In this document: positions 1-64,000 of the stretch, in pieces | Numbering within the stretch: position 1 is the first letter of the stretch | Layout: every line of letters begins with the position of its first letter | NCBI RefSeq assembly: GCF_023028225.1 | Contig: NZ_CP095482.1 | Span: 2,170,001-2,234,000 of the forward strand | DNA: 64,000 bases | DNA from: Halorientalis litorea | Lineage (GTDB): Archaea > Halobacteriota > Halobacteria > Halobacteriales > Haloarculaceae | Direction of reading: 5' to 3' | Position numbers and translations under genes: made by a program | Notes under the pieces: generated by a model | Told to the model about the DNA's origin: nothing | Database searches by the model: none | What the model saw: only the letters and a program-made list of their open reading frames with translations

Positions 1-269
1 TAGAGGTGTTCGACCGCCCGCTGGATGTCCGCGGGTTCGAAAGGCACGTCGAGGTGTGCCGCCCGAACCGGCGCGGCGTCGTACGTCTCCGGCCCACCGG
101 CGGCCTCACAGAGGAAGTCGGTCTGTGTCCGGCGGAGGCTGTCCACGTCGGCGTCCGCGAAGAAGGGGCCGAGGTCGTCGTCGGCCACCAACCGGTCGTA
201 GAAGTCGTCCACGACTGCGCGGATTCCCTCACGACCGCCGAGACGGTCGTACAGCGTGTCCTCGCTCAT
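1..269 (-). CDS. Truncated haemoglobin (group 1-like), C-terminus cut by window edge
   Basis: The visible 89 codons run from an ATG at 269 off the left edge. They look like a 2/2 truncated globin, a small haem protein that binds O2 or NO. The start LYDRLGG followed by a hydrophobic helix with a Phe-Tyr pair (F23-Y24, the B9/B10 position) and a His at residue 72 in an AAHLDV context (proximal haem ligand, F8) fit the family. A normal trHb is 115-130 residues, so roughly 30-40 residues are missing beyond the window. It lies divergent to nothing obvious; the next gene on the same strand starts at 1245. Confidence 0.85.
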   Translation of the reverse strand, partial: MSEDTLYDRLGGREGIRAVVDDFYDRLVADDDLGPFFADADVDSLRRTQTDFLCEAAGGPETYDAAPVRAAHLDVPFEPADIQRAVEHL

Positions 270-441
270 ACTCGACCCGTCGGCCGCGACGACAAAAACC
301 ACTTCCCGCGGACCCAGACCCTGAGAATCGGACGGTGGCGCGACCGACGCCAGCCCTTTGACGCCCGCCGTCGGACGGCCGCTGACGCCCGCCCGTGTCT
401 CGTGGTACCACTTCGTCCGCCGCCGTCGAGGGGTGACGGTG

Positions 442-1245
442 CTACACGTAGATGTGGCCCTCGCGCTCGTCCCACGGCCGGTCCGGTTCGAAGTCGGCTT
501 GCCGCGCCCGATACGTGCCGAGCGCGGCCACGACGGCGTCGAGGGCGTCGCCGCCGGCGTCGTCGAGGAGAATCCCGCGCACTTCGTCGGTGAACGAAAG
601 CGGCGTCTCGGCGGTCAGTCCGTCCACGATGGTCCGGCGGCGGTCCCGCGCGGTCGCGCTGTCGTCCTTGTACTCCGCGGCGGGCAGGTCGAGGGCGGCG
701 AGCGTGGCGGCGGGGTACACCTCACAGAGGTCGGTCGCATCCGACGCGCCGTCCTGCATCGGCCGGACTGCGACGCCGTCCGTTCCCGCGAGGGGGGCGA
801 GTACGTCGCGGATGCCGTAGAACGTCTGTTTCCAGACGTGGCTCCCGTACGGGGAGAGCGCGCCCACGGGACCGTCGGTCTCGCGCTTGAGGTCCGCCCG
901 TGCCCCGTCGGTGGCCGATTTGGCCCGCTCTCGACACACCTGCTGGAAACTGTCGGCGTCGGCGGCAGCCGTGGCGACCCACTCCAGACTCGCCGCCCAC
1001 GTCTCCCGGTCGTGGACCGTCGCGGGGACGCCGAAAGGGAAGTCCAACCCGACGGTTTCGGCCTCGCGGAGGAACTCGGTCAGGCGGCCCAGACAGGGTG
1101 CCCGCTCGGCGACGCCGAAGCGGTCGGCGGCCGAGCGACAGTCCTCGACGGTTATCTGCCCGTCCGCGACAGTTGCGTCCGCGAGCCAGATGCCGTGCCC
1201 GGCCTGTCGCGCGCCGGAGAAGTCGATACCGGTGAGCGAGCGCAT
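442..1245 (-). CDS. DUF429 family protein (predicted RNase H-fold nuclease)
   Basis: A 267-residue protein that begins MRSLTGIDFSGARQAG, the DxSGA-type opening typical of DUF429 proteins, which are predicted to have an RNase H-like fold with a nuclease-type metal site. Further acidic residues (LDFPFGVP, CEVYPAA, and DALDAVVAA near the C-terminus) match the family's conserved acidic positions. An upstream in-frame ATG at 1320 would add 25 residues with no family character, so the start at 1245 is preferred. The biochemical role of DUF429 is not established. Divergent from the zinc micro-protein at 1314. Confidence 0.7.
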   Translation of the reverse strand: MRSLTGIDFSGARQAGHGIWLADATVADGQITVEDCRSAADRFGVAERAPCLGRLTEFLREAETVGLDFPFGVPATVHDRETWAASLEWVATAAADADSFQQVCRERAKSATDGARADLKRETDGPVGALSPYGSHVWKQTFYGIRDVLAPLAGTDGVAVRPMQDGASDATDLCEVYPAATLAALDLPAAEYKDDSATARDRRRTIVDGLTAETPLSFTDEVRGILLDDAGGDALDAVVAALGTYRARQADFEPDRPWDEREGHIYV

Positions 1246-1295
1246 GGGTATCGGTTGGGCGAGACGTGCAAAAAGCCGGGGCATTGATAGGCGCG

Positions 1296-1311
1296 CCGAC
1301 CGTACGGTCGG
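1296..1311. promoter_or_regulatory. Perfect 16-bp palindrome just upstream of a start codon
   Basis: The sequence CCGACCGTACGGTCGG is fully self-complementary and ends two bases before the ATG at 1314, in the divergent region between the DUF429 gene and the zinc protein. A weak TATA-like stretch (ATTGATA) lies about 27 bases upstream of the ATG, so the palindrome would cover the transcription start of a leaderless mRNA. It could be an operator; chance is possible in GC-rich DNA. Confidence 0.4.
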
Positions 1312-1313
1312 AT

Positions 1314-1472
1314 ATGCCAAAGACCGTGGAAGTCACGTGTACCAGCGGGGACTGCGAACTCGACATGTTCGAGATGCACTACACGTACGATATGCCCGAC
1401 AGCGTGACGGTAGCCGACTTCAGTTGTCCGTACTGTGGCGAGTCGGACTCCCTCGAAGAAATCGAGCTATGA
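1314..1472 (+). CDS. Small zinc-binding protein (DUF7559-like)
   Basis: A 52-residue acidic protein with two cysteine pairs, CTSGDC near residue 9 and CPYCG near residue 39, which together can hold one zinc ion. Such CPxCG micro-proteins are common in haloarchaea and mostly of unknown function; the family name DUF7559 is from memory. The ATG at 1314 follows the palindrome. Its stop codon overlaps the start of the Hsp20 gene by four bases (ATGA), so the two are probably translationally coupled. Confidence 0.75.
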   Translation: MPKTVEVTCTSGDCELDMFEMHYTYDMPDSVTVADFSCPYCGESDSLEEIEL

Positions 1473-1963
1473 TACGCGAACTGGGCCGCTCTCTCGGAAA
1501 CACGGTTCTGGAAGCCGTCGGGCGCGCGTCCAGTCGGGTGCAGGAGCGTCGTCCGCTCCCGGTCGACCTGCTCGAATCCGACGACGCCTACCTCGCCGTC
1601 TTCGACGCGCCCGGTGCCACCAGCAGCGACGTGCAGGTCCGATTCGACGACGACACCGTCGCGGTGCGTATCGACCGCTTCCGCGAGTTCCGCGAGGGCT
1701 ACGAGGTCCGCCTCCCCGGCCGCGGCCTCTCGCTCGACGGCGAAATCACCCTCCCCGACGACGCCGACGTCGACCCCAACGCGGCGACTGCGACGCTCCG
1801 CGAGAACGGGTCGCTGGAAGTCCGCGTCCCGAAAAACGGCGGTCCCACGGAGATGACCGTCACCGAAGAGGACGGGAACCGAATCGAGACGACCGACGCC
1901 GGCGACTCCGAGGCGGAGACGACGGACGACGACGAGACGGCCGACACGGCCGACGAGAACTGA
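1469..1963 (+). CDS. Hsp20/alpha-crystallin family small heat shock protein
   Basis: A 164-residue protein with an alpha-crystallin domain at about residues 30-130: LPVDLLESDDAYLAVFDAPG opens the beta sandwich, and the LPxxADxxxxxATxxxNGxLEVRVPK strand pair near residues 90-125 is the classic C-terminal part of the domain. The protein would bind unfolding proteins in the cytoplasm. The last ~35 residues are an acidic, Thr/Asp-rich tail without an obvious IxI motif. It starts inside the stop of the preceding zinc protein. Confidence 0.85.
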   Translation: MIRELGRSLGNTVLEAVGRASSRVQERRPLPVDLLESDDAYLAVFDAPGATSSDVQVRFDDDTVAVRIDRFREFREGYEVRLPGRGLSLDGEITLPDDADVDPNAATATLRENGSLEVRVPKNGGPTEMTVTEEDGNRIETTDAGDSEAETTDDDETADTADEN

Positions 1964-1982
1964 CCCGCCGCGTTCTCCCCCC

Positions 1983-2762
1983 TCAGTCGAGAACCGCGTC
2001 CAGTCCCCGGGCCGGGTACCCGACGATGCGGTCGGCCCCCGCCGCACGGAGAGAGTCGACGCGCTCCCGGACTGCTTCGACGTTTTCGACGAGTGCGTAG
2101 TCTCGCACGGCCGCCGAGAGCACCTCGCGTGCCCGTCCCGTCGCGGTCGCGTCGGTCGCCGCACCCTCTGGGAGTGCGGACCGGACGGGACCGCGCCGTG
2201 CCGCGTAGTCGCCCACGTCGTCGAGAACCGTGTCCTCGTCGTCGGTCAGCACTGTCGGGGCGTAGACGGCGAGCGTTTCCGCGAACCCCGCGGCTCTGAG
2301 GGCGCGGAAGTCGCGCTCTGTCGTCCGGGAGAGCAACTCGAACTGCGGCCCGCCGGCGGCGATGGCGACGCGTTCGACGCTTTCCGTCCCGACCCACGCG
2401 TCCGGGGCCCGCTCCCGGGCCGCGCCGAGTCGTGGCGCGACGGCGCGCTCGCGTTCGGTTTCGGAGAGATACGCCGGGTTGCCCGCGACCAGCACGACCC
2501 CCGCCTCGTCGGGAACGTCCCCCCACAGGGAGTCGTCGCCCAGCGGGTCGAATCCGTCGGCGCGAACCGGGACGTTCACACGGGTCGGCCGGTCGGCGGC
2601 GAGCGTGGCGAGCGTCTCCGCGTCGGGGAGCGACTCCCGACCCTCCTAGTCCACGACGAACGCGTCGGTGTCGAGGGCCGTCGCTCGCGAGAGGTCGACC
2701 TCGCGTGGCTTCAGTGCCACCGCGTCGATGCCCGTCGCCGCGAGTACGCCCTGTGTCTGCAT
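1983..2762 (-). pseudogene. Conserved haloarchaeal protein (DUF7388-like) interrupted by an in-frame TAG
   Basis: Reading from an ATG at 2762 gives 38 residues starting MQTQGVLAATGIDAVALKP, then TAG at 2648-2646, then an open frame to the stop at 1983. Both sides share the same frame (the TAG is codon 39), and the residues on either side (AFVVD stop EGRESLPD) read as one continuous protein. The natural residue is probably Tyr or another single-change codon. Translation could restart at GTG 2579, giving a 198-residue remnant. The C-terminal part has ALVENVEAVRERVDSLR and an AGADRIVGYPARGLD ending. The function is unknown and the family name is from memory. It may be a decayed gene, a readthrough gene or a sequence error. 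Confidence 0.65.
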
Positions 2763-2873
2763 TCGTGCCTAGATGGGCGATTCCGGGCAAAACGGTGTCG
2801 CTTCCGGTCGAACAGCCGGGTCACCTCGCTTGGCACGGTCCGTGTGTGGCCCCGCCGCGAGCGCGCGCCGCCC

Positions 2874-3473
2874 CTACCTCGGGAGGTCGGCGTCGGGGTC
2901 GACTTCCCGGTCGACCTCCGGCGGCATCTCCCAGTCCGTCGTGAGTTCGAGCAGTTGCACGAGGATGCGAGCGGTCGCGCCCCAGACGGTGTAGCCGTCG
3001 ACGTGGAAGAAGTGCAGGCGCGTCTCGCCGTAGTGTGGGTGGTCGCGCCGCTCCGACTCGTAGTTGTCGAGGTCGGTGAGGTCCGCCACCGCGAGGACGG
3101 CGATTTCGGCGACTTCGCGCTCGTCCGGGGTGTACTCGTGGTCGGGAATCGTCCCGACGAACGGCCTGACGGAGTAGCGGGTGATGGTGCGGATGTCGTC
3201 GGTGCGGCCGACGATGTCCGCCTCGGCGGGGTCCAGCCCGATTTCCTCTCTGGCCTCCCGGAGTGCCGTGGCTTCGAGGTCGGTGTCACTCGGCTCGCGG
3301 CCGCCGCCGGGGAAACTCATCTGCCCGGGGTGTTCGCCGAGGTGGTCCGCGCGCTTGGTGAACAGGAGGTGGGGGTTCCCGTCGCGGGTGACGACCGGCG
3401 CGAGGACGGCCGCCTCACGCTCCTCGTCGGTGACGGCCGTCGCCCGAAACTCGGCGACCCGCTCCAAGTCCAT
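2874..3473 (-). CDS. NUDIX hydrolase, CoA diphosphatase type
   Basis: A 199-residue NUDIX enzyme. The NUDIX box is at residues 56-80 (FPGGG ... REAREEIGL) and is directly preceded by LLFTKRADHLGEHPGQMSF. That segment matches the extra motif of CoA pyrophosphatases (LLTxR...GxxxFPGG), which cleave CoA to 3',5'-ADP and phosphopantetheine. As in that subfamily, the usual mid-box Glu is replaced (Thr64). The C-terminal WGATARIL motif is also typical of NudL-like proteins. Substrate is inferred from motifs only. Confidence 0.85.
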   Translation of the reverse strand: MDLERVAEFRATAVTDEEREAAVLAPVVTRDGNPHLLFTKRADHLGEHPGQMSFPGGGREPSDTDLEATALREAREEIGLDPAEADIVGRTDDIRTITRYSVRPFVGTIPDHEYTPDEREVAEIAVLAVADLTDLDNYESERRDHPHYGETRLHFFHVDGYTVWGATARILVQLLELTTDWEMPPEVDREVDPDADLPR

Positions 3474-3523
3474 ACGCTCACGTCGTTCCCCGCGCTCTTA
3501 ATTTGCCCGGGGTTCGACTCGGC

Positions 3524-3994
3524 CTACGCCAACTCGTCGTCGAGTCGCTCGCGGGCGTCCGCGAGGGCTACGGGTGCCCACGCCTCTAACTCGTAACTCA
3601 CGTCCAGCAGTTCCGCTGCCCGGTCGGTGTTCCCCTCGTTGACGGCCCGTGCGGCGTCGGCCCGGAACCGCTCGGCGGCGGCCCGCCCCGCGGCGTCACG
3701 GTCGACCGTCCGTTCGGGCACGTCCAGAATGTGGGGGAGGTCCGTCGCACCGTCCGGGAGTGTCGGGAACGCGACTGGCCCGGGGACCAACAGCGGGTCG
3801 TCGGCGTGCCCGTCCTCGTACTCGACGAGGTGGTAGGCGTCGAGTGCGTCCTCGATGGCGGCGTCGAAGTCGGCCGGGTCGCGCTCCGCGCCGTCCTTGA
3901 ACGCGAGTTCGACGAGCGCGTCCCCGAGTTCGGCGCGCGTGAGTGCGTCGAACAGGTCCACCACCCCTGCGAGGTCGCTCCGCGATAGCTCCAT
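3524..3994 (-). CDS. Conserved haloarchaeal protein (DUF7109-like)
   Basis: A 156-residue acidic protein starting MELSRSDLAGVVDLFDALTRAELGD and ending in Ala/Asp/Glu-rich helices. It looks all-helical with no membrane segment. I recognise it as a conserved haloarchaeal protein of unknown function (DUF7109, from memory). The ATG at 3994 is chosen because the longer open frame upstream encodes low-complexity sequence. Its start is divergent from folP at 4101, so they share about 106 bp of promoter region. Confidence 0.6.
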   Translation of the reverse strand: MELSRSDLAGVVDLFDALTRAELGDALVELAFKDGAERDPADFDAAIEDALDAYHLVEYEDGHADDPLLVPGPVAFPTLPDGATDLPHILDVPERTVDRDAAGRAAAERFRADAARAVNEGNTDRAAELLDVSYELEAWAPVALADARERLDDELA

Positions 3995-4100
3995 ACCGGC
4001 CGCTCGGACGGCCGGGATTTCAGCGTTCCGCTGCCCGGCACGTCCCGCCCGGCGTGGCCGGTTTCCAAGGCCTTTAGTCGAATCCGCCCTACCAAAAGGC

Positions 4101-5249
4101 ATGCACACGGTCGAAGTCGGGGACTTCACGGTCGGCGATGGACACCCGCCGCGGGTGATGGGCGTGTTGAACATGAGCGTGGAGTCGAACTACACGCCGA
4201 GCGTTCGCGGCGACACCCCGGAGGCCGCGACGTTCGCCGAGGAGATGGCCGAGGCGGGCGCGGACATCATCGACATCGGTCTCCAGTCGGCGAACCCGAA
4301 AAACGAGTGGCTCCCGCCGGAGGTCGAGAAGGACCGACTGGCCAAGGCACTCGCCGTCGTCGACGCCGCCGACACCGACGCCGCGTTCTCGCTGGAGACG
4401 CGCTACGCGGAGGTCGCGGAGGCGGGCATCGAGGGCGGATTCGACCTGATAAACGACGTCTGTGGCTTCGCGGACCCGAAGATGAAGGAGGTCTGTGCCG
4501 ACCACGAGGCGCCCGTCGTGAAGATGGCGAGTCCGCCCGACATCAAGAAACCAGGCCACCTGCGGACCGTCGACGAGGTGTTCGAGGCCCTCCAGCGCGA
4601 CGGGTTTACCGGCGAGACGATTATCGACCCCGCGTTCGGGCAGTGGCACCCGAAAATCACCTACGAGGACAACTGGGAGCGGTTCCGCCGGATGCGGGAG
4701 TTCCGTGCGTTCGGTCGCCCGATGGTCACGGCCACCAACCGCGAGGACTTCCTCGGGGACATCGCCGACCGACCCGACACCGACGACCAGTTGCACGTCA
4801 GCCTCGCCGCCGCGACGATGGAAGTCGAACGCGGTGCCCACATCGTCCGTACCCACGACGTGCCCGAGACGCACGATGTCGTGAAGATCGCTCACTTCCT
4901 CGGGGACGAACGGACGGTCGCAGACTCCCCCCGCGTCGCCGAACTGACCGACGTGTCCCGCCGCGAAATCGAACGGCACCTCCACCTCCGGGGCGACGAT
5001 GGCGACGCGGCCGCCAGCGTCTCGCCGTTGTTCTTCCAAGTCGAACGCCTCGACGGCGACGCGGAGGGGTACCTCGCGGATTGGGCCGAGGGCCGGGACG
5101 TGCTGTTCACACAGGGCGCGGACGGCCACCTGCTCGCGGGGACCGTCGCGGCGTTCCACGACGGTCTCGACGCGCTCTCGGACGGCCCGGGCGACGCCGC
5201 CGAAGTCGCGGGGAACGTCCGGCAGGCTGTCGCCCGGCAACTGGACTGA
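4101..5249 (+). CDS. folP: Dihydropteroate synthase-family protein
   Basis: A 382-residue pterin-binding enzyme that would condense a hydroxymethyl-dihydropterin diphosphate with p-aminobenzoate in folate-type C1-carrier synthesis. Family signs are PRVMGVLNMS at the N-terminus, the ADIIDIGLQSANP strand-loop, LINDVCGF, and a late ERGAHIVRTHDVPET segment (the terminal pterin-binding RxHDV motif). After about residue 275 comes a ~100-residue C-terminal extension beyond the usual DHPS length, of unknown role. Haloarchaeal DHPS is often fused to FolC; here it stands alone. Dihydrofolate reductase lies 1.5 kb downstream on the other strand. Confidence 0.85.
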   Translation: MHTVEVGDFTVGDGHPPRVMGVLNMSVESNYTPSVRGDTPEAATFAEEMAEAGADIIDIGLQSANPKNEWLPPEVEKDRLAKALAVVDAADTDAAFSLETRYAEVAEAGIEGGFDLINDVCGFADPKMKEVCADHEAPVVKMASPPDIKKPGHLRTVDEVFEALQRDGFTGETIIDPAFGQWHPKITYEDNWERFRRMREFRAFGRPMVTATNREDFLGDIADRPDTDDQLHVSLAAATMEVERGAHIVRTHDVPETHDVVKIAHFLGDERTVADSPRVAELTDVSRREIERHLHLRGDDGDAAASVSPLFFQVERLDGDAEGYLADWAEGRDVLFTQGADGHLLAGTVAAFHDGLDALSDGPGDAAEVAGNVRQAVARQLD

Positions 5250-5286
5250 CCTGCGAACTGTCGGTCGGTCGGCGGACGCCCTCTCG

Positions 5287-6735
5287 CTACCGTCCCTCGT
5301 CCTGCAACTGTCGCAGGTTCGCCGTCAGCCACGCCTCGATGCCCGTCTCGCGCACCGCCGCGAGCAGTCGCTCGAACCGCTCGCTCCGTTCGTCGTCGGC
5401 CATCTCGACGGCCGCGGTCAACCGGTCGGCGAACGCCGCGGTGTCGAAGGGGTTGACCGTCACCGCCGCCCCGAGCGATTCGGCCGCGCCTGCGAACTCG
5501 CTCAACACGAGCGTCCCGCCGACGCCCGCGGAGGCCGCGACGTACTCCTTGGCGACGAGGTTCATGCCGTCGCGACGGGGGCTGACGACGCAGAGGTCGG
5601 CGTTCCGGTAGAGGCCGAGGAGGTCACGGCGCGACAGGTCGCCGTCGAGGTAGACGACGGGCGTCCAGTCGTCGGTGCCGAACCGCTGGTTGAGTTCGTA
5701 CACGCGGTCACGAACCCGCCCGTGGTACGTCCGGTAGGAGTCGATGCCCTCCCTGCTCCGGGAGGCCTTCTGGACGTACACGAGGGAGTCACGGAGCCGT
5801 GGCGTCGTCTCCCAGAGCCGTTCGAGCGCGTCGAGGCGTTCGAGGATGCCCTTCGTGTAGTCGAGGCGGTCCACGCCGACGGCGACGGCGGTGTCGTCGT
5901 CGATGCCGTGAGTGCGGGCCAACCGTCGCCAGTAGTCCCCGCTCCCCTCCTCGCCGGCCACGCTCGACAGTTCGTCCGTGTCGACGCCGACCGGCGCGAC
6001 GTAAGTCCGGGTCTCTCGCTCCCCGTACGCCACGGTGCCGGCGGCCCTGTCGACGGTCGCTCCGGGGACCGACCGTTCGACCGAATCGAGGAAGTTCTCG
6101 CGGTAGCCGTCGGTGTGAAAGCCCACGGCGTCGGCGGCGAGCAGGCCGTCGAGGACCTGCTCGGCGTGCGGGCAGATGGCGAACACCTCGGCGGGCGGCC
6201 ACGGGATGTGCCAGAAGTGGACCAGCGTGCGGTCGACGCCACGCTCGCGGAGCGCGCGCGGGACCAGCGTCAGGTGGTAGTCCTGGAGCCAGACCGGCCC
6301 CGTCGTGTCGGCGACGGCGTCGGCGAAGGCGGCGTTCGCGTCCTCGTAGGCCGACCAGAACCCCGGTTCGACGGCGACGTAGTTCGTGTCGAGGTGACAG
6401 AGCGGCCAGAGGACTTGATTGCTGTACCCGTAGTAGTACTCGTCCACCTGCCGCCGGGTGAGTCTGACGCGGCGGAGCGTGTACCGTGGGTCGCCGGGCG
6501 GGAGCGCGACGGTGTCGTCGCCGTCGACGACGCTCGGGTCGAAGTCGGCGTCGCCGCTCCCCCACGCGACCCACGTCCCGCCGAGGTCACCGACGACGGC
6601 GTCGAGTGCCGAGACGAGGCCGCCGGTCGGCCGGTCACACTCGATGCCGTCGGCGGCGTAGCGGTGGGCGTACGGCTCCCGGTTCGAGACGACGACGAGG
6701 CCGTCCGTCCCGTCGCCGTCCGTGGACGCGACCAT
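5287..6735 (-). CDS. otsA: Trehalose-6-phosphate synthase (GT20)
   Basis: A 482-residue GT20 glycosyltransferase that transfers glucose from a nucleotide sugar to glucose-6-phosphate. Motifs in order: VVVSNREPY at the start, GGLVSALD, the YYYGYSNQVLWPLCH segment, VWLQDYHLTLVP, HFWHIPWPP, GFHTDGYRENF, VAVGVDRLDYTKGI (sugar-phosphate site) and VVSPRRDGMNLVAKEYVA with VLSEFAGA near the C-terminus. These cover both Rossmann halves, so it is full length. No otsB phosphatase gene follows. A GH37 trehalase lies about 3 kb away on the same strand, so this region handles both trehalose synthesis and breakdown. Confidence 0.93.
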   Translation of the reverse strand: MVASTDGDGTDGLVVVSNREPYAHRYAADGIECDRPTGGLVSALDAVVGDLGGTWVAWGSGDADFDPSVVDGDDTVALPPGDPRYTLRRVRLTRRQVDEYYYGYSNQVLWPLCHLDTNYVAVEPGFWSAYEDANAAFADAVADTTGPVWLQDYHLTLVPRALRERGVDRTLVHFWHIPWPPAEVFAICPHAEQVLDGLLAADAVGFHTDGYRENFLDSVERSVPGATVDRAAGTVAYGERETRTYVAPVGVDTDELSSVAGEEGSGDYWRRLARTHGIDDDTAVAVGVDRLDYTKGILERLDALERLWETTPRLRDSLVYVQKASRSREGIDSYRTYHGRVRDRVYELNQRFGTDDWTPVVYLDGDLSRRDLLGLYRNADLCVVSPRRDGMNLVAKEYVAASAGVGGTLVLSEFAGAAESLGAAVTVNPFDTAAFADRLTAAVEMADDERSERFERLLAAVRETGIEAWLTANLRQLQDEGR

Positions 6736-6792
6736 ACCGCCATCACGGGAGTCCGCCAGTTGAACCTGTTGCCCTCCGGTGTCGGCCCGGAT

Positions 6793-7287
6793 TCAGTCGG
6801 CGGCGACCGGTTCGCGGGCCGTGTTCTCGTAGGTCACGATGTCGAAGGCACCCCGTGGGTCACGCTCGCGCTCTACCCACGCCGGGCCGAGTTCGGGGAA
6901 CGTGACGCTCCCCTCGTGTGTCTCGTGGATGTGCGTGAGGACGGCACCGTGCGCGTGGGGGAGAAAGAGGCGGTACACTTCGCCGCCGCCGATGACGTAC
7001 GCCGTTCCGTTGCCCGTCGCCGCCGCGGCGTCGATGGCGACCCCGGGCGAGGTGACGTAGGTCACCTCGGGGTCCGCAGTCGTTCGGCTCCCGTCGGTCG
7101 TCAAGACGACGTGCAGCGGCACGTCCAGTTTGTCCATGCTCTCGAAGGTGCGGCGGCCCACGACGACTGGGTGGCCCGCCACCGTCGATTTGTAGTGGCG
7201 CACGTCCTCGGGGTGGTGCCACGGGACCGACCGCCCTTCCCCGATGATGCGGTTCTCCGACATGGCGGCGATGAGTCGCAACTCCAT
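6793..7287 (-). CDS. folA: Dihydrofolate reductase
   Basis: A 164-residue DHFR that reduces dihydrofolate with NADPH. Motifs: LIAAMSENRIIG at the N-terminus, VPWHHPEDVRHYKSTVAGHPVVVGRRTFES (substrate and cofactor site), and the AYVIGGGEVYRLFLP cofactor loop. ATG 7287 (MELRLIAAM) fits the family start better than the upstream ATG at 7314. It shares a strand with otsA, 57 bp upstream of it, and with the folate gene folP nearby it suggests a loose folate cluster. Confidence 0.93.
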   Translation of the reverse strand: MELRLIAAMSENRIIGEGRSVPWHHPEDVRHYKSTVAGHPVVVGRRTFESMDKLDVPLHVVLTTDGSRTTADPEVTYVTSPGVAIDAAAATGNGTAYVIGGGEVYRLFLPHAHGAVLTHIHETHEGSVTFPELGPAWVERERDPRGAFDIVTYENTAREPVAAD

Positions 7288-7335
7288 CGTACGTTGAACG
7301 TGCCGACGGTGCAAAACGCTGACTTTTCGGTCCGG

Positions 7336-8679
7336 TCAGCGGTAGCCGAGCGCGTCGAGCCGGTCGCCGACGCCCTCGGCCACGTCCGTCTCGTACTGGT
7401 CGGAAAAGCGCGTGTAGTCGTCCAGTTCCGTGCCGACTTCGACGCGCTCGAACTCGTCCACGACAGCCGCGATTTCGGCGGCGTCGATGCGGCCGCGGTC
7501 GGTCAACTCTGCCCGGCCCCGCACCAGCGTCTCGTACGCGTCTTCGCCCCAGCGTGCCCGCTTGCGCACCTCGTCGCCGGGCCGGTCCTCGTAGACGAGT
7601 TCGGCGGTCTTCGCGAACGGTGCGGCGTCACCGCAGAACCGCTCCGCGGCTTCCTGCATCCCCTCGTCGATGGGGTACTGGGCGGCGACCACCTGCCCGT
7701 CGTCCGCGACGAACGCCGCCCCGTCCACTGCACCCTCACCGAGGGCGTGCGTCCGAACCGCGTCCGGGAACGCCGTGAGGTGGGCGAGGCCGTCGACCCG
7801 TCGGCCCCGTCGCTGGCCCGGTGCGCGGACGAGTAGGGGGACGTGGTACATCGACTCGTGGGTCCCGATGCGGTGGGCGACGCCCGGCGGTTCCGAATCG
7901 AGTGCGGACGGTTCGCCGAAGGCCTCGCCGTGGTCGCCGGTGACGACGACCAGCGTGTCGTCTAACTGGCCCTGCGCGGCCAACCCCTCGATTACCTGCT
8001 CGGCGATGGCGTCGACCTGTCGGACTCCGCCGTCGTAGATGCTGGCGAGCAGGTCCGCAAAGCCCAGCGAGAGGTCGCCGTTGTAGAACTCCCAGTGCCA
8101 CTTGAACCCCATCTCTTCCTGTATCGCCCGCACCGCGTCGTCGCTCCACTCGTCGTACTCGGCGAGCGGTTCGTAGGGCCGGTGGGTGTCCATCAGGTTG
8201 ATGCAGGCGGCCCACTCCTCGCGGCCGTCGGTCCAGTCGAGCAGTCGGTCGGCGTAGTAGAAGCCGTTTGGCCACTCGCCCAGCGAGCCGTTCGTCTCGT
8301 ACTCCTCGGCGAAGGCGTCGGGCGTGCTCTCGGTTGTCTCGAACCCGACTTCCAGATTACACTCGTGGCCCACGAGGAAGGGGTTGTCCGTGAACAGGCC
8401 GGTGTCGTAGCCCGCGTCGGCCAGTTCCTCGAAGACGGTGTGGCCGGGGTCGAGTTCGTCGGACATCCCGAACCGGTGTGCGGGCACCTCCTGGCCCGTG
8501 AACATACTGACGTGACTCGGGACGGTCCAGTTGCTCGGTGCACGGGCCTGCGTGTAGACGGTCGCCTCCTCGGCGAACTCCTCGAGGAAGGGCGTGGTCT
8601 CCCTGCGGTAGCCCAGCAGCGAGGTACTCCGCGCCCTGAGACTGTCGGCGACCACCAGCAGGACGTTCGAGCGAGTCAT
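7336..8679 (-). CDS. Sulfatase-like hydrolase (alkaline phosphatase superfamily)
   Basis: A 447-residue enzyme with the alkaline phosphatase fold. Metal-site segments are VVADSLRA at residue 10 and VVVTGDHGEAFGE about residue 255, with a late HESMYHVPLLVRAP. In sulfatases the nucleophile is a Cys/Ser in a CxPSR motif that is matured to formylglycine; here the aligned stretch WTVPSH has Thr52, and Arg is replaced by His. It is therefore more likely a phosphodiesterase or phospho-transferase than a true sulfatase. There is no signal peptide, so it is predicted to be cytoplasmic. The substrate is unknown. Confidence 0.8.
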   Translation of the reverse strand: MTRSNVLLVVADSLRARSTSLLGYRRETTPFLEEFAEEATVYTQARAPSNWTVPSHVSMFTGQEVPAHRFGMSDELDPGHTVFEELADAGYDTGLFTDNPFLVGHECNLEVGFETTESTPDAFAEEYETNGSLGEWPNGFYYADRLLDWTDGREEWAACINLMDTHRPYEPLAEYDEWSDDAVRAIQEEMGFKWHWEFYNGDLSLGFADLLASIYDGGVRQVDAIAEQVIEGLAAQGQLDDTLVVVTGDHGEAFGEPSALDSEPPGVAHRIGTHESMYHVPLLVRAPGQRRGRRVDGLAHLTAFPDAVRTHALGEGAVDGAAFVADDGQVVAAQYPIDEGMQEAAERFCGDAAPFAKTAELVYEDRPGDEVRKRARWGEDAYETLVRGRAELTDRGRIDAAEIAAVVDEFERVEVGTELDDYTRFSDQYETDVAEGVGDRLDALGYR

Positions 8680-8731
8680 CTACGCGTCGATTGGGCTACG
8701 CGGGCTTACCGATTCGGGTTCTGTCGGTGGC

Positions 8732-9814
8732 TCACGGCGGCCGGACCGTGACCGTTCGCCCCTGCTCTGCGGCCTCGTATATCGCCGCCGTCGCCGCCAC
8801 GTCGACCAGTGCGTGGTCCCCGTCCGGGCCGATAGGCTCGTCGGCGAGCACGCGCTGGGCGAAGACGGCGAACACCTCGCGCATCTGGTCGGGCGGCGTC
8901 CACGTCGCCGTGGCCGTCTCGCCATCCGCCCGGATTCGGAGCCGGTGGGTCTCGTTCCCGAAGAACGCACCGTCGAGCGTCAGGCTCCCGTCGGTGCCGA
9001 CCACCTGCAAGTGACCGGACAGGTGGGCGTTCTGCGAGACCGAACACTGCGCGGTGGCCCCGGACGGGAACGTGAGGGTGAACGTCGCGTGTTCGTCGGG
9101 CACGGCCTCGAAGCCCTCGCTCGACGCTCGCATCGTCGCGCTCGCTCGGCGGGGGTCCTCACCCAGGAGGAACCGGGCGGTGTTCAGCGGGTAGATGCCG
9201 AGGTCCGTCACCGAGACGCCGGGGCCGACGAGACTCGGGTCGAGTCGCCACCCGCCGCCCCCGTCACCCATCTCCAGCAGTGGCTGGCTCATGTGGCCGT
9301 GGACCTGCAGTGGTCGTCCGACGACGCCATCCCGCAGACAGTCACGGAGGCGTCGCATCGCTGGGTCGGTCTGCAGGCGGTAGGCGACGAACAGGGGGAC
9401 GCCGGCGTCCGCGCAGGCGGCGACCATCGCGGCGGCGTCCTCGGGGTCGGTTGCCATCGGCTTCTCACAGCAGACTGCCTTCCCGTGGGCGGCGGCCGTC
9501 TCGACGTGGTCGCGGTGGGTCGTGTTCGGCGTGCAGACGTACACCGCGTCGTAGGAATCGACTGCGGTGCCGTCGGCGTACTCGCGGTAGGTGAGCGTCG
9601 CGTCGAGGTCCCACGCTTCGGCGGCCGTCGCACGCTTCTCGGCGGTCCCGGAGACGGCGACGGTCGGGTCACAGCCCTCGGCGGCCGCGAGCGCGGGCAG
9701 GGCGAACTCGCGGCTCCACCACCCCAACCCGACGACGGCGACGCGGAGGACTCCGTCGGTCGTCGCCGTCCACTCGCGTGCGGTCGGGTCGTCCGCGAAC
9801 TGTTCGAGTGTCAC
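8732..9814 (-). CDS. Gfo/Idh/MocA family oxidoreductase
   Basis: A 360-residue NAD(P)-dependent sugar dehydrogenase-type protein. The Rossmann fold opens with RVAVVGLGWWSREFALPAL, then VYVCTPNTTHRDHVETAAAHGKAVCCEKPMA, with the conserved EKP motif whose Lys is catalytic. The C-terminal half (GWRLDPSLVGPGVSVTDLGIYPLNTARFLLG) is the family's substrate domain. Haloarchaeal relatives include xylose dehydrogenases (Gfo6), but the substrate here is not shown. The GTG start at 9814 overlaps the trehalase stop by four bases (GTGA), so the two are coupled; a sugar derived from trehalose or glucose is a plausible substrate. Confidence 0.85.
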   Translation of the reverse strand: MTLEQFADDPTAREWTATTDGVLRVAVVGLGWWSREFALPALAAAEGCDPTVAVSGTAEKRATAAEAWDLDATLTYREYADGTAVDSYDAVYVCTPNTTHRDHVETAAAHGKAVCCEKPMATDPEDAAAMVAACADAGVPLFVAYRLQTDPAMRRLRDCLRDGVVGRPLQVHGHMSQPLLEMGDGGGGWRLDPSLVGPGVSVTDLGIYPLNTARFLLGEDPRRASATMRASSEGFEAVPDEHATFTLTFPSGATAQCSVSQNAHLSGHLQVVGTDGSLTLDGAFFGNETHRLRIRADGETATATWTPPDQMREVFAVFAQRVLADEPIGPDGDHALVDVAATAAIYEAAEQGRTVTVRPP

Positions 9815-11010
9815 GTCTCGACCCCCGTGTTCGGCCGGTAGGGGGACACGTCCCGTTCGTCGGCCCCCGCGCGGAAGGCAAGATACACCGCGCAGGTCCA
9901 CCCGAACCCCTGCTGTGTCTCGTACCGGCGGTCGCTCGTCCCGACGCCCGCATCGACCACGTCGTAGTTCTCCCAGAACACGCCCGTCTCGGCGAACACG
10001 TCCTCACAGAGGGCGAGCCACGCCTGCCGAACCCGGTCGGCGGCGTCGTCGTAGCCGTATCGGCGGAGGCCGGTGACGACTTGCCACTGGAGCGGTGCCC
10101 ACCCGTTCGGGTAGTTCCACTGTCGGTCCGGCATTCCGTAGTCGGTCCGACAGGTGACGAGGCCGCCGGGCTGCTCGAACCGGGGCAGGTTCTCGACCAA
10201 CCGCGCCGCCTGGTCGTCGCTCGCCAGTCCGGTCCACAGCGGGACGTACGCCGCGAGGCTCTCGACCGGCGAGTGCTGACCGCGCTCGAAGTCGTAGTCG
10301 AAGAAGAGTCCGGCGTCGTCGTCCCAGTGGGTCTCGACGACCCGCTCGCGGCGGGTCTCGGCGGCCTCGCGCCACGTCGCGGCGGCATCTGGGTCACCGA
10401 GGGCGTCGTGTGCGGCCGCGAGGTGTCGCTCGTACCCGTAGAGGTAGCTGTTCAGGTCGACCGGGAGGTAGTCGTTGCCCCGCCGCTGGAACCGCGGCGT
10501 GAGGTCCCAGCCAGACTCGTCTTCGGCGTGTTCGTGGTCGCCCGACTGGTCGTAGTAGCGGCTCAGTCCCGTCCCGTCGACGGCGTGTGGTGGCGTCGTC
10601 CAGTAGTCGGTGTACTCGCGCTCGACGGCCGCGACGGCGCGGGCGAGCCACGCGTCGTCGCCGGTTTCGGCGTGAACCAGCGTGACCATGGGCGCGAGGA
10701 AGGGGGGTTGTGACCGACTCGTCAGGTACGTCCGGTTGCCGTTGGGCACGAACCCGAAGCGGTCGAGGAGGGAGATGCAGTTCTCGACGATGCCCTCGGC
10801 CACGCCGATTCGGCCCAGTTCGCGGAGGCCGAGCATCGAGAAGTAGGAGTCCCAGTAGTACATCTCCTCGAAGAACTCCCGGTTGGGCGTGACGTACGGT
10901 TCCGGGAGGCCGACGAGCGTCCCCTCGTCCTCGGTCCGGCTGATGGTACACTCTTCGAGGTAGTCGGCCGCGTACTCGCGTGGTTCGGGGCGGTCGGCGT
11001 CCGTGGCCAT
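9811..11010 (-). CDS. GH37-type alpha,alpha-trehalase
   Basis: A 399-residue (alpha/alpha)6-barrel hydrolase. The trehalase signatures are recognisable: NREFFEEMYYWDSYF near residue 43 (family motif PGGRFxExYxWDxY), RQWNYPNGWAP near residue 305 (family QWDYPNGWAP), and ETQQGFGWTCAVYLAF near the end (family QxGFGWTNGV). It lacks a signal peptide and is shorter than the usual ~500-550 residues, so it is a compact cytoplasmic member. It would split trehalose to two glucoses, counteracting OtsA. MGH-type or glucoglycerate hydrolases are alternatives within the clan. Its stop overlaps the start of the oxidoreductase gene. Confidence 0.8.
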   Translation of the reverse strand: MATDADRPEPREYAADYLEECTISRTEDEGTLVGLPEPYVTPNREFFEEMYYWDSYFSMLGLRELGRIGVAEGIVENCISLLDRFGFVPNGNRTYLTSRSQPPFLAPMVTLVHAETGDDAWLARAVAAVEREYTDYWTTPPHAVDGTGLSRYYDQSGDHEHAEDESGWDLTPRFQRRGNDYLPVDLNSYLYGYERHLAAAHDALGDPDAAATWREAAETRRERVVETHWDDDAGLFFDYDFERGQHSPVESLAAYVPLWTGLASDDQAARLVENLPRFEQPGGLVTCRTDYGMPDRQWNYPNGWAPLQWQVVTGLRRYGYDDAADRVRQAWLALCEDVFAETGVFWENYDVVDAGVGTSDRRYETQQGFGWTCAVYLAFRAGADERDVSPYRPNTGVET

Positions 11011-11047
11011 CGAATCGGGAACGGCTACGGGCAGAACCGGTCTAAAC

Positions 11048-11656
11048 CTACCGTTCCCCGCGGCCCGGTCGCCGGTCCTCCTCGACGACCCGCCACGTCC
11101 CGTCGGCCCACCGGAGTTCCGTCACCGACCCCGTGGCGACGTCGTTCCCGACGAGTGCCGTCTCGATGTCCTCGTCCCTGACCGCGCCGAGGACCAGCAG
11201 AATCGGCGCGAAGTGCGTCACGACGGCGACGGTGCCGCCGGTTCCGGCGAGCGACTCGAAGGCGTCGAGGACGCGTTCCTGCACGTCACGCCAACTCTCG
11301 CCGCCGTCAGGGCGGACGGTGGCCGCGTCGTCGCTCACGCAGAGGTCGAGCCACGGGAACCGGTCCAGCAGGCTCTCGGAGGGAAGCCCTTGGAGCGCGC
11401 CCCAGTGCCGCTCGCGCCACGCGTCGGACTCGCGGACGGGTACGTCGAGCGTGTCGGCAAGCACGTCGGCCGTCTCCCGCGCCCGCCTGAGGTCGGACGT
11501 GACCAGTTCCGTCACGTCACGGTCCGCGAGCGTGTTGGCGGCGGCACGGGCCTGTGCCCGTCCGGTGGCAGTCAGTTCGACGGGTGCCCAGCCCTGCACG
11601 CGTCCCTGCTCGTTCCAGCGCGTCTCGCCGTGGCGCGTGAGGAGCACCGTCGTCAC
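11048..11656 (-). CDS. Histidine phosphatase family protein
   Basis: A 202-residue phosphoglycerate-mutase-like phosphatase. The catalytic LLTRHGETRWNEQGRVQG motif is at residues 5-22 (His9 would be phosphorylated), with SDLRRARETAD near residue 59, a WRERHWGALQGL segment and a second catalytic His in VVTHFAPI near residue 147. The family includes alpha-ribazole phosphatases and sugar phosphatases; no cobamide genes are adjacent, so no substrate is proposed. It is on the same strand as the trehalase, 37 bp upstream of it. Confidence 0.85.
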   Translation of the reverse strand: MTTVLLTRHGETRWNEQGRVQGWAPVELTATGRAQARAAANTLADRDVTELVTSDLRRARETADVLADTLDVPVRESDAWRERHWGALQGLPSESLLDRFPWLDLCVSDDAATVRPDGGESWRDVQERVLDAFESLAGTGGTVAVVTHFAPILLVLGAVRDEDIETALVGNDVATGSVTELRWADGTWRVVEEDRRPGRGER

Positions 11657-11698
11657 AATCGTCCCTGACGCGCCGACCGAAATAAGCCGCCCGGAGTC

Positions 11699-12874
11699 TC
11701 AGCCGCGTGCCCCCGTCGGGAACCGTCCGAGCGCGTACGTCACTGCGATGGCAGTCACGACGACGAGCAGTGCGGCGACGAGCGTCCGCAACACCGGGTC
11801 GAAGCCGAACCCGGCGTCGGTGAGCGTCCCGACGACGACGCTCCCCATCGCCTGCACGGCCATCATGCTCCCGCTGTAGACGGCGTAGGCACTCGCGCGG
11901 TGGCGGTCCGGGAGCGACCCGAGCAGGAGCGTGTCGACGGCCGGGAAGAGGCTGTGGACCACGTACCCGAGGGCGACGCTCACCGCCACGAGCGCGAGCA
12001 GGCCCGTCGTCGCCGTCAACAGCAGGACAGCCCCAGCGAAGCCGACGAGGACGACGAGCAAGTACGGGACGAGTGGGAGACGGTCGGCGAGACGACCGGA
12101 GACGCCGAACGCGGGCACGCCCGCCGCGAACACCACCGTCAGGAGGTTCCGGGCCATCGGCTCACCGATAGACTTGGTGGCTGTGAGGTAGGTCACGTAG
12201 AAGTTGAACAGGCCGTTCCAGACGAACCCGGCGAACCCGAGGATGGCGACGCCGGCGAGGACGATGCGGTACTGCTCGCGTGCGGCTCCGAGGAAGTCGT
12301 TGTCGGCGGTCCCCGCGCTGGGGAACTCCATCCGGCGCGCGACGAGCGTGAACGCGACTGTAGCGAGGGCGGCGACGACGGCGATGGCCTGAAACGCCGT
12401 CCGCCAGTCGCCGACGACGAGGACGGCACTGACGACGAGCGGCGCGCCCGCGGCGGCCACCTGCGAGGCCATCCCGTGGATGCCGAGTGCCTGCCCGACC
12501 CCCTCCGGAAACAGTTCGCTGATGAGCGGGTTGGCCGCGACGAAGTACGCGCCACTCGCCAGTCCGAGGGCGAACGCACCGACCAGCAACACCGGCACGG
12601 ACGGTGCGACGGCGGTGAGGACGGCCGCACCGGTCAGGAGCGTCCCGGTACCGAAGACGGCCCGCTGGCGCGAGACGCGCGTCAGGAGGTAGCCGGTCGG
12701 CACTCTGGAGAGGGCACTCCCGAGCCACGCGAGCGTCGCCAACAGACCCAGCGTCGCGGTGCTGACGGTGAGGGCGTCCCGGAGCGGTTCCAGCAGGGGC
12801 GCGAACACGACCCGCCCGAGGTTCATCAGGAAGACCATCGAACACAGCGACACGAACACGGCGCGTCGGGCCAC
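11699..12874 (-). CDS. MFS transporter
   Basis: A 391-residue membrane protein with about 12 hydrophobic helices and typical MFS loops: RVPTGYLLTRVSRQRAVFGTG between helices 2 and 3, and SGRLADRLPL in the second half. Substrate is unknown. It lies 42 bp upstream of the histidine phosphatase gene on the same strand. The N-terminus (FVSLCSMVFLMNLGRVVFAPLLEPLRDAL) starts directly in helix 1, so the ATG at 12874 is reasonable. Confidence 0.85.
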   Translation of the reverse strand: MARRAVFVSLCSMVFLMNLGRVVFAPLLEPLRDALTVSTATLGLLATLAWLGSALSRVPTGYLLTRVSRQRAVFGTGTLLTGAAVLTAVAPSVPVLLVGAFALGLASGAYFVAANPLISELFPEGVGQALGIHGMASQVAAAGAPLVVSAVLVVGDWRTAFQAIAVVAALATVAFTLVARRMEFPSAGTADNDFLGAAREQYRIVLAGVAILGFAGFVWNGLFNFYVTYLTATKSIGEPMARNLLTVVFAAGVPAFGVSGRLADRLPLVPYLLVVLVGFAGAVLLLTATTGLLALVAVSVALGYVVHSLFPAVDTLLLGSLPDRHRASAYAVYSGSMMAVQAMGSVVVGTLTDAGFGFDPVLRTLVAALLVVVTAIAVTYALGRFPTGARG

Positions 12875-12975
12875 GCTCGCCCTTCGCCGCCGCCGCCGTC
12901 AAACCTTCCGAAGCCGTCGTGCGTGTGTCATACCGTGGCGCGGGCTTTTTAAGCTCCTGTCGTGTACCGTCGTAC

Positions 12976-13146
12976 ATGGATTCCGTACGGAAGGGGCTCC
13001 GCGCCGGGGATATCGAGAAGGACACCTACGAGCGCCTCACCTGTGCGGACTGCGGTGAGGAACTCGGAACCAAGAACGACCCGGACGAACTCGGCACCGT
13101 CAGGTTCTGCCCCGGCTGTGGCAGCGAGTGGAAGAAAGTCGGCTGA
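12976..13146 (+). CDS. HVO_0758-type zinc finger micro-protein
   Basis: A 56-residue protein with two CPxCG-like pairs, CADCGEE at residue 23 and CPGCGSEW at residue 45, that should bind one zinc. Length and sequence (RKGLRxGxxEKDTYxRLxC, KNDPDE) agree with Haloferax HVO_0758, a zinc finger micro-protein reported to affect biofilm formation and swarming. An upstream in-frame ATG at 12919 is less likely because homologues start at this position. The stop abuts the convergent aldo/keto reductase gene. Confidence 0.8.
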   Translation: MDSVRKGLRAGDIEKDTYERLTCADCGEELGTKNDPDELGTVRFCPGCGSEWKKVG

Positions 13147-14235
13147 CTACTCGAAGACGGCGTCGAACGCTCCGGCACCGAGCGGTTCGAACGTCCCGGC
13201 GTCCACGTTCTCGGCCACGTGCTCCGGCGACCCCATGCCGACGAGCGAACTCGTCACGCCCGGCGCGCTCCGGGCGAAGTTGAGAGCCCGCTGTGCCCGC
13301 GTGTCCCCGTCGAGTCGCGCCTCGACGTCGCCGGGCATCTCCTCGGTCAACTGCCCCTGCATGAGTGACGCGCTCGTGAACACGTCCAGCCCCGCGTCGT
13401 TGGCGAACCACAGCGCGCTCTGTGGTCCCTCTGCCCCGTCGTGTGCCGTCACAGTGAACGCGTCGGCCATGAACACGTTGAACGGGAGTTGAATCGCCCG
13501 CAGGTGCGTGGCCGCCGTCCCCGCCGCGTCGGACGCCGCTCGTGCCCGCGCGACGATTTCCGGGAGCGACAGGTAAGCGTCGTGGTCGGAGGGTACCCTG
13601 AACGCTTCCCACGTCGCCACGCCGTAGTGTCGAATGTCCCCGGCGGCCGCCCGCTTCTCCAACCGCGTGAACGTCGCCTCTAGCTGGTCGTACACTTCGC
13701 CCCGCGATTTCGATTCGAGTTGTGTCTCGGGGTTGTGGACGTAGTAGAGGTCCACCGTGTCGAGGCCGAGGTTGTCGAGCGAGCGGTCCAACTGGTCGTC
13801 GATGTAGTCGGGGGCGATGCAGTGCTGGCCGTGAACCAACTCGTCCCGGTCCACCAGCCCCGTCTCGACGTACTCCTCGCGGACGTACCGTCCCGGGTCT
13901 GCCGGTCGCTCGCCGTCGAAGGGGACGAACCCGCCTTTCGTGGCAACGAGGATGGCCTCCCGGTCCACGTCCGCCGCGGCGAGGGCGTCCCCGACGACGC
14001 GCTCGCTCCGCTGGTTGCGGTAGTTGATTGCCGTGTCGACGACGTTGACGCCCGACGCCACCGCTCGCCCGACGGCGTCGCGGTACCCCTCGTCGGCCTC
14101 GTCGGTGGGGTCTCCGAGGTACGTCCCGATACCCACCGAGGAGACGACGCAGTTGCCGAACGCCCGGAAGTACGTGCGGGCGAACCGCTCGTGGTGGTCG
14201 TCGCGGTACGCCCACGTCGCCTCTCGTGTGGCCAT
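13147..14235 (-). CDS. Aldo/keto reductase
   Basis: A 362-residue NADP-dependent oxidoreductase with a TIM-barrel fold. Recognisable parts: SSVGIGTYLGDP at the N-terminus, GVNVVDTAINYRNQRSERVVGDAL (the catalytic Asp-Tyr region), VATKGGF, LGLDTVDLYYVHNPETQL and a C-terminal NFARSAPGVTSSLVGMGSPEHV that matches the NADP-binding end of the family. It is longer than a typical AKR (~300-330) owing to insertions around residues 90-130. ATG 14235 is preferred over 14262. Substrate unknown. Confidence 0.88.
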   Translation of the reverse strand: MATREATWAYRDDHHERFARTYFRAFGNCVVSSVGIGTYLGDPTDEADEGYRDAVGRAVASGVNVVDTAINYRNQRSERVVGDALAAADVDREAILVATKGGFVPFDGERPADPGRYVREEYVETGLVDRDELVHGQHCIAPDYIDDQLDRSLDNLGLDTVDLYYVHNPETQLESKSRGEVYDQLEATFTRLEKRAAAGDIRHYGVATWEAFRVPSDHDAYLSLPEIVARARAASDAAGTAATHLRAIQLPFNVFMADAFTVTAHDGAEGPQSALWFANDAGLDVFTSASLMQGQLTEEMPGDVEARLDGDTRAQRALNFARSAPGVTSSLVGMGSPEHVAENVDAGTFEPLGAGAFDAVFE

Positions 14236-14286
14236 GTGGCCCGTTTGGGCCGCCGCCGTCAAAACCGGGCCGGTCTCGCCGCGTGG

Positions 14287-14463
14287 TCACTCGTCGTCGG
14301 TCTCCGACTGAACCTCCGCCCACGACGACGCCCCGAAGAACGTCTGGAGTGCCATGAGAACGCCGACGTACGCCCCGAACGCTACGACGAGGGTGGGGAC
14401 GATGACGAGCAGTGCTAGCTCACCGAGCGGATTGCTACCGAACAGTTGGAGGGGAACCACCAT
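14287..14463 (-). CDS. Small membrane protein
   Basis: A 58-residue protein: a short start (MVVPLQLFGSNPLGE), a hydrophobic stretch from about residue 16 to 43 (LALLVIVPTLVVAFGAYVG continuing into VLMAL) and an acidic C-tail SETDDE. It has one long or two short membrane segments. No family recognised with confidence. A TATA-like TTTATAATT at about 14504-14511 would give a leader of roughly 15-20 bases, which favours ATG 14463 over 14508. Confidence 0.6.
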   Translation of the reverse strand: MVVPLQLFGSNPLGELALLVIVPTLVVAFGAYVGVLMALQTFFGASSWAEVQSETDDE

Positions 14464-14596
14464 GAGCACGCTACGCGGGCACAGAAAGATAATGTATACG
14501 ATTGCCAATTATAAACAAGACTCTCTCGGTCACGCGGCACGGTTGCGGGGCGGTCCCGCCAGCATCCGCCGAGTGTCGGAGACGCGAGGCGGTTTA

Positions 14597-14628
14597 CTCC
14601 GAGTCGCGGCCTCCGGCCGCACTCGGAG
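14597..14628. repeat. Hairpin A1, 14-bp stem, TCC loop
   Basis: CTCCGAGT (14597-14604), a bulged C, then GCGGCC pairs with GGCCGC and ACTCGGAG (to 14628) around a three-base TCC loop. First of six stem-loops in a row, flanked by a T-run (CGTTTTTCCC) at 14631. Confidence 0.8.
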
Positions 14629-14646
14629 GTCGTTTTTCCCCACGTT

Positions 14647-14667
14647 CACGAGAGCGGAGCTCTCGTG
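14647..14667. repeat. Hairpin A2, 9-bp stem, GGA loop
   Basis: CACGAGAGC pairs perfectly with GCTCTCGTG around the loop GGA. Confidence 0.8.
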
Positions 14668-14674
14668 CAGTCGT

Positions 14675-14695
14675 CCGAAAGGCGAGGCCTTTCGG
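14675..14695. repeat. Hairpin A3, 9-bp stem, GAG loop
   Basis: CCGAAAGGC pairs perfectly with GCCTTTCGG around the loop GAG. Confidence 0.8.
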
Positions 14696-14700
14696 GATGA

Positions 14701-14726
14701 CGAGAGACGCCGTCCGGCGTCTCTCG
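14701..14726. repeat. Hairpin A4, 11-bp stem, GTCC loop
   Basis: CGAGAGACGCC pairs perfectly with GGCGTCTCTCG around a four-base GTCC loop. Confidence 0.8.
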
Positions 14727-14735
14727 AACCACCCA

Positions 14736-14756
14736 CCAGAAATCTCCGATTTCTGG
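14736..14756. repeat. Hairpin A5, 9-bp stem, TCC loop
   Basis: CCAGAAATC pairs perfectly with GATTTCTGG around a TCC loop; it is more AT-rich than its neighbours. Confidence 0.8.
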
Positions 14757-14785
14757 GGACGTTTTTGCAGTCGGGGGTGCCCGCA

Positions 14786-14800
14786 GGCGGCGAAGCCGCC
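14786..14800. repeat. Hairpin A6, 6-bp core stem, GAA loop
   Basis: GGCGGC pairs with GCCGCC around GAA. Outer bases (GGGTG at 14775-14779 and CACCC after the hairpin) can extend it as an imperfect stem. It sits about 27 bp beyond the 3' end of the DHH gene. Confidence 0.65.
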
Positions 14801-14827
14801 GAGGACACACCCGGCTGTAAAAAGTGG

Positions 14828-16018
14828 CTAGATATCGCCAGACATCGCCGAAAAGAGACGGTCGGTGAGTTCCGGCATCGTGACGCCCGTGGATGGGCCG
14901 AGCCCTTCCATGTGGTCGAGTGAAATCTGGCCCCCACCCATGCGGGCGTGGCCGCCGGCGTCGGCCATGGGGATGTCGTCGACGGCGGCCTGGAGGGTCT
15001 TGCCCATGTGGACCCGGTCGTCGCGGGAGCGGCCCGAGAGGTGGACCGTGCCGTCTTTCTCCCCGGCGACGACGACGGCGGTGACGCCCTCCAACCGGAG
15101 GAGTTCGTCGGCGGCCTGTGGGATGGCGTCGGCGTTGTTCACCTCGCCGACGTTGCTGAACGCGAAGGCGTTGCGGACTTCCCGGTCCACGATTGCCCGA
15201 GCCTTCACGTCCAGTACCTCCGCGTCGACTTCCGGGTTGGCGATTCTGTCGAGCGTGTCCTCGTCGACTCCGTCGTAGAGGTAGGCCGCGGCGTCGAACT
15301 CCGCCGCCGAACAGCCAGCGGTCAGGTTGTTGGTGTCCGACTGGATGCCGTAGACGAGTGCGGTCGCTACGTCCGAGGGGAGGGTCGTCTCGTCGTCGGC
15401 GTCGGAGCCGGCCGGTTCCCAGCCGAGGGCGTCGTAGTACTCCGCGAAGATGGTGGCACACGCGCCAGTATCGGTACGAACGTCGGTGAACACGTCGCCG
15501 GACCCGTTGCCGGGGTGGTGGTCGACGACGGCGAACGGCTCCACCGTCTCGGCTCCGGGGAACCCGCGCGGCGTGTTGTGGTCGACGGCGACGACTTCCT
15601 CGGCCGCGATGTCGTTCGCGTCGGTGATGCGGTCGAAGTTCAGGTCGAGCACAGTCTCGAACGCGCGGTTCTCCTGATGGCGTATCTGTCCGGCGTACTG
15701 CATCGTCGCCTCCGTGTCGACGGCGGTGGCGAGCGTCTGGACGGCGAGGGCACACGCCATCGCGTCGGGGTCGGGGTTAGGGTGCATCAGGACCGCGACT
15801 TCGTCGCGAGCGGCCAGTGCCCGATGGAACCGCTCGCCCGCCGACCGCCGGAGCCAGCGGACGAGCAGTCCGATGACGACTACCACGACCAGCACCACGG
15901 CGGCGACCGACACCGCGACCAGAGGGTTCTCGAGGGCGAATGCCGCAGTTGCGTCGACCGCGGTTTCCACACCAACCGTACCCACGGGACCGACGCCACT
16001 TGCGGCTACAAGTGGCAT
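14828..16018 (-). CDS. Membrane-anchored DHH family phosphoesterase
   Basis: A 396-residue protein with one N-terminal membrane helix (about residues 32-54, NPLVAVSVAAVVLVVVVVIG) followed by a cytoplasmic DHH-DHHA1 module. DHH motifs: VLMHPNPDPDAMA (His79, Asp83, Asp85), VVAVDHN, and VVDHHPGN (the signature DHH). The C-terminal DHHA1 part has ADAGGHARMGGGQIS. Relatives include GdpP-type cyclic di-AMP phosphodiesterases and NrnA-like oligoribonucleases. The membrane anchor resembles GdpP, but no PAS or GGDEF domain is present. Haloarchaea make c-di-AMP, so a role in its turnover is a fair guess. The hairpin cluster follows its stop. Confidence 0.85.
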   Translation of the reverse strand: MPLVAASGVGPVGTVGVETAVDATAAFALENPLVAVSVAAVVLVVVVVIGLLVRWLRRSAGERFHRALAARDEVAVLMHPNPDPDAMACALAVQTLATAVDTEATMQYAGQIRHQENRAFETVLDLNFDRITDANDIAAEEVVAVDHNTPRGFPGAETVEPFAVVDHHPGNGSGDVFTDVRTDTGACATIFAEYYDALGWEPAGSDADDETTLPSDVATALVYGIQSDTNNLTAGCSAAEFDAAAYLYDGVDEDTLDRIANPEVDAEVLDVKARAIVDREVRNAFAFSNVGEVNNADAIPQAADELLRLEGVTAVVVAGEKDGTVHLSGRSRDDRVHMGKTLQAAVDDIPMADAGGHARMGGGQISLDHMEGLGPSTGVTMPELTDRLFSAMSGDI

Positions 16019-16113
16019 ACTCGCACTGTGTCGCCCTCAACAGACAAGAATGTTCCCCTCAGCACACCTTCAATCCGCTCGACACCGCCGCAGTCTGTCG
16101 AATCCCGTCCGGT

Positions 16114-17013
16114 TCAGGCTGTCGAGCCGTCGGTCCGGTACTCGTCGATAGCCGCCGCGTACCCCTCGCGATACGTCGGAAACGAGAACTCGTAGCCGAG
16201 TTCCCGAAGGAAGTCGTTCGAGCACCGCTTGCTGGTCTGTATCCGCCGCCGTGCGGTTTCGGAGAGGTCGGGGTCGTCGAGTCGCTCCGTTTTCGTCTGC
16301 TTCGGTGGGTCCGGGACGCCACACTCGCTCGCCAACCAGTCCGCGAACGCCCACTTCGAGACGGGTTCGTCGTCGACGACGAGCACCACGTCGTCGCGGG
16401 CCACGTCCTCTTCTAGCAGGAACCGCACCGCCCCGGCGGCGTCGTCCCGGTGGACCATGTTCAGGTACCCCTCCGTCACCGGCCCCTCGAGATACCGCTG
16501 TAACCGGTAGCGGTCCGGGCCGTACAGGCCGGCGAACCGCGCCACCGTCCCGTCGATGCCGTAGTCCGCGGCCGTCTCGCGGGCGACGCGTTCGGCCGCT
16601 GCCAGCACTTCGGTCTTGTCCGTCGTCGGATCGAGCGGCGTCTCCTCGTCCACCCAGTCGCCACCGTGGTCACCGTAGACGCCCGTACTCGACGTGTAGA
16701 CGAGTCGCTCCGGGGAGTTTGCCCGGTCGCCGAACGTCTCGACGACCGTTTCGAGGCCCTCGACGTACACCTCGCGGGCGGCCTCGGCCCCGCGGCCACC
16801 GGAACTGGCCGCGAAGACGAGCGCGTCGGCGTCCGGGACGGCGCCGAGACTGTCGGCGTCGGTCACGTCGGCCTGTACGGCCTCCAACCCGGCGGCCTCG
16901 ACGGCGGCGAGGCCGGCGTCGGAGCGACGGACGCCCACGACGGTGTGGTCGGCGGCGAGTTGGCGGCCGAGTTCGAGGCCGACGTACCCACAACCGAGGA
17001 TGCAGACGCGCAT
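16114..17013 (-). CDS. SDR-family NAD(P)-dependent epimerase/dehydratase-like protein
   Basis: A 299-residue extended SDR-like protein. The N-terminal MRVCILGCGYVGLELGRQL is a Rossmann GxGxxG motif, then LVYTSSTGVYGDHGGDWVDEETPL (active-site Ser/Thr region), and RFAGLYGPDR, the usual epimerase segment. The YxxxK active site is not evident, as in the atypical SDR5-type (YeeZ-like) proteins it resembles. Substrate unknown. It ends 95 bp from the start of the DHH gene and starts 3 bp after the end of the DUF5791-like gene, suggesting a shared transcript. Confidence 0.75.
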   Translation of the reverse strand: MRVCILGCGYVGLELGRQLAADHTVVGVRRSDAGLAAVEAAGLEAVQADVTDADSLGAVPDADALVFAASSGGRGAEAAREVYVEGLETVVETFGDRANSPERLVYTSSTGVYGDHGGDWVDEETPLDPTTDKTEVLAAAERVARETAADYGIDGTVARFAGLYGPDRYRLQRYLEGPVTEGYLNMVHRDDAAGAVRFLLEEDVARDDVVLVVDDEPVSKWAFADWLASECGVPDPPKQTKTERLDDPDLSETARRRIQTSKRCSNDFLRELGYEFSFPTYREGYAAAIDEYRTDGSTA

Positions 17014-17015
17014 GG

Positions 17016-17441
17016 TCACTTCTTGCTCTCGATGTACTGGTGGAGCAGCGCGTACTCCCGGAGCGTCATCGGATACCGCCCCTCCACTTTCTGCTGTATC
17101 TCCTTCGCTTCCATCGCCCCGTCGATACCGGACGCGACGGCCTCCACGTCGAGGACGGCCTGACTCATCCCCATCAGCAGGATGTCGCGGGCGTCCGCGA
17201 CGAGGAAGTCCGCGTCCGGCCGGTCCGGGTCGGTGGCGAGGACGGCCGCGGCCTCTTCGAGCGTCATCTCGGGCGATTCGCCCGCGACCAGTGCCTGGAG
17301 CGTCTCCTCGGCAACACCCGTCTCGTCGGCGACGGACTCGACGCCCTGGGCGTCGACTGTCGCGGCCAGTTCCTGCTGGTAACTGGCCTGCAAGTCCTCG
17401 GGGTCGCGGTCCCCTGGCGTCTCGAACTCGTCTCTGAGCAT
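17016..17441 (-). CDS. Conserved haloarchaeal protein (DUF5791-like)
   Basis: A 141-residue soluble, helical, acidic protein starting MLRDEFETPGDRDPEDLQ and ending with AKEIQQKVEGRYPMTLREYALLHQYIESKK, a well conserved C-terminal block in haloarchaeal relatives. It has a helix-turn-helix-like middle part (VADETGVAEETLQALVAGE) that could bind DNA, but this is inference. The function is unknown and the DUF number is from memory. ATG 17441 is preferred to 17468. Confidence 0.7.
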   Translation of the reverse strand: MLRDEFETPGDRDPEDLQASYQQELAATVDAQGVESVADETGVAEETLQALVAGESPEMTLEEAAAVLATDPDRPDADFLVADARDILLMGMSQAVLDVEAVASGIDGAMEAKEIQQKVEGRYPMTLREYALLHQYIESKK

Positions 17442-17475
17442 GCACCCACGTAGGGGACCACGGTACAAATCTCTG

Positions 17476-20400
17476 TTACTCTCCGTCGGCCCACGGCACC
17501 TGCCGACTCTCGTTCGGGAGTCCGGCCCACGCGTCCCATCCCGCGGACCGCTCGTCTAACTTTCCGTCCTTGTCGCCGACACCTTGTGGTCCCGTCGGGA
17601 CGGCGATACCGACGGCCGTCCGGGACGAGAAGGCGACACGCTCCGCACGGCCGAGACGCTCGGTACTGCCGTCGTCGTCGTAGTCGACACGGACGCTCGC
17701 GCCGTCACGGACGTACGTCAACGACCGACTCGGTTGCCCCGCCGACCCGCGCCGGGCACTGACCGCGAAGCGGTCGTAGCCGCCCCGGACCTCGACGTAC
17801 CAGACGTTGACGGTCGTCCACCACGGCGTTCCGAGGGGGACTACCGGGAGTCCGGCGGGCACGCGGTTGACCGACCGTGAGAGTCGGTCGCCGATTCGCG
17901 TCACCGTCCGGTTCACACCGCGTCCGACGGCTCGCTCTGTCCGCGCCCGCAACCGCTCTCGAACGCGTTCTCGCACGAGTGTCGTCGTCCGGTCGACGGC
18001 GTCACGTGGGATAGCCGCCTTCGAGTCCGCGATAGCGTCTTCGAGCGCGGTGCGGAGTCGCGCTTCGAGGAGTGCCTGCCGGGTCGCGTTGCCGGGGACT
18101 GCGGTGCTGGCGAGTGCGTCCGCGGCCGACCCGTTCGTCAGTGCCACTGCTCGCGCGCCCGCCGTCTCCCACCGCAACAGCGCGGTGTCGACCAGTTCGG
18201 CCCGGTCCGCGTCGGTACTGCCGACGCCGTTCGCCGTCAGTACCGCCGCGAGGTCTCCCTCGACGCGTTCGGTTTCGGCCGTGACGGCTTCGCGTAACGC
18301 CGTCCGTCCCTCCGCGAGTCGCCGCACCCGTGTCTCGTTCGTCGCCGGTAACGCCGCCGCTGTCTCGGTCGCAGCGAGTGCCCGGGCCGCCGTCCGGAAC
18401 GACACCTGCCCGCTGCCGCCGGCCTCGCCCAGCAACGCGTCCGTGATGTCGCCGTAGGGGTTCGTGAACACGTTGACGTTTCGGGCCGCGAGCGGGTGCA
18501 CCTCCGTCGTAGACGGGAGTGACTCCACGCGTTCGCCGCGCACGGCACTCGTGGTCAGGTACGCGGGCGACCCGTCGACGCCGGTGACAGTGACACCGTC
18601 GGCCGTCGTCGGCCGTCGTTGTGGGACGCCTGTCGTCCGGTGGGCGAGTGCCTGCGAGAGGAGGTCGACAGACCCCGCGTCCAGACTACCGAGGACGCCG
18701 TCGAGTGCCGCCCGCCTGTCCCGGTGGGCGTCCCGTCGCGATTCGAGACGGTCGATGGCTTCCTCGACGTAGGCACGCCGTGCCGCGACGCGTGCCCGCT
18801 GTGCGACGGTCGCGTACCGGGCCGGGGCGTCCACGAGGCGTGCCTGTCGGCTGTCGAGTGCCGTCGCCAGTTGCCCCGCTGGGTTCGCCTCGAACGTGCC
18901 GACACGGCCGCGACCGACACTGGTCGAGACGTTCCTGACCGTCCCAGTGAGGCTGACGAGGTCACGGCGGACCCACCTGTCGAGGCCGCTCGGTCGCTCC
19001 CCGACAATCGACACCGGCCCCGTGTCGAGTCGGTCCTCGACGTGGCGGGCCGCCAGCGCGCCGGGACCGCCGCGGTCGGCGACCACGGTCTCGATGGCAC
19101 GCTCTCGGACGCCCGCGAAGTTCGGGTCGGTCCCCGGGTACGGCCCCCGGTCCGTCCGGTTGTGGGCGATACCGAGCGGTCGGTCCGGTGCAACCTCGGT
19201 GTGCGTGTGCCGACCGAGAACTCCCACGTCAACCCCGTACTCGACCGTCTCGGTGTTCTCCTCCGTCTCCGTGTCACTGCCGTCCGTCCACTCACAGGTT
19301 CGGGTCCGTTCCTCGTCGACGGTGAGCGTCTCGGCCGTCAGGACGTGCCAGTTCTCGGGGGTGAACAGGCGCGGCGACCGCTCGGCGTCGTCGGTGTCTG
19401 TCACGTCCGTCTCGGTCTCACACTGTTCGAGTGTCCAGTCGTCGCCCGTCGGCGGGTCGGGGCGGTCCGGGTCGTCCCCTTCCCGTGCCCGGATGCGTGC
19501 CGTCGCCCGCGCCTCCGCCGTGTACGCCTCCCGGAGAACTGCCGACAGGTTCGACGGTCCGGCGACGCTCGTGAGTGCTCGGTCGGCGGTCGTACTCACG
19601 GTGACGCCCATCTCGTCGTCGGCCGACGGCCGCGACGTGTTCCCGGTCGGTGCGGACAGGTCTGCGTTCGGGTCCGGCACCTCGGGACCCGACACCGGAA
19701 AGCCCGCAGGGAGCGACGACCCCTGAACCGCCAGCGACGACAGTTCCGAGACGGCGAGGCCGACCGCCGCCCGTCCGAACGCGTGGCGGGCAGCAGCGTC
19801 GCTCCGCCCGAACACCGCCCGCTGCTCGCCCAGTACTGCACCGTTGGTCAGGACGCCGAGGTGCCCGCTCCCGACGACGTTCTCGACTGGGACGCCGCCG
19901 TACTGAGCGTACCCACGTGCCCACGTCAATGCGTACGTGTACCCGGTGAACCGCCGCCCGAACCCGGGCCTCTCAAGCCCGGCGTTCAACCGCGCCTCGA
20001 ACCGCTCGACCCGCTCGTGGAGGGCTACAACGGGCGTCCTGACGACGAACGACGCCGTCCGTTCGCGGTGCCCGACCGTTCGGTTCCCGCGGCGTGCAGT
20101 CACGGTTACGTTCTCGACCCGGACGTGGACTGCAGTTCGGTTTCCCTCGACGGTATCGATATGGACGCGACGCTTCGCCGCCCGAAGCGCGCTGGCGTTC
20201 GGTGTCGGTGGGAGCGATGCACTCACGGTCACGTCACCGACCACGACGTCAAGGTCATGGAGTCGGTCCCGCGCCCGAAGGTAGATTCGAACCCGGAGTG
20301 CGTCGCGGAACGGTCGTGAGTCGTTCAGGACGCGACCGACACTCGTGTTCGCGCGGGCGAGGACGGGTTGTCGGGCGGCGGCGTCGCTCGCGCGCCGGAC

Positions 20401-20571
20401 GCTCGCCCGGAGTGCCGTCGTCGTCTCGGCGGTCCCCCGCTCCATCGCCACGTCGACGGCCGGTTCCGCAGGCGGCCGCGCTGGCTGTACCGAAACTGCG
20501 AACGTCGCGCTCCCGAGCAGGAGGACGACCCCGACGAGCGAGAACGGGACACGGGCACGCTCGTCGCCCAT
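17476..20571 (-). CDS. Giant exported protein of pilus-like operon (DUF7286-like)
   Basis: About 1,031 residues. The ATG at 20571 shares its A with the stop of the upstream gene (TGATG); the alternative start at 20583 is less likely. The N-terminus MGDERARVPFSLVGVVLLLGSATFAVSV has a short basic part then one hydrophobic helix, like an archaeal class III (prepilin) signal. The rest is a long, Asp/Arg/Thr-rich extracellular region with many N-x-S/T sites, which could be glycosylated, and no further membrane helix. It has no recognised enzyme motif. It is the last gene of the secretion ATPase operon. Probable role: surface-exposed, very large pilin-like or pseudopilin-like component; this is inferred from position and N-terminus. 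DUF number from memory. Confidence 0.75.
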   Translation of the reverse strand: MGDERARVPFSLVGVVLLLGSATFAVSVQPARPPAEPAVDVAMERGTAETTTALRASVRRASDAAARQPVLARANTSVGRVLNDSRPFRDALRVRIYLRARDRLHDLDVVVGDVTVSASLPPTPNASALRAAKRRVHIDTVEGNRTAVHVRVENVTVTARRGNRTVGHRERTASFVVRTPVVALHERVERFEARLNAGLERPGFGRRFTGYTYALTWARGYAQYGGVPVENVVGSGHLGVLTNGAVLGEQRAVFGRSDAAARHAFGRAAVGLAVSELSSLAVQGSSLPAGFPVSGPEVPDPNADLSAPTGNTSRPSADDEMGVTVSTTADRALTSVAGPSNLSAVLREAYTAEARATARIRAREGDDPDRPDPPTGDDWTLEQCETETDVTDTDDAERSPRLFTPENWHVLTAETLTVDEERTRTCEWTDGSDTETEENTETVEYGVDVGVLGRHTHTEVAPDRPLGIAHNRTDRGPYPGTDPNFAGVRERAIETVVADRGGPGALAARHVEDRLDTGPVSIVGERPSGLDRWVRRDLVSLTGTVRNVSTSVGRGRVGTFEANPAGQLATALDSRQARLVDAPARYATVAQRARVAARRAYVEEAIDRLESRRDAHRDRRAALDGVLGSLDAGSVDLLSQALAHRTTGVPQRRPTTADGVTVTGVDGSPAYLTTSAVRGERVESLPSTTEVHPLAARNVNVFTNPYGDITDALLGEAGGSGQVSFRTAARALAATETAAALPATNETRVRRLAEGRTALREAVTAETERVEGDLAAVLTANGVGSTDADRAELVDTALLRWETAGARAVALTNGSAADALASTAVPGNATRQALLEARLRTALEDAIADSKAAIPRDAVDRTTTLVRERVRERLRARTERAVGRGVNRTVTRIGDRLSRSVNRVPAGLPVVPLGTPWWTTVNVWYVEVRGGYDRFAVSARRGSAGQPSRSLTYVRDGASVRVDYDDDGSTERLGRAERVAFSSRTAVGIAVPTGPQGVGDKDGKLDERSAGWDAWAGLPNESRQVPWADGE

Positions 20572-21458
20572 CACGGCGACCACGTCCTGACGGTTACCCT
20601 GACCGTTCCAACCCGGACTCGCTCGGCCGCGGCCGCGGGTGACTCGAACTGCGTTCGCATGTCCGCCGCGAGTCGGTCCGCCAGCGAGTCGGTGAGCGCG
20701 GCGTTCGCACGTTCTACGTCGTTTGCCCGTACCGCCGCCGTCACGTTCGCCCCGAGTAGCCGCCCCATCTGGCGGTACCGATACGCCACGAGCCGGTCGA
20801 CGGGGTAATCGCCGAGGAGTGCGTCCTCGGCTGCCTCGGGGGGAAAGAGTCCGTCGACGACGCGCACTGCGACAGCCTCGGCGACGGACGCGTAACTCCC
20901 GGAGACTGCGACCGTTCGCGCCTGCTGGCGGGCGGCTGGCAGGCCACTGTCGACAGTGAGCGTCGCGGCGTGAACCGTGGTGGCCGGTGGCGGCGACGGA
21001 CCGACCGTAACCTCGCCGCGCATCGGTGCGTCGGGGTACGGCTCCCAGACTGCACGGACCTGTGCGAGGTGGCCACGGCCCCGGAGTGCAGTCCGTGTCG
21101 CGTTCGCGACTGCTGTCCGGAACCCGTCGCCGGTGTGGGTCACACGCCGTCCGTCGACGGTGAGCGTCTCGACTGTCGCCGTCCCGAGGTGGTCCGCGAG
21201 CGTCCCGTGTGCCGTGCGGTCGAACGCTGGCCCGCCCGTCCGCGGGAACGATACCAGTTCCTCGTCGGCCTGTCGCGCGCCCGGCGCGAGCGAGTACTGT
21301 ACGTCCGCGGTACTCGTCGCCAACACGTCGGCAGTCGGGTCGGCGGCGTCCGCATCGGCGAACGGGAGCGGCCCGGCCGGCACTGCGAGCGTCAGCATCG
21401 CGGCCCCGACCAGCAAGAGGAACACCCCCGTGTCGAGGACGGTACTGACGGCCCTCAC
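20571..21458 (-). CDS. Pilin-like exported protein (DUF7284-like)
   Basis: A 295-residue protein. The GTG start at 21458 overlaps the previous stop by four bases (GTGA), giving the N-terminus MRAVSTVLDTGVFLLLVGAA. This is a very short basic region followed directly by a hydrophobic helix, as in archaeal prepilins processed by PibD. The longer frame upstream from ATG 21572 lies inside the preceding gene and is not credible. The mature part has beta-rich, Thr/Val-rich sequence (GEVTVGPSPPPATTVHAATLTV) and a C-terminal helical block. It overlaps the giant gene by one base (TGATG). DUF number from memory. Confidence 0.75.
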   Translation of the reverse strand: MRAVSTVLDTGVFLLLVGAAMLTLAVPAGPLPFADADAADPTADVLATSTADVQYSLAPGARQADEELVSFPRTGGPAFDRTAHGTLADHLGTATVETLTVDGRRVTHTGDGFRTAVANATRTALRGRGHLAQVRAVWEPYPDAPMRGEVTVGPSPPPATTVHAATLTVDSGLPAARQQARTVAVSGSYASVAEAVAVRVVDGLFPPEAAEDALLGDYPVDRLVAYRYRQMGRLLGANVTAAVRANDVERANAALTDSLADRLAADMRTQFESPAAAAERVRVGTVRVTVRTWSP

Positions 21459-21844
21459 GGCCAGACCCTCACTGTCAGCCGCCCGGGACGAACCGACCCC
21501 GGTACCGTTCGGACACTCACCCGTGCTGTCGCGTTCCGCGCCGTACCCGGTGCTGTCGGTCCGACCGTCCACCGCTGTTCTGCCGTCACGAGCGTCGCGT
21601 TGAGACGATTGCCACTTCCGACGGCGTCCGAGGCGGCGGAGAGACGTTGCGGGGCGACCACACCGCCGTCGGTCACTGCCCGCTCGACGCGGTGGAGTGT
21701 CGGTTGCGCGCTCGCCTCGTCCCGTTCCGGGAGCGCGCCGTCGAGCGCGCCCGCGTACAGTCCGAGACCCGCACAGACCGCGAACACGGCGACGATAGCC
21801 GCGAGCGGTTCGACCTGCCCCCTACGCGCCGACGAGGACGACAT
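21455..21844 (-). CDS. Small pilin-like protein (DUF7285-like)
   Basis: A 129-residue protein starting MSSSSARRGQVEPLAAIVAVFAVCAGLGLYAG. The Arg-Arg-Gly-Gln stretch followed by Glu/Pro and a ~20-residue hydrophobic helix matches the RGQ type of archaeal prepilin signals, where cleavage would occur after the Gly. The exported part is short (about 95 residues), with NATLVTAEQRWTV and a Val/Thr-rich end. The start lies inside the 3' end of the DUF7283-like gene (23-bp overlap). DUF number from memory. Confidence 0.72.
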   Translation of the reverse strand: MSSSSARRGQVEPLAAIVAVFAVCAGLGLYAGALDGALPERDEASAQPTLHRVERAVTDGGVVAPQRLSAASDAVGSGNRLNATLVTAEQRWTVGPTAPGTARNATARVSVRTVPGSVRPGRLTVRVWP

Positions 21845-22289
21845 CGACCCCCTCCCACTTGGCGTGGCGGACGAGCACTGTTTCGGCCGACTCCCACCGG
21901 TGGTCTCGGGTGCGGGCGGCCGTCGCCGCCGCACGGAAATCGGCCGGCGTCTCGAACGTTCTGCTGGGTGGCGCGCCGTGGAGAACGGCCCACAGCGGTG
22001 ACTCGGCAGTGACCGGCGTGACCGGCCCGTACTCGAACGCCGCGTGGGTGGTTCCGCTCTCGGTTCGAAGACTGACCCGTGCCGTCCCGAGGCGGACCGC
22101 CGTCGCGTCTAGCGGATACTGGCCGGTCGCCTCGTGTGGGCTCGCCGCCACCGAGTCGATAGTGTCTGCGACGCGCTGTGCGTCCGGGGGTGCTGTCGCC
22201 GGGAGGCCGGTGGCGACGCCGAAGGCGGCGACGCTCGCCGCCGTGACGCCGAGCCAGAGGTACCACGCGTCGGCCGGTGCGTCGAACAT
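21822..22289 (-). CDS. Membrane-anchored protein of pilus-like operon (DUF7283-like)
   Basis: A 155-residue protein with one N-terminal helix (WYLWLGVTAASVAAFGVATGLP, residues 9-30) and an external domain that contains AVRLGTARVSLRTESGTTHAAFEYGPVTPV and ends HAKWEGVDVVLVGA. Its N-terminus lacks the basic-Gly cleavage motif of its neighbours, so it may be an anchored, unprocessed subunit. It starts 33 bp after the membrane platform gene and overlaps the next gene. The function is unknown; DUF number from memory. Confidence 0.7.
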   Translation of the reverse strand: MFDAPADAWYLWLGVTAASVAAFGVATGLPATAPPDAQRVADTIDSVAASPHEATGQYPLDATAVRLGTARVSLRTESGTTHAAFEYGPVTPVTAESPLWAVLHGAPPSRTFETPADFRAAATAARTRDHRWESAETVLVRHAKWEGVDVVLVGA

Positions 22290-22321
22290 GGTCGGGGCTG
22301 GTTCCGTCCTCCGATTTAAAC

Positions 22322-24031
22322 CTACAGGAGGGTACCGACGGCGGCCACCGTCACGAGGTACGTCACCGTCGCGGCAAGCAGTGCCACCCCGACCCGGTAG
22401 CCGACGAGTGCCCTGTCGAGGCCCCGCGACAGTCCGGTCGAGAGCACTGTCAGGACGACAGCGAGCGCGAGGACGTAGAGGCCGACTGCGAGTCCCAACC
22501 CGGCTGTCGTCGGCCCGCCGCTCGCGGCCAGTTCGCCGCCGAAGGCCATCCCGTCGGACATCGCAACTGTCGCGCCGGCTACCAGCGGGCCGAAGACGGC
22601 CGCCGTGTTCGCGAGCGTGCTCGTCACCGTCGCCGTCTCGTGACGTGCGTCGCGTTCGACGGCGGCCATCTCCGAGAGGTTGTCCGCCATCGCCACGACG
22701 GCACCCCCGGCCGGTCGCCCCTCGCGGGCGGCGAGTGCGAGTAGCGTCGCGGTACTTCGCGCCCGGGGACTCGGGACGTGTGCGAGCGCGCCGTGGTCGC
22801 CGAGAAACGCCTCCCGGACGCCGACTTTGAGTTGTCGCTGACGGCGCGCGGCGTCGGCCAACACGTCGCCCGTCGCGTCCGGCACCTCCTCGGCCGCGGC
22901 GGCGATGGCCGTCTCGACGGCGTGGCCCTCCTCGACGCGTCGCCCGATGTAGTACAGCGCGTCGGTCAGTCCCGCCTCGACCGCTCGAACCCTGTCCCGG
23001 ACCGCCTTCACCGCCCGGTAGTGGACCACCAGTCCCGACCCGAGACCCACCCCGAGCGCGGCGAGGGGGCCGGTCCACCCGCCGACGAGCACCGTGCTAC
23101 CGACCCAGCCGACGACGCTACCGGCGACGCCGACGCCGACTGCTGGCCACCGTCGCTCTGGCAGGTCCGGGTGCGGCCGCTCGATGCGAGGCGGCGGGAA
23201 GGTCACCGGCCGCCGCGACAGGAGCCACGCGCTCGCGGCGAGGACGACACACGGGAGCAGGACGTCGTAGAGCAACACGACGAGCGGGAGCGGCACGGCG
23301 ACGCCGGCCATCCGCGTGGCTGGCAACAGCGCGACGAGTGCCAGCGGAAGCAACACGCCGAACGCGTACAGCCCCGTCGTCGGCCCCTCCAAGCCGGCGG
23401 CGAACTCGGCCATCTCCTCGCGCGCACCGTCGAGGACGACTTCGAGACCCCGGTCCAGCGTCCGCTCGCGCTCGCTCGCTGGCGCGGTGTCCGCCGACTC
23501 GACGAGCAGGAGTGCCCGCCGGAGTGCCGGGAACCACTCCGCCCACTCCGCGGAGAACGTCGGCAGGCCCGACCCCGCCCGCCCGGCGGCGCGGCGAACG
23601 TGGTCCGCGAGGCTGTCGGCGAGCGGTCCGTGTCCCTCCGCCGCCGCGAACGCCGCCGCCGTCTCCGTCGTCGGTGTGATGCGCATCCGGAGGACGACAC
23701 GCCCGACGAGCGCGGGCGCGTCCCCCAGTGCCCGCGTCCGGCGTGCGGTCGCAAGCAACTGCGGTGCGGTGTGGACGGCGTGGACGACGCCGAGGAGACA
23801 GGCCAGCGCGACCAACAGGCCGAGCGGCAGGAGTGGCGGCGGGACGACGAGCAGTCCGAGGGCGACGACGGGGACGGTCGCCACTGCCGCACCGTAACCA
23901 GCCCTGACGACTGTCTCTGGTGGAATTGGGGCGTCGAGGAACCCGAGCGACCGGTCGAGCGTGTCGCTCGACTCGACATCGGCCGGGTAGAGCCGTGCCA
24001 GCCACGTCAGCGCGGTCCAGCCCCCGGTCAT
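22322..24031 (-). CDS. Type II/IV secretion system membrane platform protein (T2SSF/TadC-like, double)
   Basis: A 569-residue integral membrane protein with groups of hydrophobic helices near residues 44-90, 230-300, 330-365 and 490-565, separated by two cytoplasmic helical regions. The second region (VEAGLTDALYYIGRRVEEGHAVETAI and ARREGRPAGGAVVAMADNLSEM-type segment) has the GspF/TadC look. It would anchor pilus assembly in the membrane and work with the ATPase encoded just upstream; the genes overlap by four bases (ATGA), a sign of fixed stoichiometry. Fused double-domain platform proteins are common in archaeal pilus systems. Confidence 0.82.
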   Translation of the reverse strand: MTGGWTALTWLARLYPADVESSDTLDRSLGFLDAPIPPETVVRAGYGAAVATVPVVALGLLVVPPPLLPLGLLVALACLLGVVHAVHTAPQLLATARRTRALGDAPALVGRVVLRMRITPTTETAAAFAAAEGHGPLADSLADHVRRAAGRAGSGLPTFSAEWAEWFPALRRALLLVESADTAPASERERTLDRGLEVVLDGAREEMAEFAAGLEGPTTGLYAFGVLLPLALVALLPATRMAGVAVPLPLVVLLYDVLLPCVVLAASAWLLSRRPVTFPPPRIERPHPDLPERRWPAVGVGVAGSVVGWVGSTVLVGGWTGPLAALGVGLGSGLVVHYRAVKAVRDRVRAVEAGLTDALYYIGRRVEEGHAVETAIAAAAEEVPDATGDVLADAARRQRQLKVGVREAFLGDHGALAHVPSPRARSTATLLALAAREGRPAGGAVVAMADNLSEMAAVERDARHETATVTSTLANTAAVFGPLVAGATVAMSDGMAFGGELAASGGPTTAGLGLAVGLYVLALAVVLTVLSTGLSRGLDRALVGYRVGVALLAATVTYLVTVAAVGTLL

Positions 24032-25923
24032 GCTGTCCCCGCACGACGCCGCGCGTGTGCGGTGCAGACCCCCTCCGTGTCCGTCCGTCCGTCGTCGGCG
24101 AGCGACGCGAGCCACGACGCCCGGGCATCGAGTCGCTTACGAACGTCGTTGTAGGCCTCCGCCGAACGTGTCAGGGTCTCGGCGAGTCGACTGTTCCCCC
24201 GCGCTATCTCGCCGGTCGCTACGAGGGCACCGTCGGCGAGTTCGTAGAGCGGGACGAACGCGGGGCCGTCGGGTCCAGCGACGACTTCCTCGATGGATTT
24301 GACCCGCCGCGCCCGGCCGTCCGGTGTCTCGTACGGTTCGCAGGTCACGACGAGGTCCGTCGCGGCGAACGAGGAGGCCGGGACGCCGAGGTCCGCGACG
24401 ACCCGCTCGCGGACGGCCGCGCCGCCGTCGCCGTGGATGGTTCCGAGTACCGCACTCCCGCTGGCGCCGACGCGCATCGCCTCGTAGAGGACGCTCGCTT
24501 CCTCCCCGCGGACTTCGCCGAGGACGAGCGCGCCTTCCCCGAGTCTGAGCGCGGTTCTGAGCGCGGCCGTCGGCGAGACGCCGCCGCCGCCGTCGTCCGT
24601 CCGGAGGGCCTGTACGTCCCGGTCGGCACGCTGGAGTGCCTCGACCGGGAGTTCCGGCGTGTCCTCGATGACGACGGTCCGCGTCGTGGCAGGGAGTTCC
24701 CAGAGGAGCGCGCCGAGAAGCGTCGTCTTCCCCGCGCCGCGGGTCCCCGCCAGCAACGTCGCGGCATCGCGTTCGACGGCGAGCGAGAGCAGTGCCGCCG
24801 CGTCCGCCGGGAGTGTCCCGTTTTCGACCAGCGCGGGGAGCGTCCACGCCTCGCGCTCGTGGGCACGGAAGGCGAACCCCACGCCGTCACTGACCGGGTC
24901 GCTCACCCCGGCGACGCGGAGGCGGCGGCCACCGACCTCGGCCGTCGCGTCGAGCGTAGGACTCGCCCGCGAGAACGCGCGGCCGCTCTCCCGACGGAAC
25001 CGGGACGCCAGTGCCGAGACGCCCTGCTCGGTCAGGCGGACGTTCGTCGTCAGCAGGTCCCCGTCGTACCGGACGCGCAGGTGGTTGTCGGCCGTCGGCG
25101 CGGTGGCGAACACGTCGGAGACGCGCTCGTCGGCGAACAGGTCGGTCAACACCCCGTATCCGGTCGTATGTTTCCCGAGTATCGCCTCCAGCGTCGCCAC
25201 GTCACTGTCTCCGTCCGCGACGCGCCTGACCGCACGTCCGGGTGCGCGCTCGCCGCCATCGACCGCCCCCGACGCGAGACGGTCGTACGCCGCCGCGAGC
25301 GTCGCCGTCGCGTCCGGGTCCAACCCGTGTTCGACTGGTTCGAGGTGGTACCGCCGGGTCCCGCTGTCGGACCGGTCGTACACCCGGACCGTCGCGCCGG
25401 TGTCGATGTCGCGGACGGAGACGAGGCTCGCGTCGGCGGGTGGCCGAGCGGCGATGCGTGCCCGGCTGACCGTCGGGCCGACGTACGGCCGGAGCAACTC
25501 CCGGTAGCCGTCAGCACGGGCCGCGCCCGCGGTCAACCCAGTCTCGGCGGCGAGCGTCGCCACCGGGCCGGCGCGGCCGGTCGCCGCGCGTGCGGCCCCG
25601 AGCGGGTCGACGCAGGCCCGCATCGCGAGGTCCGCGTCGTGGACCGCGACTGCCTCCGCGAACCGACCGGCGGCCACGAGGAACGCGGCGGCGGGACCTT
25701 CGTAGGCACACTCCATGCCAGCCGAGACGGTGGTGATGGACTCGGCGTCGCGCTCACGGAGGTACTCGACGACGGTGCGTCGGCAGTCGGGTTCGGTCGC
25801 CAGCCGTCCCGCTCCCGGACAGCCGTCCGCGTCGACGACGAGTCGCTCGTCCTCGAACGCCGGGTCACAGCCGCAGTCGCGTTCGTCGTCCGAACCGGCG
25901 AACCGACCGAACAGTCGAGACAT
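24028..25923 (-). CDS. Type II/IV secretion system ATPase (T2SSE)
   Basis: A 631-residue secretion ATPase that would power pilus or pseudopilus assembly. Motifs: Walker A GTRGAGKTT at about residue 391, Walker B LVLGEVRGEEASVLYEAM, and the His box GTIHGDGGAAVRERV, all typical of GspE/PilT/VirB11 ATPases. The N-terminus carries a CGC pair (DERDCGCDPAF) that might bind metal, and a long variable N-terminal domain (about 240 residues) before the recognisable N2 domain. ATG 25923 gives MSRLFGRFAG; the frame from 25947 overlaps the preceding gene. It overlaps the membrane platform gene by 4 bp. Confidence 0.88.
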   Translation of the reverse strand: MSRLFGRFAGSDDERDCGCDPAFEDERLVVDADGCPGAGRLATEPDCRRTVVEYLRERDAESITTVSAGMECAYEGPAAAFLVAAGRFAEAVAVHDADLAMRACVDPLGAARAATGRAGPVATLAAETGLTAGAARADGYRELLRPYVGPTVSRARIAARPPADASLVSVRDIDTGATVRVYDRSDSGTRRYHLEPVEHGLDPDATATLAAAYDRLASGAVDGGERAPGRAVRRVADGDSDVATLEAILGKHTTGYGVLTDLFADERVSDVFATAPTADNHLRVRYDGDLLTTNVRLTEQGVSALASRFRRESGRAFSRASPTLDATAEVGGRRLRVAGVSDPVSDGVGFAFRAHEREAWTLPALVENGTLPADAAALLSLAVERDAATLLAGTRGAGKTTLLGALLWELPATTRTVVIEDTPELPVEALQRADRDVQALRTDDGGGGVSPTAALRTALRLGEGALVLGEVRGEEASVLYEAMRVGASGSAVLGTIHGDGGAAVRERVVADLGVPASSFAATDLVVTCEPYETPDGRARRVKSIEEVVAGPDGPAFVPLYELADGALVATGEIARGNSRLAETLTRSAEAYNDVRKRLDARASWLASLADDGRTDTEGVCTAHARRRAGTA

Positions 25924-25943
25924 GGCCGCCGCTGGCCTCGCTC

Positions 25944-26447
25944 TCACGTATAATCGTTCGGGCCGCGTTCGAGTCGCCGGACGAGAACCGTCTCCCGTCC
26001 GTCACGCTCCACTAGCGTGAGTGCCAGCCGGTGCCGACCGGCCGCTTCGAGAACCAACCGCCCCGGCGGTGACCGGGAATCCACCCCGACAACGCGGGCA
26101 CCGGACACTTGACGCGTCCGCTCGTGACTACCCTCGACCTGCCACGCTATTGCCGGGGCGTCCCCGTTCGGTGCCTCGCCCGGTCGCCCTCCGATTGTGA
26201 AATACTCCACCGGAACCGTGGCGTAGTCCCGTGCCGGGAGTCGGACGGTCACCACTCGCCGCGCGCCGGGACTGTCCGGCGGGACGGGAGCCGCCCGTTC
26301 CCGCAGGTCCGCCACTGCGGCGGTGACGCGCTCGGCACTCGCGGCGACGCGCGCGTTCCCCCGGTCACGGGAGGCGGTGTCGAGGGCGGCGAACCCCGTC
26401 CCGACGAGTGCCGACGCGAGGACGGCCGCGAGGACGACCCGGAGCAT
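25944..26447 (-). CDS. Small anchored protein of pilus-like operon (DUF7311-like)
   Basis: A 167-residue protein with an N-terminal hydrophobic helix (MLRVVLAAVLASALVGTGFAALDTASRDR) then a soluble, beta-rich domain (RRVVTVRLPARDYATVPVEYFTIGG ... RLVLEAAGRHRLALTLVERDG). The N-terminus can be read as a signal peptide or an anchor. The ATG shares a base with the previous stop (TGATG). It is found next to the secretion ATPase in related haloarchaea (DUF7311, from memory), so it is probably part of the machine; its exact role is unknown. Confidence 0.7.
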   Translation of the reverse strand: MLRVVLAAVLASALVGTGFAALDTASRDRGNARVAASAERVTAAVADLRERAAPVPPDSPGARRVVTVRLPARDYATVPVEYFTIGGRPGEAPNGDAPAIAWQVEGSHERTRQVSGARVVGVDSRSPPGRLVLEAAGRHRLALTLVERDGRETVLVRRLERGPNDYT

Positions 26448-27037
26448 CAGAGCGTCCCGCGCAGACCGGCGAGCAGTCCGCCGTCGTCGGTTCGGTCCGT
26501 CTCCCCGTCTTCCTCGGGTGGACGCCCGCCCCGCCGCCGCTGTCGCCGTGGTGGTTCGTCCCCCGGCCCGTCGGTTTGGTTCCGGTCTGCCGCTTCCGCC
26601 ATCACGCGCCGTGCGGTCCGCCCCGCAACGTCCTTGTTCTGGTCCGTGCCACCGGAATCAGCACCATCGGTGCCCCCTGCTCCGTGTGGTCGGCCGGTTC
26701 GTTGCCGTGGTTCGTGACGGCTCTCGGCTCCCTGACTCTCCCCATTGGACTCCTCGACTCGTGTTTCGAGCGACTCGACCGCCGCGAGCGCGGCGTCGGC
26801 CCGTTGCTCGATGTCACGGTTGACGGAGCGGACGTTCCCGACGTAGCCACGGACGGCCTGTGTGCTGGCCGCCAACTCGTCCACCCGGTCGGTGAGTGCG
26901 TCGACCTGTTCCTCGACGGCATCGAGCCGCGCCGCGAGTGACGCCACGTCTTCGGGTGCCGTGCCGTCCCGCCCGTCGTCGGTCAGTGCCCGTTCCACCG
27001 CACGAAGTCGCTCGTCCACCTCGTCGATGTCGACCAT
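26447..27037 (-). CDS. Coiled-coil protein of pilus-like operon (DUF7310-like)
   Basis: A 196-residue soluble protein. The N-terminal half (about residues 1-95) has regular heptads, VDERLRAVERAL ... LAARLDAVEEQVDALTDRVDELA ... VESLETRVEE, predicting a long coiled coil. The C-terminal half is low-complexity Gly/Arg/Asp/Glu-rich and probably disordered. It is the first gene of the minus-strand operon that continues through the ATPase and the pilin-like proteins. It has no membrane segment. DUF number from memory; perhaps a cytoplasmic partner of the ATPase (inference). Its start is divergent from cetZ. Confidence 0.72.
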   Translation of the reverse strand: MVDIDEVDERLRAVERALTDDGRDGTAPEDVASLAARLDAVEEQVDALTDRVDELAASTQAVRGYVGNVRSVNRDIEQRADAALAAVESLETRVEESNGESQGAESRHEPRQRTGRPHGAGGTDGADSGGTDQNKDVAGRTARRVMAEAADRNQTDGPGDEPPRRQRRRGGRPPEEDGETDRTDDGGLLAGLRGTL

Positions 27038-27090
27038 GGCGGTGCTGGCCGCCCGTTCCCATTTGAACGCTCGGGAACCCTACGCCGCAG

Positions 27091-27100
27091 GCTTGAATAG
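27091..27100 (+). promoter_or_regulatory. cetZ TATA-like element
   Basis: GCTTGAATAG lies about 27 bases before the cetZ ATG, the spacing expected for a leaderless or near-leaderless haloarchaeal transcript. Confidence 0.5.
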
Positions 27101-27122
27101 TGGGTGTCACGATGGTGGCGAC

Positions 27123-28202
27123 ATGAAGGTCGCCCTGATTGGCGTGGGTCAAGCAGGCGGAAAGATAGCCCAGGCCCTCGCAGAGTTCGATTACAACCGC
27201 GAATTCGGTGCCGTGATGGGCGCGTTCGCGGTCAACACCGCGCGCGCCGACCTCCAAAACCTCGACATCGACACGATGCTCATCGGTCAGGACCGAGTGA
27301 AAGGGCACGGTGTCGGTGGCGACAACGAACTCGGTGCCGAAATCATGCAGCAAGAGGCAACCGAGGTGATGGACGAACTCGACGGTCGAATCACCAGCAA
27401 GGCCGAGGCTATCATCGTCGTCGCCGGCCTCGGCGGTGGCACCGGCTCCGGTGGCGCGCCGATGCTCACCCGGAAACTCCAGCGAATCCACGACATCCCC
27501 ATCTACGGGCTCGGTGTCCTCCCCGGGCGCGACGAGGGAGCGATCTACCAAGCAAACGCCGGTCGCTCGCTCAAAACCTTCACCCGCGAAGCCGATTCCC
27601 TCCTCCTCATCGACAACGACGCGTGGCACAGTTCCGGTGAATCCGTCGAAGAAGGGTTCGACACCATCAACAACCGCATCGCCGAGCGCGTCGGCCTGTT
27701 GCTGGCCGCCGGTGAGGCCGTCGAAGGCGTCGGCGAGAGCGTCGTCGACTCCTCGGAAATTATCAACACGCTCAAAACCGGCGGCATCGCCTCGCTCGGC
27801 TACGCCTCCGCGAAGGCCGACGAGGACGCCGGCGAGAACATCAACGTCATCACCTCGACGGCCCGGAAAGCCCTCCTGACCGGGACGTCGCTCCCCAACG
27901 CCGTGCAGGCGGACACCGCCCTCCTCGTCGCCGCCGGCCACCCCGACCGAATCGCCCGCAAGGGCGTCGAACGCGCCCGCAAGTGGCTCGAAGAGGAGAC
28001 CGGCAGCCTCGAAGTCCGGGGCGGTGACTTCCCGCTCAACAGCGAGAACATCGCCACCCTCGTCTTGCTCGGCGGCCTGCAAGGGTCCCAGCGCGTCCAA
28101 GAGTTCATGGACCGCGCCAGCGAGGCCGCAAAGCGGCGCGAGCAAGAACCCGAAGACACCGTGGACGACTTCGAGAACGAGGAACTGGACAACCTCTTTT
28201 AG
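27123..28202 (+). CDS. cetZ: CetZ family tubulin-like GTPase
   Basis: A 359-residue cytoskeletal GTPase of the archaeal CetZ family, involved in cell shape and motility in Haloferax. Residues 1-20 (MKVALIGVGQAGGKIAQALA) form the first nucleotide loop, residues 104-110 are the tubulin signature GGGTGSG, and the T7-like loop region follows (NNRIAERVGLLLAAGE). The C-terminal half matches CetZ (TARKALLTGTSLPNAVQADTALLVAAG), and the tail is acidic (ENEELDNLF). The hairpin cluster B starts immediately after the stop. It is divergent from the pilus-like operon. Which CetZ group it belongs to cannot be decided here. Confidence 0.92.
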   Translation: MKVALIGVGQAGGKIAQALAEFDYNREFGAVMGAFAVNTARADLQNLDIDTMLIGQDRVKGHGVGGDNELGAEIMQQEATEVMDELDGRITSKAEAIIVVAGLGGGTGSGGAPMLTRKLQRIHDIPIYGLGVLPGRDEGAIYQANAGRSLKTFTREADSLLLIDNDAWHSSGESVEEGFDTINNRIAERVGLLLAAGEAVEGVGESVVDSSEIINTLKTGGIASLGYASAKADEDAGENINVITSTARKALLTGTSLPNAVQADTALLVAAGHPDRIARKGVERARKWLEEETGSLEVRGGDFPLNSENIATLVLLGGLQGSQRVQEFMDRASEAAKRREQEPEDTVDDFENEELDNLF

Positions 28203-28219
28203 AACCCACTTTTTACGTC

Positions 28220-28244
28220 GGGGGGTCGCCGCCGGCGACCCCCC
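28220..28244. repeat. Hairpin B1, 11-bp stem, GCC loop
   Basis: GGGGGGTCGCC pairs perfectly with GGCGACCCCCC around GCC. It is preceded by CCACTTTTTACGTC 9 bases after the cetZ stop and followed by CCCAAAAACGTGGGG. The T-run just before the stem and the A-run after it form an outer imperfect inverted repeat. It may act as a transcription terminator or mRNA end stabiliser. Confidence 0.8.
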
Positions 28245-28269
28245 ATCCCAAAAACGTGGGGAAAAACCG

Positions 28270-28298
28270 CCGAACTCGCGGCGATGCCGCGAGTTCGG
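28270..28298. repeat. Hairpin B2, 13-bp stem, GAT loop
   Basis: CCGAACTCGCGGC pairs perfectly with GCCGCGAGTTCGG around the loop GAT. It is the longest uninterrupted stem in the window. Confidence 0.82.
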
Positions 28299-28302
28299 TG
28301 AA

Positions 28303-28323
28303 CCGCGCGCCAGCGGCGCGCGG
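28303..28323. repeat. Hairpin B3, 9-bp stem, AGC loop
   Basis: CCGCGCGCC pairs perfectly with GGCGCGCGG around AGC. It is four bases after hairpin B2. Confidence 0.8.
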
Positions 28324-28435
28324 ATACTCGTAACCGCCCCGTACCGCACCACTACCGCCACCGCCCCACACCGCTACCCCTTGCCCCGCAATTCCCTTCG
28401 AAAGGACTAATCAGCGGCCCGGAGAACGCTCGGGT

Positions 28436-28726
28436 ATGGCTGACGACGACTCCGAGACAGAAGAACCCGCCGTCGAACTCGGCGACGGTGCGGCCGTCGA
28501 GGGCGCGCCGCTGGCGCGCGTCTCGGCGCGCCTGATGTGGGGCATCGAGAAGAGTGAGGTCCGCCGCCGCGAGGGCGAGACGACCATCCGGACCCCCGAC
28601 GGGCCGCAGGAACTCGGGGACGTACTCGACGACGTGGACCTGCCGTACTTCGAGAAACGCCAAGAGTTCGAGGACGCCGTCCGCGATGTCGTCGGAACCG
28701 GCCCGGTTCCGACCGCAGACGAGTAG
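28436..28726 (+). CDS. Conserved haloarchaeal protein (DUF5789-like)
   Basis: A 96-residue soluble, acidic protein. The conserved part is from about residue 30: ARLMWGIEKSEVRRREGETTIRTPDGPQELGDVLDDVDLPYFEKRQEFEDAVRDVVG, which I recall as DUF5789. The function is unknown. It has no catalytic motif and is probably small alpha/beta. It lies between the cetZ hairpin region and the DUF302 gene, with a further GC-rich inverted stretch after its stop (about 28728-28750). Confidence 0.72.
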   Translation: MADDDSETEEPAVELGDGAAVEGAPLARVSARLMWGIEKSEVRRREGETTIRTPDGPQELGDVLDDVDLPYFEKRQEFEDAVRDVVGTGPVPTADE

Positions 28727-28857
28727 CGCGGACGAGCGGAGCGAGTCCGCGGACAGCGAGCGAGTTCACTGCGAGACGGCGGGTCCTCGGAACGAGTGAG
28801 CGGGGACGGACGACCCACGACGGGAGCCTTTTGTCCGCACCGGTCGTACACCAGTCG

Positions 28858-29295
28858 ATGACGCTCCCTATAGACCCGGCTGTCGTCGACCCGGAAGACA
28901 TCGGTGAACAGCGTGCGGTCCTGGAGATGGACCACGAGGCGGCAATCGAACACGTCCGCGAGACGTTCGCGGACGCCGGGTTCGGTGTCGCAGTCGAGTT
29001 CTCCGTCTCCGACATGCTCGCGGAGAAAATCGGTGCCGACCGCGACCCCTACTACGTGCTGGGGGCGTGCAACCCCGACGTGGCCGACCGGGCACTCGAC
29101 TCCGCGATGGAACTCGGCGGGTTGATGCCCTGTAACGTCGTCGTGTGGGAGGAGGAACCCGGCCGCCAGCAGGTTTACCACGTCTCGATTATGCGCATCG
29201 CGCGGCTGACCGGGATGGCACCCGACGACGACGAGTGGGCCGACATCGTCGCCGAAACCGGCGAACTGGTCGACGAGGCCTTCGAGAACCTCTGA
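28858..29295 (+). CDS. DUF302 domain protein
   Basis: A 145-residue soluble protein. The central block EAAIEHVRETFADAGFGVAVEFSVSDMLAEKIGADRDPYYVLGACNPDVADRAL is the DUF302 domain, a ferredoxin-like fold whose members often lie near sulfur or heavy-metal genes. It contains CNP and MPCNVVVWEE (two cysteines) that could bind metal. Its biochemical role is not known. ATG 28858 is preferred to 28831 because the upstream residues look non-coding. Confidence 0.8.
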   Translation: MTLPIDPAVVDPEDIGEQRAVLEMDHEAAIEHVRETFADAGFGVAVEFSVSDMLAEKIGADRDPYYVLGACNPDVADRALDSAMELGGLMPCNVVVWEEEPGRQQVYHVSIMRIARLTGMAPDDDEWADIVAETGELVDEAFENL

Positions 29296-29310
29296 AGGAG
29301 GCTCGCCGTG

Positions 29311-30576
29311 TTACCGCCCGAAATCGCCTAACCGCGCCTGTAGGCCGGACACCATCTCGGACTTGCGCCGGAGTTGCGCCAGCGAGACGGGGAAGCGCGG
29401 CGCGAGTTCCCGGATGGCGTCGTGGAAGCTCTCCGCCTCGCCCACCTCGCTCTCGTCGAAGGCGTGCCGGACGCCCTCGCGTATCTGCCAGACGCCGACG
29501 GGTGCCCAGTACTCGGGCGAGGCGTGGCGGACGACCAGTACCTTGGCCTGTCGGCCACGGTCGTGGAGGTGTTCGAGGACCCCCAACCGCGAGGCGTAGT
29601 ACGCGCCGGAGGTTTCGTCGACGTACTCCGTACGACCCTCGTAGCCCTCGCTGTCGGCGGCCATGTACATCCCGGCCTCGGGGTCGGGGTTCCAGATGCT
29701 CCCCGGAGCCTTCAGTTCGACCAACTCGAACTCCCAGTCGCCCGGAGCCATGATGACCCAGTAGGTGTTGCCCATGTACTCGTTGACGCGCACCTCGGTC
29801 CGGTCGATACTCGGCGCGTTGTGGACGGTGCCCCGGAGATACTTCCCCACCGTGTCGTCGGCCGCGGTGATGGACCACCGGGTCGGGACGAGCCGGCGGT
29901 TCTCCCCGCGGCCCAACGCCCCGGCCGAGAGGATGGTGTTGATGTCGTACACGTCGAAGCCACGGCGATAGAGGTACGTCATCGCACCCTCGGCCTGCCA
30001 GTCGTCGTCTTCGAGCGTCTTCTCGACGGCGCGCGGGACCGACGGGTTCTCCGCGAGATCGGCGGTCTGTGCACGAGCGCGCGGGCCGCGCGGCGCGCCG
30101 ATGTCGTCGAGGTCCACGTCGAGGTCTGGGCGGCCGTCCAGCCCGATTTCCACGTCCACGGGGTCCTCGGCGATGGCCACCTCCCGCTGGACGCCGACGA
30201 AGCCGTCCCACACGTCCTCGACGTCCACGCTCGCCGACCGTGTGGAGTTGAGCAGGCCGGTCCGACGCTGGAACACGTCTTCGATGCCGTACCCCTGCCG
30301 GTACCAGTCGCCGGTCGTCACGAAGTCCGTTGGGTCCGTGTCCGGTCCGCCGACGGGCGAGAGGAGGCCCGTGGAGACTCGTGGGTAGTTCGAGCGACCG
30401 ACGAAGATTTCGGGAGCGGTCGACCCGAACAGCGCGTCGCCCTGCACGCGCTCGTCCAGTTGCTGCTCGACGTCGTCGAGGTACTCGGTCACTCGGTAGG
30501 ACTTCTCCTCGGCGAGGCGGCGCAGGTCCGCCGCCTCGTCGCGCTCGAAGTCCTCGATGAACTCGTCGAGCCGCAT
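29311..30576 (-). CDS. nreA: NreA-type DNA repair protein with C-terminal PIP-like motif
   Basis: A 421-residue Nre family protein (archaeal DNA repair, partner of PCNA in Haloferax). Conserved blocks: LFGSTAPEIFVGRSNYPRVSTGLLSPV near residue 50, RRLVPTRWSITAADDTVGKYLRG near residue 230, EVRVNEYMGNTYWVIMAPGDWEFELVELKAPGSIWN, and YYASRLGVLEHLHDRGRQAKVLVVRHASPEYWAPVGVWQIREGVR. The final residues QARLGDFGR place Gln413, Leu416 and Phe419 as a PCNA-interacting QxxLxxF motif. The name nreA rests on this motif and overall likeness. There is no adjacent Hef/Xpf helicase gene. Confidence 0.85.
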   Translation of the reverse strand: MRLDEFIEDFERDEAADLRRLAEEKSYRVTEYLDDVEQQLDERVQGDALFGSTAPEIFVGRSNYPRVSTGLLSPVGGPDTDPTDFVTTGDWYRQGYGIEDVFQRRTGLLNSTRSASVDVEDVWDGFVGVQREVAIAEDPVDVEIGLDGRPDLDVDLDDIGAPRGPRARAQTADLAENPSVPRAVEKTLEDDDWQAEGAMTYLYRRGFDVYDINTILSAGALGRGENRRLVPTRWSITAADDTVGKYLRGTVHNAPSIDRTEVRVNEYMGNTYWVIMAPGDWEFELVELKAPGSIWNPDPEAGMYMAADSEGYEGRTEYVDETSGAYYASRLGVLEHLHDRGRQAKVLVVRHASPEYWAPVGVWQIREGVRHAFDESEVGEAESFHDAIRELAPRFPVSLAQLRRKSEMVSGLQARLGDFGR

Positions 30577-30688
30577 TCACTCGGGGTTGGTCGCTCGTGC
30601 CTATGAATGTATCCTGTGGTCGGCGGTGTCGCCTGTACCGTGACAATACTTCGTTTGCCAACCGGTTACGAACTGCGAGTCGGCCGGA

Positions 30689-30697
30689 TTGTTTAAG
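30689..30697 (+). promoter_or_regulatory. TATA-like element of the histidine kinase gene
   Basis: TTGTTTAAG lies about 37 bases before the kinase ATG, consistent with a short leader of roughly 10 bases. Confidence 0.45.
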
Positions 30698-30729
30698 CGA
30701 ACGTCTCTGTTTGACCCAATCGGATACTG

Positions 30730-32433
30730 ATGGTGGCACACTGGGTGGTGTGGGCGCACCTCGTGGCGAGTGCCGGGACCCTCGGCCTCGCGGCGTACGT
30801 CCGGACGTTGCCGGACAGACCGGGTGCAGGGCACTGGGTCGTCGCATTGCTGTTCATGGCGGGTGCCCAAGCGTGCTACGGGGCCGGGTTGGTCGTCTTC
30901 GACGAAACGGCCCGGATGCTGCTGGAACTGGCGACGCTCGGGTGCATCATGTGGGCGGGAGTCACGTTCCTGTCGTTCACGCTCGCGTACACTGGTCGTG
31001 AACACCTCATACGCAGGTGGCCGGTTCTGGCAATCGCTACGCTCGCCGTCTTCGTCACTCTCGTCGGGGTGACGAATCCGTTCCACCACCTGCTCTGGGA
31101 GTCGTTCCGAATGGACCCGCTGGCCGGGATGGCGACGGTTCGCTACGAGATACAGCCGTTCCTGTTTCTGGTGACGGCTGGCGTCTACACCGTCGTCGGA
31201 ATCGGGTCGCTCAATCTCGTCGAAACCGCGACCAACTACACGTCCTCGTCGCTCCGACAGGCCGTCATCGTGGCCCTCACCCCGGTGGTTCCGTTAGTCG
31301 CCGGACTCGCATGGCTGTTCAAACTCGGCCCGTACCCGCAGTTGAATCTGATTCCGATTTCGTTCTTCCCACACCTCGCCCTCGACGTGTACGCGCTGTT
31401 CGTCCGGGACGTAATGGAACTCCCGGCCGGCTTACAGCGGACCGGCAAGCGGGCGGCCATCGACGACTTGGGGATGCCCGTCATCACCATCGCGGCGGAC
31501 GGCCGCGTCATCGACCTGAACGCCGCCGGCGAACGGTTGCTCGACACCGACACCGAGACGGCGTACGCGTCAGCCGTCTCCGACCTCCTCGACACGGATA
31601 TCGACCTCTCCAAGGGCGACCAACAGTTCGAGATGGCGGTCAACGGTGAAATCCGGACGTACAAACTCTCCTTGTCTCCGTTCGAGAGTGAGGGCGGCAC
31701 CCACAGCGGCTACACCATCGCGGTACAGGACGTGACGACCGAAATCCAGCGCAAACAGCGACTCGAAGTCCTGAACCGTATCCTGCGGCACAACCTCCGC
31801 AACGACCTCAACGTGGTCCAGTTGCGGGCGAAGCGGTTGGCGGCGGACACCTCCGACCCCTCGAACCGAGACCACGCCGAGGTCATCCGGTCCACGTCGG
31901 AGCGACTCGTCACGCTCAGTCAAAAGGCCCGCTGGGCGACGCGCGCCCTCGACGACGTGGCTCCGCAACTCGTCTCGGTGCGCCCACTCCTCGAAACTGT
32001 CGTCGACGACGTGCGGGCAGACACGAACGCCACCGTCGACATCGACGTGCCCGAGTCACTCCGACTCGAAGTCGACCCGGAACTGTTCAGCGTGGTGTTC
32101 ACGAGCATCGTCGAGAACGCAATCACGCACAACGACAGCGCGAACCCACAGGTCGCCATCTCCGCCACCGAGTCCGATGCGTGGGTCAGATTCAACGTCC
32201 GTGACGACGGCCCCGGGATACCGAGCCACGAGCGTGCGGTCATCGAGAACGGCCGTGAGTCGGCACTCCAACACGCGAGTGGCATCGGGTTGTGGCTGAT
32301 TCACTGGGGCGTGACGATGCTTGGCGGCGACGTGACGTTCGAGGTGGCCGACGCCGGCTCGACTGTCTCGGTCCGGTTACCGAAGTCGGAGGAGACGGCC
32401 GACGAGTCGACTCCGACGGCGGAGCCTGTGTGA
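30730..32433 (+). CDS. 7TM-PAS histidine kinase
   Basis: A 567-residue sensor kinase. Residues 1 to about 225 form an N-terminal seven-helix membrane sensor (histidine kinase 7TM type). A PAS domain follows at about 235-335 (VITIAADGRVIDLNAAGERLLDTD). The H-box is RILRHNLRNDLNVV with phospho-acceptor His354, the form typical of haloarchaeal kinases. The ATPase domain shows the N-box (ENAITHND), G1 (DDGPGIP) and G2 (GIGLWL) motifs. No response regulator is adjacent, so it is an orphan kinase. The signal is unknown. It converges with tfb. Confidence 0.9.
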   Translation: MVAHWVVWAHLVASAGTLGLAAYVRTLPDRPGAGHWVVALLFMAGAQACYGAGLVVFDETARMLLELATLGCIMWAGVTFLSFTLAYTGREHLIRRWPVLAIATLAVFVTLVGVTNPFHHLLWESFRMDPLAGMATVRYEIQPFLFLVTAGVYTVVGIGSLNLVETATNYTSSSLRQAVIVALTPVVPLVAGLAWLFKLGPYPQLNLIPISFFPHLALDVYALFVRDVMELPAGLQRTGKRAAIDDLGMPVITIAADGRVIDLNAAGERLLDTDTETAYASAVSDLLDTDIDLSKGDQQFEMAVNGEIRTYKLSLSPFESEGGTHSGYTIAVQDVTTEIQRKQRLEVLNRILRHNLRNDLNVVQLRAKRLAADTSDPSNRDHAEVIRSTSERLVTLSQKARWATRALDDVAPQLVSVRPLLETVVDDVRADTNATVDIDVPESLRLEVDPELFSVVFTSIVENAITHNDSANPQVAISATESDAWVRFNVRDDGPGIPSHERAVIENGRESALQHASGIGLWLIHWGVTMLGGDVTFEVADAGSTVSVRLPKSEETADESTPTAEPV

Positions 32434-32437
32434 CCGG

Positions 32438-33406
32438 CTAGCTGTGGATGCCCATCGCCTCGATTTGTTCCTGATAGCGGTTGCGGATGGTGACTTCGGT
32501 GACTTGGGCGACGTCGGCGACTTCGCGCTGGGTTTTCTTCTCGTTGCAGAGGAGAGAGGCGGCGTAGATGGCGGCGGCGGCGTAGCCGGTGGGCGACTTC
32601 CCGGAGAGGAGTCCCTTCTCGGCCGTCTCGTCGATGATTTCGTTCGCCTTCGACTGCACCTCCTCGCTGAGGTCCAACTCCGAACAGAACCGCGGGACGT
32701 ACTGTTTGGGGTCGACCGGCTCCATCTCCAGCCCGAGTTCCTGTGAGACGTACCGGTAGGTCCGGCCGATTTCCTTGCGCTCGACCCGGGACACGTCCGA
32801 AATCTCTTCGAGACTCCGCGGAATCCCCTCTTTCCGACAGGCGGCGTAGAGACAGGAGGTGGCGACGCCCTCGATGGAGCGGCCACGGATGAGGTCCTCG
32901 TTCAGCGCGCGGCGGTAGATGACCGACGCGACTTCACGGACGGAGCGCGGGACGCCCAGCGCGGAGGCCATGCGGTCGATTTCGCTGAGCGCGAACTGGA
33001 GGTTGCGCTCGCCGGCGTCTTTCGTGCGGATGCGCTCCTGCCACTTCCTGAGCCGGTGCATCTGACTCCGCTTCTCCGAGGAGATAGAGCGGCCGTAGGC
33101 GTCCTTGTCTTTCCAGTCGATTTGGGTGGTCAGCCCCTTGTCGTGCATCGTCTGGGTGGTGGGCGCGCCCACGCGGGACTTGTTCTGGCGCTCGCTGTGG
33201 TTGAACGCGCGCCACTCCGGTCCCGGGTCGATGTTCTCCTCCTCGATTACCAGCCCACAGTCGTCACAGATCAACTCGCCACGGTCCGCATCCTTGACGA
33301 TACTCTCCGCGTCACACTCCGGACAAGTACGCACCCCCTCTTGGTCGTCCGCTCGTTCGGTCTCCGGTTCTCGCTCGCGCTCCCGCTGGCGGGTGGACCG
33401 TGTCAT
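32438..33406 (-). CDS. tfb: Transcription initiation factor IIB
   Basis: A 322-residue archaeal TFB. The N-terminal zinc ribbon uses Cys28, Cys31, Cys47 and Cys50 (TCPEC ... CDDCG). It is followed by the B-reader/linker ([39 protein letters not shown]) and two cyclin folds ([18 protein letters not shown] ... and [26 protein letters not shown]). The C-terminal repeat ends in a helix-turn-helix ([20 protein letters not shown]). Haloarchaea carry several TFBs, so which paralogue this is cannot be said. The first ~25 residues are a charged extension. Confidence 0.95.
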
Positions 33407-33433
33407 CGCATTTTTATAGTAGCTTTTCGCGGC

Positions 33434-33446
33434 AACTTAAAAACTT
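33434..33446 (-). promoter_or_regulatory. tfb TATA element in AT-rich upstream region
   Basis: On the minus strand AAGTTTTTAAGTT is a strong TATA box about 34 bases before the tfb ATG, implying a leader of roughly 8 bases. The region 33407-33470 is much more AT-rich than the rest of the window. Confidence 0.5.
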
Positions 33447-33600
33447 GGACAATTATTTTATGATTTGCTCGACAGGCGTCAGACTTCGCTGGATGGCCGT
33501 CACGGACCCTCTCCGGGCCGTTGAACACGTTATTTCGGTGATGTAACACCGTCTATACGGACCAGAAGCGGTAAGGCCGGGCACTGGTGAGTGACAGCCA

Positions 33601-34194
33601 ATGCCCGTCGTCGAGTGCGACGTGAGAGGTGCCCGCGAGCGACTGACGGACGCGGGCGTCACAGTCGAAGAGGGGAACACCGACCACGAGCGGTGGCGCG
33701 CCGAACACGGCGGCGCGACTGCTGTTGCCTACGAGGGAAAGGTAGTGATACAGGGAGAATCGCCCGAAGAAATCGAGGCACTGCTCCGGGACGGCGGCGG
33801 ACGGGCGCACGTCTACTTCGACGGTGCCGCCCGCGGGAACCCGGGACCAGCGGCAATCGGCTGGGTCGTCGTCACGAGCGACGGCATCGTGACGGAGGGG
33901 AACCGCCGTATCGGCGAGACGACGAACAACCGTGCCGAGTACGAGGCTCTCATCGCCGCCCTCGAAGTCGCTCGGGACTACGGGTTCGACACCGTGGAAC
34001 TGCGCGGGGACTCGGAACTCGTCGTCAAGCAAGTTCGTGGCGAGTACGACACCAACGACCCGGACCTGCGCGAGCGACGGGTTCGCGTCCACGAACTCCT
34101 CCGGGAGTTCGAGGACTGGTCGTTGACCCACGTACCGCGGGAGATAAACGAACGCGCCGACGACCTCGCAAACGACGCACTCGACCATGACTGA
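33601..34194 (+). CDS. rnhA: Ribonuclease HI, archaeal type
   Basis: A 197-residue enzyme that cuts RNA in RNA-DNA hybrids. Residues 1-65 form a small N-terminal domain, an alternative to the Rossmann hybrid-binding module. The catalytic RNase H domain runs from about residue 68: Asp74 in VYFDGAARGNPGPA, Glu113 in NNRAEYEAL, Asp137 in RGDSELV and Asp188 in RADDLAND, the four metal ligands of the family. Its end overlaps the start of the next gene by 8 bases, and the two are conserved neighbours in haloarchaea. Confidence 0.92.
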   Translation: MPVVECDVRGARERLTDAGVTVEEGNTDHERWRAEHGGATAVAYEGKVVIQGESPEEIEALLRDGGGRAHVYFDGAARGNPGPAAIGWVVVTSDGIVTEGNRRIGETTNNRAEYEALIAALEVARDYGFDTVELRGDSELVVKQVRGEYDTNDPDLRERRVRVHELLREFEDWSLTHVPREINERADDLANDALDHD

Positions 34195-34798
34195 GGAGAC
34201 AGACGACGCGGGGACCGGCGACCAGTACGCGAGTGACGACACCGGCGACCTCCCCCCGGACGTGGTCGCGGAAGCGGAGCGACTCACACACCTCGCCCGC
34301 GAGGCGGTCGACGACGCCGCGGCGACCGCGTACCGCGAGGAGCGGGCGGTACTGCTCGCCGACCACGAGTACACGGCTCGCATCCGCGAAGACGACACGC
34401 GGAACGTCCTCGTCCTCTACCCCGAGGAGTGGGTCGAAGACGGACTCGTACAAGTCGAGGAAATCGAGGACACTGACCGCGGTGTCGAGCGACCGCTCGA
34501 CGGCCCGGGCGAGGCCGACGACTGGGACGAAATCGACGCGCACAATCGCGCGATAGTCGAACGAGTCGAGGCCGAACACGGCGACGTTCACGGGGCCAAC
34601 GCCGCAGCGTTCGCCGATTTCATGGGGAACCACTACGCGCGACCGCTGGAGTCGGCGACGGACGACGAGATAGCGGAGTTCCTGACGGAGTACTACCCAC
34701 GGAACGCGTGGCCGAGTGACCGGGAGCGCGACGCCGTAGAAAAATCGGTCCGGCTCGCGCTCGATGTCGGGGAGTCGGTTACTGGGCCTGCTCGATGA
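34187..34798 (+). CDS. rnhA operon protein (DUF7108-like)
   Basis: A 203-residue acidic soluble protein. It has helical segments and a conserved YPEEWVEDGLVQ block, then NAAAFADFMGNHYARPLESATDDEIAEFLTEYYPRNAWPSDRERDAVEKSVR. Haloarchaeal databases call it the rnhA operon protein (DUF7108, from memory); no function is known. It overlaps rnhA by 8 bp and its end overlaps the convergent padR gene by 20 bp. Confidence 0.75.
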   Translation: MTEETDDAGTGDQYASDDTGDLPPDVVAEAERLTHLAREAVDDAAATAYREERAVLLADHEYTARIREDDTRNVLVLYPEEWVEDGLVQVEEIEDTDRGVERPLDGPGEADDWDEIDAHNRAIVERVEAEHGDVHGANAAAFADFMGNHYARPLESATDDEIAEFLTEYYPRNAWPSDRERDAVEKSVRLALDVGESVTGPAR

Positions 34799-35138
34799 GC
34801 GCGGCGAGTTCCTCGGCACGCTCGTCGTCGGTGACGAACCGGTCGAACACCCAACCGAACTGGTCGAGGAGGGCATCGTGCCCCGTCTCGGTCAGCGCGT
34901 ACTGGTTGGTCCGCTTGTCGAGTTCGCTCTTCTCGACGAGTCCCACCTCCACGAGGTCGTCGAGGTTCGGGTAGAGACGGCCGTGATTGACCTCGGAGCC
35001 GTAGTAGTCTTCGAGTTCACGTTTGACCGCGAGACCGTATCGCGGTTCTTCGCTGAGAATGACGAGGATGTTCTGTTGGAACGCTGTCAGTTCTCGCACT
35101 ACGTCATCGTCGTCAACGACTGTTTGTGACTCTGACAT
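34779..35138 (-). CDS. PadR-family transcriptional regulator
   Basis: A 119-residue regulator with a winged helix-turn-helix at about residues 18-85: LTAFQQNILVILSEEPRYGLAVKRELEDYYGSEVNHGRLYPNLDDLVEVGLVEKSELDKRTNQYALTETGHDALLDQ. The YGLAVKREL and GRLYPNLDDLVEVGLV parts are classic PadR motifs. The C-terminal helices would give dimerisation. ATG 35138 is preferred to 35261 because the longer form adds non-family, Cys-rich sequence. Two palindromic TTTAAC-type elements lie just upstream and may be its own operator. Confidence 0.85.
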   Translation of the reverse strand: MSESQTVVDDDDVVRELTAFQQNILVILSEEPRYGLAVKRELEDYYGSEVNHGRLYPNLDDLVEVGLVEKSELDKRTNQYALTETGHDALLDQFGWVFDRFVTDDERAEELAALIEQAQ

Positions 35139-35162
35139 ACTTAGACGAATGTCACCTAGGCA

Positions 35163-35178
35163 TTTAACGCTTGTTAAA
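35163..35178 (-). promoter_or_regulatory. Inverted repeat upstream of padR, possible autoregulation site
   Basis: TTTAACGCTTGTTAAA is an inverted repeat of TTTAAC with a four-base spacer, 25 bases before the PadR ATG, with a second TGTTTAACACA copy at 35224-35234. The repeat also overlaps where the padR TATA box and start site should be. PadR proteins commonly repress their own genes. Confidence 0.5.
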
Positions 35179-35376
35179 CAACACGGAAATACGCCTATTT
35201 TCGCACACTTCAACCCCGTATTCTGTTTAACACAGGTCGGTTCGAAACTGCGACTACCCACACGACGGCACTAAACCACCGGCGAATATATCCGAATGAT
35301 TACGCTGGTTGTGCCCCGCAACGAAACGCGTTCCGCCGCCTGTGTGTCGCTGGCTGGCCCCAGTTGAAGTCGATTA

Positions 35377-35392
35377 CGAAAGGACTTTTTGA
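35377..35392 (+). promoter_or_regulatory. ppa BRE/TATA promoter
   Basis: CGAAA (BRE-like, 35377-35381) then ACTTTTTGA (TATA-like, 35384-35392) lies 27 bases before the pyrophosphatase ATG, pointing to a leaderless transcript. Confidence 0.55.
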
Positions 35393-35414
35393 CCACCTCA
35401 CGCAGTCCCGGCCG

Positions 35415-35948
35415 ATGACGAACCTTTGGGAAGACCTCGAAACCGGCCCGAACCCGCCCGAGGAGATATACGCAGTCGTGGAGTGTCTGAAGGGCGAGCG
35501 CAACAAGTACGAGTACGACAAGGACGTGCCCGGCGTCGTGCTGGACCGCGTGCTCCACTCGAACGTCCACTACCCCAGCGACTACGGGTTCATCCCGCAG
35601 TCGTACTACGACGACGAGGACCCCTTCGACGTGCTCGTGCTGGTCGAGGACGCCACTTTCCCCGGTTGTGTCGTCGAGGCACGTCCGGTCGCGCTGATGA
35701 AGATGGACGACGACGGCGAACAGGACGACAAGGTCATCGCCGTTCCAACTGAGGACCCCCGCTACGACCACATCGAGGACCTCGAGGACATCCCCCAGCA
35801 ACTGCTCGACGAGATAGACGAGTTCTTCGCGACGTACAAGAACCTCGAAGCGGGCAAGGAAGTCGAGACGCTCGGGTGGGAGGACCGCGCGGCCGCGAAA
35901 GACGCCATCGAACACGCGATGGACCTCTACGAAGACGAGTTCGCCTGA
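35415..35948 (+). CDS. ppa: Family I inorganic pyrophosphatase
   Basis: A 177-residue enzyme hydrolysing diphosphate to phosphate, which pulls biosynthetic reactions forward. The family signature DEDPFD is at residues 67-72 (metal-binding Asp cluster), preceded by HYPSDYGFIPQSYY, and KVIAVPTEDPRY and the C-terminal GWEDRAAAKDAI also fit. ATG 35415 is favoured over an upstream start at 35364 because the promoter spacing suits a leaderless start here and homologues start MTNLWEDLETG-like. Confidence 0.92.
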   Translation: MTNLWEDLETGPNPPEEIYAVVECLKGERNKYEYDKDVPGVVLDRVLHSNVHYPSDYGFIPQSYYDDEDPFDVLVLVEDATFPGCVVEARPVALMKMDDDGEQDDKVIAVPTEDPRYDHIEDLEDIPQQLLDEIDEFFATYKNLEAGKEVETLGWEDRAAAKDAIEHAMDLYEDEFA

Positions 35949-36083
35949 CGACCGGGTTGCCGCCGCCCGGCCCGCTCCCGTCGCCGACGCCACGCCGACA
36001 ATACCTGCCGGTAATCACCGACGACCGCCGAATGTGTTATGCTTATGGGTAATCTTTAGCCCGTGGAGAGCCTCCCTTCGAAC

Positions 36084-36203
36084 ATGGCGACGAACCACTC
36101 CGGCGGGATGTATCACCCCACTGTCGTCCCCGAGAACTTCGACCCGGACGAGGACACCGAGGAGTCCGACGACGGCCCTGCTCGCTCGCTCACGGGTGCC
36201 TAG
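36084..36203 (+). CDS. Possible 39-residue acidic micro-protein
   Basis: An open frame of 39 codons starting MATNHSGGMYHPTVVPENFD followed by an acidic stretch (PDEDTEESDDGP) and ending RSLTGA. The N-terminal block is not compositionally biased and looks like conserved haloarchaeal protein sequence. A TATA-like TTATGCTTATGG around 36036-36047 lies upstream, though about 40 bases away. No family recognised. It fits no other reading frame of a larger gene. Confidence 0.5.
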   Translation: MATNHSGGMYHPTVVPENFDPDEDTEESDDGPARSLTGA

Positions 36204-36290
36204 AGCGGCAGACCTTGCCGGTGTTGGCGAGTCCCACCGCTTCCGGCCGCGAAACGAAGTTTCTTGTGCCCGTCTCCGGTAACGCCCTCC

Positions 36291-37640
36291 ATGGGTCTGT
36301 TCGACCGGCTTCGCGGTGACGACGGTCCCCGCGTCGCCTTCTTCGGTATCGACGGGGTGCCGTACAGTATGCTCGCGGAGCACTTCGACGAGTTCGAGAA
36401 CCTCGCTGCCATCGCGGAGTCCGGGGCTGGTGGTGCCATCGACAGCATCGTCCCGCCCGAGTCGAGTGCCTGTTGGCCGGCTCTCACGACCGGCGTCAAT
36501 CCCGGCCAGACCGGGGTCTACGGCTTCCAAGACCGAGAAATCGGTTCCTACGAGACGTACGTCCCGATGGGGCGGGACGTACAGGCGACGCGCCTCTGGG
36601 ACCGCGTTCACGACGCCGAGCGACGCGCGACGGTGATGAACGTCCCCGTCACGTTCCCGCCACAGCGTGACGTTCAACGGATGGTCTCGGGGTTTCTCTC
36701 GCCGGGCATCGACAAGGCCGCCTACCCCGACGAACTCCGCGAGGTGCTGGAGGAGTCGGACTACCGCATCGACGTGAACGCCAAGCTCGGCCACCAGGAC
36801 GACAAGGCGGAGTTCATCGAGGACGCTCACGAGACGCTCGACCGGCGCCACGAGGCGTTCAAGCACTACGTCGAACAGGACGACTGGGACCTGTTTTTCG
36901 GCGTGTTCATGACCACCGACCGGGTCAACCACTTCCTGTTCAAAGACTACGAACACGACGGCGAGTACAAAGAGGAGTTCCTCGAGTTCTACCGGAAGGT
37001 CGACCAGTATCTCGGTGAACTCCGCGAGATGCTCCCCGACGACGTGACGATGGTCGTCGCCTCCGACCACGGATTCACCACGCTCCACCACGAGGTCAAC
37101 TGCAACGCGTGGCTCCAGCGTGAGGGCTGGCTCTCCTTCGAGAACGAGGACCACGACGAACTCGGTGACATCAGCGAGGACGCCCGTGCCTACTCGCTCA
37201 TCCCCGGTCGCTTCTACATCAACGTGGAGGGCCGCGAACCCAAGGGCGGCGTCCCCGAAGACGAGTACGAAGCGGTGCGTGACGAACTACAGGCCGAACT
37301 GGAGGCACTCGAAGGCCCCGACGGGACGCCCGTCGCCGACCGCGTGGTCACGAGAGAAGAGGCCTACCGCGGCGACCACTCGGACATCGCGCCCGACCTC
37401 ACCGTCGTCCCGAACCACGGTTTCGACCTCAAGTCCGGGTTCAAGGGCAAAAAGGAGGTGTTCACTACCGGTCCGCGCAACGGGATGCACAGTTTCGACA
37501 ACGCCTGCCTGTTCGTCGACGACGACGACGCTCGCATCGAGGATGCCGACCTCTACGACATCGCGCCGACCATGCTCGAACTCCTCGACCTCGACTACGA
37601 CCGCACGGAGTTCGACGGGTCGAGTCTGCTCACGTCCTGA
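36291..37640 (+). CDS. Alkaline phosphatase family / nucleotide pyrophosphatase-like protein
   Basis: A 449-residue metal-dependent phosphohydrolase of the alkaline phosphatase superfamily. The metal Asp is in VAFFGIDGVPYSML near residue 15, followed by the nucleophile region PPESSACWPALTTGVNPGQTGVYGF (Ser in the position normally held by Thr/Ser before PxW), VASDHGFTTLHHEVN (metal site DHG) and a second metal region near GMHSFDNACLF. It has no signal peptide. These archaeal proteins (AP superfamily, phosphonoacetate hydrolase/NPP-like) lack a known substrate. ATG 36291 is preferred over 36264. Confidence 0.85.
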   Translation: MGLFDRLRGDDGPRVAFFGIDGVPYSMLAEHFDEFENLAAIAESGAGGAIDSIVPPESSACWPALTTGVNPGQTGVYGFQDREIGSYETYVPMGRDVQATRLWDRVHDAERRATVMNVPVTFPPQRDVQRMVSGFLSPGIDKAAYPDELREVLEESDYRIDVNAKLGHQDDKAEFIEDAHETLDRRHEAFKHYVEQDDWDLFFGVFMTTDRVNHFLFKDYEHDGEYKEEFLEFYRKVDQYLGELREMLPDDVTMVVASDHGFTTLHHEVNCNAWLQREGWLSFENEDHDELGDISEDARAYSLIPGRFYINVEGREPKGGVPEDEYEAVRDELQAELEALEGPDGTPVADRVVTREEAYRGDHSDIAPDLTVVPNHGFDLKSGFKGKKEVFTTGPRNGMHSFDNACLFVDDDDARIEDADLYDIAPTMLELLDLDYDRTEFDGSSLLTS

Positions 37641-37719
37641 ACCAGTCTTTCCCGGACATACGCTCGGTCTGACGGGCGTCTGACGGGTTGTTTTGTGGAC
37701 TGGCCGCGTAGTCGCCCGC

Positions 37720-38595
37720 ATGACTGACCTGACCGACGTGTACGAACGCGGCGTCGGCATCGTCGCCAGCCGTCGACGGGTGTACTTCGGGCTGGGACTG
37801 TTCGCCGTCGGCGCGCTCTTCGTCGTGGCCGGCATCGCCATCGCCACGACGAGTATCGCCGACACCTTCGGCCTCGGGACGTTCGAGGCTCGCGAACTCG
37901 CCGGCATTCTCGCCGGGCTGGGCGTGCCCGCGGCTTTCCTCGGGAGTTTCGCACTCCTCCCGGCCAGCCGTCGGACCCGCGCCGCGGCACTCATCGGCGG
38001 GAGTCTCACGGTGCTGGGCGTGACGCTGTTCCGGGCGGCGTACCCGCGTCACTGGGTCGGGTCACCGGCACCGCTCGACCTGACGCTCCCCGTCGTCGTC
38101 GTCTACTTCGTCGGTGCCATCACGACGTTCTGGTGTCTGTTCCTCGCGGTGGCGAACTTCAAGACGCGCACCGACCCCGGCGGCACGGTGCGGATGGAGG
38201 TCACCGACGCGGGGACGACACGCGTCCTCGAAATCACCGGCTCCGTCCCCGGCTTCAGCGGCGTCGGCCTGTTCGGCCGGGACCCCGAGGGCGACGTGGC
38301 GACCCAGACCAACCGCGAGGAACCGCTCTACGAGGCAGAGAGCGCGACCGGTGCTGAGGTGCGGGCCGCGAGCGACGGCGGGGCGGCCACGGCAGACACC
38401 GGTGGCGGCGACACGCCCAGTCCCGACCCAATTGATAGCGTCTCGACGCCCCGCGGCCAACCCGACCCCTACTGTGGGAACTGCGAGCACTTCCAGTACG
38501 TGCGCGTCGACGGAGAGATTCGCCCGGCCTGTACGCTCCACAAGGAGGTCATGAACGACATGGAGTCCTGCGAGGAGTGGCAGGCGAACAACTGA
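37720..38595 (+). CDS. Membrane protein with C-terminal zinc-type cysteine motif (DUF7139-like)
   Basis: A 291-residue protein with four predicted helices in residues 20-150 (FGLGLFAVGALFVVAGIAIAT, then ELAGILAGLGVPAAFLGSFALL, AALIGGSLTVLGVTLF and VVVVYFVGAITTFWCLFLAVA). It then has a cytoplasmic linker and a C-terminal segment CGNCEHFQYV ... ACTLHKEVMNDMESCEEWQ with four Cys (and one His) that should bind zinc. The linker is Gly/Ala/Asp-rich. The function is unknown and the DUF number is from memory. Confidence 0.75.
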   Translation: MTDLTDVYERGVGIVASRRRVYFGLGLFAVGALFVVAGIAIATTSIADTFGLGTFEARELAGILAGLGVPAAFLGSFALLPASRRTRAAALIGGSLTVLGVTLFRAAYPRHWVGSPAPLDLTLPVVVVYFVGAITTFWCLFLAVANFKTRTDPGGTVRMEVTDAGTTRVLEITGSVPGFSGVGLFGRDPEGDVATQTNREEPLYEAESATGAEVRAASDGGAATADTGGGDTPSPDPIDSVSTPRGQPDPYCGNCEHFQYVRVDGEIRPACTLHKEVMNDMESCEEWQANN

Positions 38596-38596
38596 G

Positions 38597-39157
38597 TCAG
38601 GACGCGTTCGCCGACGGTTCGTCGCCGTCCGCTTTCTTGATCCACTTCGACTCCACGTCACGGTTCGCCACGACGGCCGTGTCGCCGCTGTCGAGTTCGA
38701 ACCGACTCTTTCTGAGGCCGATGGCCGTGACCACTCCCGTCGTCGACCCCGCCGTCACGGTGTCGCCGGGGTTGAAATCGGGGTCCTTGAGGAGGTAGAC
38801 GCCGGCGACGGTGTCCTCTATCATCTCCGAGAGCGCGTAGGAGATGCCCAGTGCGACGAACCCGACGGCGGTGCCGAGACTCGCCGCTAGGCCGCCGAGG
38901 CCGACGATGCCGAGGAGGGTCAACCCGGCACCGAACCAGAGGAAGACGGTGGCGACCAGAACGCCGAGGTCCGCGACTAGCGACTGGTCGCCCGGATACG
39001 CGCGTACCAACGTGGCACGCAGGACGCGCGTCACGAGTTTGATGACCACGTACGCGAGGAGCAGGAAGAGGAGTCCGCTGAGTAGTTTCGGAATCGCACC
39101 GAGAATGCTGGCGACGAACTCGTTTATCGTGTCTGTGATGATTTGTGCGGCGGACAT
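38597..39157 (-). CDS. MscS family mechanosensitive ion channel
   Basis: A 186-residue compact MscS. Helices are at about residues 18-40, 60-85 and 85-115, followed by the pore-lining GIVGLGGLAASLGTAVGFVALGISYALSEMIEDTVAGVYLLKD segment and the beta domain (FNPGDTVTAGSTTGVVTAIGLRKSRFELDSGDTAVVANRDV). It opens on membrane tension and releases solutes after osmotic downshock. It is short compared with E. coli MscS (286) and lacks the C-terminal cage. Start MSAAQIITD at 39157 is preferred to 39184. Confidence 0.88.
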   Translation of the reverse strand: MSAAQIITDTINEFVASILGAIPKLLSGLLFLLLAYVVIKLVTRVLRATLVRAYPGDQSLVADLGVLVATVFLWFGAGLTLLGIVGLGGLAASLGTAVGFVALGISYALSEMIEDTVAGVYLLKDPDFNPGDTVTAGSTTGVVTAIGLRKSRFELDSGDTAVVANRDVESKWIKKADGDEPSANAS

Positions 39158-39198
39158 GTCTCGTGGCTGTGGCGGCGACGGCATAGTGGTTGCCCCGG

Positions 39199-40497
39199 TC
39201 AGTCCTGCGGGACCGCGCTCTCGTCCGGTTCCGCCGCGCCCGGCAGCGTCTCCTCGACCTGTGTGACGACGAGGAGGAGTCCGAGGACGCCCAGTCCGGC
39301 CCCGAAGGCGAAGGGGACGACGAAGCCAAACCGTACCAGATAGCCCGAGGCGAGCGGTCCGAGTGCCGTCCCGAGACCGAACGCCATCGTCAACAGCGAG
39401 AGTTGCGTCCCCGACTGGCCCTCCGTGGCGAGGTCACCCGCCAGCGCGAGTCCCGGTGCGAACACCATCGCCACGGCGACGCCGTGGAGGATACGGGCGA
39501 CGAGCATCCCGCCCGTTGTGGTGACGATGCCCTGTGCGAGAACCGACGGGACCAGCAACGCGAACCCGACGACGAGGAAGGGCCGCCGCCCGAACCGGTC
39601 GCTGGCGCGGCCGACAGGTATCTGAAAGACGACGTTCGCCAGCACGACGGCGGCGAACTGCGCGCCGAACAGGAACGGGGGTTGGTCGAGCCGTGTGTTG
39701 ATGGTCTCTTGGAGCGTGGCGAACAGCGCGATGCCGATAGCCATACACAGCGTCGCGACGGCGAGGGTGAACACCGGGTCGAGCAGATGGGTGCCGTCCG
39801 GGTCACGCACGGCGAGGCTGATGTCGTCCCCCGCGCTCGCCGTCGTCCCCTCGGTGTCGGAGACGAACAGCGTCACGAGGCCGAAACTGACGACTGCGCC
39901 GAACACGGCCACGAGGAACGCGGCGTCGAACCCCGAGAGCGTCCCCCCGCCGGCGACGGCGAACTCGTACGGCCCAGCGGCGACGACGGTTCCCGCGACG
40001 ATGGGACCGAACCCGAACCCGAGCAGCCGGAAGGTGTTGAACAGGCCGAAGTTGCCGCCACGGCTTTCGGTAGTCGCCAGTTCGTTCACCAGCGCGATGG
40101 TACAGGGGATGGTGAAGGCCGCGCCGATACCCTGCAGTGCCCGGACGAGGACCACCGCGTAGTAGGACTCGACGACGAGGTACCCGGCACTCGCCACCGC
40201 GAGCAACCCGAGGCCGAACAGGATGTACACCCGCCGCCGCCCGGTTCGGTCCGAGAGGCGGCCGGTCAACGGCTGTGAGAGGCTGTTGAGGAACCCGAAC
40301 AGCGAGAGGACGACGCCGATGAGTAACTCCTCCGTCACGACGAGGCCGAGCACGCGCGTCCCGACCAGTGCCTCGATGGAGACGGCACCGCTCGCGACGT
40401 ACAGCGGCAGGACGATGATGAGAAACGAGTTCGCGATTGCGTCGGCCATCCGCGCGAGTGCCAACACGAGGACGCGCCTGTCCGTACCGAGTACCAT
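39199..40497 (-). CDS. MFS transporter
   Basis: A 432-residue 12-helix major facilitator. Typical loop GRLSDRTGRRRVYILFG between helices 2 and 3, GRASDRFGRRPFLVVG in the second half and VRALQGIGAAFTIPCTI in helix 4. No signal for substrate. It lies 41 bp upstream of the MscS gene on the same strand. Start MVLGTDRRVLVLALARMADAIANSF is a usual MFS opening. Confidence 0.87.
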   Translation of the reverse strand: MVLGTDRRVLVLALARMADAIANSFLIIVLPLYVASGAVSIEALVGTRVLGLVVTEELLIGVVLSLFGFLNSLSQPLTGRLSDRTGRRRVYILFGLGLLAVASAGYLVVESYYAVVLVRALQGIGAAFTIPCTIALVNELATTESRGGNFGLFNTFRLLGFGFGPIVAGTVVAAGPYEFAVAGGGTLSGFDAAFLVAVFGAVVSFGLVTLFVSDTEGTTASAGDDISLAVRDPDGTHLLDPVFTLAVATLCMAIGIALFATLQETINTRLDQPPFLFGAQFAAVVLANVVFQIPVGRASDRFGRRPFLVVGFALLVPSVLAQGIVTTTGGMLVARILHGVAVAMVFAPGLALAGDLATEGQSGTQLSLLTMAFGLGTALGPLASGYLVRFGFVVPFAFGAGLGVLGLLLVVTQVEETLPGAAEPDESAVPQD

Positions 40498-40630
40498 CTG
40501 TCCGTAGGTACGGTGCCGGCGGGATGACGGTTTTCATTCCGTCGTGTCGGACGGTTGTGGGTGTCGGTGTCTCCCGGCGGCCCGCGCATCCGACGGGATT
40601 TTATTACCCACCGCGTTAACTGTGGCCACC

Positions 40631-40954
40631 ATGGAGTTCTGTGACGAGTGCGGTTCGATGATGAAAACCGAAGACGGTGTGTGGGTTTGCGGGAGTTGCG
40701 GGTACGAGAAAGCGCGCGACGCCCAGGAAGAAGCGGCGATGACGACCACGTCCGCACAGGAGGAGAGCGAGGTCATCGACACCTCCGACGTGGACGCCGA
40801 GGACATCGGGCCGACGACGGAAGTCCACTGTCCCGAATGTGGTAACGACCGGGCGTTCTACGAGATGAAGCAGATACGCGCGGCCGACGAGAGCGAGACG
40901 CGATTCTTCACCTGTACAGAGTGTGAACACAAGTGGCGTGAGGACGACCACTGA
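40631..40954 (+). CDS. tfs: Transcription elongation/cleavage factor TFS
   Basis: A 107-residue TFS, a TFIIS homologue that rescues stalled RNA polymerase. The N-terminal zinc ribbon has Cys4, Cys7, Cys20, Cys23; the C-terminal ribbon has Cys67, Cys70, Cys95, Cys98. The conserved acidic Asp86-Glu87 (RAADESET) is the cleavage-stimulating pair. A TATA-like ATTTTATTA lies about 30 bases before the ATG. Its stop overlaps the next start by a base (TGATG). Confidence 0.94.
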   Translation: MEFCDECGSMMKTEDGVWVCGSCGYEKARDAQEEAAMTTTSAQEESEVIDTSDVDAEDIGPTTEVHCPECGNDRAFYEMKQIRAADESETRFFTCTECEHKWREDDH

Positions 40955-41559
40955 TGGCTGACGGCGGGGACGGGATGCCACGGGTGTCCGGCGACCACCT
41001 CGACAGGTGGACCTGTACCGACCGGACCAGCGAGACGGTGTTCCAGTTGCCGGTGGCCGAAATCGTCGGCCACACCGCCGTCTACGACGACGACGACTTG
41101 CGGACGACGATTCGTGACCTCTCCGGTGGTTCCGTCGACCGTATGTGGCGGTTTTTCTTCGCCACCAGACTGGAGTTCACGCCGACGCTCCCCCCGGCGG
41201 TCGGTCCCGCCGCCGTCTTCTCCACTGTCGAGGCCGAGGCCAACTCGGAGTTCGTCGATACCCTCCGCGAGCGCGGGTTCCGGAACGTCACCGAGACGAA
41301 CCGGCGACGCATCAGTGCCGGTACCGGCGGGAGTGCCTTCCTCACCTCCTACGACGCGACGGTCGATACGTCGATAATCGACGTGGACGTGGAGGGCCAC
41401 GTCGCCGTCTGGACGACCAGCGGCGAGTTCCGCCTCGCTGGCGGTGCCTACCCGGCGCGGTCGCTCGCGGACATCGTCGGCATGGAGGTGCCGGGCATCG
41501 ACATCGACCCGGACGCGTTTCACGACGAACTGCTCGACCTCATTCGGAGCGTCCGCTAG
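40954..41559 (+). CDS. Conserved haloarchaeal protein downstream of tfs
   Basis: A 201-residue soluble protein: an N-terminal VSGDHLDRWTCTDRTSETVFQLPVAEIVGHT, a beta-rich middle (FFFATRLEFTPTLPPAVGPAAVF, then FRNVTETNRRRISAGTGGSAFL), and VDVEGHVAVWTTSGEFRLAGGAYP. I do not recognise a family. It overlaps tfs by one base and is therefore co-transcribed. It converges on the next gene, with shared stop bases (CTAG). Confidence 0.6.
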   Translation: MADGGDGMPRVSGDHLDRWTCTDRTSETVFQLPVAEIVGHTAVYDDDDLRTTIRDLSGGSVDRMWRFFFATRLEFTPTLPPAVGPAAVFSTVEAEANSEFVDTLRERGFRNVTETNRRRISAGTGGSAFLTSYDATVDTSIIDVDVEGHVAVWTTSGEFRLAGGAYPARSLADIVGMEVPGIDIDPDAFHDELLDLIRSVR

Positions 41560-41924
41560 ACGGGGAGAGCGGCCTGCACGAGTCCGGGGACGGACACCTG
41601 TGTCCGCTCGCCGACGAGTCGCCGAGTGAGAGGCCCGGGAGCCGCGTCAGTCCCTAGCAACGCGACACGCGACCGGCCGATGTGGACCGCCACGGTCAGC
41701 CCAGTTGCGACTGTCCCGGCGAGGAGCGTCTCCAACGCTCCCTCGTTTACTCGGACAAAACGCACGGCGTCGGTCAGCGACTCGAACTCTACACGGACGA
41801 GGTCGGTGTAGGACGTCACCGTGATTTCGACGCCGCCACGTTGCACCGTGAGGTCGGCCGTTACCGTCAGGTCGGGGTGGTCAGTGGCGGCTGCCAGCAC
41901 CGCGTCAACGGCACGTTCAGTCAC
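41556..41924 (-). CDS. Small conserved protein, paralogue of the gene at 42182-42565
   Basis: A 122-residue soluble protein. The middle (VEFESLTDAVRFVRVNEGALETLLAGTVATGLTVAVHIGRSRVALLGTDAAPG) parallels the neighbouring protein (VELETLRDAIDLVRNQQALLHRLDEAL ... VYVVETQVGLLGADADPG), so the two are diverged duplicates with the same length. No family name known. The end overlaps the convergent gene in the palindrome CTAG. The start overlaps the small gene behind it by 8 bp. Confidence 0.6.
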   Translation of the reverse strand: MTERAVDAVLAAATDHPDLTVTADLTVQRGGVEITVTSYTDLVRVEFESLTDAVRFVRVNEGALETLLAGTVATGLTVAVHIGRSRVALLGTDAAPGPLTRRLVGERTQVSVPGLVQAALPV

Positions 41925-42135
41925 GCTCTTCTGTAGTGATACTGACGGTCCCGTCTATTTGCCAGTGTGCGTGTTCCGCGTCGTCACCTGTCTTGCTCGG
42001 GACGGCAACCTCGAGGTCATCGAACACGTACGTTATCTCCGCGCCCCGCCCAGTCAACCGCTCGTAGAGGCCGATAGCGAGGTCTGGCCAGTTCGTCGTC
42101 TCTTCCATATGCTCGCCTGAGTCAGCGTCGCTCAT
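41917..42135 (-). CDS. Small conserved haloarchaeal protein between the two paralogues
   Basis: A 72-residue soluble protein with the block WPDLAIGLYERLTGRGAEITYVFDDLEVAVPS then EHAHWQIDGTVSITTEE. This block looks strongly conserved in haloarchaea from memory. The function is unknown. ATG 42135 gives MSDADSGEHMEETTNW. It overlaps the 41924 gene by 8 bp and sits between two paralogous genes. Confidence 0.62.
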   Translation of the reverse strand: MSDADSGEHMEETTNWPDLAIGLYERLTGRGAEITYVFDDLEVAVPSKTGDDAEHAHWQIDGTVSITTEERD

Positions 42136-42181
42136 CGTGCTAACAAGTGTCGTGTGGAACCGACTTATACCTACGCACGCC

Positions 42182-42565
42182 TCACGGCGACCGTACGGCC
42201 GCCCTGGCCACGCCGCGGCCGAGAATCTCCGTCTTCCCGTCACCGACGACCCGACTAACTCGGCCGGGGTCGGCATCCGCACCGAGTAGTCCGACCTGCG
42301 TCTCGACGACGTACACCTCCGCGGTGTACCCGCCCGCAGTCAACGCTTCGTCGAGACGGTGGAGGAGTGCCTGCTGATTCCGCACGAGGTCGATGGCGTC
42401 CCGAAGCGTCTCCAGTTCGACGTGAACCGGGCCGGTGACCGACGGGACATGAATGTCTGCCCCCTCCAGCGGAATCGCGACGTTCGCGACGGCCTCTATC
42501 GGTTCTTTCGTCGTCAGCGTGAACACGTCGTCGAGCAGGTCGACGAGAGTGGTGCCGTCGGTCAC
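42182..42565 (-). CDS. Small conserved protein, paralogue of the gene at 41556-41924
   Basis: A 127-residue soluble protein with the same ELETLRDAIDLVRNQQALLHRLDEAL ... VYVVETQVGLLGADADPGRVSRVVGDGKTEILGRGVARAAV layout as the gene two positions downstream. It begins MTDGTTLVDLLDDVFTLTTKEPIEAVANVAIPLEGADIHVPS. There is no catalytic motif; a binding or scaffold protein is possible. Confidence 0.6.
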   Translation of the reverse strand: MTDGTTLVDLLDDVFTLTTKEPIEAVANVAIPLEGADIHVPSVTGPVHVELETLRDAIDLVRNQQALLHRLDEALTAGGYTAEVYVVETQVGLLGADADPGRVSRVVGDGKTEILGRGVARAAVRSP

Positions 42566-42570
42566 TGTAT

Positions 42571-43314
42571 TCAGTCCTCCGTCGGCGGGTTCCCGGGATT
42601 GCGACCGAAGATGAGGTACCCCGTGTGTCCGACACCTGCCGTCGACGGCCGGGACCCGCGTTCGTCGAAGTCCATCTCGCGCTGGATGGTCTCCAAGGAC
42701 TCGATGTCGGCCAGTCCGGCCTCGCGGGCCGCCCCGACCACGTCACGCGCGCTCTCGACGAACGGCGAGTAGACGGCGAGGAAGCCGCCCGGAACGAGGA
42801 GGTCGCTCGCGTGCTCGACCACCGACGCCGCGTCCTCGGTGTCGAGCGTCAGGGCGTCGAACGAACCGAGGTCGTCGAGGTGGTCGGTCACGTCGCCGGT
42901 CCGCACGTCCACGCTGTCGGCGACGCCCCCGAGTGCCATGTTCTCGCGGGCTACCTCCGCGAACTCGGCGTCCCGTTCGTAGGTGACCACATCGGCACCG
43001 GCCCGGCCCATGTACGCCGCGAGGACGCCCGTCCCGGTCCCGGCATCGAGGACACGGTCACCGCCGGTGATGCCGGTGTGACCCATCACGAGGCCGATGT
43101 CGCGGGGCATCATCGGCGCGCCGGTGCGCTCGAAGTGGGCGAAACAGTCCGGGCCGCGCAACTCGCGGACGGTGAACGCCTCGTCGAGGTGCGTGGTGAC
43201 TGTCTCGCCTGCCTGTGCGTCCTCTGGCACGGTGAGGATGCCGAGGTCGGTCTCCAGTCGCTCGCCGCGTTCGAGGAGGTACTCGCGGTCGTCCCGGACC
43301 AGCAGAACGGCCAC
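42571..43314 (-). CDS. trmI: tRNA (adenine-N1)-methyltransferase TrmI-like
   Basis: A 247-residue class I SAM methyltransferase, expected to methylate A57/58 in the T-loop of tRNA. Motifs: MPRDIGLVMGHTGITGGDRVLDAGTGTGVLAAYMGRAG (SAM motif I, about residues 70-105), VVTYERDAEF (motif II), and FDALTLDTEDAASVVEHASDLLVPGGFLAVYSPFVES (motifs IV-V). The GTG start at 43314 is chosen because it lies one base after the nac stop codon (43316-43318) and preserves the usual N-terminus. Operon with nac. Confidence 0.88.
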   Translation of the reverse strand: MAVLLVRDDREYLLERGERLETDLGILTVPEDAQAGETVTTHLDEAFTVRELRGPDCFAHFERTGAPMMPRDIGLVMGHTGITGGDRVLDAGTGTGVLAAYMGRAGADVVTYERDAEFAEVARENMALGGVADSVDVRTGDVTDHLDDLGSFDALTLDTEDAASVVEHASDLLVPGGFLAVYSPFVESARDVVGAAREAGLADIESLETIQREMDFDERGSRPSTAGVGHTGYLIFGRNPGNPPTED

Positions 43315-43315
43315 G

Positions 43316-43711
43316 TTACTCCAACCGCTCGACGGCGGCCGCGAGGTCACCGTCCGTCGCGTCGAGTGCGTTGCGGGCGTCGTCCTCGGAGACGCCGGCG
43401 CGGTTGGCGACGATTTCCACGTCGGCGTCGGGAATCGCGCTCGCGCCGTCGTCGCCGCTGTCGCCACCACTGTCGGCCACGTCGCCCGAACCGCCCTCGC
43501 CGTGGGGCACGCTCTCGGGGGACCCCATCACCATGTAGGTCTCCTGCCCCTGCGCGTTCATGCGCTGGGCCTCGGCCTCGTGGAACACGAGGTCCTCCTC
43601 CGTGGTTCGGATGACGACTTCCTCGACGTCGAGTTCGTCGATGTCGATACCGAACTGGTCCATCATCTGTTGCATCTTCCGCGGGTCGAAACCACCGCCT
43701 CCTCCGAACAT
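43316..43711 (-). CDS. nac: Nascent polypeptide-associated complex protein
   Basis: A 131-residue archaeal NAC alpha homologue that binds ribosomes and nascent chains. The N-terminus MFGGGGGFDPRKMQQMMDQFGIDIDELDVEEVVIRTTEEDLVFHEAEAQRM is the NAC domain, followed by ETYMVMGSPESV and an acidic Gly/Asp linker. The C-terminal UBA domain (IPDADVEIVANRAGVSEDDARNALDATDGDLAAAVERLE) is typical. It is followed after one base by trmI. Confidence 0.94.
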   Translation of the reverse strand: MFGGGGGFDPRKMQQMMDQFGIDIDELDVEEVVIRTTEEDLVFHEAEAQRMNAQGQETYMVMGSPESVPHGEGGSGDVADSGGDSGDDGASAIPDADVEIVANRAGVSEDDARNALDATDGDLAAAVERLE

Positions 43712-43765
43712 ACTCGTCCGGTCGCGGGCCGTACAAAAAACACTGACGACCGCCCGCGGGCGCGC

Positions 43766-45064
43766 TCACAGGCTGTCGGCGCGCCGTCCACGGGCGTCAC
43801 GGACCCGCTCGACGCCCCACACCGCGCCGCCGCCGACGGCCAGCAGGCAGCCGAGGACTGCGGCGAGCAGGTGCCACTGAGTCACCCAGAGCGGGAGTGG
43901 GTACCCGCTTCTGAGTGCGGTGAACGTCGCCGAGAGGACGGGGACGCCGTCGCCGCCGTCGGCCGCCGCACTCTGTGTCACGTTGGCTGTGTCACCGTAC
44001 CGTGGTCCGCCGACCGTCTCCCCCTCGGGTAGCCGCTTGGCCTCGTAGGGGTTCAGCGAGAGCGTGTAACTCCAGACGACGGCTCCGGACGCGTTCACCT
44101 CGACGAGGCGGCCGTTCCCGGAGTCGGTAATCAGCGTGTTCCCGTTCGCGAGACGGTCGGCGTCGCGCGGCCACGCGAACCCGCGGTCGTTCGCGCCGCC
44201 GAGTTCCCACACGATTTCCCAGTCGGCGTCGGGGCCGTCCCGGTGGAGTTCTACGATGCGGTTGTTGCCGCTGTCGGCCACGAGGATGGCGTTCGGGCCG
44301 AGCCACTGGGGATTGTGCTGGTGGCGGAACAGGTTCGGGTCCCCGTCCTCGTTGACGACGTCGACGACGCCTTCGCCGCGTTCGACGACGACGAGTTGGT
44401 TGGCGTTACGGACACTCACCAGATACCGGTCCTCGGCGAGACGGTCCACGTCGTTGATGTGGAGCCAGTCGGTTCGCGTGGGGTCCGGCGGCGCGTCGTA
44501 CATCTCGCTTGCGTTCCACATCCACGAGACGGTGCCGTTGCGCCACACGGTGAACACCCGCTCGTGTTCCATGTCGGTCACCAGAAACTCCCCGGACGGG
44601 AGCAACTCGGCGTCGTGCGTCTCGCTGTTCTTCTCGGTCCGCACGGGGTAGGTGTACTCGAAGGCTATCGGGTCCTCGGCCTCCGGGTCGAGTATGCGAA
44701 AGCCCGTCCGCGCACACGGTGCCGGGTACGGCCCGCAGTTCTCGGCGTCGCCGTTCATGAACGAGGCGAGAACGCGCCCGTCGTCCATCCGGTACACCTC
44801 GAAGTAACTGTCGGCGTTCGCGATGTCGTACACCGTCCGCCCCTCGCCGTCGAGCAGGCGGACGCTCCCGTCCTCGTGGAGGCCGACGCCGCCGCCGTGG
44901 ATGCCCACGAGCGTCCCGTTCGCGGTGTCGTTGCCGAGGCGGTCGGCCGGGGCCGTCGCCGCGCTGACACCGAACACCACGGTGACGCCGAGGAGCGCGG
45001 CGGCCGCGACCACGAGCCCGACCTGCCCCCGGTCGAGCGACCGGACGACTGCGGGTCCGTTCAT
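43766..45064 (-). CDS. Arylsulfotransferase-like membrane-anchored beta-propeller protein
   Basis: A 432-residue protein with an N-terminal helix (VGLVVAAAALLGVTVVFGVSAA), a large external domain and a C-terminal helix (WHLLAAVLGCLLAVGGGAVWGV). The external domain resembles ASST/NHL-type six-bladed propellers: TVYDIANADSYFEVY, NSETHDAELLPSGEFLVTDMEHERVF, HINDVDRL, FRHQHNPQWLGPNAILVADSGNNRIVEL, TLITDSGNGRLVEV. The catalytic His of arylsulfotransferases is in HxH-like segments here (HINDV, HQHNPQ), but activity is not certain. Its function is unknown. Confidence 0.72.
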   Translation of the reverse strand: MNGPAVVRSLDRGQVGLVVAAAALLGVTVVFGVSAATAPADRLGNDTANGTLVGIHGGGVGLHEDGSVRLLDGEGRTVYDIANADSYFEVYRMDDGRVLASFMNGDAENCGPYPAPCARTGFRILDPEAEDPIAFEYTYPVRTEKNSETHDAELLPSGEFLVTDMEHERVFTVWRNGTVSWMWNASEMYDAPPDPTRTDWLHINDVDRLAEDRYLVSVRNANQLVVVERGEGVVDVVNEDGDPNLFRHQHNPQWLGPNAILVADSGNNRIVELHRDGPDADWEIVWELGGANDRGFAWPRDADRLANGNTLITDSGNGRLVEVNASGAVVWSYTLSLNPYEAKRLPEGETVGGPRYGDTANVTQSAAADGGDGVPVLSATFTALRSGYPLPLWVTQWHLLAAVLGCLLAVGGGAVWGVERVRDARGRRADSL

Positions 45065-45089
45065 CGTCGGATGCCTCGCCGTCGCGCTA

Positions 45090-45701
45090 CTAAACCGCGC
45101 CGGTTCCCGTCGGCGCGAGGACGATGGTCAACACGAGTACCGAGAGCAGGGCGACGTTCGTCCCGAGGTGTGCCGTGTAGGCCGCCCGCAGGCCGCGGCG
45201 GTCGTATATCCACTTGTAGACCAGTCCGGCCGCGAAGATGGGGATGACGGCGAATATCGGGATGCCCATGACGAGGTGGAGGACGGCCCAAATTCCAACG
45301 TCCCGGAGCGACCCGCGGTAGTACGCCTCCTCGTACCAGTTGAACACGAGGAAGGCGAGCAGGATGAAGGGGAGAAAGAGCGCGAGCGTCAGCGTCGGAC
45401 CGAGGAACGTGCCGCCGCTCCCGGCCCCCGTCCCGCCGGGCGCGCCCTCCGGGGCGGGCGCGAGGTCAGCCAGCGGGGCGACGACGACGTTCGTCCCGAG
45501 CCACCCCCACTGGAGCGGTGGGACGTACTCCGCGAGGACGAGTGCGGCCGCCGCCACGGTGAACAGCACCGTGAGGACGACGGGGACGTAGACGACGCCC
45601 CGGATGCCCGCCCGCAGGTCACGGAGTCGGGCCGGGACCTGCTTGATGCTGGCGAGGACGGGCACCACGACCAGCGCGACGAAGACGAGCAGTTCCCACA
45701 T
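45090..45701 (-). CDS. CPBP-type intramembrane protease-like protein
   Basis: A 203-residue membrane protein with about six helices. The CPBP (abortive infection/CaaX-like) motifs are present: EEAYYR (Glu124, Glu125, Arg129), a helix with His142 (AVLHLVMG) and HLGTN (His178, Asn182). These form the zinc site of the family. A Gly/Ser-rich loop at about 80-100 is unusual. The start at 45701 is one base after the end of the PUA gene, so the two are a pair. Substrate unknown. Confidence 0.65.
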   Translation of the reverse strand: MWELLVFVALVVVPVLASIKQVPARLRDLRAGIRGVVYVPVVLTVLFTVAAAALVLAEYVPPLQWGWLGTNVVVAPLADLAPAPEGAPGGTGAGSGGTFLGPTLTLALFLPFILLAFLVFNWYEEAYYRGSLRDVGIWAVLHLVMGIPIFAVIPIFAAGLVYKWIYDRRGLRAAYTAHLGTNVALLSVLVLTIVLAPTGTGAV

Positions 45702-45702
45702 C

Positions 45703-46170
45703 TCAGCCAGTGACACCGTGCCGGACGAACACGGCCATCCCGGTGTCGAAGTCGGCCATGTCCGCCCCGGCGAGTTCGGCGCGGCCGACGGCGAGGAGGT
45801 CGCCACCGGCGTGTTCCACGAGAACCTCGTCGCCGGGCCGCACCGCCGGGTCGGCCTGCTGGACGAACTTCGCGAAGGTGTTGCGGCCCTCGCGGACGTA
45901 CGGTTCGCTCTCGTCGCCAACCACCACCCGGTACGCCGAGGAGTCGAGTGCCGTCCGGAGCCGTCTGGCACCGGCCACGCCGAGGGTAAACCGTCCGTCG
46001 ACGCCGTAGGTGACCAGTCGCCCGTCGTCGGCGACCACCTGCTGTGGGCGACCGGAACTCGTCCGGTACACCGCTAACTCCCCGTCGGCGGGAAACAGTG
46101 CCCCACCGGCACCCGCGCCGAACTGGTAGTCGGCCACGCGCTGGAGGGTCCGCCGCTCGTTTCGGTCCAT
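45703..46170 (-). CDS. PUA domain protein
   Basis: A 155-residue soluble protein. The N-terminal part (MDRNERRTLQRVADYQFGAGAGGALFPADGELAVYRTSSGRPQQV) precedes a PUA fold at about residues 75-145 (GRNTFAKFVQQADPAVRPGDEVLVEHAGGDLLAVGRAELAG). That GDEVLVV-type strand and the LLAVGRA strand are typical for PUA, an RNA-binding domain. ATG 46170 is preferred to 46203. It starts the pair with the CPBP protease gene. RNA target unknown; it may modify rRNA or tRNA. Confidence 0.78.
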   Translation of the reverse strand: MDRNERRTLQRVADYQFGAGAGGALFPADGELAVYRTSSGRPQQVVADDGRLVTYGVDGRFTLGVAGARRLRTALDSSAYRVVVGDESEPYVREGRNTFAKFVQQADPAVRPGDEVLVEHAGGDLLAVGRAELAGADMADFDTGMAVFVRHGVTG

Positions 46171-46384
46171 TACCCTGGTGTAACCGGCCCAGCGACTAAA
46201 CACCTGTCTTCACACGGGCGCAGACGCGACAGTACCGACCAACGGGAGGGCTTGCCCGCACCACGAACTGGCGCGGCCGGCCGGTGACTCGGGAGAGAGG
46301 GCGTCTCACATTCTACATAAACTATAATGGCGTACTGAAGTCGTTTAGCGGGATTTATGCCGTATTAGCTGATAGCGTCACTAC

Positions 46385-46567
46385 ATGGCAACAGACAAGC
46401 GAAAGGTGATGCTCGGTGCGGTCCTTCTCGTGGTGAGTAGCGCGCTCATCCTCGCAGCGGGGCAACTCGGCGCGGGCGTTCCGGTGTTCGCCGCGACGCT
46501 CGCAGCACTGGGGCTGGCGGCTGGCGCGTTGCTGGTCGGTACCTCCGAAGACCGCCGGCCCGTCTAG
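46385..46567 (+). CDS. Small two-helix membrane protein
   Basis: A 60-residue protein with a basic start (MATDKRKVMLG), two hydrophobic helices (VLLVVSSALILAAGQLG, PVFAATLAALGLAAGALLVG) and a short charged tail. No certain family (DUF7470-like, from memory). Promoter: a TATA-like GATTTATGCC about 30 bases upstream of the ATG gives a leaderless or very short leader. The stop overlaps the convergent NYN gene in the palindrome CTAG. Confidence 0.65.
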   Translation: MATDKRKVMLGAVLLVVSSALILAAGQLGAGVPVFAATLAALGLAAGALLVGTSEDRRPV

Positions 46568-47061
46568 AGGAGGAACGTATCCTCTCGTTCGCTCAGGTCC
46601 AGGAACTCGTCAGCCGCGGCCACGAGTTCTTCGGCAGTCGACTCCCGGAAGGCCATTACCTCGACCTTACAACCCTCGTGTTTCAGGTGGCGACAGAGCC
46701 GTGAGAAGTCGCCGTCGCCGGTACACAGGACGACGGTGTCGACGTGGGGGGCGAGCGACACGGCGTCCAAACTCATCCCCACGTCCCAGTCGGCCTTCTT
46801 CGACCCGTCACCGAACGTCTTGATGTCTTTCGTCTTCGCCTCGAAACCGATGTCGACCAGTGCCTCGAAGAAACTCTCCTCGTCCTCGGCGTTGGCTCTG
46901 ATGACGTAGGCGATGGCTCGGGTCAACTGTCGGCCGCGGACCCCTTCTTCGAGTAGCGACGCGTAGTCGATATTGCGCGTGTAGAGACTCCGGGCGGTGT
47001 GATAGAGGTTCTGCGCGTCGGCGAGCATCGCCACGCGCTGTCCCGGATGTACGTCCGTCAT
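46564..47061 (-). CDS. NYN domain (LabA/PIN-like) nuclease
   Basis: A 165-residue NYN domain protein, predicted to cut RNA. The nuclease Asp residues lie in AMLADAQNLYHTARSLY (Asp15), KADWDVGMSLDAVSLA (Asp and Asp) and VVLCTGDGDFSRLCRHLKHEGCKVEVM (the SGDGDF motif with two Asp). There is no extra domain. The promoter is a TTTATAA box at 47084-47090 about 26 bases upstream of the ATG, so a leaderless mRNA is likely. Confidence 0.85.
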   Translation of the reverse strand: MTDVHPGQRVAMLADAQNLYHTARSLYTRNIDYASLLEEGVRGRQLTRAIAYVIRANAEDEESFFEALVDIGFEAKTKDIKTFGDGSKKADWDVGMSLDAVSLAPHVDTVVLCTGDGDFSRLCRHLKHEGCKVEVMAFRESTAEELVAAADEFLDLSEREDTFLL

Positions 47062-47062
47062 G

Positions 47063-47080
47063 CCACTCTGTTACGAGTGG
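47063..47080 (-). promoter_or_regulatory. Inverted repeat at the NYN gene transcription start
   Basis: CCACTC TGTTAC GAGTGG (6-bp arms, 6-bp spacer) lies between the TATA box (47084-47090) and the ATG at 47061. A regulator bound there would block transcription. Confidence 0.4.
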
Positions 47081-47155
47081 TGGTTTATAAACGATGGGAG
47101 CCACGCGCGCCGTCGAAGCCGCCTCTGCGGGACGCTCGCACGCCGGCGGCCGTCT

Positions 47156-47168
47156 CGAAACTTCTAAG
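47156..47168 (+). promoter_or_regulatory. BRE/TATA promoter upstream of the dap operon
   Basis: CGAAA (47156-47160) directly followed by CTTCTAAG (47161-47168), a good haloarchaeal BRE/TATA pair. The expected start lies about 25-30 bases downstream, at 47190 or so, which is the ATG of a 33-residue ORF. The dapA start is 180 bases further, so the operon would have a long 5' leader. Confidence 0.55.
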
Positions 47169-47192
47169 TCGTCTCGTGTCGGGGTAGGAGGT

Positions 47193-47294
47193 ATGTTACC
47201 GGCCACGGCCGAGCGCGCTGGGCGACCCGTCAGCCGCCGGTGTGGCACGGTCCGTTTTCGGGGTGCAGTTGCGAAACCGAAACGCGCACAGTAG
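47193..47294 (+). CDS. Possible 33-residue leader ORF before dapA
   Basis: An ATG placed where a leaderless transcript from the BRE/TATA at 47156 should start opens a short frame: MLPATAERAGRPVSRRCG, then TVRFRGAVAKPKRAQ and a TAG stop. The peptide is basic, with no lysine run that would suggest classical attenuation. GGTAGGAGG lies just before the ATG. It could be a peptide gene or just leader RNA. Confidence 0.3.
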   Translation: MLPATAERAGRPVSRRCGTVRFRGAVAKPKRAQ

Positions 47295-47375
47295 GCTCAC
47301 GGCGGGCGTAGCATCCCGTCGCGGGCCGCTGTCGTCGGTTCGCGCGTCCACCAACCCCACAACACTCACACCAGC

Positions 47376-48296
47376 ATGACACACGACACCTTCACCGGCG
47401 TGTTCCCCGCGATGACCACGCCGTTCCACGAGGACGAGAGCATCGACTTCGAGACACTCCGCGACCACGCCCAGTACCTCGAACGCGCGGGCGTCGACGG
47501 TCTCGTGCCGATGGGCACCACCGGCGAGAGCGCGACGCTCACCCACGACGAACACATCGAGGTCATCGAAGCCGTCGCCGACGCCGTCGACGACGTGCCC
47601 GTCATCGCCGGGTCCGGGTCCAACAACACCCGCGAGGCACTGGACCTCTCCCGCCGGTCCGCCGACGCGGGCGCGGACGGTTTGTTGCTCATCTCGCCGT
47701 ACTACAACAAGCCCGAACCGGCCGGCATGGAACACCACTTCCGGCAGGTCGCCGACGCGGTTGACCTCCCGCAGATTATCTACAACGTCCCCTCGCGCAC
47801 GGGCCGGAACATCGCCGTCGAGACGGCCGTCAACCTCGCCGACCACGAGAACGTCGTCGGCTACAAGGCCGCAAGCGGCGACATGAACCGCATTAGCGAG
47901 GTCATCGAGCGCACACGCGAGGAAAACTTCGCCGTTCTCTCGGGCGACGACGGGATGACCCTGCCAATCATCTCGACGGGCGGGAGTGGCTGTATCAGCG
48001 TCTCGGCCAACGTCGAACCCGAGCGGACCTGCGCGATGGTCGGTGCCGCCCTCTCGGGCGACTACGAGCGCGCCCGCGCCCTCCATCACGAACTCGGGCC
48101 GCTGTTCCGCGCGCTGTTCATGGTTACCAACCCAATTCCCATCAAGGAGGCGATGGCCATCCGCGGCCACTACGACTCCGCGCGGATGCGGTCGCCGCTC
48201 TCCCGGATGGGCGAGAAGAACCTCGACCGCCTCCGTGCGGTCCTCGCCGCCCTCAACGAACAGCCCCGGCCCGAACCCGCCGAGGCCGAACGATGA
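47376..48296 (+). CDS. dapA: 4-hydroxy-tetrahydrodipicolinate synthase
   Basis: A 306-residue TIM-barrel enzyme that condenses aspartate semialdehyde with pyruvate, the first step of the diaminopimelate path. It shows GTTGESATLT (residues 48-55), Tyr136 in YNVPSRTGRN and Lys164 (VVGYKAASGD, the Schiff-base lysine). The C-terminal region is complete. It is the first gene of the six-gene lysine operon; its end overlaps dapB by 4 bp (ATGA). Confidence 0.94.
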   Translation: MTHDTFTGVFPAMTTPFHEDESIDFETLRDHAQYLERAGVDGLVPMGTTGESATLTHDEHIEVIEAVADAVDDVPVIAGSGSNNTREALDLSRRSADAGADGLLLISPYYNKPEPAGMEHHFRQVADAVDLPQIIYNVPSRTGRNIAVETAVNLADHENVVGYKAASGDMNRISEVIERTREENFAVLSGDDGMTLPIISTGGSGCISVSANVEPERTCAMVGAALSGDYERARALHHELGPLFRALFMVTNPIPIKEAMAIRGHYDSARMRSPLSRMGEKNLDRLRAVLAALNEQPRPEPAEAER

Positions 48297-49057
48297 CGAC
48301 GGTGGGCGTAACTGGCGCGACCGGTCGGATGGGCCAAGCGGTGCTGGAGACGGCCGCCGAGCGCGCGGACGTGGCGGTGGCCTTCGCGGTCAACCGTGGC
48401 CTCGACGCCGACGACGACCACGGCGTCCCGCTCCGGCCGGCCGCCGACTTCGAGGCCCTGCTCGGGGAGTACGACCCCGACGCAGTCGTCGACTTCACCG
48501 GCCCCGACGCTACCGTCCGGTACGCCGAGGCCTGCGCCGAGGCTGGCGTCGCGTTCGTCACCGGCACGACCGGGCTGACCGACGACCAGTCGACGACGCT
48601 CGACGCCGCCAGCGAATCTATCCCGCTATTGCGGGCCAGCAACTTCGCCCGAGGCGTCCACGCCCTGCTCGGAGCCATCGAGGAAGCACTGGCGGCCGTC
48701 CCCGACTACGACCTCGAACTGCTGGAGACACACCACAACGGCAAGGTCGACGCGCCCTCCGGCACGGCCAAGACCATCCTCGAAACGGTGCAGGACCACC
48801 GCGACGTGGAACCGGTCTACGGCCGCGAGGGACACGCGCCCCGCGAAGACGACGAAATCGCCGTGTTCGCACGCCGAGCGGGCGATATCCGGGGCGAACA
48901 CGAACTCGTCGCCGCGGGCAACGACGAGGTGCTGTCGCTGTCCCACCGCGCCGAGGACCGCGGTGTCTTCGCCGCTGGCGCGCTCGACGCGGCGGCGTGG
49001 CTCGCCGACCGTGAGGCCGGCCGCTACGAATTCGGGGACGTTATCGGGGACGCGTGA
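48293..49057 (+). CDS. dapB: 4-hydroxy-tetrahydrodipicolinate reductase
   Basis: A 254-residue NAD(P)H-dependent reductase, second step of the pathway. The nucleotide-binding GATGRMGQAVLE is at residues 8-19, the family signature ETHHNGKVDAPSGTA (His-His and Lys at the active site) near residue 145, and FVTGTTGL and SHRAEDRGVFAAGA also match. Its start overlaps dapA, and the stop is 13 bases before dapD. Confidence 0.94.
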   Translation: MTTVGVTGATGRMGQAVLETAAERADVAVAFAVNRGLDADDDHGVPLRPAADFEALLGEYDPDAVVDFTGPDATVRYAEACAEAGVAFVTGTTGLTDDQSTTLDAASESIPLLRASNFARGVHALLGAIEEALAAVPDYDLELLETHHNGKVDAPSGTAKTILETVQDHRDVEPVYGREGHAPREDDEIAVFARRAGDIRGEHELVAAGNDEVLSLSHRAEDRGVFAAGALDAAAWLADREAGRYEFGDVIGDA

Positions 49058-49069
49058 GCACGTAAATCC

Positions 49070-49918
49070 ATGAGCCTGCAATCCGACGTTACCGACCTCT
49101 GGCACCGCTACGACGACGGCCTGACTGCCGAAGAGGCGACCAGCGACGACGCCGAGACGCTCGACGCGTTCCTCTCCGCCCTCGAAGCCGGCGACGCTCG
49201 CGCGGCCGAACCCGACGGCTCCGGCGATACCGTTCGGGACCGCTGGACGGTCAACGAGTGGGTCAAGCAGGGCATCCTGCTCAACTTCGGCCTCCGAGGC
49301 ATCGAGGCCCGCGAACACGGCGGCGTGGCCTACCACGACGTACTCCCCCTGCGCGAGACGGCCGACATCGGCGAGCGCGGGTCCCGGAACACGCCCGACG
49401 GCACCGTCATTCGACGCGGTGCCTACGTGGGTAGCGACGCCATCATGATGAGTCCCTCGTTCGTGAACATCGGTGCGTACGTCGGCGACGGCACCTTGGT
49501 CGACTCCTGTGACACCGTGGGGTCCTGTGCCCAAATCGGCGCGAACGTCAAACTCGGCGCGAACACGCTAATCGGTGGCGTCCTCGAACCGGTCGAGGAC
49601 AACCCGGTCATCGTCGAGGACGGCGTGTCGCTCGGTGCCGGCTGTCGCGTCACCTCCGGGTTCGTCGTCGGCGAGAACTCCGTCGTCGGCGAGAACACGC
49701 TGCTGACGCCGCGCATTCCGGTCTACGACCTCGTCGAGGAGGAAATCCTGTACGGCGAACTGCCCGCCGAGCGGCGGGCGTTCGCTCGCTACGTCGAGTC
49801 CTCGGTGAGCGACCACGACCTCATCGACGGCGGCGCGTACAAGCCCGCCGTCGTGGCGACCGACATCGAGACCGAAACCCTCGAAGCCACGGAGCGCGAA
49901 GACGCGCTCAGAGAATGA
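49070..49918 (+). CDS. dapD: Tetrahydrodipicolinate N-succinyltransferase
   Basis: A 282-residue left-handed beta-helix acyltransferase that succinylates the amino group of the open tetrahydrodipicolinate. The hexapeptide repeat region runs from about residue 115 (AYVGSDAIMMSPSFVNIGAYVGDG ... GANVKLGANTLIGG ... VTSGFVVGENSVVGENT). This fixes the pathway to the succinylase branch, together with dapE. It overlaps lysA by 4 bp (ATGA). Confidence 0.93.
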   Translation: MSLQSDVTDLWHRYDDGLTAEEATSDDAETLDAFLSALEAGDARAAEPDGSGDTVRDRWTVNEWVKQGILLNFGLRGIEAREHGGVAYHDVLPLRETADIGERGSRNTPDGTVIRRGAYVGSDAIMMSPSFVNIGAYVGDGTLVDSCDTVGSCAQIGANVKLGANTLIGGVLEPVEDNPVIVEDGVSLGAGCRVTSGFVVGENSVVGENTLLTPRIPVYDLVEEEILYGELPAERRAFARYVESSVSDHDLIDGGAYKPAVVATDIETETLEATEREDALRE

Positions 49919-51150
49919 CTTCGCCCGCAGTCCGTCGGCTGTCCGAGTGGGACGCCGAGCGACTGCGCGGACTGGCGAGCGAGTACGGGACGCCGCTGTA
50001 TCTCGTCGACCTCGACCGCGTCCGCGAGAACGCCGCGCGCCTCCAGTCTGCCTTCGAGTTCGAGGACCTGTCCTACGCGGTCAAGGCCAACACGACCCGC
50101 TCCGTCTTGGAGACGCTCCGTGACGCTGGCGTCGGTGCGGAGTGTGCCTCGGCCGGGGAAGTCAAGCGCGCGCTCGACGCCGGATTCGACGGGGCGGACG
50201 TACGGTACACGGCAGTCAACCCGCCCGACCGGGACCTCGATTTCGTGGTGGACGAGGCCGACGCCGACCTCGTGGTGACCGTCGGCGCGACCGACACGCT
50301 CGACCGACTCGCGGACCGTGGCTACGACGGCCGTCTCTGCATCCGGGTCAACCCCGGTGTCGGTGCGGGCCATCACGAGAAGGTCGCGACCGGCGCGGAC
50401 CCGAAGTTCGGTGTGCCCTACGACCGCGCGCCGGACCTCGCCCGCGAGGCCGTCGGCCGCGGTTTCGAACTCGTGGGCCTCCACGCCCACGCCGGGAGCG
50501 GCATCTCCGGCGACGACCTCGCCGCCCACCGCGAACTCGTCGCCCGGATGGGGGACCTCGCCCGAGACGTGATTGCCGACACGACCCCCCTCGACTTCGT
50601 CAACGTCGGCGGCGGCCTCGGCGTCCCCTACCGGGAGGACGAGGCCCCCCTCGACCTGCGGGCGGTCGCGGCGACGACGCGTGAGGCCTTCGGCGACGCC
50701 GACGCGACGCTCGGGCTCGAACCGGGTCGGTACTTCGTAGCCGACGCGGGCGTCCTCCTGACACGGGTCAACACGGTCAAGCCGACACCCGAGACGACCG
50801 TCGTGGGCGTCGACGCCGGCATGACGACACTTATCCGTCCGGCCCTGTACGACTCCTACCACGAGATACGGTCGCTCGCGCCGGACGGCGACGACCGGGA
50901 GGCAGTCACTGCCACGGTCGCCGGCCCCGTCTGCGAGACGGCGGACGTATTCGGGACGGGCCGCTCGCTACCGGCACCCGAACGGGACGACCTGCTCGCG
51001 GTCGGCAACGCCGGTGCGTACGGCTACGAGATGGCGAGCCAGTACAACTCACGACCGCGGCCCGCCGTCGTTGCCCTCGAAGGAGAGAACGACAGCGTGG
51101 CGGTCCGACGCGAGCGACTCGACGACATCACGGAGCTAGAACGATGGTAA
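49915..51150 (+). CDS. lysA: Diaminopimelate decarboxylase
   Basis: A 411-residue PLP enzyme that converts meso-diaminopimelate to lysine. Lys57 in DLSYAVKANTTRSV holds the PLP; HAHAGSGI (near residue 192), NVGGGLGVPY and EPGRYFVADAG (PLP phosphate binding), and the C-terminal CETADVFG and GNAGAYGYEMASQYNSRPRPA are all present. It overlaps dapF by seven bases. It is placed before dapF and dapE, so gene order does not follow pathway order. Confidence 0.94.
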   Translation: MTSPAVRRLSEWDAERLRGLASEYGTPLYLVDLDRVRENAARLQSAFEFEDLSYAVKANTTRSVLETLRDAGVGAECASAGEVKRALDAGFDGADVRYTAVNPPDRDLDFVVDEADADLVVTVGATDTLDRLADRGYDGRLCIRVNPGVGAGHHEKVATGADPKFGVPYDRAPDLAREAVGRGFELVGLHAHAGSGISGDDLAAHRELVARMGDLARDVIADTTPLDFVNVGGGLGVPYREDEAPLDLRAVAATTREAFGDADATLGLEPGRYFVADAGVLLTRVNTVKPTPETTVVGVDAGMTTLIRPALYDSYHEIRSLAPDGDDREAVTATVAGPVCETADVFGTGRSLPAPERDDLLAVGNAGAYGYEMASQYNSRPRPAVVALEGENDSVAVRRERLDDITELERW

Positions 51151-52058
51151 ACGTAGAGAAGTACCACGGCACCGGCAACGACTTCATCATCGTCGATGCG
51201 AGCGAACGCGTTCCCAACCGCCGGGCGTTCGCCGCCGACCTCTGTGACCGCGAGACGGGCCTCTCGCACCCGAACGCCCGAAAGCGGGGGGCCGACGGCG
51301 TCCTCTTTCTGGCACTGGAGACCGAGTACTCACCCCCGCGTGTCGTGATGACGCTCGTCCAACCGGACGGGAGCGTCGCGGCGATGTGCGGGAACGGCGC
51401 GCGGTGTGCGGCCGCGTGGGTCGCCGCCCGCACGGGGACCGACGAGGTGATGATAGACACCCAGTCCGGCACGCGCCGTGCGACCATCGGCGAGCAGGGC
51501 GTGACAATCGAGATGGGTGAACCGGTCTTCGACCCGGCGGGCGTCCCCGTCGCCACCGAAGACCCGCTCGTCGAACAGGAGGTCGAGGGCCTGACGGTGA
51601 CGGCGGTCAACACGGGCGTCCCCCACGCTGTCGCGTTCGTCGACGACGTGACCGACATCGACATGGAGACCGTCGCGCCACCCGTCCGGGACGCCGACGT
51701 GTTCCCGGAGGGGGCGAACGTCAACGTCGCCGCACTCCGCGGCGACGGGTCGCCGGACGACCCCGACGCAGACCCGGCCCGGACCGGGTTCGACCAACGG
51801 ACCTTCGAGCGCGGTGTCGAGGCCGAAACCGACTCCTGTGGCACTGGTGCCGTCGCCATCGTCGCCGCCGCCGAACGCCTCGGGACGGTCGAACGCGGCG
51901 AGCGCGTCCCGGTCCACCCGCCGGGCGGTCGCCTCGTCGTGGAACTGACCGACGGCGACGCCCTGTTGCAGGGTCCCGTCGAGAAGGAGTACACCGGCGA
52001 GGTGACCGTCACCGGCCCCGAGACGTTCGAGGTCGTCCTCGACGGCACCAGCCAGTAA
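51144..52058 (+). CDS. dapF: Diaminopimelate epimerase
   Basis: A 304-residue PLP-independent epimerase that makes meso-diaminopimelate from the LL-form. The two catalytic cysteines are Cys82 (AMCGNGARCAA) and Cys232 (ETDSCGTGAVAI). The N-terminus KYHGTGNDFIIVD is also typical. The stop overlaps the dapE start by a base (TAATG). Confidence 0.94.
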   Translation: MVNVEKYHGTGNDFIIVDASERVPNRRAFAADLCDRETGLSHPNARKRGADGVLFLALETEYSPPRVVMTLVQPDGSVAAMCGNGARCAAAWVAARTGTDEVMIDTQSGTRRATIGEQGVTIEMGEPVFDPAGVPVATEDPLVEQEVEGLTVTAVNTGVPHAVAFVDDVTDIDMETVAPPVRDADVFPEGANVNVAALRGDGSPDDPDADPARTGFDQRTFERGVEAETDSCGTGAVAIVAAAERLGTVERGERVPVHPPGGRLVVELTDGDALLQGPVEKEYTGEVTVTGPETFEVVLDGTSQ

Positions 52059-53182
52059 TGTTCGAGACGCTCTCCTTTCACGAGCGCGCCGTTCGGACGC
52101 CCTCCCACGAGGACGTGACTGCGATGCGCGAGCTACTCGTCGAGACGCTCGCCGACCACGGGGCCGACCCGCGCGTGGACGACGCGGGCAACACCCTCGC
52201 CGTCCGCGAGGGCGACGGCGACGGGCCGCATCTCGTGTTGAACACACACATCGACACCGTCCCACCGCACGTCCCCCACGAGCGCAGGGCGTCCCCGCCC
52301 GGCGTCGAGGCTGGACCGAGTGACACCGCCGGACAGGACGGCGGTGACGTGGTGTGTGGCCGGGGAGCCTGCGACGCGAAGGGACCGCTGGCCGCACTGC
52401 TGGCCGCGTTCTTCGACGCGGACGTCGACCGCGGGCGGTTGACGCTGGCCGTCACACCCGACGAGGAGGTGTACTCGACGGGGGCGGCCGCCCTCTCGCT
52501 CGCCGCGGACGGCTACATCGTGGGCGAACCGACCGGCCTCGATGCCTGTACCGCCGCCAAGGGTCGCTTCGAGGGGACGGTCACCATCGAGGGCGTCGCG
52601 GCCCACGCCGCCGAACCCGGGAGCGGCGCGAACGCGATTCGGGCGGCCGCGCCCGTCCTGCAGGCCATCGAGTCCTACGACGAGACGGTCGGCCCGCCGG
52701 AACACGACGCGTTGGGGCGGCCGACGCTGGAACCCACGGTCATCGAGGGCGGCGAGGCGACCAACCAGATACCCGCAGCGTGTCGGATTACAGTCGACCG
52801 CCGGAGCGTCCCGCCGGAGACACAACAGGGGTTCGCCGAGCAGTTCGAGGCCCACCTCGACGGCTGGCTTCCCGACTCGATGTCGCTCTCCTTCGCCTAC
52901 ACCGAGCGCGAGACGCCGTTTCTGGAGGCGTTCGCCACGCCCGCCGACAGCGACGTGGTGCAGGCACTGCTGGGGGCGGGTGCGGGGAATGTTCGCCCGT
53001 TCGGGGCCGCGACAGAGGCGTCGTACTTCGCGGCCGACGCCCCGACAGTCGTGTTCGGGCCGGGTGTCCTCGCCGACGAGGCTGGGGCCGTCGCCCACGC
53101 CGAACGCGAGTACGTCCGCCGGTCACAAATCGAGCGTGCGGGCGACATCGTGACCGGTGCCGTCGAGTCCCTGCTCTCGTAA
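52058..53182 (+). CDS. dapE: M20 family succinyl-diaminopimelate desuccinylase
   Basis: A 374-residue M20 metallopeptidase-family amidohydrolase. Zinc-site motifs: LNTHIDTVPPH (His64 and Asp66), GRGACDAKGPLAALLAAF (the bridging Asp), and VTPDEEVYSTGAAAL (catalytic Glu and metal Glu). The lid domain is between residues 165 and 280. Its position as last gene of the dap operon supports succinyl-DAP as substrate rather than acetylornithine. No aminotransferase (dapC) is in the operon, so an ArgD-like enzyme elsewhere must act. Confidence 0.88.
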   Translation: MFETLSFHERAVRTPSHEDVTAMRELLVETLADHGADPRVDDAGNTLAVREGDGDGPHLVLNTHIDTVPPHVPHERRASPPGVEAGPSDTAGQDGGDVVCGRGACDAKGPLAALLAAFFDADVDRGRLTLAVTPDEEVYSTGAAALSLAADGYIVGEPTGLDACTAAKGRFEGTVTIEGVAAHAAEPGSGANAIRAAAPVLQAIESYDETVGPPEHDALGRPTLEPTVIEGGEATNQIPAACRITVDRRSVPPETQQGFAEQFEAHLDGWLPDSMSLSFAYTERETPFLEAFATPADSDVVQALLGAGAGNVRPFGAATEASYFAADAPTVVFGPGVLADEAGAVAHAEREYVRRSQIERAGDIVTGAVESLLS

Positions 53183-53221
53183 CACCCTCTCCCTCACCCG
53201 GCGCACGCCCGGGGTACACTT

Positions 53222-54034
53222 ATGTACGAGTCAACCCCCAGACAGCCCGTGGTCCCTGACGGTTCGACACTCTTGGTCGTCTTCGGTGCCGTGTTCGCCG
53301 GGGGACTGGTCACCGGCGTCACCGGGTTCGGCTACGCCATCGTCGCGACGGCGACGCTCGCCTCTCTGCTCGACCCGCGGACGGCCATCGTCGTGGTCAT
53401 CGTCCCGATTCTCGCCGCCAATGTCTCGCTCGTGTTCGAACTCGACCGGGCAGGATTCACCGCCTGCGCGCGTCGGTTCTGGGCGTACGTCGCGGCGGGG
53501 GCCGTCGGCACCGTCCTCGGGATGGCCGCCCTCGCACAGGTACAGACCGCGCCGCTGACCGTCGCACTCGGCGTGTTCACGCTCGGGTACGTCGCCGCGA
53601 CACAGCCGTGGTTCGCCCTCCCCGGTACGTCGCGGGTCGACGAGTTCTGCGTCGTCGAGACGCACGCGAGAAAGGGGCTGCTCGGTTTCCTCTCGGGTAT
53701 CGTGTTCGGTGCCTCGAACGTCGGCGTGCAGGTGGTCGCCTACCTGCGGACGCTCTCGCTCGACCGGTCGACGTTCGTCGGCGTCGTCGCCATGGTGTTC
53801 TTGGGTATCGGTATCGTCCGGGTCGGCGCGGCGTGGGTGTTCGGACTCTACGCTTCGCCTGCAGTCCTCGCGCTGTCGGTTGCCGCCGCCCTCCCGGGCC
53901 TCGTGGGTGTCGCGCTCGGTCGTCGTCTCCGTTCGGCTGTCCCTCGGCGCGTGCAGGAACTCGTGGTGTACCTCCTGCTCGCCGTCATCGGCGGGACGCT
54001 CGTTTGGAACGGGGGGACGGCACTGGTTGGCTAA
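53222..54034 (+). CDS. TauE/SafE-family sulfite/organosulfur permease-like protein
   Basis: A 270-residue membrane protein with about eight helices. The N-terminal GAVFAGGLVTGVTGFGYAIVATATLASLLDP and the internal FLSGIVFGASNVGVQVVAYLRTL are the two halves of the TauE/SafE duplication. Substrates in the family are sulfite, sulfoacetate or other anions; no specific clue. It starts 40 bases after dapE and could be transcribed from its own weak promoter. Confidence 0.83.
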   Translation: MYESTPRQPVVPDGSTLLVVFGAVFAGGLVTGVTGFGYAIVATATLASLLDPRTAIVVVIVPILAANVSLVFELDRAGFTACARRFWAYVAAGAVGTVLGMAALAQVQTAPLTVALGVFTLGYVAATQPWFALPGTSRVDEFCVVETHARKGLLGFLSGIVFGASNVGVQVVAYLRTLSLDRSTFVGVVAMVFLGIGIVRVGAAWVFGLYASPAVLALSVAAALPGLVGVALGRRLRSAVPRRVQELVVYLLLAVIGGTLVWNGGTALVG

Positions 54035-54106
54035 CCGACGGAATCCGTCAGACCTCCGTCAGACGCCGCGATAACGCTTTAGTCGGCGGGTTCCGCAACG
54101 AGAAGT

Positions 54107-54565
54107 ATGGCAACTGCAAACCGGAACCAGTTCGACGTGGAGGCGGTGGGTCGCGCGGGCGCGCTCGTCGCCATCTGTACGCTCGTCCTGACTGCGAGTT
54201 TCGTCGGTGTCGTCGCCATCGTCTCGGGACAGGTCGCGGATATCAGCGTCCGGCTCCCGGGATACGTGCTGGCGATGGCGGCGGCGTTCGTCGGGACCAT
54301 CCTCCTGTTGGAGGCACAGGGCTACGACGGGCCGACCATCATCGTCCTCGCGGGTGTGACCGCGCTCGGGACGTTCGTCGCCATCACGCTCGGCAGTGAG
54401 GGCATCGTCTACGCGGTGCGGAACCCACAGCAAGTGGTCGCCTCACAGTTCTTGCTGTACTTCCTCGCCGCGGGCCTCATCGGGACTGGCCTCGGCTACT
54501 GGGGCATCAACCACTGGCAGGAACTGGTCGAGGACGTGGGACCGGGGTCGGGACTGCGGCGGTAA
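54107..54565 (+). CDS. Small four-helix membrane protein
   Basis: A 152-residue membrane protein with helices at about residues 15-40, 48-65, 76-96 and 110-135, and a short N-terminal charged part. It begins MATANRNQFDVEAVGRAGALVAICTLVLTAS. No recognised family. A TATA-like CGCTTTAGTC lies about 30 bases before the ATG. It lies convergent to and directly abutting the HTH gene. Confidence 0.65.
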   Translation: MATANRNQFDVEAVGRAGALVAICTLVLTASFVGVVAIVSGQVADISVRLPGYVLAMAAAFVGTILLLEAQGYDGPTIIVLAGVTALGTFVAITLGSEGIVYAVRNPQQVVASQFLLYFLAAGLIGTGLGYWGINHWQELVEDVGPGSGLRR

Positions 54566-55216
54566 CTACCGGAACAGAGCGTTCAACAGCCGCGATTCGA
54601 CTTTTCTGAGTATCTCACCGACGGTGCCGGGTGCCACGTCGACTTCCTCGGCGATGTCGTCGTAGGTGACCTTCCGCGGCGTGTCGTAGTACCCCATATC
54701 GACGGCGATTTCCGCGACTTCGCGCTGTCGGTCGGTCAACCGGGAGAGGAGACGTTCGTTCTCGGGCGCGTAGTCGCCGAGTTTCTCCAACTCGACAGAG
54801 ATGCCCTCCGGGACGGCCGACATCGACTCCCGGATTTGCTCCTCGTCGCCCACGATAGTCATGCGAATCGAACCGTTCCCGGCGAACTCGATGGGGAAGT
54901 CGGGGACGATTTGATACTGGTGGGGGAGCTCGAGCAGTCCGGTGAGCATCTCGTTGGACTCGACGTGCGCGAACGTGAGGATGCGGTCGTCCATCGACGA
55001 AATCTGGTAGGTGATAAGTTCGGGGATGTGCTCGGCGGCGAACTCGATGATGTCGCGGTCGCCGCTCATCTCGTACATCGTCGTGACTGTTCCGTCCTCC
55101 AGCAGTTCCATCTGCAGAATCCGCTCGTTTTTGATACCGGGAGCCTGTTGGATGCGCCGCTCGATGGGGTGAAACCACCCACGTTCCGGTGTCAGCAGTC
55201 CCTCTACGTATCGCAT
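54566..55216 (-). CDS. Bacterio-opsin activator-type HTH_10 regulator
   Basis: A 216-residue haloarchaeal regulator. The N-terminal sensor-like region (about 1-150) has ERILQMELLEDGTVTTMYEMSGDRDIIEF. The C-terminal HTH_10 (about 160-216) contains LTDRQREVAEIAVDMGYYDTPRKVTYDDIAEEVDVAPGTVGEILRKVESRLL, the characteristic GYYDTPR and helix-turn-helix of Bat-like proteins. No PAS or GAF domain is obvious. The target is unknown; it is a stand-alone transcription regulator. Confidence 0.85.
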   Translation of the reverse strand: MRYVEGLLTPERGWFHPIERRIQQAPGIKNERILQMELLEDGTVTTMYEMSGDRDIIEFAAEHIPELITYQISSMDDRILTFAHVESNEMLTGLLELPHQYQIVPDFPIEFAGNGSIRMTIVGDEEQIRESMSAVPEGISVELEKLGDYAPENERLLSRLTDRQREVAEIAVDMGYYDTPRKVTYDDIAEEVDVAPGTVGEILRKVESRLLNALFR

Positions 55217-55259
55217 GCTCTCACCAATCGCCCCGGAGGGCTATAAGCCGTTTGGACGC

Positions 55260-56642
55260 CTACTGTCGGTCGCTCAGGTCGGCCGCGACGCCGACGTATG
55301 CGGCTGGTGTCAGTGAGTTTAACTCTTCGCGCACCGCCTCGGACACCTCCAAGTCGGCGAACAGGTCACGGAAGTCGGCGAGCGTCACCTCCTGTCCTCG
55401 CGTCAGGTCCTTGACCCGCTCGTAGGCGTCGTCGTGCCCTTCACGCCGCAGAATCGTCTGGACTGCCTCGCCGATGACTGCCGGTGTCGCCGCCAACTCC
55501 TCGGCCATCACCTGCTCGTTTGGAACTACCTTGCCGAGCCCCGTCTCACACTTCCGGTAGCCGATGAGACAGTGGGCGAGTGCCGCCCCGATGTTGCGTT
55601 TGACCGTCGAGTCCGAGAGGTCACGTTGGAGGCGCGAGGTGGTCACGTAGTCCCCGAGGAAGACCAAATCGGCGTTCGCCTTCGAGAGGTTCCCCTCGCT
55701 GTTCTCGAAGTCTATCGGGTTGACTTTGTGTGGCATCGTCGAGGACCCGGTTTCGCCGGCCGCGGCCTCCTGGCCGAGGTAGCGGTCCGAGACGTACAGC
55801 CACGCGTCGCGGTCCAAATCGAGGAGGACGTTGTTCGCGCCGCGGAGCGCGTCGAACAGTGCTTCGAGGTCGTCACAGTGGTTGACCTGCGTGGTCAGCG
55901 GTTCGTGGTCGAGACCGAGGTCGGTGACGAACGCCTCGGCGAAGGCCGGCCAATCGACCTCCGGGTAGGCGGCGTGGTGGGCGGCGTAGGTGCCGGAGGC
56001 TCCGGCGAGTTTGCCGGCGAGGCCGTCGGCGGCGTCCTCGATGCGACCCAGTGCCCGCCCGAGACGGGACGCGTAGACGGCCATCTCCTTGCCGAACGTC
56101 GTCGGCGTCGCCGGCTGGCCGTGGGTCCGCGCCAGCATCGAGCGGTCCCGGTACTCGTGGGCCATCTCGACCAGCGCGTCGCGCACGTCCCGGAGCGCGG
56201 GCACCAGTACCTCGCGGACGGCAGGTTCGACGAGAAGACGGTGGGCGAGGTTGTTCACGTCCTCGCTGGTCAGGCCGAAGTGAATCCACTGGCTCGCGTC
56301 GACGCCGTCGGGCAAGTGTTCGCGGACGAAGTACTCGACGGCCTTCACGTCGTGGTTGGTCGCCGCGTAGCCCTGCCAGCCCGTGGTTTCGAGCTGTTTG
56401 ACGATGTCGGCGTCCGCGGCGTCGAACTCCTCGTAGAGACGCCGGAGGTGGGCGCGGTGGTCGGCCCCGAGTTCGAGCGGCGTCGCGTCGAGGTCTGCCA
56501 GCGCGACGAGGTACTCGACCTCGACGCGGACGCGGGCACGCATCAGTGCCTGCTCGCTCGCGTACGGGACGAGCGGTTCGGTGTACCGCGCGTACCGCCC
56601 GTCGAGGGGCGACACCGCGGTGAGTGGAGTGCGCTCGGTCAT
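55260..56642 (-). CDS. purB: Adenylosuccinate lyase
   Basis: A 460-residue fumarase/aspartase superfamily enzyme that acts twice in purine synthesis (SAICAR to AICAR; adenylosuccinate to AMP). Start TPLTAVSPLDGRYARYTEPL, LARTHGQPATPTTFGKEMAVYASRL (substrate-binding His), and the signature SSTMPHKVNPIDFENSEGN at about residue 283. It is complete. The PurN-AICAR transformylase fusion lies divergently behind it, so two purine genes flank a 341-bp intergenic region. Confidence 0.94.
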   Translation of the reverse strand: MTERTPLTAVSPLDGRYARYTEPLVPYASEQALMRARVRVEVEYLVALADLDATPLELGADHRAHLRRLYEEFDAADADIVKQLETTGWQGYAATNHDVKAVEYFVREHLPDGVDASQWIHFGLTSEDVNNLAHRLLVEPAVREVLVPALRDVRDALVEMAHEYRDRSMLARTHGQPATPTTFGKEMAVYASRLGRALGRIEDAADGLAGKLAGASGTYAAHHAAYPEVDWPAFAEAFVTDLGLDHEPLTTQVNHCDDLEALFDALRGANNVLLDLDRDAWLYVSDRYLGQEAAAGETGSSTMPHKVNPIDFENSEGNLSKANADLVFLGDYVTTSRLQRDLSDSTVKRNIGAALAHCLIGYRKCETGLGKVVPNEQVMAEELAATPAVIGEAVQTILRREGHDDAYERVKDLTRGQEVTLADFRDLFADLEVSEAVREELNSLTPAAYVGVAADLSDRQ

Positions 56643-56983
56643 ACCCGTCCGTGGGCACAGGCGAGTAAAAGGGGTGTCGAAGGGGCAGGCGACTCACACC
56701 GCACCGCTCGAACGGCGGCGCGTCACAGCACCGTACGCGCAGCGTACTCCTGACGCCTACCACGCCCGCTTCGTTCCGCCCCGACGGAAACGAAACAATG
56801 TAAATCTGTTGTCGCGATTTGAAAACAGTGATAACAATTGGATCGCTTTCGAAAAACGGGGGTGACGCTACAACCCCAAGCGATGTCACCCCTCCCCACC
56901 CCACCCCCCACCTCTCTCCCGTTTTTACCCGCGGAGCGACGGGTTCCGCAACGACTTTGCGCGCGGCCCGCCCCCGTTCGGAT
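56643..56983. other. 341-bp divergent intergenic region between two purine genes
   Basis: It is AT-richer than the genes at 56780-56860. It holds an inverted repeat: GGGGTGAC at 56859-56866 pairs with GTCACCCC at 56885-56892, with GCT/AGC able to extend it inward around a nine-base loop. Possible promoter runs on both strands. I see no gene. Confidence 0.55.
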
Positions 56984-58597
56984 ATGAACGTAGCGGGCAT
57001 GGCCAGCAACCGCGGCCGCAACCTGATGAACATCCACGACCTCGCACCGGGCGGTGCGGAGTTGTCCGTCGTCCTCACGAACTCGGCGGACGCGCCGGTC
57101 GTCGAGAAAGCAGCAAAGCGTGGCATCCCGACCGAAACCGTCGTCAGAGAGGAGGGCGAGAGCCGCCGCGACCACGAGGCACGCGTCGTCGCGGTACTCG
57201 AAGACTACGACTTCGAGTTGGTCTGTCTCGACGGCTACATGCGCGTCCTCTCGGAGACGTTCCTCGACCCGATGCCCACGACGCTGAACGTCCACCCGTC
57301 GCTTCTCCCGGCGTTCCCCGGAACCGACGCGTGGGGTGACGCTCTCGACTACGGCGTCGATGTCGTCGGCTGTACCGTCCACGCGGTCACCAACGCCGTC
57401 GCCGAGGACGGGTCGCTCGTCGAGGACGAAATCGACGGCGGCCCCGTCGTCACGCAGGAACCCATCCCCGTCTACGAGGGCGACACCCGCGAGGACCTCA
57501 CGGACCGCGTCCGCCAGCAGGGGGAGATGAAAGCCTACCCGCGGGCAGTCCGGTGGTTCGCCGAGGGAAGGGTCGACATCGACTGGGACGCCAACCGCGT
57601 CTCCGTCGCCGACGACGACGGCGGGCAGTTCCCCGAGCGTCGCCTCACGAGCGAGGAACGCCACGCCGACCTGCGATACGGGGAGAACCCCCATCAGGAC
57701 GCCGCGCTCTACGCCGACACCACCTGCGAGGAGGCGAGCGTCGTCCACGCCGATCAGTTGAACGAGGGCGCGAAGGGGATGTCTTACAACAACTACAACG
57801 ACACCGACGCGGCGTTGAACCTCGTCAAGGAGTTCGACCGCCCCGCCGCCGCGGTCATCAAGCACACCAACCCCGCAGGCTGTGCGACCGCCGAGACGCT
57901 CGCCGACGCCTACGCCGACGCGCTCTCGACGGACGCGAAAAGTGCCTTCGGGGGCATCGTCGCGCTCAACCGCGAGTGTGACGCCGCCACCGCCGAACAG
58001 ATTATCGACTCCTTCAAGGAAGTCGTCGTCGCGCCCGGCTACACCGACGACGCGCTGGAGACGCTGTTCGAGAAGGAGAACCTCCGCGTGCTGGACGTGG
58101 CCGACAAGTACGACCCGACCGAACCCCTCACCGAGAAAGACCTCGTCGGCGGAACACTCGTGCAGGAACGTGACGACCAGGCCCCGACGCGTGAGGAGTT
58201 GGAAGTCGTCACAGAACGCGAACCGACCGACGAGCAAATCGAGTCGATGCTGTTCGCGTGGCAGACCATCAAACACGTCAAGTCCAACGCCATCCTGTTC
58301 GCCGACGGAACCGAGACGGTCGGCGTCGGTGCCGGACAAGTGTCCCGGGTCGACGCCGTCGAAATCGCGAAGATGAAAGCCGACCGGGACGCCGAGGGCA
58401 AGAGTGCCGAGGGTGCCGTGATGGCCTCGGACGCCTTTTTCCCGTTCCCGGACGGCATCGAGGAGGCCGCCGACGCGGGCATCGAGGCAGTCGTCCAGCC
58501 CGGCGGGTCGGTCAACGACGAGGACGTCATCGCCGCCGCCGACGACCACGACATGGCGATGGTGTTCACCGGCAGTCGCGCGTTCCGCCACGACTGA
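56984..58597 (+). CDS. purNH: PurN-type formyltransferase fused to AICAR transformylase
   Basis: A 537-residue fusion. Residues 1 to about 190 are a glycinamide ribonucleotide formyltransferase: MNVAGMASNRGRNL, CLDGYMRVL, LNVHPSLLPAFPG (His104) and VDGGPVVTQEP (Asp151). Residues from about 215 on are AICAR transformylase as in PurH: LRYGENPHQDAALYAD, YNNYNDTDAALNLV, AVIKHTNPAGCATA (active-site KH), VKSNAILFADG and the C-terminal AIEAVVQPGGSVNDEDVI. The usual PurH N-terminal IMP cyclohydrolase domain is absent; archaea use PurO instead. Both formyl transfers to purine precursors are in one chain. ATG 56984 suits the family start. Confidence 0.9.
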   Translation: MNVAGMASNRGRNLMNIHDLAPGGAELSVVLTNSADAPVVEKAAKRGIPTETVVREEGESRRDHEARVVAVLEDYDFELVCLDGYMRVLSETFLDPMPTTLNVHPSLLPAFPGTDAWGDALDYGVDVVGCTVHAVTNAVAEDGSLVEDEIDGGPVVTQEPIPVYEGDTREDLTDRVRQQGEMKAYPRAVRWFAEGRVDIDWDANRVSVADDDGGQFPERRLTSEERHADLRYGENPHQDAALYADTTCEEASVVHADQLNEGAKGMSYNNYNDTDAALNLVKEFDRPAAAVIKHTNPAGCATAETLADAYADALSTDAKSAFGGIVALNRECDAATAEQIIDSFKEVVVAPGYTDDALETLFEKENLRVLDVADKYDPTEPLTEKDLVGGTLVQERDDQAPTREELEVVTEREPTDEQIESMLFAWQTIKHVKSNAILFADGTETVGVGAGQVSRVDAVEIAKMKADRDAEGKSAEGAVMASDAFFPFPDGIEEAADAGIEAVVQPGGSVNDEDVIAAADDHDMAMVFTGSRAFRHD

Positions 58598-58667
58598 CCG
58601 GTCGTCGCCCGTTGCTGATTGTATCCGACGCTGTGGCGTCGGGCAGAAACCGAAAAAGCGTTCGTCG

Positions 58668-59870
58668 TCAGTACGCCGGCAGGTCGGTGAGTTCGTAGCC
58701 GACGATGAGTTTCTGGATCTCCTCGGTGCCGTCGGGGATGGTCATGGTCTGGGCGTCGCGGTAGTACCGCTCCAGCGGGTAGTCGGTCGAGAGCCCGTTC
58801 CCGCCGTAGATTTCGAGGGCGTCACGCGCGACTTCGACGGACTTGTCGCAGGCGTAGCCCTTGGCGAGCGAGGAGTACATCCGGGACTCGTCGCTTGCCT
58901 CGGCCAGTTTGTCGACGGCGTGGTGGGTCAGGAGGCGCGAAGTCTCGACGTTGGCCTTCATCTGGTAGAGGCGGTCCTGAATCATCTGGTGCTGACCGAT
59001 AGGCTGGCCGAACGTCTCGCGGTCGGTGGTGTACTCCAGTGCGTCCTCGTAGGCGGCCTGCTGGATGCCGACTGCCATCGCGGCCATGCCGGTCCGCATG
59101 AACGAGAAGATGGCGTTGAGCGGCTTGTGTTCGAGGAACAGGTCCACCATCTCGTTCGGGAACGGCAGTGCCTCGCCGATGTCGCCGTGTTCGAGGATGA
59201 GGTTGCGGATGGCGTTCGAGAGCTTGTTGTCCTCGGGCACGCGCACGTCGTCGAAGAACATCTGGCCCGTGGGCGACCCTTTCCACCCGAGCTTGTCGAG
59301 TTTGCGCGTGTCGAACGGGGAGTTCTCCTGGTCGATGATGAACATGTCCGACATCTCGTTTTCCTCGTCCCACGCGACGACCATCGCGAGGTCACAGATT
59401 TGGGCGTTGGACACCCACGTCTTCTCCCCGTTGATGACGTACTCGTCGCCGTCCTTCTTGGCGACGGTGTTGGGCTTGGAGGAGTGACTGCCGGAGCCGG
59501 GTTCGGTCACGCCGAGCGCGCCGATGGCTTCGCCCTTGTCTAGACGGTCACCCAGCGCGTCCTGCGTCGCATCGGAGGCCCAGTTGGCGAACATCGCCGG
59601 GAAGGACATGTTCAGCATGACGTTGAGGCTGGGCCAGACACGGCTGATTTCCTCCGAGCCGATGGCGTAGAAGCGGAGGTCACCGAAGTAGTCCTGTGCC
59701 GTCTCCGGGTCGAACCCGATACCGAGCTCTCGGAGGTCACGCAGGTAGCCGAGTGCCTCGTCTTTGGTCATCTCCTGCTGGTCGAGTTCGTCGACGTCCG
59801 GTGCGATTTCGTCCTCGAGGTAGTCCCGGAGCGAGTCCCGGAACATCTCGTGCATGTCGTTGAATTCCAT
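58668..59870 (-). CDS. Acyl-CoA dehydrogenase family protein
   Basis: A 400-residue FAD-dependent dehydrogenase. Family features: IGALGVTEPGSGSHSSKPNTVAKKDGDEYVINGEKTWVSNAQICD (the FAD/substrate region), AMAVGIQQAAYEDALEYTTDRETFGQPIGQHQMIQDRLY, and LEIYGGNGLSTDYPLERYYRDAQTMTIPDGTEEIQKLIVGYELT. The catalytic Glu aligns near the C-terminal PDGTEEIQ segment. Start MEFNDMHEMF is preferred to 59924. Substrate chain length unknown. Confidence 0.9.
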   Translation of the reverse strand: MEFNDMHEMFRDSLRDYLEDEIAPDVDELDQQEMTKDEALGYLRDLRELGIGFDPETAQDYFGDLRFYAIGSEEISRVWPSLNVMLNMSFPAMFANWASDATQDALGDRLDKGEAIGALGVTEPGSGSHSSKPNTVAKKDGDEYVINGEKTWVSNAQICDLAMVVAWDEENEMSDMFIIDQENSPFDTRKLDKLGWKGSPTGQMFFDDVRVPEDNKLSNAIRNLILEHGDIGEALPFPNEMVDLFLEHKPLNAIFSFMRTGMAAMAVGIQQAAYEDALEYTTDRETFGQPIGQHQMIQDRLYQMKANVETSRLLTHHAVDKLAEASDESRMYSSLAKGYACDKSVEVARDALEIYGGNGLSTDYPLERYYRDAQTMTIPDGTEEIQKLIVGYELTDLPAY

Positions 59871-60014
59871 GTGATAGCCACCCGTCCGCAATACTCCACG
59901 GACGTTATACATACACAGGGACACGCTCTCCGAATCCCTATCCCATCACATCCGAGGGACGTTTTTACTATTTAAGTATCAACGGATATGACGGGGGCCG
60001 TCGTAGGGGCGAGT

Positions 60015-60380
60015 ATGCGACGCCCGCCACTCCCGCGTCCGGACGACGTTCGCGAACAGGTCGGTGAGCGACTTCCCGACACACCCGACGTGCCGTCGGC
60101 TCCGACACCGACTGTCCCCGACAGGGTGACGCTCCGGCGCGTCGCGACGGGGCTGACTGTCGCCGGGACAGTGCTGACTGGACTCGGACTGTTCGCCCGC
60201 TATCTCCTCGGGCGTGGAACTGACTCGGACAGCGACGAAGTGTCCGCCGCCGCACGCCCGCGGACGTGGGAGTACGACGGCCCACGAATCGCACCGCTGG
60301 TCGGAATGACGGTACTGGCCCTGATGCGACTGGTGGTCGAACGGGTTCGGGACGAAAGAGCGGCGACCGGCGACGCGTAG
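60015..60380 (+). CDS. Unrecognised small protein with membrane segment
   Basis: A 121-residue protein (ATG 60015; an alternative start at 59988 would add nine residues). The N-terminal part is Pro/Arg-rich (PPLPRPDDVREQVGERLPD), then a likely helix VATGLTVAGTVLTGLGLFARYLL and a second, weaker one (IAPLVGMTVLALMRLVV). I do not recognise the family. It faces the acyl-CoA dehydrogenase gene head to head and runs towards the SCP2 gene. Confidence 0.45.
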   Translation: MRRPPLPRPDDVREQVGERLPDTPDVPSAPTPTVPDRVTLRRVATGLTVAGTVLTGLGLFARYLLGRGTDSDSDEVSAAARPRTWEYDGPRIAPLVGMTVLALMRLVVERVRDERAATGDA

Positions 60381-60420
60381 TGACCCCACACGCTCGCCGC
60401 GTGGCACGTGACTCGAAGCG

Positions 60421-60984
60421 TTAGTTCGGGACGTTGTCCGTAATCTCGCCCATGACGGAGGCGAGCTGGGTCCCCTTCTGCACGGAGCCGTCGAGTTCGT
60501 ACTCCTGCTGCATGAATCCCTGCACGGGGTCGGTGCCGCCGGTGATGAGGCTCGTCAGCACGCCGGCCGGCCCGCTCAGTGTCAGGTCGGCGTCCGAAAC
60601 CTGCCCCGCACCGCCTTCGACCGTCTGGTCGTCGGCGTTCACGTCGAGGTGGCCCTCCATCGCGCAGTCGTTGGCCTCGAAGTTGGCCGTGATGTTCGCG
60701 CCGATGGCGTCCTGAATCTCGGGGTTGTTCTCGACGAGGGAGTTGACGCCCGCCCAGAGCAGGTCCTGGAACTGGTCGGCTGCCTCGGGCTCGTCGGCGT
60801 AGAAGTCGGCGATGTCGATGTCGGACATCCGGCCGATGACTTCCGCGAACGTGTCGGGGTTCTCCTCGATGAGTTCCTGCTCCTTGCCCTCGATGTCGTC
60901 GAGGAGACCCGGCAGGTCCGCCTTCAGCTGTTCTTCGTCCTTGTTGACCGATTCTTCGATGCGCTGAATGATGTCGTCGGACAT
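60421..60984 (-). CDS. SCP2-like sterol/lipid-binding domain protein
   Basis: A 187-residue acidic soluble protein. The SCP2-like C-terminal part (NADDQTVEGGAGQVSDADLTLSGPAGVLTSLITGGTDPVQGFMQQEYELDGSVQKGTQLASVMGEI) would carry a hydrophobic ligand; members bind acyl-CoA, fatty acids or sterols. The N-terminal half is helical and acidic. It is the last of three SCP2 genes on this strand, with its own promoter (TATA at 61084-61092) sharing a motif with the 62891 promoter. In haloarchaea SCP2 proteins can be linked to lipid metabolism; the ligand is not known. Confidence 0.72.
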   Translation of the reverse strand: MSDDIIQRIEESVNKDEEQLKADLPGLLDDIEGKEQELIEENPDTFAEVIGRMSDIDIADFYADEPEAADQFQDLLWAGVNSLVENNPEIQDAIGANITANFEANDCAMEGHLDVNADDQTVEGGAGQVSDADLTLSGPAGVLTSLITGGTDPVQGFMQQEYELDGSVQKGTQLASVMGEITDNVPN

Positions 60985-61072
60985 GGGTAACTCGTGTCCA
61001 TCGGCACACTATCGCACGGGCCGATGGGTACCCATCTGTACCCTCGGTACCTCCGTGAGGGTGTCCCGTCGG

Positions 61073-61092
61073 ATGTGAGGTGGGTTTATGTA
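61073..61092 (-). promoter_or_regulatory. TATA plus shared motif at the SCP2 gene starting 60984
   Basis: On the minus strand TACATAAACCCACCTCACAT contains the TATA box and a downstream CCACC(T)CRCAT motif; the same combination lies in the promoter of the gene starting at 62891, one base shorter. A BRE-like CCGAAA precedes it. The downstream part lies between TATA box and expected start, where a regulator or a second TFB contact could act. Confidence 0.5.
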
Positions 61093-61156
61093 CTATTTCG
61101 GCTGGGTGTCGATATTCAGCGGTAAACGCCCTCTCCCGGAAAAACAGGGGTCCCTC

Positions 61157-61891
61157 TCAGAAGAGGAACCGCTTGTCTAGGTCGGCCGCCACGTCGGTCA
61201 TCTTGATGGCCGCGTCGGAGTACTGGAGGATTTTCTGCATGTCGCCTTTGAGTTCGAGCTCGCCGGACATGATGCCCTCCACCACGTCGAGTTCGCCGGT
61301 GACGAGTGCGACCCACTGCTCGTAGTCGGCACTGAGGATGAAGCCCTTGTCACGCTCGTCGAGACTCAGGAGGGTGTCCGTCTCGTAACAGCCGCCGTCT
61401 TCGAGGCCGATCCACGCGTACACGTTCGCGTCGTCGGTCACGTTCTCCTCGAGTTGGTCCATCAGTTCCTTCAGCACGTCCGGCATGACGTTCATCAGCC
61501 CCGGCCAGACCTTCTCGGGAGCCTCGACGACTTCGGTTTCGAGCATCTCGGCCACCGCACGCTCGTGAAGCGTCCCACTCCGGGCCTCGATGTTCTCCTG
61601 AATGTCCTCGGGTGCTTGGTCGATAATCGAACGGAGGGTATCTTCCGGAAGCTGCGTGATGCCGTCCTCGAACGCGGTCCACAACTCCTCGGGCAAGTCC
61701 TGCACTTGGTGGTTCGCGACGGGGAGGTCGAGAATCTCGAACACGAAGTCGCCGTTCCAACTCGACGCCCACCCGGTACTCATCTCGATGAACTCCTCGT
61801 CCTCGTTGAGTGCGTCCTGGTACCGGTCGAGCCACGCTGTCGTCGGGAAGTACTCGTTCAGTTCGAACTGCGTCTGTTGCTGGGTACTCAT
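61157..61891 (-). CDS. SCP2 domain protein, tandem paralogue 1
   Basis: A 244-residue soluble protein. It starts MSTQQQTQFELNEYFPTTAWLDRYQ. A central FEILDLPVANHQVQDLPEELWTAFEDGITQLPEDTLRSIIDQAPEDIQENIEARSG and the C-terminal SCP2-like NVYAWIGLEDGGCYETD ... GIMSGELELKGDMQKILQYSDAAIKMTDV follow. It is closely similar over its full length to the next gene upstream. A Cys in DGGCYE is shared by both. Presumably a hydrophobic carrier; ligand unknown. The promoter holds a 10-bp inverted repeat. Confidence 0.75.
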   Translation of the reverse strand: MSTQQQTQFELNEYFPTTAWLDRYQDALNEDEEFIEMSTGWASSWNGDFVFEILDLPVANHQVQDLPEELWTAFEDGITQLPEDTLRSIIDQAPEDIQENIEARSGTLHERAVAEMLETEVVEAPEKVWPGLMNVMPDVLKELMDQLEENVTDDANVYAWIGLEDGGCYETDTLLSLDERDKGFILSADYEQWVALVTGELDVVEGIMSGELELKGDMQKILQYSDAAIKMTDVAADLDKRFLF

Positions 61892-62011
61892 TGGTATCAC
61901 CCCATCGGACGGACCATCTCGGATGGGCCGCGGCCAGCCACCCCCACGCCCGTCCCACGGGCTACGCATATCTATTTCTCCTCTCACATTTGTGGTCCCC
62001 CTCTCATTTGC

Positions 62012-62041
62012 GGTTGTTTATCAACGCTAGTATAAACAACC
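62012..62041. promoter_or_regulatory. 10-bp perfect inverted repeat at SCP2 paralogue 1 promoter
   Basis: GGTTGTTTAT and ATAAACAACC are separated by 10 bases, so centres lie 20 bases (two helical turns) apart, as for a dimeric or tetrameric regulator. It lies directly downstream of the TATA box (TTTATA at 62046-62051 as read on the plus strand) and covers the expected start site. Next to it are CTCTCATTTGCGG and CTCTCACATTTGTGG repeats (62001 and 61981). Confidence 0.55.
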
Positions 62042-62159
62042 CTAATTTATACGGTCGGTCGAACGACCCGGGGCACGGTCGGCATGGCCCTGCTCGCTGG
62101 TCGCACCGCTCTGTGGGTTCGCTCCAAAAGAAACGGTGTGGCTCGAAGTCGGTGGCCGC

Positions 62160-62891
62160 TCAGAGAAGGAACTGCTTGTCGAGTTCGCTCGACACGTCGG
62201 TCATCCGGATGGCCGAGTCCGTGTACTGGAGGATTTTCTGCATGTCGCCGTCAAGTTCGAGTTCGCCGGACATGATGCCGTCGACGGGGCCGAGGTCACC
62301 GCTCACCAGTTTCTCCCACTGGTCGTAACTGCCGGTGAGGACGAACCCGGCGTCCCGTTCGTCGAGACTGTCGAGCGTGGCGACTTCGTAACAGCCGCCG
62401 TCTTCGAGACCGATCCACGCGTAGACGGTCCCGTCGTCGGTGATGTTCTCTTCGAGTTCGTCCAGCAGGTCGTCCATGACCTCGGGCATGATGTTCCGCA
62501 TCCCGGACCAGACCTTCTCGGGAGCCTCGGCGACGCTGGTCTCTTTCAGTTCCGCGACGGCACGCTCCTGCAAGGAGCCGTCACGCTCGTCGATGTTGTC
62601 CTGCACCTCCTCGGGTGCGTCTTCGATAATCGTTTCGAGGGTGTCGTCCGGCAGTTGCGTAATCGCCTCTTCGAGTGCCGACCAGAGTTCCTCGGGGAGG
62701 TCACCGACCGTCGTCTCTTCGAGCGGCAGGTCAGTAATCTCGAAGACGAAGTCGCCGTTCCAGCCGACGCCCCACCCTTCGGCGACGTCGCTGAGTTCCT
62801 CGTCCTCGTCGAGTGCTACCTGATACCGTTGGAGCCATGCTGTCGTCGGGAAATACTCGTCGATGTCGTGTTGTTCCTGTGTCGCGCTCAT
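62160..62891 (-). CDS. SCP2 domain protein, tandem paralogue 2
   Basis: A 243-residue soluble protein with the same plan as its neighbour: EYFPTTAWLQRYQVALDEDEEL, DLPEELWSALEEAITQLPDDTLETIIEDAPEEVQDNIDERDGSLQERAVAEL, VYAWIGLEDGGCYEVAT and GIMSGELELDGDMQKILQYTDSAIRMTDV. The two copies have the same length within one residue, so this is a recent duplication that has diverged. Its TATA (TTTATATA at 63006-63013) is followed by the motif shared with the gene starting at 60984. It lies downstream of the ferredoxin gene on the same strand, with a promoter between. Confidence 0.75.
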   Translation of the reverse strand: MSATQEQHDIDEYFPTTAWLQRYQVALDEDEELSDVAEGWGVGWNGDFVFEITDLPLEETTVGDLPEELWSALEEAITQLPDDTLETIIEDAPEEVQDNIDERDGSLQERAVAELKETSVAEAPEKVWSGMRNIMPEVMDDLLDELEENITDDGTVYAWIGLEDGGCYEVATLDSLDERDAGFVLTGSYDQWEKLVSGDLGPVDGIMSGELELDGDMQKILQYTDSAIRMTDVSSELDKQFLL

Positions 62892-62985
62892 AGTGAATCC
62901 CTCATCGAGTGAGCGGATGCGTGATCTGTCACACACCCACTCGCTGATGGACACCGTGTGATGACGCCCTCGTATGATAGTTGTT

Positions 62986-63013
62986 CTCCCACATATGCGG
63001 GTGGATTTATATA
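62986..63013 (-). promoter_or_regulatory. TATA and shared downstream motif of SCP2 paralogue 2
   Basis: TATATAAATCCACCCGCAT on the minus strand matches the promoter at 61073-61092 with a one-base gap. A palindromic CCCACATATGCGGG (62988-63001, imperfect) overlaps it and resembles the CTCWCATWTGYGG motifs at 61981 and 62001. Confidence 0.5.
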
Positions 63014-63150
63014 CAGCCGTGCGACACGTGCCGAAAAGTCACGCTGATTCGTTCGACTAGTCGGTAAAATCACCAGACGGCAACCCGATACAGACCGAGC
63101 AGTACAACCGCTGCGAGCGGAGAAACAGCGTCGAGGACGTGATAGACGAG

Positions 63151-63498
63151 TTACAAGATGTCGTCGTCCATGCCGAACATGTCGTTCTGCGTGTCCGTCT
63201 CGATACGGCAGTCCGACTTCGGATAGGCGATGCACAGGAGCGCGAACCCGTCGTCTTGCTGCATCGGGTCCAGTGCTGTTCCTTCGCTCTGGTCGACGTC
63301 GCCATCGACTATCGTCCCGACACAGGAGGTGCATTGCCCCTGCCGACAGGAGTACGGGAGGTCGTACCCCGCCTCTTCGGCGGCGTCGAGGATGTACTCG
63401 TCCTCGGGGACGGACAGTGATACTGTTTCGCCGTCGTGGAGGAGTTCGACGTCGTGGACGTCTTCCTCGTCGTCGCCTGCCTCCGCCGCCCCGCTCAT
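63151..63498 (-). CDS. Plant-type [2Fe-2S] ferredoxin
   Basis: A 115-residue ferredoxin with the beta-grasp fold. Cys51, Cys56, Cys59 and Cys89 (CRQGQCTSC ... LLC) form the CX4CX2CX29C pattern of plant-type [2Fe-2S] clusters, and a further Cys97 is present. The N-terminal 12 residues are an acidic leader. It lacks the extra N-terminal domain of the abundant haloarchaeal ferredoxin (Fdx), so it is a different, specialised electron carrier. It is translated with the 86-residue gene upstream (4-bp overlap). Confidence 0.9.
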   Translation of the reverse strand: MSGAAEAGDDEEDVHDVELLHDGETVSLSVPEDEYILDAAEEAGYDLPYSCRQGQCTSCVGTIVDGDVDQSEGTALDPMQQDDGFALLCIAYPKSDCRIETDTQNDMFGMDDDIL

Positions 63499-63755
63499 AT
63501 CTCTTGTCTGAACTTGTACACTTCGAGGGCTTCGAGACGCGGGTCGTCTTCCGTGTCTTCGTTCGCGCCGGCGGCCGCCCCGCCGACCCCTTCGTTGTTG
63601 ACCGTGCCCGACCCGGAGTCGAGGATGTACGCGACTTCCTCGTGAACCTTCTCCGGGTCCATGCCGAGGTCGTCGGCCGTCTCCTCGACTGCTTGCTCTA
63701 TCTCCTCTTCGGAGGCCTCGAAACCGTCGCCGTCCATCTCGGTGAGCCGTGACAT
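63495..63755 (-). CDS. Unrecognised acidic small protein coupled to the ferredoxin
   Basis: An 86-residue protein: a helical N-terminus MSRLTEMDGDGFEASEEEIEQAVEETADDLGMDPEKVHEEVAYILDSG, a Gly/Ala/Asn-rich linker and a C-terminal segment DPRLEALEVYKFRQEI. No family recognised. Its start is two bases after the stop of the next gene upstream (63758) and its stop overlaps the ferredoxin start by 4 bp, so the three are one operon. Confidence 0.6.
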   Translation of the reverse strand: MSRLTEMDGDGFEASEEEIEQAVEETADDLGMDPEKVHEEVAYILDSGSGTVNNEGVGGAAAGANEDTEDDPRLEALEVYKFRQEI

Positions 63756-63757
63756 CG

Positions 63758-64000
63758 TCAGTCACCTGCCATCCGCTGGGAGTAGATGTGTTCGTACTCG
63801 TCGATGACGTCGTCGTAGGTGCTGCCCTCTGCCTCGTTCACCGCGTCGGACGCGGCCATCGCGAAGTCCCGGGCACTCGCGCCTTCGAGTTCGAGCGTGT
63901 TGAACAGCATATCTCCGGCGAGGTTCGAGCCCCGGTTGATGACGCCGTCGAAATCCGCGTTCAGCGGGTCACCGACGTCGTTGGTGACGAAGTACGCCGT
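63758..64000 (-). CDS. Unrecognised protein, C-terminal 80 residues only
   Basis: The frame enters from the right edge and stops at 63758. The visible residues read TAYFVTNDVGDPLNADFDGV, then INRGSNLAGDMLFNTLELEG, then SARDFAMAASDAVNEAEGST and a final IDEYEHIYSQRMAGD. It looks soluble and mixed alpha with a helical end. I do not recognise a family. It is the first gene visible in the operon with the 86-residue protein and the ferredoxin; an oxidoreductase or oxygenase partner is possible but unproven. Confidence 0.7.
   Translation of the reverse strand, partial: TAYFVTNDVGDPLNADFDGVINRGSNLAGDMLFNTLELEGASARDFAMAASDAVNEAEGSTYDDVIDEYEHIYSQRMAGD

What the first reader, a model, noticed from the sequence alone, without database searches (positions are those of the whole stretch)
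28203..28323. Second cluster of triplet-loop hairpins right after cetZ, with flanks shared with the first cluster
Seen: three hairpins with 11, 13 and 9 bp perfect stems and three-base loops (GCC, GAT, AGC). It starts after CCACTTTTTACGTC next to the cetZ stop and contains CAAAAACGTGGGG between stems. The DHH gene is likewise followed by CCACTTTTTAC on its own strand, and the other end of that cluster has GTTTTTGCAG and CGTTTTTCCC runs. Inference: a repeated module that is inserted or retained immediately 3' of genes. I recall similar T-run plus palindrome sequences in other haloarchaeal genomes, but not a published name or function.
Basis: partly seen in the sequence, partly recalled or inferred. 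Interest (0 to 1): 0.55.

Follow-up and report, generated by a model that had tools for sequence, protein, structure and literature searches.

The report
Palindromic terminator-like cassettes at haloarchaeal gene ends
The hairpins behind cetZ belong to a repeated DNA cassette that sits right at the 3' ends of genes in many salt-loving archaea; it most likely stops transcription from both sides and also spreads between genes, often next to a duplicated gene tail.

Summary
In detail: three perfect hairpins (11, 13, 9 bp; triplet loops) follow cetZ, with CCACTTTTTAC and AACGTGGGGAAAAAC shared with the cluster behind the DHH gene. They belong to a repeat family with a fixed plan: gene end – CCACC-TTTTT – hairpin – AAAAA-CGTGG – AAAAA – further hairpins. 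The own genome (Halorientalis) holds about 40 copies; a covariance model finds it in 46 of 59 sampled genomes of the order. Stems covary strongly (142 double-changed cells against 34.6 shuffled) almost without G·U pairs, so pairing seems constrained as DNA or on both strands. Of 95 mapped copies, 51 start -4 to +8 nt from a sense gene or tRNA end. Thirty have a flanking direct repeat, mostly a duplicated gene tail (1.7% at control positions). T-tracts come before the hairpin from either side, the inverse of bacterial bidirectional terminators (46 against 6). Best reading: bidirectional T-tract terminators in a palindromic DNA cassette that spreads to gene ends. Termination was not tested here; T5C terminators work in Haloferax volcanii (PMC7237163). 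My nine paper searches found no description.

The parts
27123..28202 (+). cetZ coding sequence (TAG stop at 28200-28202), the gene whose 3' end carries the module
   Evidence: translation; close homologues in 8 of 8 genus genomes
28205..28214 (+). left outer arm CCCAC and T-tract TTTTT; the arm starts 2 nt after the stop codon
   Evidence: sequence; pairs with 28250-28260 in the DNA fold
28220..28244 (+). hairpin 1, 11-bp stem, loop GCC
28250..28260 (+). A-tract AAAAA and right outer arm (C)GTGGG; a T-tract for transcription from the other side
28262..28266 (+). second A-tract, inside the 15-mer AACGTGGGGAAAAAC shared with cluster 1
28270..28298 (+). hairpin 2, 13-bp stem, loop GAT
28303..28323 (+). 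hairpin 3, 9-bp stem, loop AGC, between the family linkers GTGAACC and GGATACTCG (often GGATGCT)
14748..14828 (-). module of cluster 1 behind the DHH-family gene (14828-15970, - strand), same boundary and T-tract
   Evidence: pattern TTTTTN{25,55}AAAAA; not reached by the covariance model at E 0.02
14632..14756 (-). extra hairpins of cluster 1 and the shared AACGTGGGGAAAAAC; a block of about 100 nt recurs at two other places of the own genome

Best explanation
The cetZ cluster is one copy of a dispersed haloarchaeal palindromic cassette that works as a bidirectional transcription terminator/insulator at gene 3' ends. Reading from cetZ, RNA polymerase meets TTTTT 7 nt after the stop codon and is released there (inferred from T-tract termination in Haloferax volcanii). 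Polymerase coming from the other side meets GTTTTTCCCCACGTTTTT before the same palindrome. The palindrome lies behind both T-tracts, so it is not in the terminated RNA; it most likely acts as DNA (an extrudable hairpin or a protein-bound palindrome that stalls or blocks polymerase running through) or folds only in read-through RNA. Shown: the anatomy, the covariation, the 3'-end position, the multi-genus spread and the duplicated gene tails. Inferred: termination, and spread by copying (insertion with duplication of the neighbouring gene tail, followed by homogenisation of the two tail copies).
For: T-tract first, hairpin, A-tract last: TTTTTN{25,55}AAAAA 46 matches per strand against 6 for the reversed pattern in the own genome; the stricter motif is in 15 of 99 genomes of the order and its reverse in 0 of 99. 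51 of 95 modules begin -4 to +8 nt from a sense gene end, 6 of them tRNAs. TTTTT within 12 nt of the stop: 16 of 20 own genes with an abutting module, 5 of 244 without. Modules lie between convergent genes in 37 of 92 and between divergent genes in 2 of 92; window gene pairs: 9 and 9 of 69. H. volcanii: T5C terminated 95% of transcripts in vivo, a hairpin motif 59% (PMC7237163 sections 11-13). Covariation 142 double-changed cells against 34.6 shuffled; G·T 3, A·C 9, Watson-Crick 1337, against 7 G·T in 168 tRNA acceptor pairs. Spread: tail repeats, gain/loss at cetZ and nuoI, a block of about 100 nt repeated at three own places.
Against: No transcript data for this organism. A T-tract alone terminates in archaea, so the hairpin's role is not explained by termination. 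44 of 95 modules do not abut a sense gene end in my gene calls; 28 of those have a repeat, 16 do not. The left and right outer arms differ in a constant way (78 of 81 copies have a mismatch at pair 4 and/or 5), unexpected for a purely symmetric terminator. The copy after cetZ is missing in 5 of 7 congeners, so the element is dispensable there.
Confidence: 0.62

Rival explanations
1. A selfish mobile palindromic element (MITE-like or REP-like) whose 3'-end position reflects only where insertions are tolerated; termination is a by-product.
For: Flanking repeats, mostly gene tails, at 30 of 95 modules against 20 of 1171 control positions, counting some module-array repeats; tandem arrays tail-module-tail-module-tail; patchy presence at cetZ and nuoI.
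Against: 51 of 95 copies sit within 8 nt of a sense gene end and only 2 of these have a repeat; tolerance alone does not give so sharp a boundary. No encoding transposase was looked for. Repeats of about 20 to 105 bp are longer and more variable than the usual target duplications of insertion sequences (recalled).
Confidence: 0.22
2. A 3'-UTR RNA element (mRNA stabiliser, or a stop-proximal hairpin that slows ribosomes like E. coli REPs within 15 nt of a stop).
For: Very stable RNA fold (z -9.3); stem base 0-4 nt after most of the abutting gene ends; stop-proximal REPs stall ribosomes in E. coli (passages of PMC12306157).
Against: Almost no G·U pairs in 81 distinct copies although G·U is 4% in tRNA acceptor stems of the same loci; also found after tRNA genes; the T-tract precedes the hairpin, so terminated RNA would lack it.
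Confidence: 0.08
3. A DNA palindrome for chromosome organisation (a nucleoid-protein or topoisomerase site) that happens to lie at gene ends.
For: Watson-Crick-only covariation and palindromy on both strands.
Against: Constant T- and A-tracts, orientation and stop-codon boundary are not explained; no binding protein known.
Confidence: 0.06
4. Chance hairpins of a GC-rich genome.
For: The window is 68% G+C.
Against: Shuffle controls, shared linkers, the covariance model and copies in many genera.
Confidence: 0.01

Closest known systems
Archaeal T-tract terminators (T5C of Haloferax volcanii)
   Same: A run of T at the gene 3' end; T5C shown to terminate 95% in vivo (PMC7237163, sections read)
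   Different: Here the T-tract is one arm of a long palindrome with an A-tract on the far side, and it lies about 5-13 nt from the stop; no such element is mentioned in the sections and passages that I read
Bacterial bidirectional intrinsic terminators (recalled)
   Same: Hairpin with A- and T-tracts, for both strands, often between convergent genes
   Different: Order is inverted: T-tract, hairpin, A-tract; the bacterial order is the reversed control and is rare here (6 against 46)
REP/BIME and SPRITE elements
   Same: Dispersed intergenic palindromes; REPs can lie close to stop codons (passages of PMC12306157 and PMC10969869)
   Different: Stem sequence is free here and only the pairing plus linkers are kept; gene-tail duplications; no relation by sequence tested
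Haloquadratum SMR-A small mobile repeats (PMC3119063, section 25 and passages)
   Same: About 110 bp, inverted ends, no transposase, haloarchaeal
   Different: SMR-A target other mobile elements and make no target duplications; sequences not compared
MITEs
   Same: Short, non-coding, inverted-repeat ends, flanking duplications at some copies
   Different: No parent transposon known; duplications of about 20-105 bp, not of a fixed length

Membership tests
Archaeal T-tract terminator | T-run just downstream of gene ends | tested here: met
   16 of 20 own genes with an abutting module have TTTTT within 12 nt, 5 of 244 others
Archaeal T-tract terminator | RNA 3' ends at the T-run | not testable with these tools
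   no transcript data
Bacterial-type bidirectional intrinsic terminator | A-tract, hairpin, T-tract order | tested here: not met
   order is T-hairpin-A; reversed control 6 against 46
Structured RNA family of Rfam | match at gathering score | tested here: not met
   0 matches in the window; only below-threshold hits at 28100-28450
Functional RNA structure | covariation with G·U wobble on one strand | tested here: not met
   covariation strong but G·T 3 and A·C 9 against 1337 Watson-Crick cells
MITE | terminal inverted repeats and duplicated target | tested here: inconclusive
   outer arms are an inverted repeat; repeats of variable length at 30 of 95
MITE | parent transposase with the same ends | not tested
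   no search made
REP/RAYT | RAYT transposase gene in the genome | not tested
   no search made
Haloquadratum SMR-A | no target duplication, inserts into mobile elements | tested here: not met
   gene-end positions and tail duplications

The most novel reading that the evidence does not exclude
A new kind of non-coding mobile element: a palindromic terminator cassette that is copied as folded DNA onto gene 3' ends, takes the stop codon into its arms (the far arm mirrors TAG, TGA or TAA), and duplicates 20-105 bp of the gene tail when it enters in the other orientation, after which the tail copies are kept identical by exchange. Gene ends of haloarchaea would thus be rebuilt by a transposase-free element that doubles as a bidirectional terminator.
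Probability: 0.25. Interest if true: 0.87.

Novelty: new variant of a known kind. Interest (0 to 1): 0.66.

Why it matters
How haloarchaeal genes end, and what besides a T-tract matters, is poorly known. Here is a conserved, recognisable element at dozens of gene ends per genome in most sampled genera of the order, with an order of parts opposite to bacterial bidirectional terminators and covariation that points to DNA or two-strand function. It gives a direct test of whether a palindrome behind a T-tract aids termination in archaea, and the duplicated, host-tracking gene tails give a natural system for studying short-repeat gene conversion in these (polyploid, recalled) cells. It also warns annotators of duplicated gene tails beside modules.

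Tried and rejected
Rfam at gathering score and a permissive scan of 28100-28450: only families far below their thresholds. RNAalifold on the first alignment A1 gave no structure, because MAFFT shifted the T-tracts; a smaller alignment A2 with a structure given by hand was used. Exact CCACTTTTT is not enriched in the genome (8 against 21 for the reversed word): the short flank alone is not the signal. Exact CCACCTTTTTN{22,52}AAAAACGTGGGCGAAAAA in viral contigs: 0. Plasmid search: 4 records, best covering 67% of the query; at the Haloferax one the DNA on the module's right reads like an ileS 3' end (my reading), but the only repeat there is a 20-mer that is not the gene tail. Antisense small RNA from the tail copy was considered; by eye the flanks show a T-run behind many copied stops and no clear promoter, not tested. 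Integration-site (att) remnants were considered: they do not explain the shared module.

Counting choices: the 95 modules are the 123 rows less 28 opposite-strand duplicates, less one weak row (L191 1972-2050, E 0.013) that I left out, plus cluster 1 (14748-14828) added by hand; two modules (L063, L064:5895) were not reached by the model and are not in it. Loci for these counts were mostly best-scoring hits, not a random draw: 34 own stretches plus the window, and 46 stretches of other genomes. Gene calls are from my own codon-score caller, not curated; L145 looks like an unseen abutting gene, and L062 may be. Of the 30 repeats, both L133 rows are repeats of the module array, not of a gene tail, and the two L135 rows lie in an array behind a tRNA. 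In one search I mapped 45 of the 49 G002 rows. In one search I kept tRNAs with 5 or more Watson-Crick acceptor pairs after choosing the best 3' offset, which favours paired cells; the first version of this control was poorly aligned. The covariation alignment A3 was fitted to the model's structure and leans towards it; the 14 founders match by construction, and nuoI loci were added to it on purpose.

Full report
OBSERVATION. The three hairpins exist exactly as described and exceed chance: 7 triplet-loop stems of 9 bp or more in the window against about 1.1 in shuffles, 6 of the 7 in the two clusters. CCACTTTTTAC is found twice in the window, at the 3' ends of cetZ and of the DHH gene on its own strand, and the clusters share AACGTGGGGAAAAAC.

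FAMILY. The pattern TTTTTN{25,55}AAAAA has 46 matches per strand in the own genome and its reverse 6 (some rows overlap, and by eye roughly a quarter of the places are AT-rich chance hits). Reading the places shows one plan: gene end, NNACC, TTTTT, a short stretch ending in CGGG, a perfect triloop hairpin, ACC.CTC, AAAAA, CGTGG or a like arm, AAAAA, a second hairpin, and often GTGAACC-hairpin-GGATGCT. A covariance model (R1) of 14 own copies gave 54 rows in the own genome, about 40 distinct places, all on the largest contig (only 150 of 4811 candidates were scored, so this is a lower bound), and matches at E 0.01 in 46 of 59 genomes and 24 of 30 genera of the order. The genus is Halorientalis by CetZ identity.

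PAIRING. On 81 distinct copies 92.0% of cells pair (79.2 shuffled); 142 cells are changed on both sides (34.6 shuffled, sd 4.0); 13 of 19 pairs show such changes; the covariation score is 0.249 against 0.044, and slid structures score 0.011-0.047 (the alignment was fitted to the model). The stems hold 1337 Watson-Crick, 3 G·T and 9 A·C cells; tRNA acceptor stems in the same loci hold 7 G·T in 168. So the covariation has no RNA-like wobble: the pairing is kept on DNA or on both strands, or is made perfect by copying. The arms can take in the stop codon: TGAACC/CGTTCA, GTACC after TA with GCTAC, CTAAA/TTTAG. The two arms differ in a constant way: 78 of 81 copies have a mismatch at pair 4 and/or 5. 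At cetZ, H. salina has the same first stem with another loop, while H. marina and the Haloarculaceae archaeon H-GB1-1 have other stems with the plan kept.

POSITION. Of 95 modules, 51 start -4 to +8 nt from a sense gene end (mode 0-2), 6 of them tRNAs; of these 51, 2 have a flanking repeat. Of the other 44, 28 have one. Modules lie between convergent genes in 37, in tandem in 53 and divergent in 2 of 92 (three with a gene call across them left out), against 9, 51 and 9 of 69 window pairs. In H. marina (G002), of 45 modules mapped, 21 abut a gene end without repeat, 12 have a repeat, 12 neither; there 13 of 34 own modules with an assigned gene have a module at the same gene, cetZ among them.

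DUPLICATED TAILS. Direct repeats flank 30 of 95 modules, against 20 of 1171 control positions in the same loci. Most are copies of a gene's last 20-105 bp, the gene usually being antisense to the module; one copy stands 0-12 nt before the CCACC end in most cases, while the other end of the module varies. Exceptions: both L133 rows repeat the module itself, two L135 rows lie in an array behind a tRNA, L148's copy ends 60 nt away. At nuoI (28 loci in 27 genomes), by my reading, 10 have module plus tail copy (one with two modules), 3 have an eroded or partial form and 15 have none. In G005 and G058 (different genera) the same non-native junction GGTGGGGTCGCGAGGAC is kept while each tail copy follows its own host's gene. 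The gene at L057 and L360 shows the same: shared junction GGTGGATGTGGGAC, tails near-identical within and different between species. So tail copies are homogenised, probably by exchange within arrays tail-(module-tail)n; how they first arise is open. Staggered-break insertion, template switching and homology-aided joining all fit.

MOBILITY. A block of about 100 nt of cluster 1 recurs at 100% and 95% identity at two other own places, and a 35-nt piece or part of it in all 8 genus genomes searched. The module follows cetZ in 2 of 7 congeners and in 3 of 80 CetZ-family loci. With the CetZ C-termini as a rough guide, one gain or loss inside the genus would do.

FUNCTION. In H. volcanii T5C terminates 95% and a hairpin motif 59% in vivo (PMC7237163, sections 11, 12, 13, 20 and passages). 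The cassette puts a T-run within 12 nt of the stop in 16 of 20 own genes with an abutting module, against 5 of 244 others, and another for the opposite strand. This and the convergent/3' bias make bidirectional termination the likeliest role (inferred). Because the T-tract precedes the palindrome, terminated RNA lacks it; the palindrome's role is thus DNA-level or in read-through RNA (inferred).

NOVELTY. Nine paper searches (open-licence PMC papers only) listed no description of such an element. I read passages and section 25 of PMC3119063, passages of PMC10969869 and PMC12306157, and the sections named of PMC7237163; the rest I saw as listings only. The kind (dispersed 3'-end palindrome, terminator-like) is known from bacteria; the order of parts, the wobble-free covariation and the host-tracking tail copies are new to me.

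Noticed in passing
own genome loci L173, L179, L180, L181, L186: A subfamily with arms CTAAATTT/AAATTTAG in place of CCACC-TTTTT; at four of the five (all but L181) my gene calls put the TAA stop inside the arm.
   Followed up: partly
L067 (G000), L359 (G002), L155 (G013), L148 (G010), L313 (Haloferax plasmid): The 3' end of ileS (by my reading of the translations) carries an antisense module in five genomes, four of them with tail repeats; like nuoI it looks like a hotspot.
   Followed up: partly
L069 3936-4193, L071 3887-4209, L134, L136, L360: Tandem arrays of gene tail and module, two modules each (three in L134, the third of different sequence); the two modules of L360 differ while its tails are nearly identical.
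   Followed up: partly
own genome: All model hits lie on contig C1 (2.80 of 3.21 Mb), none on the smaller contigs; H. marina has at least one on its plasmid (G002 C2:223033).
   Followed up: no
window 28504-28524: A near-perfect GC palindrome (GGCGCGCCGCTGGCGCGCG) inside the small gene after cetZ resembles the third hairpin stem.
   Followed up: no
A3 outer pairs 4 and 5: A constant mismatch, mostly C·C, separates the outer arm from the T:A stem in 78 of 81 copies; it may keep the palindrome from being perfect or mark its direction.
   Followed up: partly
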